A stretch of 23,339 nucleotides of DNA from a virus: positions 1-23,339 of the IMG/VR virus record IMGVR_UViG_3300030101_002769. One strand, 5' to 3'. The position numbers were made by a program, and so were the translations under genes. The notes beneath the pieces are model-generated. The model was given only the letters and a program-made list of their open reading frames with translations. It was not told the origin of the DNA and made no database searches. This document shows positions 1 through 23,339 of the stretch, in pieces; the stretch's first letter is position 1, and every line of letters starts with the position of its first letter.

Positions 1-209
1 TGGCCCCGTGGCCACTTGATTCTAAATTCTGTATTTTGTTCTACATCAGAGTTCATTAATTCTAATTTAGTATCTGCAATGTTTAAACGTTCTATTATCT
101 GAAAGTATCCCATCGTTCCGAGTGCCACAATAATAATCAATGAGGCAACCGTCTTCATAGGCATTTGGACAGCTGCCTCCTCAGATATGTTTAATGGTTT
201 TTTAGACAT
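1..209 (-). CDS. Membrane-anchored conserved phage protein, C-terminus missing (off left edge)
   Basis: Reading leftwards from the ATG at 209 gives 69 codons with no stop before the edge. The protein begins MSKKPLNISEEAAVQ, has a single hydrophobic segment at about residues 19-38 (KTVASLIIIVALGTMGYFQI), then a polar stretch, and ends in the window with EFRIKWPRG. That last motif is one I associate with a small conserved family in marine phages; its function is not established to my knowledge. One N-terminal membrane segment followed by a charged domain would fit a membrane-anchored lysis or accessory protein, but this is inference. It begins 3 bases after the stop of the 27-residue ORF, so it probably shares the transcript. 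There is no Shine-Dalgarno before codon 1, but a GAGGAGG at 176-182 precedes in-frame Met16 at 164. The start at 209 is preferred because the N-terminal sequence resembles the family. Confidence 0.8.
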   Translation of the reverse strand, partial: MSKKPLNISEEAAVQMPMKTVASLIIIVALGTMGYFQIIERLNIADTKLELMNSDVEQNTEFRIKWPRG

Positions 210-212
210 AAA

Positions 213-296
213 TTATTTTGTGAATAACCACTCTACAAATTTTTTCCAGGGCCAACAAATTATGTTCCAAACCCATTTTATAATTTTTTTAATCAT
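213..296 (-). CDS. 27-residue tryptophan-rich cationic micropeptide
   Basis: A short ORF from the ATG at 296 to a TAA at 213-215. It follows a strong Shine-Dalgarno AGAGGAG (304-310) with 7-base spacing. The peptide begins MIKKIIKWVWNIICWPWK and contains five tryptophans and six lysines in 27 residues, with one cysteine (C14) and one proline (P16) between two aromatic hydrophobic halves. Such a composition predicts an interfacial, membrane-associated amphipathic peptide. It overlaps the end of the upstream 216-residue gene by 8 bases and is followed 3 bases later by another membrane-protein gene, so it sits inside the operon. I do not recognise a named family. It could be a small lysis or host-takeover peptide, or a coupling ORF. 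The strong ribosome binding site argues that it is translated. Confidence 0.65.
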   Translation of the reverse strand: MIKKIIKWVWNIICWPWKKFVEWLFTK

Positions 297-939
297 GTTT
301 TTTCTCCTCTATTTCATAGAAGAACTTGTCAGTGTCTTCTGTACGCCAAGCTCTACTATCTTCTACATTCCACTCAGAGGTCTGCACTTTCCAGTCAGGT
401 ATGTTGTCCTTCACAGTAAACGAAGGTATGTCCCATATACATCTGTTGTTTGGTTGTGCAGCATAATTACCATCGTCTAATGCAATTATGTGAGCGCATT
501 TGTGCTCGTGCGGAATCTCTGAATGATCCGTGTCTAGTATGTTACTGTCTGGATGTGCAAAGTCAACAGTAAATAAGTATTTACCTGGATGCCATTTTTT
601 ATCTTTACCTATATATTTACCTGCTTGTCCTTCTAAAATGTCGAAAGAATGGACAGAAGGATAATAACTAAAACAATTCCAGAGCTGAAGTTCATCAAGT
701 CTGCGTTTGGGCACCCTGGCTGGCTCAAATCCTCTTTGAATAAACGCGCTAATTGGCAGGCGATAAAATATTGCACCGTTTTCCATGATAGCATGAAATA
801 ATATAGAACGCCCAGTAATAGCGGAGAGACCAAAGATAATACAGTCTTCAACTTCTCCATGATGTTTTTGTAAGTCATATAAATACTCCCTTCTTATTTG
901 TGCATAAGTAACTGGTATATTTGCATTTAAATAAGCCAT
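289..939 (-). CDS. Conserved phage protein of unknown function (216 aa)
   Basis: A soluble 216-residue protein beginning MAYLNANIPVTYAQIRREYL, preceded by GAGGAT with 6-base spacing to the ATG. Visible features are a basic N-terminal helix, a central segment with FSYYPSVHSFDILEG, a histidine/aspartate-rich part (DTDHSEIPHEHKCAHII) that could bind metal, and a C-terminal part rich in tryptophan and acidic residues ending EIEEKKHD. I see no signal peptide or membrane segment. I have the impression of a conserved family next to replication genes in marine phages, but know no assigned function. It starts 9 bases after the DNA polymerase stop and overlaps the downstream micropeptide gene, consistent with the same operon. 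A nuclease or replication accessory role is possible but unsupported. Confidence 0.8.
   Translation of the reverse strand: MAYLNANIPVTYAQIRREYLYDLQKHHGEVEDCIIFGLSAITGRSILFHAIMENGAIFYRLPISAFIQRGFEPARVPKRRLDELQLWNCFSYYPSVHSFDILEGQAGKYIGKDKKWHPGKYLFTVDFAHPDSNILDTDHSEIPHEHKCAHIIALDDGNYAAQPNNRCIWDIPSFTVKDNIPDWKVQTSEWNVEDSRAWRTEDTDKFFYEIEEKKHD
304..310 (-). promoter_or_regulatory. Strong ribosome binding site for the 27-residue micropeptide
   Basis: The minus strand reads AGAGGAG here, 7 bases before the ATG at 294-296. It lies inside the last codons of the 216-residue gene and is among the best Shine-Dalgarno matches in the window. It is the main reason to accept such a short ORF as a gene. Confidence 0.7.
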
Positions 940-948
940 AGTTTATCC

Positions 949-2913
949 TCACTTTATTGTACCCCAATTTAAACCAAATTCATAGTCTACTTTGTTTTTG
1001 ACTTCTAAAGGAATGGTTTGTTCCATTGTATCTTTTATTATTTTTGATTCGTGGTCCGTGGTCGAAAAACAAAGTTCATCGTGTATTTGTATATGTGGTA
1101 TTATACCTTTTTCATGTAAGTCTACCATGGCCTTCTTTGTCATATCTGCAGCTGACCCTTGTATCAATCTATTCAAAGCCTTGTAGGTAAATGCAGGTGT
1201 ATAGTATCTTTCAAAATAGTTCATGTAGTTTGGATCAATTTTATTTTCTTTAAATTTTTCAAGCATCTCAGCTTTAAAAGCTTCTTCAGCTTGTTTTCTT
1301 GTATACAGAGGCACTTCGTTAAACCTATTAGTTTCAGAGTTCCACTGTTTGTTGGTTGTCTCCCATTTGTCAAACCTACAAAACCTGTCGTAGAGAGTAA
1401 ATAATAATTTATTTTCTTTTGCAAAAGCTATCAATTCTTGTGATAGCTGACGCACAAACGGCACCCTGCCGTGATATTCATTAAATAATTCTTTTGCCTG
1501 TCGCTGGTCCAGACCTAACTCCCTCTGTAGCTTAATCTTACCCATACCATAGAAAAGACCTAGGTTAATCGTTTTTGCCTGTTTCCTGGAGATATTAGCC
1601 ATGTCAGCGACTATCTGATGGAAATCAGCATCATCCCTATCAAATTCGTCCTGAAGGCTCTCTGTGCCTGGTAGGCCCAGTTTTATGGCGTAATGCACCA
1701 CAATACGTGGTTCTTGCTGTGAATAGTCAAAACTACCCCATTCATAGCCTTCCTCTGGAATAAATAGCTCCCTCATTTTTTTACCGATATAACCTTTGGC
1801 CGGTATCTGTTGCAAGTTAGGATTTGACATACTAAATCTACCAGTAACTGTGCCACCGGTATCTGATCTTATCTGATTTATATCTGCATGTATTCTACCA
1901 TTGTGAACGTATTCTAATAGTCCATCTATAAAAGTATTAACTGCTTTGTCATACTCTCTTGCCTTTGCAATCATACGCAAACATTTGTTACTATGTGTTT
2001 TAAGATAATCTTTTGGTAATTGTGGCATTTTAGATTTAGGAGTGACCTTGTAATCTTTTATGTGTAGTTGATCTAATAATTTTTTAATTGATGCTGCAGC
2101 CCAAATGTCGACTCTAATTGTTGTTAGTGATTCGATTGCTTTTAATATTTGATCTCTACGTTTCTTGAGATGTCTTCCAAACGTAATAGCTTTTGCGACA
2201 TCTATTCTAACGCCTTTAAATTTCATGTCAACCAAACACAGAAATAATTTTGTTTCTAATTCAAAAATTTTTCTACAAGTTTTTTGCTCGTTGTCTTCTG
2301 GTTTAGTGTATAATACTTCGTCAATTTTTTTATCAAAAAGTTTCCAAAGTTTTAAAGTTAAACTTACGTCTTGCTTTGCGTATTCTTTTACAATTGATGA
2401 AGGTAGTTTGTGCATGTTAGTCATCGGGTCCTTGACTGTGCCACCAGACCACTCTAAAGTTTTTTGTTGTAAATCGTATTTATATTTTTCTTCGTTAAGA
2501 TAATCTTTTGATAATGCATCGAGTGAATATCTAAATCTATTCTCATCAATTACAGATGCAGCTATCATTGTGTCAACTATTCTGCCTTTGATCATCATGC
2601 CTGTGACTGCTCTTATCCAACAAACATCATACATTGCATTGTGAAATACTTTTGTAATATTTTTGTTTTGAAATATTCTTTCGTTAAGAACGTCCCAAAT
2701 TCTTTCATCTCTTTTAAAATCTATAAATATATCAGAGTGACGTAGAGGAAAGTATGCAAGATCGTTATCTGTTGCAACAGCAATACCACAAATAAAACCA
2801 TCGTTACGTATTGCACCTGATCCTTTTGTTTTAAGATTAGGGTCGTATGTTTCGATATCTATTGCTACAGTATCTATACCTTCAAGATTTAAATCTTCTG
2901 GTGTGTTACACAT
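949..2913 (-). CDS. polA: Family A DNA polymerase with 3'-5' exonuclease domain
   Basis: The phage replicative polymerase, related to E. coli Pol I and T7 gp5. The N-terminal proofreading domain has exo I (D19-x-E21 in AIDIETYDP), exo II (HNAMYD, about 91-96) and exo III (YAKQD, about 178-182). The polymerase domain has TGRFSMSNPNLQQIP (about 356-370), motif A FDYSQQEPRI (about 394-403), motif B RKQAKTINLGLFYGMG (about 442-457) and motif C IHDE (about 609-612), so all expected catalytic residues are present. There is no 5'-3' exonuclease domain, as usual in phages. The residue equivalent to E. coli F762 is leucine (L450, in NLGLFYG). It overlaps the upstream DUF3310 gene by 8 bases, in an operon with primase and helicase. 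G+C content differs between its two halves: about 46% at 1441-1740 and about 30% at 2461-2760. Confidence 0.97.
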   Translation of the reverse strand: MCNTPEDLNLEGIDTVAIDIETYDPNLKTKGSGAIRNDGFICGIAVATDNDLAYFPLRHSDIFIDFKRDERIWDVLNERIFQNKNITKVFHNAMYDVCWIRAVTGMMIKGRIVDTMIAASVIDENRFRYSLDALSKDYLNEEKYKYDLQQKTLEWSGGTVKDPMTNMHKLPSSIVKEYAKQDVSLTLKLWKLFDKKIDEVLYTKPEDNEQKTCRKIFELETKLFLCLVDMKFKGVRIDVAKAITFGRHLKKRRDQILKAIESLTTIRVDIWAAASIKKLLDQLHIKDYKVTPKSKMPQLPKDYLKTHSNKCLRMIAKAREYDKAVNTFIDGLLEYVHNGRIHADINQIRSDTGGTVTGRFSMSNPNLQQIPAKGYIGKKMRELFIPEEGYEWGSFDYSQQEPRIVVHYAIKLGLPGTESLQDEFDRDDADFHQIVADMANISRKQAKTINLGLFYGMGKIKLQRELGLDQRQAKELFNEYHGRVPFVRQLSQELIAFAKENKLLFTLYDRFCRFDKWETTNKQWNSETNRFNEVPLYTRKQAEEAFKAEMLEKFKENKIDPNYMNYFERYYTPAFTYKALNRLIQGSAADMTKKAMVDLHEKGIIPHIQIHDELCFSTTDHESKIIKDTMEQTIPLEVKNKVDYEFGLNWGTIK

Positions 2914-3148
2914 CGTAATCTCTTTCTAATATCATCTCTAAATAATGTATTGCTTTTCTAATATCTTCTTCCTTCCCCTTTACAGAGTGTCTGCATATGT
3001 ATTTTATAGCATTGCCTTCCGCAAACAAGAGTTTATTTTCATTGATAAACTCTGCTGGCTGTATGCGAAAATTTTTATAATGTTTCCCGCCTACTTGTTT
3101 TTCTAAAGAATCGTATATCACTCCTTTAAATATTTGTTTGTCTGTCAT
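2906..3148 (-). CDS. DUF3310 family protein (SaV-like, often called nucleotide kinase)
   Basis: An 80-residue soluble protein. The pattern QVGGKHYKNFRIQPAEFINE, followed by GNAIKYICRHSVKGKEEDIRKAIHYL-type spacing (about residues 45-69), fits DUF3310, a small helical family found in many phages. The family is often labelled a putative nucleotide kinase, but the evidence for that activity is weak and no P-loop is visible here. The start overlaps the helicase stop as ATGA (3145-3148), with GGAG just upstream, so translation is probably coupled. The gene end overlaps the polymerase start by 8 bases. Its position between helicase and polymerase suggests a role in nucleotide metabolism or replication, which is inference from context. 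Confidence 0.85.
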   Translation of the reverse strand: MTDKQIFKGVIYDSLEKQVGGKHYKNFRIQPAEFINENKLLFAEGNAIKYICRHSVKGKEEDIRKAIHYLEMILERDYDV

Positions 3149-4692
3149 CTTACTCCTAACTTGTATTTATCTTGTGACGCTATAGTCCAACAATCAAATC
3201 TTCCTCGACTATACGCTACATATTTTAATCTTAACTGACTAAAATAATCTTCTGGTCTAAATCTTGTATCATCAACTATAACGTTGTCAAAAGTTAAACC
3301 TTTTACAGTATGTATGTTTGCATATTTAACTCTAACATCCTCGTCAAAGTTACATCTATTCTGTAAAATTTTTTTAATATATATTATTCTGTCTGGATCT
3401 GTTTTTGTTCTAAGTAATGAAAAGTCATCTTCTTTTAACACACTTGGTTTTAAATACTTTTTATTTATTAAATATTCTATGGTATACTCATGATCTATCC
3501 AGTCTTCAAAAGTTTCATCTCCCTTGCCATGCACTATGGCTTTGCTACCCATGTAACTCCAAAATTCTCTTATTTGTTTTAATTGTGTAGGTACACCTCT
3601 CCTAAACTCAGGCCATAATTTGTGACATCTTAATTCTTTTTTTGATACGTGAGCCGAGCTTCCTACATGTGCAAACTCTATTCCGTGTTGCTTTAAAAAA
3701 TTTTTGACCCATGAATCTGATGGTTTTTGACGATAGGTAAATAAAAAAGTTTCATTAGTGTTTTTTATTTTATCTAATAAAATTTCCATAGCACTACACG
3801 TTTGTTTTAAATTAGGTAGATGATAATGTTTTCCAACTATATCAGTGGACTTCCAAACTCTATGTGTTCCATAGTGATCCCAAATCGGAGCTATAATTCT
3901 TTTACACAAAGCATTTATAGTTTTGCTACATCTGTGTCCTTGTTCTAATTCTTTTGCACCTTTTGATAGTTTATAAAATTCATGTGCATCTGCTCCTGCC
4001 CATTCAAATATAGTTTGATCAGGGTCACCAACAAACCAATATTCTTTTGCATTTGTTGCTATTTTATCTAAAGCTATCTTTTGTGTTTTATTACTGTCTT
4101 GTGCCTCATCTACTATTAATGCATCTATATCAGGTTCAACTGCTTTCTCTATAAATCTTTTTATCATGTCATGAAAATCTAATTTACCATTAACTTTGTT
4201 ATATTCATCTACTATTGGTAACATTAATTCTATATCTGTTATGGAATATCTATTGTATTTTTTGTCTGATTTTTTCCAATGTTCTTTTAACGATCTATTA
4301 AATCCGTAAGCTTCTCTTACAAATCTAAAATAACCATGTTCTCTGTTATCAAATTCTGATTGTGTAACTTTGTGTCTTTGAAAGATAGAATCTATTCTAC
4401 ATAAATTTTTATAGTCATCGTAGTCAAGAACTTGTTCACCTATTGTAGCTTTGTTTTTACAATAGTGATGTATCGTGCATATGTTATGCTCTAGTGCTTT
4501 TTTAGTTACACCTTTCATTTCTTTTAATTTTAATATCTCATCTTTAATTTCATCGGCTGCAACATTTGTGTGTGATAATATTATAATTTTTTTGTAATCA
4601 AATTTTTTTAATAACTCTATATATTTACTAGTTATAAACGTAGAAGTTTTACCAGTGCCTGGAGGACCCACCATAAATTGTAATTTACTCAT
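3145..4692 (-). CDS. UvrD/Rep-like superfamily 1 DNA helicase
   Basis: A compact 515-residue SF1A helicase. Motif I is VGPPGTGKT (about 8-16), motif Ia SHTNVAADEI (about 40-49), motif II IVDEAQD (about 193-199), motif III VGDPDQTIFEWAGAD (about 221-235), motif IV EQGHRCSKTI with R254, motif V near HTVKGLTFDNV (about 458-468) and motif VI near VAYSRGR close to the C-terminus. All ATPase motifs are intact. It is shorter than bacterial UvrD (about 720 residues), consistent with reduced accessory subdomains. It would unwind duplex DNA 3'-5' using ATP at the phage fork or in repair/recombination. AAGGAG precedes the ATG at 4692, and the gene overlaps the primase stop by 8 bases. No DnaB- or Twinkle-type helicase is visible in the window, so this may be the main fork helicase. 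Confidence 0.95.
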   Translation of the reverse strand: MSKLQFMVGPPGTGKTSTFITSKYIELLKKFDYKKIIILSHTNVAADEIKDEILKLKEMKGVTKKALEHNICTIHHYCKNKATIGEQVLDYDDYKNLCRIDSIFQRHKVTQSEFDNREHGYFRFVREAYGFNRSLKEHWKKSDKKYNRYSITDIELMLPIVDEYNKVNGKLDFHDMIKRFIEKAVEPDIDALIVDEAQDSNKTQKIALDKIATNAKEYWFVGDPDQTIFEWAGADAHEFYKLSKGAKELEQGHRCSKTINALCKRIIAPIWDHYGTHRVWKSTDIVGKHYHLPNLKQTCSAMEILLDKIKNTNETFLFTYRQKPSDSWVKNFLKQHGIEFAHVGSSAHVSKKELRCHKLWPEFRRGVPTQLKQIREFWSYMGSKAIVHGKGDETFEDWIDHEYTIEYLINKKYLKPSVLKEDDFSLLRTKTDPDRIIYIKKILQNRCNFDEDVRVKYANIHTVKGLTFDNVIVDDTRFRPEDYFSQLRLKYVAYSRGRFDCWTIASQDKYKLGVR

Positions 4693-6121
4693 CAGTTATC
4701 TCCTTGTATTCTCCTTCAACAATTAAATCTTCTGTGCTAACAGCATGGTTTAAAATACGCCAAGATACACAAGATTTATTATTAAACTTGCCGTGATTCT
4801 TTTTTGCTTTTAAAATTTTTTGACATTTAATTACAAGATCAACTCTTAATAAATTTACTTTTTGTCTGTGAAGATAGTCTTCAAATTTATCTAAATTAAA
4901 CTCTAGTATATTTTTTTGTGTATTGTAATAAGGCAAACCAAAGTTTGCTAATTCTTTTTTGTTTGTATATGCTTTTTCTTCTGCAATATAATTTTTAAAA
5001 TGTTTTACAAATCTTAAATCCTCTTCTGCATCCTCTACATAATCTTTTGATTTTTCTCTTGCCTCATACTTTCTACGCATTATCTCTTCAAAATCTGCAG
5101 CTTTCATTTCTGGTATCCAAACAGAAGCTTTACTAATTACAGAATCATAAAATAATTTTTTATTTCTAAGTGTTGGACCATCTACAGTTATTGTTTTTTC
5201 TACAGCCTCACCCTGCACCACAGCATTTATCTTTACAAAATATCTGTCACTACCATACTCTATTATCTGTCCGATAGATTGCTTTGCTTCTTCACTTGTA
5301 GCTTCTTGTACACCTATCCAACTAAATATAGTTGCAATTGTTTTTGTAGAGCAACCAATAATCTCTGCAAGTTTTGGCATGCCAAACTTTCTATTTGCTT
5401 TTTTGTGTGTGGTTCCTTTTTTATTTCTTTTATCTGACTCTTCATCTTTTGCTGCAATAGCAATTTTATAAACAAAGTCGTCTATGTCATCTACGTTCCA
5501 CTCTGTATGTTTTAATAGAACACCTGCTACAGCTGTGCAGTAATCATCTCTTTGTCCTGCACCTGCATATGTAATACACAATGCAGCGGACAAAGCAATT
5601 TTGCCAAGATCAACTTTTATATTACCTGGGTACTCATCTATGCCATCGTACTTTACCCACTTAACTATTTCGTTTGTTGTATGATATTTAGTTTCTGGAA
5701 CTAATGTGTATTTATTTGCGCCATGTCTTATCTCACATAATGTTGCACCATGACCATAGTCTTTGTAATAATTTTCTAATTCTTTTGGTAATGCAAATTT
5801 TTTATAATCCGATGTGCCAGACCAAAGATAATGACTTGATGGATTATTTCTTCTACCAAATATTGCACCACATGATTTTATGTGATCGCTTGTAAATCTT
5901 TTAACGACAGGATTATCAATATCAAAATCTATGTATTGATCTAGTCTGAGTCCTATCTGTTTTGTTGCGTGTTCTATTTTCCATTCTTCTTTCGTAATTT
6001 TAAAATCTGGGTCAGACCATTTTTCGACCACAGCCTGCTTTGTATCACAGGGTATAATTACCCGTCCCAGATCTATCCAATCTTCATAATTAATAGGAGC
6101 CTTATTTATCTTATCATTCAT
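4685..6121 (-). CDS. Archaeo-eukaryotic-type primase-polymerase (PrimPol-like)
   Basis: A 478-residue protein whose N-terminus fits the bifunctional primase/polymerase (AEP/Prim-Pol) fold. It has a D-x-D metal site in YIDFDIDNP (D65, D67), an S-x-H motif in PSSHYLW (H97), and a third acidic strand in CEIRHGANKYTLVPETKY (E130, R132). These are the three AEP catalytic motifs in order and at normal spacing. A helical region at about 168-275 (AGAGQRDDYCTAVAGVLLKH) resembles the domain that often follows Prim-Pol in mobile elements. A lysine-rich C-terminal region shows no helicase motif. It would prime DNA synthesis for the family A polymerase. The gene starts 9 bases after a stable hairpin and has no Shine-Dalgarno, unlike most neighbours. 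Assignment is by motif only, so the family is likely but not certain. Confidence 0.82.
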   Translation of the reverse strand: MNDKINKAPINYEDWIDLGRVIIPCDTKQAVVEKWSDPDFKITKEEWKIEHATKQIGLRLDQYIDFDIDNPVVKRFTSDHIKSCGAIFGRRNNPSSHYLWSGTSDYKKFALPKELENYYKDYGHGATLCEIRHGANKYTLVPETKYHTTNEIVKWVKYDGIDEYPGNIKVDLGKIALSAALCITYAGAGQRDDYCTAVAGVLLKHTEWNVDDIDDFVYKIAIAAKDEESDKRNKKGTTHKKANRKFGMPKLAEIIGCSTKTIATIFSWIGVQEATSEEAKQSIGQIIEYGSDRYFVKINAVVQGEAVEKTITVDGPTLRNKKLFYDSVISKASVWIPEMKAADFEEIMRRKYEAREKSKDYVEDAEEDLRFVKHFKNYIAEEKAYTNKKELANFGLPYYNTQKNILEFNLDKFEDYLHRQKVNLLRVDLVIKCQKILKAKKNHGKFNNKSCVSWRILNHAVSTEDLIVEGEYKEITDE

Positions 6122-6130
6122 AAATTAAAA

Positions 6131-6164
6131 AGTGGGCGTATCCACTCTCGCTTAGACGCCCACT
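6131..6164 (-). terminator. Rho-independent-like terminator or attenuator before the primase gene
   Basis: A perfect 9-bp inverted repeat, AGTGGGCGT at 6131-6139 and ACGCCCACT at 6156-6164, with a 16-base loop. Read leftwards, the stem is followed directly by TTTTT, as in an intrinsic terminator. It lies 11 bases after the stop of the 6175-6927 gene and just before the primase start at 6121. A smaller alternative hairpin (AGTGG at 6131-6135 with CCACT at 6142-6146) would exclude the main one, so partial termination or processing is possible. The loop is longer than in typical terminators. Confidence 0.6.
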
Positions 6165-6174
6165 ACCTAGGATC

Positions 6175-6927
6175 TTATAAATTTAAAGATTTTTTAGTTT
6201 GCTCTTGAACTTCAGGCTTAGCTTCTATCTCACCTTTACCTACACTTGTTGCAAAAGATTTTGCCATGTCATAGATACCTTTATCTGTAACTGGTCCAAC
6301 CTTTGACACATCCCAACCAAACCATGTTCCTTTGTCGTTAGACATCTGAACGGTTGATAGTTTATAAATGTGGCTGTATGTAGGCGGTGTAAATAAACCA
6401 TTTTTACCTTGCATTTTCAAACCCATCATCATTGAGTTCCACTTTCTACTAACTTTTAATTGAGTAGATTTCATAGAAATCAATGCGGTCTCTGGATTAT
6501 TGCCTAGACAAAGCACAAAATGACTAGCAGTATTATCAAGATAATTACCATTTGGTAATCTATCTTTGTAATCTTTACCTCTAGTTGTTTGACTTATGAT
6601 ATCACTATCTGCATCGTGTATCGCAACAGGTGCACCTGTACTTGTGCCTCTGTCTTGCCATTCAATGTATTGTCTTTTGTAATGACATGGTATCACATCA
6701 ATAGTATCGTACAATTCATTAGTGACAGTGTTTATTATTTTGCCTGGCTCTGCGCCCTCGACATATTTACCATCTCTTTTGTTTACCTCTGGAGATAGTT
6801 GGCCCAAAATTTTTAAGAAAGGCAACGCAAGATCTTCTTGCGATATATTTTGAGCTCCTTGTTGTGCGTCAGCTTCCATATCAAATGTAGCCAATGCACC
6901 ATTCTTTTTTTCTGCTACTTGGTTCAT
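6175..6927 (-). CDS. Conserved phage protein, possible single-stranded DNA-binding protein (250 aa)
   Basis: A soluble 250-residue protein beginning MNQVAEKKNGALATFDMEAD, with AAAGGAAC 7 bases before the ATG. The first 35 residues are polar and probably disordered. The core contains LPFLKILGQLSPEVNKRDG (about 36-54), GAEPGKIINTVT, a strand-rich part with FVLCLGNNPETALISMKSTQLK, and WFGWDVSKVGPV. The tail is charged. Similar proteins occur among replication genes of marine phages, and the position upstream of the primase fits an ssDNA-binding or recombination accessory role. I see no diagnostic OB-fold signature, so the function is inference from context. It is followed by a hairpin terminator, so it may be transcribed more abundantly than the genes downstream, as expected for a stoichiometric DNA-binding protein. 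Confidence 0.75.
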   Translation of the reverse strand: MNQVAEKKNGALATFDMEADAQQGAQNISQEDLALPFLKILGQLSPEVNKRDGKYVEGAEPGKIINTVTNELYDTIDVIPCHYKRQYIEWQDRGTSTGAPVAIHDADSDIISQTTRGKDYKDRLPNGNYLDNTASHFVLCLGNNPETALISMKSTQLKVSRKWNSMMMGLKMQGKNGLFTPPTYSHIYKLSTVQMSNDKGTWFGWDVSKVGPVTDKGIYDMAKSFATSVGKGEIEAKPEVQEQTKKSLNL

Positions 6928-6928
6928 G

Positions 6929-7480
6929 TTACTTGTTCCTTTTTATTGTAGTTTTATTTTCAGAGTATACTCCAAAAATTTCCGTTGGCATTTCTTTTCC
7001 TGCCTCAATACGTTCACGGACTAACGCTTTCAGAGTCATGGGCTCAACCTTCATCTTTTGTGTTGGTTGAAACCCTTGACCCTTCGCAAGTTCAGCGTAG
7101 GACGCTGCCTTGTTATCTTCGTTACGACCAAAAGACACCGAGATCTCGTTTTTAATGATATCTCCTAGTCCATTGTTACGAAGCCAGTTAAACGCCGTTT
7201 CTTTATTTGCTTCCGTTATGGTAGCTCGATACGTCGTTGAAACTTTTAAGTGAGATCCATCTTGCAGTTTTAATTCTGCTAGCCCCATCTCACTCATCAT
7301 TGTCGGTATAATATCTCCAGAAATTTTTTCAATCTCTTTTTTAGTATTTTTAATATTATCCTCCTGTAGTTCTAATCTACTTTGTAATGATTCTAGTTTT
7401 TCTACTTGATCTGCAAGTGACTGAATACCTTCAGTCTTTTTCATTGCATCTTGTTGATCTGCTTCAAAATTAATTGTCAT
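6929..7480 (-). CDS. Conserved phage protein with N-terminal coiled coil (183 aa)
   Basis: Residues 18-55 are a heptad-rich helix (SLADQVEKLESLQSRLELQE and on), very likely a coiled coil giving dimers or higher oligomers. It is followed by a globular part (MMSEMGLAELKLQDGSHLKV, then TITEANKETAFNWLRNNGLG) and a C-terminal part containing MTLKALVRERIEAGKEMPTE, IFGVY and a basic tail. There are no catalytic motifs or membrane segments. AAGGAG precedes the ATG at 7480 by 7 bases, and the start overlaps the upstream stop as ATGA. It ends 1 base before the possible ssDNA-binding protein gene, so the two may be partners. I do not recognise a named family. The coiled-coil coding part is AT-rich, whereas the rest is near 50% G+C at 7081-7140. 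Confidence 0.78.
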   Translation of the reverse strand: MTINFEADQQDAMKKTEGIQSLADQVEKLESLQSRLELQEDNIKNTKKEIEKISGDIIPTMMSEMGLAELKLQDGSHLKVSTTYRATITEANKETAFNWLRNNGLGDIIKNEISVSFGRNEDNKAASYAELAKGQGFQPTQKMKVEPMTLKALVRERIEAGKEMPTEIFGVYSENKTTIKRNK

Positions 7481-7755
7481 ACTTTTACTCCTTTTGAATT
7501 TACTAAAACAAATTCAAATTTATCTTCAAGATCATCAACGGGGTAACCTCTTTTTTCACATTCATCATACAATCCTCTAGGATAATCTAATCTTTCTATT
7601 TCAAATTCATCACCTGGCATAAATTTAAGCATGTTATGTGATTCTTTAACTACAAAATTATGAGACATGTTAGGATTTGCTCCATCTGCAACACCTCCAT
7701 AATCTTCTATTCTCCAATCACTAGAATAGGTATATAAAACTAATTTTCTATTCAT
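7477..7755 (-). CDS. Hypothetical phage protein (92 aa)
   Basis: A 92-residue acidic soluble protein beginning MNRKLVLYTYSSDWRIEDYG, with AAAGGA 8 bases before the ATG. It contains PGDEFEIERLDYPRG and a C-terminal strand (FEFVLVNSKG). No family is recognised and no membrane segment or nucleic-acid-binding motif is visible. It overlaps the upstream gene by 8 bases and the downstream gene by 4 (ATGA), so it is co-translated within the replication operon. It is probably a small early protein. Its function cannot be predicted from sequence. Confidence 0.7.
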   Translation of the reverse strand: MNRKLVLYTYSSDWRIEDYGGVADGANPNMSHNFVVKESHNMLKFMPGDEFEIERLDYPRGLYDECEKRGYPVDDLEDKFEFVLVNSKGVKV

Positions 7756-8104
7756 CTATTTTTCCTTTCTCGTACAAATTAATTGTTATAGGATAGTATT
7801 TTAATTCTTGTCTATCCCATTTTAGTAAATGATATTTACCATTTGTAATATCAGAAACTAAAGAACATGCTATACCTATAATAGCTGGATCACCAGTGCA
7901 TAATATATAATCTTCTTTTTTAAAGTTCTTTAATTTTTTTCTTAACTCGTAAATAAGAGGACCTGGTGAAAAAATTATTTGTGAAAATTCTGGTAGTAAA
8001 AATTCTAATCTTCCAAATTCTTTTGCACCTAAAATATTTATTCTAGGTCTACCATACCTTGTTCCAGGTATTTCTTGAATAACATAAACTATTCTTTCTG
8101 ACAT
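7748..8104 (-). CDS. Conserved early phage protein (118 aa), first gene of the leftward replication operon
   Basis: The ATG at 8104 is chosen, giving MSERIVYVIQEIPGTRYGRP. The open frame continues upstream to 8203, but that extension would read through the divergent control palindrome and into the oppositely oriented helicase gene. The protein has strand-rich segments (RINILGAKEFGRLEFLLPE; IIFSPGPL), a basic helix (LRKKLKNFKKEDY), then LCTGDPAIIGIACSLVSD and LLKWDRQELKYYPI. It looks like a family I associate with marine phages, without known function. No Shine-Dalgarno precedes the ATG, and the candidate leftward transcript would start only about 4 bases upstream, so it may be read as a nearly leaderless message. 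It overlaps the next gene by 8 bases. Confidence 0.75.
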   Translation of the reverse strand: MSERIVYVIQEIPGTRYGRPRINILGAKEFGRLEFLLPEFSQIIFSPGPLIYELRKKLKNFKKEDYILCTGDPAIIGIACSLVSDITNGKYHLLKWDRQELKYYPITINLYEKGKIDE

Positions 8105-8110
8105 TATGAC

Positions 8111-8143
8111 TTGACATATAAGGTATCCTGGATTATATGTCAA
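8111..8143. promoter_or_regulatory. Palindromic divergent promoter or operator
   Basis: A perfect 11-bp inverted repeat, TTGACATATAA (8111-8121) and TTATATGTCAA (8133-8143), separated by 11 bases. Each arm holds a consensus -35 box TTGACA facing inward. Seventeen bases beyond each lies TATATG, a 4-of-6 match to a -10 box: 8134-8139 for the rightward promoter, 8115-8120 for the leftward one. The rightward start would be near 8146, ahead of the SNF2 gene; the leftward start near 8108, ahead of the replication operon. The symmetry also suits a dimeric regulator. The -10 boxes lack the final T, so promoter strength is uncertain. Confidence 0.65.
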
Positions 8144-8164
8144 CCTTAGAAAGAAGAAAATAAT

Positions 8165-9595
8165 ATGAATTATAAATTTAAGACAAAGCCATACGAGCAT
8201 CAATTGACTGCTTTAGAAAAGTCATGGAACAAAGAAAACTACGCATACTTTATGGAGATGGGTACAGGTAAAACAAAAGTATTAATAGATAACGTCGCCA
8301 TGTTATATGACAAAGGTAAAATTAATGGTGCCTTAATTATTGCACCAAAAGGTGTTGTTAAAACTTGGTATGAACAAGAACTACCAACACACTTACCAAA
8401 TCATATTGAAAATGTGACTGTATTGTGGCAACCAAATATCACAAAAACACAACAAGAAAAACTTGAAACATTATTTGAAATAGAGACTGCACTACACATT
8501 TTAGTTATGAACGTAGAAGCCTTTAGTACAGACAAGGGTAAAAAGTTTGCAGAAAAATTCGTAGCTAGTCATAATACTTTAATGGCTGTTGATGAGTCTA
8601 CTACAATTAAAACACCTTCAGCTCGTAGAACTAAAAATATAATAGCTGTTGGTAAAGAAGCAAAATACAAAAGAATACTTACAGGTTCACCTATTACAAA
8701 GAATCCTCTTGATTTATATAGTCAGTGTGAGTTCCTTGATCCGTGGTTATTGGACTTTACATCATACTACGCGTTTCGTAATCGTTATGCAGAAATGAAA
8801 ACTATGCATCTTCGTGGTCGATCAATACAGGTTGTTAGTGAATTTAAAAACCTTGGTGAGTTGTCTGATACGGTGAAGAACTTTTCATACAGGGTATTGA
8901 AAGAAGATTGTTTAGATTTACCACCAAAGAATTTTATCAAAAGACATATACAACTTACACCGGATCAAAAGAAAGTGTATCAACAAATGAAGAAAGCAGC
9001 CATGGCCGTGTTAAATGGTAAAGTGACTACGACTATGACTGTGCTTACACAATTGATGCGTCTACATCAAATAACTTGTGGTTATGTAACAGCTGACGAT
9101 GGTTCTGTGCAATCTGTTGAAAGCAATAGAATGAATGAGTTAATATCTATTCTTGAAGAGACAGAAGGTAAAGCTATTATCTGGGCCAACTATCAAATGA
9201 GTGTTGGAGATATCATAAAACAACTTACAAAGAAGTTTGGTGATAAATGTTATGTGCACTATTATGGTTTGACACCACAAGAGATAAGACAAGAAAATAT
9301 TAAACGTTTTCAAACTGATCCAGAGTGTAGATTTTTGATAGGTACACCACAAACAGGTGGTTATGGTATTACACTTACACAAGCAAACACTGTAATTTAT
9401 TATTCTAATGGTTATGATTTAGAGAAAAGACTACAATCAGAAGATAGAGCACACCGTATAGGTCAGAAAAAAACTGTAACATATATTGATATCATTGCTG
9501 AAGATACAGTTGACGAAAAGATTGTAAAAGCTTTACGTGATAAGATTAATATTGCGTCTGAAGTTATGGGTGAAAAATTAAAAGAATGGATCTAA
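8165..9595 (+). CDS. SNF2-family (SF2) DNA helicase/translocase
   Basis: A 476-residue SNF2-like ATPase. It has a Q-type motif (PYEHQLTALE, about 9-18), motif I FMEMGTGKT (about 29-37), motif Ia IIAPKGVVKTW (about 58-68), motif II VDES with T146 (DEST rather than DEAH), motif III LTGSPITKNPLDLYSQ (about 172-187), motif IV AIIWANYQ, motif V TGGYGITLTQANTVIYYS, and motif VI QSEDRAHRIGQ (about 428-438). This set is typical of short phage SNF2 proteins acting on double-stranded DNA in replication, recombination or transcription. It is the only plus-strand gene in the window, driven by the divergent palindrome 22 bases upstream with only a weak AGAAG ribosome site. Its stop overlaps that of the convergent M15 peptidase gene by 3 bases. 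Confidence 0.95.
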   Translation: MNYKFKTKPYEHQLTALEKSWNKENYAYFMEMGTGKTKVLIDNVAMLYDKGKINGALIIAPKGVVKTWYEQELPTHLPNHIENVTVLWQPNITKTQQEKLETLFEIETALHILVMNVEAFSTDKGKKFAEKFVASHNTLMAVDESTTIKTPSARRTKNIIAVGKEAKYKRILTGSPITKNPLDLYSQCEFLDPWLLDFTSYYAFRNRYAEMKTMHLRGRSIQVVSEFKNLGELSDTVKNFSYRVLKEDCLDLPPKNFIKRHIQLTPDQKKVYQQMKKAAMAVLNGKVTTTMTVLTQLMRLHQITCGYVTADDGSVQSVESNRMNELISILEETEGKAIIWANYQMSVGDIIKQLTKKFGDKCYVHYYGLTPQEIRQENIKRFQTDPECRFLIGTPQTGGYGITLTQANTVIYYSNGYDLEKRLQSEDRAHRIGQKKTVTYIDIIAEDTVDEKIVKALRDKINIASEVMGEKLKEWI

Positions 9596-10068
9596 ACTAA
9601 ATCTACAGCTCTACCAATAATTGGTTTGTATTTTGTTTTTTTATCTTCTTTGTAAGCTCTCATGTATTGTGCTCTTGGTTGAAACTCTACGTAAGATGCA
9701 TGAATCCACCCCGAGTTTGGTTCACCTGGAGTATAGAACTCGAGTATTAGCTGATCTGTCGTGCAGTTCATCTTGATCCAATCAGCAACTTCAGCGTTGT
9801 CTACGCCAACACATTCGAAGTCTGCGGCCTCGGCTTTGGCATGCTGTGAATTTACAGAACTACCTATAGCTGCACATAATTCAGGGGACCTGTATCCGCT
9901 AGTTACTTTAACTCTACCAAAGTGGTCACGTACTGGCTGCAAAATATTTTCACACAATGCTTTTAGTTTTTCTATTTGATCTGCATTTGGATTGTTATCT
10001 ATATCCAAACGTATAGCTGTGTCTGATTTAGTAAGCTCTAGTAAGCTGAAGTTTCGTGAGAGATTCAT
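9592..10068 (-). CDS. M15-type peptidase, probable endolysin
   Basis: A 158-residue zinc peptidase of the M15 family (D-Ala-D-Ala carboxypeptidase/L-alanyl-D-glutamate endopeptidase type). Zinc ligands are visible in SQHAKAEAADFE (H76, D83) and GWIHASY (H123). VTSGYRSPELCAAIG (about 55-69) is the usual lead-in, and E110 is the candidate catalytic base. The glycine normally three residues after H76 is alanine. The small size and lack of a signal peptide fit a cytoplasmic endolysin that needs a holin to reach the peptidoglycan. The start is TAATG-coupled to the upstream 59-residue coiled-coil/membrane protein gene, giving a lysis cassette at the end of the late operon. A virion-associated role is possible but less likely. 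The stop overlaps that of the plus-strand SNF2 gene. Confidence 0.9.
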   Translation of the reverse strand: MNLSRNFSLLELTKSDTAIRLDIDNNPNADQIEKLKALCENILQPVRDHFGRVKVTSGYRSPELCAAIGSSVNSQHAKAEAADFECVGVDNAEVADWIKMNCTTDQLILEFYTPGEPNSGWIHASYVEFQPRAQYMRAYKEDKKTKYKPIIGRAVDLV

Positions 10069-10247
10069 TATTTCATGTAATTCATGATTAAAGCTAAAAT
10101 AAGTGACCCCATTCCACCTATAATCATGTATTCAATTCTTCTAATACGTTCTTTCATTTCTTTTATTTGTTCGAACGTTTGTTTCTGCATTATTCTACAG
10201 AGTTTTTCGTGGTCTTCTATTTTCTGTAATGCAGATCTTTTAGCCAT
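10068..10247 (-). CDS. Small coiled-coil protein with C-terminal membrane segment, holin-like candidate (59 aa)
   Basis: Read from the ATG at 10247 to the TAA at 10068-10070. Residues 5-40 form a highly charged helix (LQKIEDHEKLCRIMQKQ, then FEQIKEMKERIRRIEY), probably a coiled coil. Residues 41-56 (MIIGGMGSLILALIMN) are hydrophobic and look like a single membrane segment close to the C-terminus, so the protein is probably tail-anchored with its N-terminus in the cytoplasm. It is TAATG-coupled at both ends: to the 26-residue ORF upstream and the M15 peptidase downstream. Position next to the peptidase suggests a holin or holin regulator. The topology is unusual for a classical holin, so a pinholin, a lysis timer or a membrane-tethered virion factor are alternatives. 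The family is inferred, but the coding call is strong. Confidence 0.75.
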   Translation of the reverse strand: MAKRSALQKIEDHEKLCRIMQKQTFEQIKEMKERIRRIEYMIIGGMGSLILALIMNYMK

Positions 10248-10327
10248 TATTCTGTGACCCCCGCCACAAAAGATACCCGATAGGACACGCCTATCATACC
10301 GCCCAAACTTTTAATTTTATTTTTCAT
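10247..10327 (-). CDS. 26-residue micro-ORF linking ejection protein and lysis genes
   Basis: The ATG at 10327 overlaps the TAA of the 1393-residue gene (TAATG), and its own TAA overlaps the ATG of the 59-residue gene in the same way. The peptide, MKNKIKSLGGMIGVSYRVSF followed by VAGVTE, has a basic N-terminus and a hydrophobic, beta-prone centre. The middle 50 bases are about 56% G+C, well above the surroundings, and contain a hairpin (GATAGG 10279-10284, CCTATC 10290-10295). A GGCGGGGGTCACAG run just before the stop could serve as the ribosome site of the next gene. It may be a real micropeptide or a coupling and regulatory leader; I cannot tell which. No family is recognised. Confidence 0.45.
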   Translation of the reverse strand: MKNKIKSLGGMIGVSYRVSFVAGVTE

Positions 10328-13300
10328 TATGTAGTCCTTCTACCAGCGATAACTCGCTCTTCAGGTGATAATAGAGCTTCTTGTGTACGTGTCAAGTTAG
10401 TTGTGGGGTTTCTTAGTTGTGTCATTTGCACGTTTGGCATTGGCGTATTTGGTAATGGTGGTGTTTGTATAGGAGCTTCACCAAATATATTTTTAATATT
10501 ATCAAGATTAATTGATGGTTGTTTTGGCTCCTCTATCGGTGTTTCTTCAGGTTCAACAACATTTAATTTTTTATTTTTATATTCTCTTACAATTTTTCTA
10601 AAATCTAGTTTAGGATAAAAATAATTTCTGTTTACTATTTCATTTCTGTCTCTTGCAAATTTTTGTGCGTCTTTTAATCTTTTCTCCATTCTACCTTCAT
10701 ATCCTGTATACGGAATGTTTTGACCTCTTAGCAATCTAAATGCATTTTTAGAAGATATACCTCTATCTTTCATAACTTTTATTAAATCACTTCTCTTAGC
10801 TCCTGCTGCAAGTGCGTCTTGTAATACAATATAAAATTCTCTGTTAACTTTTAATTTTTCATCTTGTATTTGTCTAAACTCATCCACCAAAGCTTCTGGT
10901 CCTCTTTGTCTAAAATTTTGTAAACTAAATAATTTTTCTGTTGATGTAACTAATCTAGATTTTTTATTAAAGTCAGTGACTTTGTATTGCATACTTCTTG
11001 GTACATCGACGTTAATTATTCTAACACCAGATAACAACGCAAGTAATTCATCTTGTAAATTTGCAGGAGTTCCACCTCTTTTTATATCAGCTTGTGCTGC
11101 TTGAAATGTTTTATCAATTGTAGTTACTGCTCCTGGTTCAACACCTCTAATAATGTGTACTAAACTTTTCATAACTTTTTCACCACCTGAGTCTGTTGGT
11201 GAGTAAACTAAAGCTCCTGTTTTTGTAACACCACCTCTGTTACCAACAAATAATTCAGCTGGTAATACATCTGTAAATCTTTCAAGAGCGATTGATTGTG
11301 TCAAAAAAGGATCTACAAGAGTTCTTACTGGTCCTTTTTCACCAAAGAATAAATCAAATACTGTAGACTCTACATCCTGTTGTTTTAATTTACCCTCCTC
11401 TATTGTTTTTAATAGAGCCTCTACCGGTTGTGTCACAACATCGTATGGACTAAAGTATGAAAAGTTCACAGCTTTCCCCACACCATCTTTCCATTTGTTT
11501 ATTGGTAAGATGGTTGCTCTTGAGTTCCAAGGTGCGGCTAGACTTCTTTTGTACGCTTCTAGTTGTTCTATCGTGACTCCTGACAAACCGCTTGCTAAAC
11601 CCAATACTCCTTTTGATGCACCACCTAAAACCGTGTATGCACCCAACATTCTTCTAAGTCCCATTTGTCTTAATTTAGGATTTGCAGATGTTGCCTCTTT
11701 TGCACCTATGGTTAATATATTAAACGTGGTTCTGATCATCTCTGCAGGAAAAGACACAAAGTTACCAAACGGTAGTTTTCTTAAACTCTGTATGACTTCA
11801 GGAACTTTACTATACGTTGGATATGTGTTTCTAATGTACCATGCAGCAGCCTCTTCAGTGGCTTCATCTAATGTTTTTAGTTTACCGGCGTTTACACCAA
11901 AATTATTTCTTCTCATAAACTCTCTACCAACTATTTCTTTGTACCATTTTGCTACATCTGATACATTATTAAACAACGGTCTTAGTTGAGCTGTCACATA
12001 AGTGTGTCCATACCATTTCCATAAATTATCACCACCTGCATATACTCTTGTTGCAGTCTTACCAAAGTTGCTTAATTTCTGTCCTACGTTCTGTGCAAAC
12101 TCATCATTAAGAGCAAATTTACCCTCTGACAATGAACGTATAATTTTATCTAAACTTGTAATTCCTCTTGTGTCTTTTATCTCTCTGAGAACAGCCTGCA
12201 GCTCTGATGCTACAATATTTTCGTCAATAACACCTAATTCTATTTTTCTTCTTATGTTATTAAAAAACTGTTCCTCATTAATTACTTTACCGGCACCAAA
12301 TATGTCATCAGCCACCATTTTTATCGCTTCAGATACAGATGCTCTGCCACCTATGTGTCCATTCGCTAATGGAAACAGACCAGCAGATGTCACGTTTCTG
12401 ACCTGTGTCACAGGGGATAGAACTGTTTTACCATATTGAGCTGCTACTTTTAATTGTAAGAGATTTCTATAAAAACCAGATTGTATCCATCGGTCAACTC
12501 CCGTGTTTGTGCCTCTAAATGCCTGCACCAATTCGGGCGTTGCATATAGTTTTGATATGTTTGATTTCATCAAACCTAGACTTTTTAAATCACCTATCTT
12601 TTCAGTATCAAAAAATCTTTTGTCTTTTGCAATATTTGCATTATCAAATAACCACCCTTCTTTTTTACCTATGTCTGCAAGTTTATCCATAGACATTTTA
12701 TTTATAGATTGTGTAATAGCATTATTAGATGTCAACATCACAGAGGATCTTAGATTATTTTCTTCACCTAACAATTTTTTAATCACATCTGGCAATTCAT
12801 CGCCTGTTCTAACTAAAGTATCTAATCTTAAATCTTTCTTTGCCACTCTTCTTATGACATTCAATGGATCTGCACCATCTTGTTTACCAGCTCTTAATAT
12901 TCCATCTACTGTTGTTTCAGCAGACTCCCTTAAAGCCTGTTCGTTTGACATCTTTGGTGTCTTTAATGTTTTTATTGCCGACTCTCTTATATCTTTATTT
13001 ACTTTTGTAACATTATTTAAAACCCAATTTACTGCGTTGTCTCTTATTTTTTTATCTGGTTGATACGCAGGGTTTGTAAATATAGAGAAAGATCTACGCA
13101 TGTATGATTTTAAATTTTTTAAAACATATTGTTTTAAATCACCTTCAGGCAATAGATTACCAAAATTTTGTTTGATTCTTGTTAACTCGTCACTTAATCC
13201 TTGAGCAGTGGTCTGTAATTCTTTTGGTAATGTAGATTTCTGTGTTTGTCCTTTTAAAAAAGATAACACTTGATCAAGATAATAATCTTGACTTGCCTTT

Positions 13301-14508
13301 GACGTTGTTTTTGTATTGTATTGATCTTCAAAGCTTTTAGCTAAATTGTATGCTTTTTTTTCAATAGACTCTAAATACTTTTCTATTTTTCTTTGATCTC
13401 CTTTGATAGCTCTTGCTGCATCAGATGTTATTTGATAACCAAGTCCTGTCTTTTTACCAAGTGATCTAAAATAAGATAAAAAATTATCTAATCGCCTTAA
13501 TTTTCTTTCTACAGGATCCAAACTATCTGTTGAAAATAATCTCCAGTTTGCAAACTCTGGTAATTGTTTTTTAGGATTACCAGTGATAACTGTAGACAAA
13601 GCTTTATCTATTACAAAATTACTTGCGTTTCTTATTTTTTTACCAACAGGTGCTGGTATTGCTTTTGCTCCAAGATAAGTGATTGGTGTTACAACCGCTT
13701 TATCTACTGCTTTTAAACCTATACCAGCCACTTTAGCTCCTGGTTTTAATAATCCATATTTTATACCTAGACCAAGTGGTTTACCTAGTAATGTAAAACC
13801 CGCACCAAATGCAGCGCCTTCAGCACCGTATCTGACTCTGTTTCTTATTCTAGCTAAAGCAAGTTCTCTACCAGATAAACCCTCTGTATCTTCTAGAGGT
13901 ACCGCTGTTGTTTCTCTATCCGGTTCCGATGCAATAAAATCTGTAGCTGCAAATGCAGTTGACATATAACCAATTCTTTTTGCTGCATTAATTGCCTTGT
14001 CACTTGTTTTCTTTACTTTTCTTGCTTTTGATAATGCTTTAACTCTATTTAATACTTTAAATACACCGCCACCTGGTACACCATATTGTGTCAATAGTTT
14101 TGTAACTTCTCCTGTAAGTGTTTCAGGATCTTTTACTTTATTTTCTTCATATACTTTTGTAAGATCTTCTGTAAGATTAGTGTTTGCCGCTGCATCAATG
14201 CCTGATGTTAATAAATCACCAACAGCATAACCTAGATCTTGAACACCACCATATAAACCTTTTTCGAGATCTTCAAAAAAATCAATATAATCTTTTTCTT
14301 TTGCTTCAGAACCTTCTTGTAATTCTTTAATTCTTTCTATTTTTAATTTATCGAAAGGATTTGTTTCAAAGAAAAAACTTAAATTTTTTAAACCACTCCA
14401 TGTAAACTTTACAGGTTTAGTTCTTTTATTAAGAGTGTTTTCTACTATTTTTCTAGCAGTATTTTTTTCTATTTGTGAGGGTTGTTTCTTAAGAAATGGG
14501 TCGGCCAT
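10327..14508 (-). CDS. Giant internal virion / DNA-ejection-type protein (1393 aa)
   Basis: The largest gene here. The mostly helical 1393-residue protein begins MADPFLKKQPSQIEKNTARK. It has an N-terminal Gly/Ala hydrophobic stretch (about 225-300), long charged helices (about 340-640), a segment SPVTQVRNVTSAGLFPLANG (about 690-710), a hydrophobic part (GAYTVLGGASKGVLGLASG, about 953-972), and a Pro-rich C-terminus ending SPEERVIAGRRTT. I see no lytic transglycosylase, protease or tape-measure repeat. Size, composition and position at the end of the structural block, just before lysis genes, fit the internal core or ejection proteins of podoviruses (compare T7 gp16 and P22 gp16/gp20 in role, not in recognised homology). 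AGGAGG lies 6 bases before the ATG, the best ribosome site in the window. Function is inferred; the coding call is certain. Confidence 0.85.
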   Translation of the reverse strand: MADPFLKKQPSQIEKNTARKIVENTLNKRTKPVKFTWSGLKNLSFFFETNPFDKLKIERIKELQEGSEAKEKDYIDFFEDLEKGLYGGVQDLGYAVGDLLTSGIDAAANTNLTEDLTKVYEENKVKDPETLTGEVTKLLTQYGVPGGGVFKVLNRVKALSKARKVKKTSDKAINAAKRIGYMSTAFAATDFIASEPDRETTAVPLEDTEGLSGRELALARIRNRVRYGAEGAAFGAGFTLLGKPLGLGIKYGLLKPGAKVAGIGLKAVDKAVVTPITYLGAKAIPAPVGKKIRNASNFVIDKALSTVITGNPKKQLPEFANWRLFSTDSLDPVERKLRRLDNFLSYFRSLGKKTGLGYQITSDAARAIKGDQRKIEKYLESIEKKAYNLAKSFEDQYNTKTTSKASQDYYLDQVLSFLKGQTQKSTLPKELQTTAQGLSDELTRIKQNFGNLLPEGDLKQYVLKNLKSYMRRSFSIFTNPAYQPDKKIRDNAVNWVLNNVTKVNKDIRESAIKTLKTPKMSNEQALRESAETTVDGILRAGKQDGADPLNVIRRVAKKDLRLDTLVRTGDELPDVIKKLLGEENNLRSSVMLTSNNAITQSINKMSMDKLADIGKKEGWLFDNANIAKDKRFFDTEKIGDLKSLGLMKSNISKLYATPELVQAFRGTNTGVDRWIQSGFYRNLLQLKVAAQYGKTVLSPVTQVRNVTSAGLFPLANGHIGGRASVSEAIKMVADDIFGAGKVINEEQFFNNIRRKIELGVIDENIVASELQAVLREIKDTRGITSLDKIIRSLSEGKFALNDEFAQNVGQKLSNFGKTATRVYAGGDNLWKWYGHTYVTAQLRPLFNNVSDVAKWYKEIVGREFMRRNNFGVNAGKLKTLDEATEEAAAWYIRNTYPTYSKVPEVIQSLRKLPFGNFVSFPAEMIRTTFNILTIGAKEATSANPKLRQMGLRRMLGAYTVLGGASKGVLGLASGLSGVTIEQLEAYKRSLAAPWNSRATILPINKWKDGVGKAVNFSYFSPYDVVTQPVEALLKTIEEGKLKQQDVESTVFDLFFGEKGPVRTLVDPFLTQSIALERFTDVLPAELFVGNRGGVTKTGALVYSPTDSGGEKVMKSLVHIIRGVEPGAVTTIDKTFQAAQADIKRGGTPANLQDELLALLSGVRIINVDVPRSMQYKVTDFNKKSRLVTSTEKLFSLQNFRQRGPEALVDEFRQIQDEKLKVNREFYIVLQDALAAGAKRSDLIKVMKDRGISSKNAFRLLRGQNIPYTGYEGRMEKRLKDAQKFARDRNEIVNRNYFYPKLDFRKIVREYKNKKLNVVEPEETPIEEPKQPSINLDNIKNIFGEAPIQTPPLPNTPMPNVQMTQLRNPTTNLTRTQEALLSPEERVIAGRRTT

Positions 14509-14509
14509 T

Positions 14510-15688
14510 TTAACCCTCCTGTGGTAGAGTCAAAGTTACGTCGTATTGTTGGTTAAATTGATTCACATCTTGTTGAGTTCTTATTTCTGCAAAATCTAAT
14601 AAAGCTTGTTTACTGTTAGCTAACAGTTGAACAACTTGATCTGATATAGAATTTGGCAGTCTAGTTCTTAGTTCCGAATAAGTTAAATCTTGTGTTGGTG
14701 ATTCTTGAATAGTTTCCTGTGTTTGTTGTGGAGTAGTCATGCCTCCAACTTGATATCCTGCTCTACCACCGTCAGCCATGTTTTGTAAAAATTTAAATTG
14801 TTCTAGTGCCGCTTTAAATGCTTCTTCATACGTCATGCCTTTAGCCATGTTTTGATCAATTATAGTATTTAACTGATCTGTTTGATCCAAAGCACCAATT
14901 TTTTCTATTATTGAAGACTCTTTTAATACACTAGCTCTAATATCATCAATAGACCCTAATCTTGTTTCTATCTCTCTTAATCTTTTATTTTGATCTGCTG
15001 TTCTTTCATTTTCAGGAGTAATTTTTATTTCCTCTGCTTCTTGTGTCAAATTTAATTTTTCATCGTCAAGACCTTTTATAACATTTGATGTTTTTGCAGC
15101 TGCACCTGGGTCAAAATCTTTACCTGTTGTTCCATATTTTTTCTGTAATTCATAATCTTTTTCCAATAATGCAATGTCATTTTTAAGTTCCTCTGCTCTT
15201 TTAAGAGCATCTTGTGTTCCTTCAAGCTCTAAAACTTTAATTTCATTTTCTAATTCCATTTTCTTTTCTTCAAAACCAGCATCAATTAATTTTTGTTGTT
15301 GTCTAGATTTGAAATCCTCACTTATAACATCACCTAAGATTGCTTGATCTAATGCTCTTTGATCAGATAGTTCTTGTGCTCTTGCTGATTGAAATCTATT
15401 AAAAGGATCTTTAGCTGCTGTTGCAGCTGTTTGAAATATATTACCTGTTGGACTTTGAGATAATAAATTTAAACCAAAGTTAGTTAAAAAAGAAGATACA
15501 GATCCTGGCATAAAACCACCCCTTTGATTAGGTATTGTTTGATCAAACATTTTTCTTCTTTCATCAAACAACTGTTGAACTCTACCTGCATCTTGATATT
15601 GTTGTCTTGGTGTATCAAGACCTGATGTAATACCAGTTCCTGCAGAACCACCCATTCTAAACATTGGTCTTTTTAAAGTTCTGTTCAT
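14510..15688 (-). CDS. Structural/ejection-type phage protein with ADGGR motif (392 aa)
   Basis: Begins MNRTLKRPMFRMGGSAGTGI, an N-terminus I associate with virion-type proteins of marine phages. Residues 70-100 are partly hydrophobic (SSFLTNFGLNLLSQSPTGNI). Residues 105-270 are a long charged helical region (KLIDAGFEEKKMELENEIKV and similar), probably coiled coil. Around residue 308 is MADGGRAGYQVGG, shared in form with the 633-residue protein. The C-terminus is Gln/Thr-rich. No enzyme motif is present. It begins 2 bases after the stop of the 312-residue gene and ends 1 base before the 1393-residue gene, inside a run of four proteins that look like internal virion components. It may be an ejection protein or a scaffold-like factor; function is inferred from context. 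Confidence 0.78.
   Translation of the reverse strand: MNRTLKRPMFRMGGSAGTGITSGLDTPRQQYQDAGRVQQLFDERRKMFDQTIPNQRGGFMPGSVSSFLTNFGLNLLSQSPTGNIFQTAATAAKDPFNRFQSARAQELSDQRALDQAILGDVISEDFKSRQQQKLIDAGFEEKKMELENEIKVLELEGTQDALKRAEELKNDIALLEKDYELQKKYGTTGKDFDPGAAAKTSNVIKGLDDEKLNLTQEAEEIKITPENERTADQNKRLREIETRLGSIDDIRASVLKESSIIEKIGALDQTDQLNTIIDQNMAKGMTYEEAFKAALEQFKFLQNMADGGRAGYQVGGMTTPQQTQETIQESPTQDLTYSELRTRLPNSISDQVVQLLANSKQALLDFAEIRTQQDVNQFNQQYDVTLTLPQEG
14515..14520 (-). promoter_or_regulatory. Consensus ribosome binding site of the 1393-residue gene
   Basis: The minus strand reads AGGAGG, a perfect Shine-Dalgarno with 6-base spacing to the ATG at 14506-14508. It is formed by the last codons (Gln-Glu-Gly) of the preceding 392-residue gene. 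It fixes the start and predicts high translation of this very long protein. Confidence 0.75.
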
Positions 15689-15690
15689 TG

Positions 15691-16629
15691 TTATTTTCTA
15701 AATAAATTAGTTGGATCAAACTTACCTGTCACTGCTCCATATATTCCAGATAATGTTGTACCCACTCCAAGAGCCGTTTGTAGTGGTGTAGGATTAGGTA
15801 CATTAGTCGTTTGTGTTTGACCTGGATAACCACCCATAATTCCAGTAACAATGTTAGCATATCTATCCACTTGTTCTTGCGGTTGAAATGCTGCTTGCCT
15901 TGCTGCTTCTCTTTGTGCATCAAGAGTTGCTTGTTGTTGAGCTTGGTTCAGCGCGCCCAGCTGACCTAAAGTTCCAACGTCTTGTCTTTGTAGTCCTGGT
16001 ACCAATTGTGCCAGACCTTGTTGTTGACCAAATCTTTGTGCAGCTAGTTGCTGTGCTTGTCCAAATCCTTGTTGTAATAAACCTGCTTGCAATAATGCTC
16101 TTTCTCTATCGCTTCCTGTTCTAAATTCTGATTGTAATACACCTTCTCTGCCTCCACCAAATGCACCAGAAGCTACTGCTTGGTCCCTGATTCGTTGTTC
16201 TTGTACCTGTGCTTGTCTATCAAATTCATTTAATGTTGTATCAATAACTTGTTGTTGATACGGTGACATAAATTGTTGTGCAATTTGTGGTGAAATACCA
16301 GCGGCTGATGCTATTTGTGCTTGTTGTAAAAATGGTTGAAATGAACCTAAACCTGCTTCAGCTCGTTTTTGTGCTTCTTTTTGTAATCTATCTTGATCTG
16401 CAACTTGTGGTGCAATACCTGCTAAATTTTGTTGTCTTGTTGTAAAAGCTCTTGCAGCGTCTTGTCTTGCTTTAAAACCTGCAGCTGTTTCACCTGTTTG
16501 TTGCGTTAAACTTCCAATGCCTTGTGTAACTATGGGTACACCTGTTTGCGCAACAACCTGTGTTGCTAAATCTTTTCCTAGTTGTTCTACAAATGGTGCG
16601 GGTCTCGCTATCGTTGTTTGTGTCGCCAT
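15691..16629 (-). CDS. Gln/Ala-rich DNA-ejection-type virion protein (312 aa)
   Basis: A 312-residue protein extremely rich in glutamine and alanine, mostly helical. The central segment FMSPYQQQVIDTTLNEFDRQ (about 122-141), followed by a Gly-rich SGAFGGGREGVLQSE turn (about 154-168) and the run LLQAGLLQQGFGQAQQLAAQ, is a pattern I associate with ejection or internal virion proteins of marine podovirus-like phages. The C-terminus turns Pro/Gly-rich (GGYPGQTQTTNVPNPTPLQT) and then hydrophobic (GVGTTLSGIYGAVTG). It resembles P22 gp7 and gp20 in composition and operon place; I do not claim sequence homology. The start is TAATG-coupled to the preceding 633-residue gene, so the two are probably made in fixed ratio. 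Long antisense ORFs here follow from the biased CAA/GCA codons. Confidence 0.8.
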   Translation of the reverse strand: MATQTTIARPAPFVEQLGKDLATQVVAQTGVPIVTQGIGSLTQQTGETAAGFKARQDAARAFTTRQQNLAGIAPQVADQDRLQKEAQKRAEAGLGSFQPFLQQAQIASAAGISPQIAQQFMSPYQQQVIDTTLNEFDRQAQVQEQRIRDQAVASGAFGGGREGVLQSEFRTGSDRERALLQAGLLQQGFGQAQQLAAQRFGQQQGLAQLVPGLQRQDVGTLGQLGALNQAQQQATLDAQREAARQAAFQPQEQVDRYANIVTGIMGGYPGQTQTTNVPNPTPLQTALGVGTTLSGIYGAVTGKFDPTNLFRK

Positions 16630-18530
16630 TATATGACTTCTCCTAGTCTTTGTGATGTTTGAAACATTTTTCTAGCGCCTTCTAATCCTTGCGATTCCTC
16701 AGATACTTCACCTCCGGATTCGAGGTTTTTCATCATGTTATACATAACTTCTGCGCCTTTGTCTATATTTCCATCTCCTGCATTTCTTACAGCATCTGCT
16801 GTAAATACGAATTCATTCTTTGATAATCTAGCGGGTACATCATCAGCTCTTTCCATTCTACCCATTTCTACAAAACCACCTGTTTCTCTATAATCCTTTT
16901 CCATACCATCCATGTCTATTAGTGGCATGGTCTTCTTGGCTACTGGTTCTGCATCTCCACCTTCTTGATATCCTATTCTACCACCGTCAGCAGCGAATTG
17001 ACTACCCTCGAATCTTGGAGCCAAAACTTTAAATGGATTATCTCTTGATGCAATTAAATCAAAATCATCTTCCTCTTCTTGTTGTAATTCTTGTTTTTGT
17101 TTAGGTGTTAGTGCACCTGCTAATACTGATGATCCTGTAATTAATCCCATAGGGCTTTTTAAAAATTTTAAAAGACCACCTGATCTTTGTGCAAACCCTT
17201 GTTTCATAGTTGCTTCACCTAAAATAGAATCTGTTAAAAATTTTTTAAGTCCTAAACCAGTTTTAGTACCCATTAAACCTTTAGAGAAAAAACCAGTTTT
17301 TACACCTGGTATTCCAAAACCAACGGCTCCTAATATAGCAGCTTTACCTATTGGTGACTTTACAATTTTCTTAACACCTTTTGTAACTTTTTTTACAAGT
17401 TTACCCAGACCATACATCTGTCTACCCATTTCATCCATAGAATCATCAGCGAAACCACCTATAACATCTGTGTTCATGATGCCACCGTCCATAGCATTTG
17501 CTCTTAAATTATCAAAATCAAAATCAAATAAGGAACCACCGAATCTTGCAGCTAATCCTCTGTTTATGTCATCTATATCTTCATCTTCTGATGTAGTTGC
17601 GGTTGTTGTAGGTGCTGTAGTTGTAGGAACTACTTGAGGTATAATTTGATTGTCTGGTCCCTCACCACCTATTGATGTAAATGAACCTGGAACTGGACCT
17701 TCTCTAAAACCACCCATGGGTCTACCATATGCACCAATAACTCCTTGAGTTCTTAACTGTGAATATTTTTTTTTCCCTGCATCTTCTGTAAGATCAATGC
17801 CAAGTCTCTTATTAACTTTTTCTAATAATTCTGGATCATCTGTTATTTCTCCTATAATATTACCAAATGGATCTTTTGGTAATATATTTTTTAATATATT
17901 AGTAGTAGAGGGTATCTTACCTAAAAATTTTTCAATAGCGCTTTGTTCTCCAATTGCTTTTGCAGTTGCTGCATCATCCTCATCATCTTCTTCTATAGCG
18001 CCCAAACTTTTTAAAGTTTCAATCTTATCAAATCTACTAGTATCTTCTCCAAGAAATTTACCTGTTATATTAGGATTACCAAATCTTGTGGTAGTGCTTC
18101 TTCCTAAAATACCAAGTTGTTCTTGTTGCTTTCTTCTTTGTTCCTCTAAAATTCTTTGTTTTCGCTCTTTTTCTTGTTGTTCTTTTATTTTTAAATTTTT
18201 TTTAAATTCTGCTGCAGCAGCGTCAGCGATTTTTTGTGGTGCTCCATAAACCTGTTGCGTCCCTCTATCTCTATATTGTTTACTTGTTTTTTGATAATCT
18301 CTTTTACTTTCTCCTCTTTGTTGAAAATCTCTATCTCTACCTTGTCTTTCTGGTCCTTTACCTCCAGGAGAGCTATCTCTTAATCCACCACCAGAGGCAT
18401 CGTAATTAGCTCTTCTATAACCTGGTCTTAAACCATTTTTAGATGGTTTAGCTATACTGAAACCTATATCTTCTGTAACTCCACCATCCCTTAACATTTG
18501 TTTTACCTGTTGTGCTCTAGTTATTGCCAT
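16629..18530 (-). CDS. Large virion-type protein with ADGGR and VPARLSKNEFV motifs (633 aa)
   Basis: Begins MAITRAQQVKQMLRDGGVTE. The N-terminal third is polar, Arg/Gly/Gln-rich and probably disordered, with a strongly charged coiled coil at about 105-140 (KIKEQQEKERKQRILEEQRR). A Thr-rich linker (VVPTTTAPTTTATTSEDED) precedes a basic hydrophobic region (about 375-475: KKIVKSPIGKAAILGAVGFG; GLITGSSVLAGALTPKQ). Around residue 515 is FAADGGRIGYQEGG. Near residue 565 is DDVPARLSKNEFVFTADAVR, which resembles the DxVPAxLxxGEFVxxxxAV element at the C-termini of many phage tape-measure and other virion proteins. It therefore probably belongs to the particle, perhaps as a tape-measure-like or ejection component. 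No Shine-Dalgarno is seen before the ATG, and its stop is TAATG-coupled to the next gene. Confidence 0.8.
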   Translation of the reverse strand: MAITRAQQVKQMLRDGGVTEDIGFSIAKPSKNGLRPGYRRANYDASGGGLRDSSPGGKGPERQGRDRDFQQRGESKRDYQKTSKQYRDRGTQQVYGAPQKIADAAAAEFKKNLKIKEQQEKERKQRILEEQRRKQQEQLGILGRSTTTRFGNPNITGKFLGEDTSRFDKIETLKSLGAIEEDDEDDAATAKAIGEQSAIEKFLGKIPSTTNILKNILPKDPFGNIIGEITDDPELLEKVNKRLGIDLTEDAGKKKYSQLRTQGVIGAYGRPMGGFREGPVPGSFTSIGGEGPDNQIIPQVVPTTTAPTTTATTSEDEDIDDINRGLAARFGGSLFDFDFDNLRANAMDGGIMNTDVIGGFADDSMDEMGRQMYGLGKLVKKVTKGVKKIVKSPIGKAAILGAVGFGIPGVKTGFFSKGLMGTKTGLGLKKFLTDSILGEATMKQGFAQRSGGLLKFLKSPMGLITGSSVLAGALTPKQKQELQQEEEDDFDLIASRDNPFKVLAPRFEGSQFAADGGRIGYQEGGDAEPVAKKTMPLIDMDGMEKDYRETGGFVEMGRMERADDVPARLSKNEFVFTADAVRNAGDGNIDKGAEVMYNMMKNLESGGEVSEESQGLEGARKMFQTSQRLGEVI

Positions 18531-18542
18531 CGTACTATTATA

Positions 18543-18788
18543 TTATAATTTTGTATCTCCTCCAAGTGGTAATGCTTCTACCGTTACTTTGACATCTCTT
18601 CTGATATCGTCAGCTACAGTATCTGTGTTTGGATCTTGCACATCTTGCATTGCCTCTGCGTCTGAGTTATACTCTTTGCCTGTTTTCATATTAGTTAATG
18701 TTACTTCACTCTTAGGTGTAATAATCTTAACTTGTTTACCATCTATTACTTCTATTCTATATGATGCTTCTTGTTCTACAAACGACAT
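18543..18788 (-). CDS. Small conserved structural-region protein (81 aa)
   Basis: An 81-residue acidic protein beginning MSFVEQEASYRIEVIDGKQV. The N-terminal half is beta-prone (VKIITPKSEVTLTNMKTGKE); the C-terminal half is acidic (DAEAMQDVQDPNTDTVADDI) and ends in a short strand and PLGGDTKL. There is no membrane segment or catalytic motif. It lies 1 base after the stop of the 109-residue gene and 12 bases before the 633-residue gene. Small proteins at this place in marine phages are usually minor virion or head-tail factors, but I recognise no named family. Confidence 0.72.
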   Translation of the reverse strand: MSFVEQEASYRIEVIDGKQVKIITPKSEVTLTNMKTGKEYNSDAEAMQDVQDPNTDTVADDIRRDVKVTVEALPLGGDTKL

Positions 18789-18789
18789 A

Positions 18790-19119
18790 TTAATCTCTAT
18801 TTATCTCCAATATTGATGCAATAACGTGTAATTCATTTGCATCAGCTGCTTGTGCCTTTAATACCTCATTTTCTTCTAAAATTAAAGGATGTGTTAACAG
18901 CTCAGTTGTTGCTTTTGAGGCTATTGCTTTGTCTTTAAATAGGTTAAATACTGCAGATGCAGCGTTTGTTATAGTAAAAGTTATTGTGGTCCCTGATCCA
19001 GCGTCCTCGGATACTAGAATACTTTTAATTATAGCTCTAGAATCAGACGGTGCTGTGTATATTGTAGTATTATCTGTAGTAGTTAGATCTACCTTTGCAT
19101 TTTTATATATATTAGCCAC
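18790..19119 (-). CDS. Small virion-type beta protein (109 aa), GTG start
   Basis: The first codon is GTG at 19117-19119; no in-frame ATG lies near the N-terminus. The product begins (V/M)ANIYKNAKVDLTTTDNTTI and continues as a beta-rich domain (YTAPSDSRAIIKSILVSED; TITFTITNAASAVFNLF) followed by ELLTHPLILEENEVLKAQAA and a final strand. This resembles short conserved structural proteins that sit next to tail genes in marine phages, possibly tail or neck decorations; the function is inferred. The start overlaps the end of the 55-residue gene by 8 bases, so the GTG is probably reached by coupled translation. Confidence 0.8.
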   Translation of the reverse strand: MANIYKNAKVDLTTTDNTTIYTAPSDSRAIIKSILVSEDAGSGTTITFTITNAASAVFNLFKDKAIASKATTELLTHPLILEENEVLKAQAADANELHVIASILEINRD

Positions 19120-19279
19120 CTACAAACCAAGAAAATTTTTCTTGCTCCCTTTTTACTTCATCTAAAAATGTAGAATTTAATTGATCTTTTATCAATGTTA
19201 AAGCTCTATTTATTTGTTTTTGGTTAGACACATCGTACTCTTCTTTTGGTTCTGGTATTCTTACGTTTATCTTAGCCAT
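19112..19279 (-). CDS. Small helical protein between tail genes (55 aa)
   Basis: The frame opens with an ATG at 19277-19279 that overlaps the TAA of the 740-residue gene (TAATG) and closes with a TAA at 19112-19114. The product begins MAKINVRIPEPKEEYDVSNQ, continues with a charged amphipathic helix (KQINRALTLIKDQLNSTFLD, then EVKREQEKF) and ends SWFVGG. The aromatic C-terminal tail after a helix resembles short proteins I associate with structural modules of marine phages, where their role is unknown. Codon usage and the overlaps on both sides (TAATG at the start, 8 bases at the end) support a true gene, and without it there would be an otherwise unexplained gap of about 160 bases. It may assist assembly of the neighbouring tail protein. 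Confidence 0.72.
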   Translation of the reverse strand: MAKINVRIPEPKEEYDVSNQKQINRALTLIKDQLNSTFLDEVKREQEKFSWFVGG

Positions 19280-21501
19280 TATCTTCTACCATCTGGTTGT
19301 ACATCAAGTCTTAAAGTTCCAAATCTCCACTCTTCACCGTTAGAATCATTTTCTATTTTAACATTTACAAATCGACCTCTTGCTCTTGTGTCTTTTTTTG
19401 TTGTGTTTGAATCAATTGTAAAAGGACTCAATGTGGTTGTGCTATCAGATTGTTGTGGATATCTTTTGATAGCTAAACTAACTTTAGCATTTCCTGCTAA
19501 TGTTTTAAAATCAGGTACAAATCTTCTCATTGCAAGAAATACCTCACCAGCTACTTTTGGCCCTGCTGGTCTGCCTTGTGCATTTCTTTGTCTTTGTTCT
19601 AAGTCTATATCATAAGATTTTATAAAAGAAGAAACTGTGGTTGTTGTACCATCTTCATTAACTTGATCTGTTCCAATCTCGTGTTCAAAATATTTGGTGC
19701 CTCCTAAATCTCTTTCACCTATTACTTCAGGAAAAGTTCCAGCGTCCGTGCTGTCATATTTAGTTGCGTATGGTCTAGGATAGATAGTTGCATCCATCCA
19801 ACTTGTTCTTGCCTCTGTTCCTGTATACCAAACACCACCTTTCATACGTTCTCCATAATTAAATACAACATACTTATCATTAAAATTAGAAGTAGATGAA
19901 GGATAGTACCAAATAACTTCTGTGAATAAATTATTAATACCTGCATTAACTTGCTGTCCTTTTGTTGTATCAAAATTATCGTAAACAAAATCCTCTACGC
20001 TACATGGTAGTGATTTAACTGTACCATCAAATAAAAAGAAACCATTTGGTGATAACCAAAACGCTGCACCATCTACTTCAATTACTGCATTCTTACCTAT
20101 CAAACCACAGTTAGTGCCAACTTGTTCAAAGCTAAATGTAAAAGGTGCACCAACAAATTTCATTGTATACAATGCATTATCTGTAAATATTAAAATTGTT
20201 TCTTTTGCTTTTATGGCTCCAATAATTTTTGTACCATCTTGCAATCTAAAATCACCCGCAGTATTAACAGCTGTTGCCGTATAATCATTTATATCCTCTT
20301 GATCAGAAAATCTTATAAACATATCATCTTGTGTTGTTGAATCACCAATAGTTGTCTCTGTTCCAAGGTGAATTAAGTGACGCGTGGTTGGTGATACTAA
20401 TGTAACTCTTGTTGCAGTTGGATTACTTCCTGTTGCAAAACCAGATGTTGTTGTTGATGCTCTTGTAGTTAACGGTGTTGCAGCTCCTGCATTCCATGTA
20501 AATGTTTTACCGTTTGCAATTGTTGCAATTAACACTTGACCAAAATTATCAAGACTCCAAAGACCAGGTTCTAGAACTACGGTTGATGCACTTACAGCAC
20601 TACCAAATCCAGAAAAGTTTGTAGCATTTGTTACAGTGCTTCCATCACTATGTGCTTGTCCATTTGATGTCCCAGCAGTTGCTGTTCCATTTGCACCTCT
20701 AGTGATACCTGTTAAATCAGAACCAGCAATACCTGTGTATGTAATTAATTCATTACCAACAGCAATTGTTCCAGCAGTTGGAAAACCAGATGTTGATGTT
20801 AAAGTTATTGCTGTACCAGATCCACCTGTACCAGCAGTGTCAGCAAGTAAAGCTCCGTTCAAAGTTGTTGTAGTAACACCCGATACTGTTCCACCATAAT
20901 TACCAATACCAAAACCATAGCCATAAGATTGTGCAGCAGGACCAACTTTCTCATAAGGTATAACACTACAAGATCCCCCTGAACCTGAACTTGATGTTTG
21001 TTGTGTCCCTGTTACAATTGCAATCTTTGATGATGTAACCCTTGTGACTTGAAATAGTTTATCTTCAAATGCAGCGTTAGTTAAACCCACTCCTGTTGGT
21101 ACAGTTACATTGTCTAATAATATTATATCTCCAGATTCTAAATTATGGTCTGATGTAAAAGTTAAACTAACTTCAAAAGTTGCATCTAAACAAGATATAG
21201 CAACAGAACCTATTGTAGATTTTATAGGTGTAATGTCATGAAGTTGTCCTTCAAAATATAAAAGTAAAAACTTATCTGTTCCAAGAGCCACGTACCGGTT
21301 ACCGTCTAAATCTACAAAAGAGTGTTGTTTTCTAACTACACCTACAATTTTATCTGATACTAAAGAAGACCAGCCGCCTACTTTTTCAGGTAAACCGTAT
21401 CTAAATCTTACATTATCAGAATCAATCCATCTGTTTTCTGCACCTGCTGTCGTATCTTGTTTATCTATTCCAGGTAGGAAATTGTATTCGATTAGAGCCA
21501 T
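19279..21501 (-). CDS. P22 gp10-like tail/DNA-stabilisation protein (740 aa)
   Basis: A 740-residue beta-rich protein. The N-terminus, MALIEYNFLPGIDKQDTTAG then NRWIDSDNVRFRYGLPEKVG-GW (about 23-44), resembles the start of P22 gp10-type packaged-DNA stabilisation/tail hub proteins, which carry a similar 'NVRFR-G-PEK-GGW' pattern. The body has propeller-like strands (WLSPNGFFLFDGTVKSL, about 490-507) and a Glu/Arg-rich C-terminal part ending DVQPDGRR. Residues about 219-295 form a Gly/Thr/Ser-rich module (TSTSGFPTAGTIAVGNELIT; LTGITRGANGTATAG) that looks inserted. AAGGAG lies 8 bases before the ATG, giving a well supported start. The role would be in the head-tail connection or tail, inferred from the N-terminal motif and position. 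A different tail or receptor-binding function is possible. Confidence 0.8.
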   Translation of the reverse strand: MALIEYNFLPGIDKQDTTAGAENRWIDSDNVRFRYGLPEKVGGWSSLVSDKIVGVVRKQHSFVDLDGNRYVALGTDKFLLLYFEGQLHDITPIKSTIGSVAISCLDATFEVSLTFTSDHNLESGDIILLDNVTVPTGVGLTNAAFEDKLFQVTRVTSSKIAIVTGTQQTSSSGSGGSCSVIPYEKVGPAAQSYGYGFGIGNYGGTVSGVTTTTLNGALLADTAGTGGSGTAITLTSTSGFPTAGTIAVGNELITYTGIAGSDLTGITRGANGTATAGTSNGQAHSDGSTVTNATNFSGFGSAVSASTVVLEPGLWSLDNFGQVLIATIANGKTFTWNAGAATPLTTRASTTTSGFATGSNPTATRVTLVSPTTRHLIHLGTETTIGDSTTQDDMFIRFSDQEDINDYTATAVNTAGDFRLQDGTKIIGAIKAKETILIFTDNALYTMKFVGAPFTFSFEQVGTNCGLIGKNAVIEVDGAAFWLSPNGFFLFDGTVKSLPCSVEDFVYDNFDTTKGQQVNAGINNLFTEVIWYYPSSTSNFNDKYVVFNYGERMKGGVWYTGTEARTSWMDATIYPRPYATKYDSTDAGTFPEVIGERDLGGTKYFEHEIGTDQVNEDGTTTTVSSFIKSYDIDLEQRQRNAQGRPAGPKVAGEVFLAMRRFVPDFKTLAGNAKVSLAIKRYPQQSDSTTTLSPFTIDSNTTKKDTRARGRFVNVKIENDSNGEEWRFGTLRLDVQPDGRR

Positions 21502-21513
21502 GGTCCGTGCTCC

Positions 21514-22242
21514 TTATGCCGTGTTAGTTTTAAATGCCCAGCCTCTTGTTGCATCTACATACACTAATGTAAAAGCTTGACCATTAGTTGTTAATGTTAA
21601 GTTTGATGTACCTGTGTTTATTGGTTGACTGTTTCTATTTACAATTAAATTGTTAGAATTAAAAGTTCCTCTTGCATCTATAAACGTGACCTCTGAACCA
21701 ACTGCAGGTGATGCAGGTAAAGTTACCGTAATAGGGTTAGCTGTTGTATTTGCAAGTATCTGATCTCCGTCTACTGCTGTATACGTTGTAATTGTTGAAG
21801 AGTTTAAAGTTACATAACCTTTGTTTCTAATTCCAAGACTTACGTTTGTACCATCAGAATAGACTAAGGATGTTGACCCTATTGGCAATACTACACCTGT
21901 TCCAGATGTTGTTTTTACTGTAATTGTAAACAAAGAAGATGTACCTCTTGTTGTTGCATCTTCAAATATTATAATTCTTTCAGAACCACTTGGTATGGTT
22001 ACGTTTCTATTTGCACCTAGTGTGCCTGTAAGTTTGATATATAAATTTTTACCATTTGACGTTGCACCACTATCTAATGCTAGTGCAAGATCACCACTTC
22101 CTAATTGTGAAGAAGATAAGTATCCTGAAGATAATTGTTCTAAAATTTGTAGATTTGTATTTGTAATTGATCCCCAAAGACCAGCTTTTTCACCAGTTGT
22201 GATTAATTCTAGTTTTGAGTTAGTTGAAAAACTTGATGCCAT
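21514..22242 (-). CDS. Tail fibre/spike-like protein with TGEKAGLWG N-terminus (242 aa)
   Basis: Begins MASSFSTNSKLELITTGEKA followed by GLWGSITNTNLQILEQ. This N-terminal pattern (LxLxxTGExxGxWGxxTNxN) is common in tail fibre or spike proteins of marine phages and probably attaches the fibre to the tail. The rest is Ser/Thr/Gly-rich beta structure (GTLGANRNVTIPSGSERIII; ITVKTTSGTGVVLPIG; VTFIDARGTFNSNNLIVNRN), as in fibre or cell-binding domains, and ends in AFKTNTA. There is no signal peptide or enzyme motif. The ribosome site TAGGAG is made from the stop codon of the preceding 147-residue gene with 4-base spacing, tying the two together. A receptor-binding or fibre role is likely from family resemblance and context. 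Confidence 0.82.
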   Translation of the reverse strand: MASSFSTNSKLELITTGEKAGLWGSITNTNLQILEQLSSGYLSSSQLGSGDLALALDSGATSNGKNLYIKLTGTLGANRNVTIPSGSERIIIFEDATTRGTSSLFTITVKTTSGTGVVLPIGSTSLVYSDGTNVSLGIRNKGYVTLNSSTITTYTAVDGDQILANTTANPITVTLPASPAVGSEVTFIDARGTFNSNNLIVNRNSQPINTGTSNLTLTTNGQAFTLVYVDATRGWAFKTNTA

Positions 22243-22249
22243 AATTCTC

Positions 22250-22693
22250 CTAGTAAGGGTCTATTGGTGTCCAAACCATCGATGCTCCTGGGTCAACATC
22301 ATTCCAAGTAATTATACCTGGATCTTTGATATTTAACGTCATCGGCACGCCAGTCGGGTTTACATTAGCCGCAGCTGTAATACTAACACTTCCTGTACCA
22401 ATGGTCAATTGGTTTCCTGTAACATTAACATTAGCTGCAGCAGTGACTGTTACTGTTCCAGTTCCTAAAGTTAATGGACTTCCTGTAGGAGTAACATTAG
22501 CTGCACCACTAATTGTTAGTGATCCAAAGCCAAGTGTTAATGGACTACCAGAAGGTGATACAAGAGCTCCTGATAAGACAGTAGAACTTCCTACACCCAG
22601 TGTTAATGCATTACCTGTTACATTAACTGTAACATTGGGATCAAATATTGTGCTCGATATTGGAAGAGCTGATATGGCATTAAAACCGAGCAT
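22250..22693 (-). CDS. TGN-LTLG tandem-repeat virion protein (147 aa)
   Basis: The centre is made of four 22-residue units (about 24-111), each with the pattern V-x-(V/P)-(T/S)-G-(N/S)-x-L-T-(L/I)-G-x-G-x-(V/L)-x-(I/V)-x-x-A-x-x-V, for example TGSPLTLGTGTVTVTAAANV. The units are strand-turn-strand and would stack as a beta solenoid or fibre. A hydrophobic N-terminus (MLGFNAISALPISSTIFDP) and a Trp/Asp/Pro C-terminus (ITWNDVDPGASMVWTPIDPY) cap the array. Similar TGN-LTLG repeat proteins accompany tail fibres in marine phages as far as I recall, probably as small particle-surface or fibre components. The gene lies 3 bases after the 58-residue gene. Function is inferred from the repeats and neighbours. 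Confidence 0.78.
   Translation of the reverse strand: MLGFNAISALPISSTIFDPNVTVNVTGNALTLGVGSSTVLSGALVSPSGSPLTLGFGSLTISGAANVTPTGSPLTLGTGTVTVTAAANVNVTGNQLTIGTGSVSITAAANVNPTGVPMTLNIKDPGIITWNDVDPGASMVWTPIDPY
22361..22624 (-). repeat. Four tandem 66-bp coding repeats in the 147-residue gene
   Basis: Codons 24-111 consist of four diverged 66-base units, each encoding one 22-residue TGN-LTLG unit. Phrases such as GTAACATTAGCTGCA recur in the plus-strand reading. The last two complete units are most alike (TAAANVN boundaries). A fifth partial unit (NPTGVPMTL) follows. Repeats of this type can expand or contract by slippage or recombination. Confidence 0.75.
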
Positions 22694-22696
22694 CTA

Positions 22697-22873
22697 TTAC
22701 GCCCCTGGATCGATAATGTTATTGCCTTCTATCTTGGCCCATTCTTGTATTGCTTGATAATCTGTGTTGTCTTCAGCTAGTGGTACAGATAGTTGAATAT
22801 TACTGTTTACATAAGTCACAGTAAATCCAGCATGAACTCCGTTAAAATAATATTTTGTAACTGTATCAATCAT
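22697..22873 (-). CDS. Small tail-fibre-associated protein (58 aa)
   Basis: The ATG at 22871-22873 is chosen because it overlaps the TAA of the upstream fibre gene (TAATG). A longer reading back to 22927 would intrude into the fibre coding region. The product begins MIDTVTKYYFNGVHAGFTVT, has strands to about residue 32 (NSNIQLSVPLAEDN), then DYQAIQEWAKIEGNNIIDPG. The C-terminal 'NTDYQAIQEWAK-x-GN-I' pattern is common in very short proteins next to tail fibre genes of marine phages. They may be fibre chaperones or minor fibre subunits; this is inference. There is no membrane segment. Confidence 0.72.
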   Translation of the reverse strand: MIDTVTKYYFNGVHAGFTVTYVNSNIQLSVPLAEDNTDYQAIQEWAKIEGNNIIDPGA

Positions 22874-23339
22874 TATAACTCCGCAGTTAATCCTAAATAA
22901 GCTGAAGAACTGTTTATTTGAACCCAACCTTTTTCATCATCTGCTCCTGTAAAACCATCATCTGAGTAGATAAGACCATTTAAATAATTAGGTATATAAA
23001 TTTTAATGCTATTAAAATCTTCAGTTCCTCCATCTCTTTGAAATCTAAAATAATTTGTTCCACTTGATTGATAAATACTTGGTGTTGTTCTTTTTGGATA
23101 CCATTGATAATTGACACCTAAAACATTTGTTTGATAAACATATCCACCTGAACCAATTACTCCATCTGCATCCTCGCTACCATCAGCAATTTTTTCAAAA
23201 TATCTTAAACATTTATTTAAATTCACATCATGCGGCAAGAACTCAAAGTCGCTTGCAACTTGGCCTGCCTCAAGTTGAATTCCAGTCACATACCATTCAT
23301 TACTTGTGCTGTCGGCTAAATTTACTTGTCCACTTGCTA
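22873..23339 (-). CDS. Tail fibre protein, C-terminal part only (runs off the right edge)
   Basis: The frame is open from the right edge to a TAA at 22873-22875, about 154 codons, so the gene starts outside the window. A GTG at 23289 is internal: the preceding codons read ASGQVNLADSTSNEWYV without a stop and continue into TGIQLEAGQVASDFEFLPHD. 'W-x-V-T-G-I-Q-L-E-x-G-x-x-A-x-x-F-E' followed by LNKCLRYFEK is the well-known ending of carbohydrate-binding modules in phage tail fibres. Beyond it is a beta domain (TNYFRFQRDGGTEDFNSIKI; YIPNYLNGLIYSDDG) ending YLGLTAEL. It likely contacts the host surface. The true length and the trunk region cannot be seen. Confidence 0.88.
   Translation of the reverse strand, partial: ASGQVNLADSTSNEWYVTGIQLEAGQVASDFEFLPHDVNLNKCLRYFEKIADGSEDADGVIGSGGYVYQTNVLGVNYQWYPKRTTPSIYQSSGTNYFRFQRDGGTEDFNSIKIYIPNYLNGLIYSDDGFTGADDEKGWVQINSSSAYLGLTAEL

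Follow-up and report, generated by a model that had tools for sequence, protein, structure and literature searches.

Two interlocked, oppositely directed promoters probably make up a 33-bp symmetric element between the helicase gene and the replication operon of an HTVC023P-type pelagiphage

Introduction

Divergent, overlapping promoters that are combined with an operator are familiar from the lambda-type repressor switches and from divergent regulator/target gene pairs. A different type of divergent arrangement, the bacterial bidirectional promoter, has been described by Warman, Grainger and colleagues: short symmetric DNA can be bound by the sigma70 RNA polymerase in both orientations, one at a time for steric reasons, which results in divergent transcripts (PMC12825309; PMC10268837). 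These promoters usually share a -10 element, their start sites typically lie 18 (also 10 or 23) bp apart, and in Escherichia coli competition between the two directions matters only when one of them is strongly active (PMC12825309). With respect to the promoters of the Alphaproteobacteria, most of those recognized by sigma70 lack a T at position -7 (PMC8407463); leaderless mRNAs are known in this group of bacteria and are common in Caulobacter (PMC4117421).

Here, we analyzed a virus record of 23,339 bases, referred to in the following in its full length as the window, whose gene content is that of an HTVC023P-type pelagiphage. Among annotated phages, it is closest to 023Pt_psg01 and to the cultured Pelagibacter phage HTVC027P. 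The 33-bp form of the element described below has five matches in bacterial genomes, four of which are phage contigs in SAR11 single-cell genomes, and this location supports SAR11, the ocean's commonest bacterium, as the host of these phages. HTVC023P-type pelagiphages are widespread in the ocean (PMC9599517), and HTVC027P, which possesses no RNA polymerase gene of its own, is said to rely on the enzyme of its host throughout infection (PMC12753301). Our literature searches found no papers on palindromic or face-to-face promoters in phages, and the literature searched contained no promoter description for the HTVC023P-type pelagiphages.

Results

The element under study is located between a helicase gene and a replication operon that point away from each other:

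8165–9595, plus strand: SNF2-related helicase gene (PF00176, PF00271; phrog_62)
7748–8104, minus strand: first gene of the replication operon, Pam3 gp32-like (PF23992), with its ATG at 8104
949–7755, minus strand: remaining replication operon, encoding Pam3 gp33/gp34-like proteins, a UvrD-type helicase, a small DUF3310-like protein and DNA polymerase A

One of the proteins encoded within the 949–7755 stretch is a probable primase, judged solely by its position, and the order of the replication-operon genes is identical in HTVC027P and 023Pt_psg01. As the original prediction had it, the SNF2-like helicase gene and the replication operon are divergent and separated by a 60-bp gap (8105–8164), the middle of which is occupied by the 33-bp element. 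At positions 289–939 of the window, the PHROG label (phrog_3704) reads "ferredoxin", and the HTVC027P protein at the equivalent position is annotated as phosphoribosylaminoimidazole synthetase (PurM); the label is probably wrong for one of the two.

The element, TTGACATATAAGGTATCCTGGATTATATGTCAA, is an interrupted inverted repeat with the layout TTGACATATAA-N11-TTATATGTCAA, into which the following putative promoter parts can be placed; the occurrence of the hexamers is given for the unique elements of the two length classes found in relatives (see below):

8111–8143, no strand: 33-bp symmetric element, 11-bp inverted arms around 11 bp; sequence kept in relatives
8111–8116, plus strand: -35 TTGACA toward the SNF2 gene; TTGACA in 24/24 unique 33-bp and 61/62 unique 37-bp elements
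8134–8139, plus strand: -10 TATATG, 17 bp from the -35 hexamer that faces the SNF2 gene; of the unique elements, 23/24 with 33 bp and 53/62 with 37 bp have TATAT at this distance
8138–8143, minus strand: -35 TTGACA toward the replication operon; sequence kept in relatives
8115–8120, minus strand: -10 TATATG toward the replication operon, 17-bp spacer; TATAT at 16–17 bp in 24/24 unique 33-bp and 48/62 unique 37-bp elements

The element had been introduced as a perfect palindrome. This description is accurate for the two 11-bp arms, which are exact reverse complements of each other, and does not extend to the central 11 bases, which are non-symmetric. The spacing claimed at the same time was recovered without any deviation, as TTGACA and TATATG are exactly 17 bp apart on both strands (8111–8116 and 8134–8139; 8143–8138 and 8120–8115). 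On either strand, the -35 hexamer corresponds to the consensus in all six positions. TATATG agrees with TATAAT in four of six positions; it carries a T instead of an A at -8 and lacks the T at -7, and it would be acceptable as a -10 element since alphaproteobacterial promoters mostly lack this T as well. The minus-strand -10 region overlaps the plus-strand -35 region by 2 bp, and all but one of the 11 bases of an arm belong to a -35 or a -10 hexamer. A general repeat search did not list this exact repeat, and the arms were recomputed by script; the general promoter scan skipped the element because it requires a T at the last -10 position. The window contains one other TTGACA-type site (10395, minus strand, inside a coding sequence). 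HTVC027P and 023Pt_psg01 each possess about six further TTGACA-type sites, and because some of these are accompanied by TATATA, the use of TATATA as a -10 element is not special to this junction.

Palindrome statistics alone are insufficient to establish the significance of such a repeat: dinucleotide shuffles predict 0.225 inverted repeats per 23-kb window (arms of at least 11 bases, loop of at most 20), and two are observed. The other one, ATATTACCAAA-N7-TTTGGTAATAT, is likewise perfect and lies at positions 17857–17885 inside a minus-strand coding sequence. A different picture emerges from the conservation of the arms in relatives, to which the original prediction had tied its own case. The 33-bp form TTGACATATA-N13-TATATGTCAA matches at least 119 stretches in IMG/VR, on contigs that are related to each other, whereas the composition-matched palindrome ATATACAGTT-N13-AACTGTATAT has 0 matches in this database. 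Among the 119 matches listed, both neighbors, the left gene and the SNF2 homologue, flank the element in 113 cases, and at least one of them does so in 116, which places 116 of 119 at the same junction. The arrangement is retained by well over 100 related viruses, and the element is therefore a real compact control site and not a chance palindrome; the surplus of repeats that would be in keeping with a functionless palindrome notwithstanding, we regard the probability of this explanation as negligible.

Three of the 119 matches belong to an unrelated phage group (L192:3387–3419, L197:5343–5375 and L372:1976–2008), which apparently makes independent use of the same geometry. In L192 and L372, the 33-bp element clearly separates small divergent genes that carry AAAGGAG ribosome-binding sites. 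Furthermore, TTGACATATAATGCCATACGGCATATATGTCAA is present at L366:1016–1048 in a contig of a groundwater Proteobacteria MAG with 69% GC, where a symmetric, AT-rich element is embedded in cellular DNA of high GC content.

For a comparison among relatives, the sequences upstream of the SNF2 homologues at 231 loci were inspected; 149 of these loci contained both TTGACA boxes. In these 149 relatives, the element is 37 bp (113 cases), 33 bp (33), 36 bp (2) or 38 bp (1) long. Lengths of 34 and 35 bp are unused; both look compatible with TATATN, so that promoter rules alone leave the 33/37 bimodality unexplained, and our search for a reason behind it found none. The T at -8 is strict among the relatives. 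Between the 33-bp and the 37-bp register, the distance from TTGACA to ATATA within one arm changes from -1/0 to 3/4, hence by about 4 bp, while the promoter spacer is stable in both registers (17 bp in the forward and 16–17 bp in the reverse direction). From the promoter spacing that was kept and the arm-internal spacing that was altered, we infer that two rigid promoters have been shifted against each other by 4 bp. Parsimony on the helicase protein tree yields eight register changes, at least three of them forced by well-supported branches, and a larger, faster helicase tree yields eight changes for the 33-bp class, five or more of them forced, counts that could be mimicked by recombination moving elements between lineages. 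Relatives that break the symmetry still carry promoter-like boxes, such as TATTAT at 16 bp in L085 and TAAAGT in L094. In the HTVC027P clade, the motif reads TTGACT-N17-TATATA, and its central TATATA could serve either direction; several members of the 023Pt-like clade have lost the reverse TATAT box yet kept TTGACA.

If these hexamers are read by the host enzyme, their fate in host chromosomes is informative. Across 99 genomes of the SAR11 family, which are related so that the counts are not independent of each other, TTGACA-N17-TATAAT occurs 4 times versus 79 times for the reversed pattern, TTGACA-N17-TATAT occurs 37 times, a count that includes the phage element twice, versus 146 for the reversed control, and TTGACA-N24-TATAT occurs 87 times versus 111 for its reversed control. 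In 197 genomes, TTGACA-N17-TATATG occurs 8 times (two of them again the phage element), compared with about 48 control matches according to an approximate tally by hand. A shortage that depends on the 17-bp distance would be expected from selection against stray promoters, and avoidance of this kind has a precedent (PMC1939733). Since SAR11 chromosomes avoid the two boxes when they are 17 bp apart, and not when they are 24 bp apart, the host polymerase probably reads the TTGACA-N17-TATAT motif; the counts also suggest that the streamlined SAR11 chromosomes strongly avoid consensus promoters.

The position of the hexamers allows the ends of the putative transcripts to be predicted:

8146, plus strand: predicted transcription start toward the SNF2 gene, 7 bp after the -10 element
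8108, minus strand: start toward the replication operon as predicted from the hexamers, with the start codon 4 nt downstream
8148–8156, plus strand: AGAAAGAAG, a purine-rich, conserved ribosome-binding-site-like stretch in front of the SNF2 start codon

The distance between the two predicted starts is 38 bp in the window; in the relatives with the 37-bp element, it is 33 bp. The helicase mRNA would possess a leader of about 19 nt that carries AGAAAGAAG. Throughout the unique elements of the clade to which the window belongs, and in both registers, the start codon of the operon is found 1–5 nt from the predicted start, and the replication-operon mRNA is consequently predicted to be near-leaderless. 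Upstream of SNF2 in relatives such as L006 and L009, AGAAAG occurs on both sides of the element; it precedes the start codon of SNF2 on one side, whereas on the other it closely follows that of the left gene (ATGTCAGAAAG). Public RNA-seq data of HTVC027P are deposited under PRJNA1253180; the published expression text on this phage does not state the timing of transcription of this gene pair.

Discussion

The comparison of relatives lends support to the central proposal of the original prediction, two fully overlapping promoters that face the SNF2 gene and the replication operon, respectively. We consider it highly probable, on grounds of sequence comparison, that the element represents two interlocked, oppositely directed sigma70-type promoters for the RNA polymerase of the SAR11 host. 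One of them would transcribe the SNF2-like helicase gene and the other the replication operon, each being composed of TTGACA, a spacer of 16–17 bp, and TATATN. In the 33-bp register, each -10 element would overlap the opposite -35 element by two bases (TATATG/TGTCAA), so that the arms necessarily resemble inverted repeats; the 37-bp register would harbor the same two promoters, slid by 4 bp. As the hexamers make up nearly the entire arm, its symmetry would mostly be a by-product of the two overlapping promoters. The host polymerase would bind in one orientation or the other, and because it covers far more than 33 bp, two polymerases could not occupy the element together, making the pair mutually exclusive at any moment. 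It is conceivable, and we put this forward with reservation, that the interlocking itself serves as a regulatory device, in which the tight (33 bp) or loose (37 bp) geometry balances transcription of the helicase gene against that of the replication operon in the absence of any regulator.

The symmetry invites another interpretation, in which the arms are an operator and a dimeric protein of the phage or its host binds two TTGACATATAA half-sites, thereby repressing or switching both promoters. Operators and divergent promoters often coincide, the 11-bp arms are exact, and the conservation of TATAT is stricter than a -10 hexamer would appear to require. An operator half-site, however, would have kept its own spacing, and the constant half-site spacing by which a palindromic operator is recognized was not found: the arm-internal spacing shifts by about 4 bp, whereas that of the promoters stays as it is. 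Moreover, in many relatives only one of the two arms is preserved, several lose the symmetry but keep a promoter, and mirror positions outside the hexamers vary independently. The compensatory changes between the arms that were anticipated for a dimeric regulator were not seen, and position 11 can be A or G irrespective of the base at its mirror position. The -35 and -10 hexamers already account for 10 of the 11 arm bases that an operator would have to explain. Pfam recognized no regulator protein in the operon of the window, and no DNA-binding regulator, helix-turn-helix proteins included, among 30 small or unannotated proteins of HTVC027P, although a regulator of an unknown type could have escaped this search. 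Taken together, neither the dimeric regulator nor the compact early switch of the original prediction is supported, and we judge an operator to be improbable.

A functional promoter might also be present in one direction only, the other half being weak or decorative, as is the case in many bidirectional promoters with one trivial RNA. In keeping with this, 14 unique 37-bp elements lack the reverse TATAT, most of them in the 023Pt-like clade. Real genes abut the element on both sides, however; every unique element of the window's clade, in two registers, has the operon start codon 1–5 nt from the predicted start, and no other TTGACA-type promoter precedes the replication operon in the window. 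A single working direction is thus unlikely in our estimation. An inverted repeat with 11-bp arms could furthermore form a hairpin or cruciform, be it as a terminator, an origin, or a processing or packaging signal, and the records of HTVC027P and 023Pt begin at this very junction. But the start point of a record can be the choice of its annotator, the arms are AT-rich and lack a T-tract, the starts predicted for the transcripts lie downstream of the repeat, and it is the sequence that is conserved, not just the pairing. A structure of this kind in place of a promoter is therefore very unlikely.

The reading of the element as two interlocked promoters provides the HTVC023P-type phages with a predicted promoter architecture, TTGACA-N17-TATATN read by the host polymerase, and it specifies to the base where transcription of the replication operon and of the helicase gene is predicted to begin. 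When viewed in the context of known systems, the element resembles the alphaproteobacterial sigma70 promoters (PMC8407463) in its TTG-type -35 region and in a -10 region without T at -7. It differs from them in that the -7 base is a G in the 33-bp register, where this position is shared with the -35 element of the other promoter. With the lambda-type repressor switches and other divergent promoters equipped with an operator, it has in common that a compact intergenic site serves two divergent operons. In contrast to these systems, neither of the flanking genes is a known regulator, no adjacent regulator gene was recognized, and there is no conserved half-site spacing.

In principle, the element would work in the same manner as the bacterial bidirectional promoters: as predicted here from the DNA sequence, a single stretch of 33 bp would be too short for two polymerases at once. 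While those promoters usually share their -10 element, each direction here has a separate -10 box and a full TTGACA box of its own; each -10 box abuts or overlaps the opposite -35 box, and the predicted starts are 33–38 bp apart. The HTVC027P clade comes closer to the described type, since its central TATATA can be used from both sides and thus roughly corresponds to a shared -10 element. Collectively, the geometry of the element would be an addition to the commonly described forms of bacterial bidirectional promoters.
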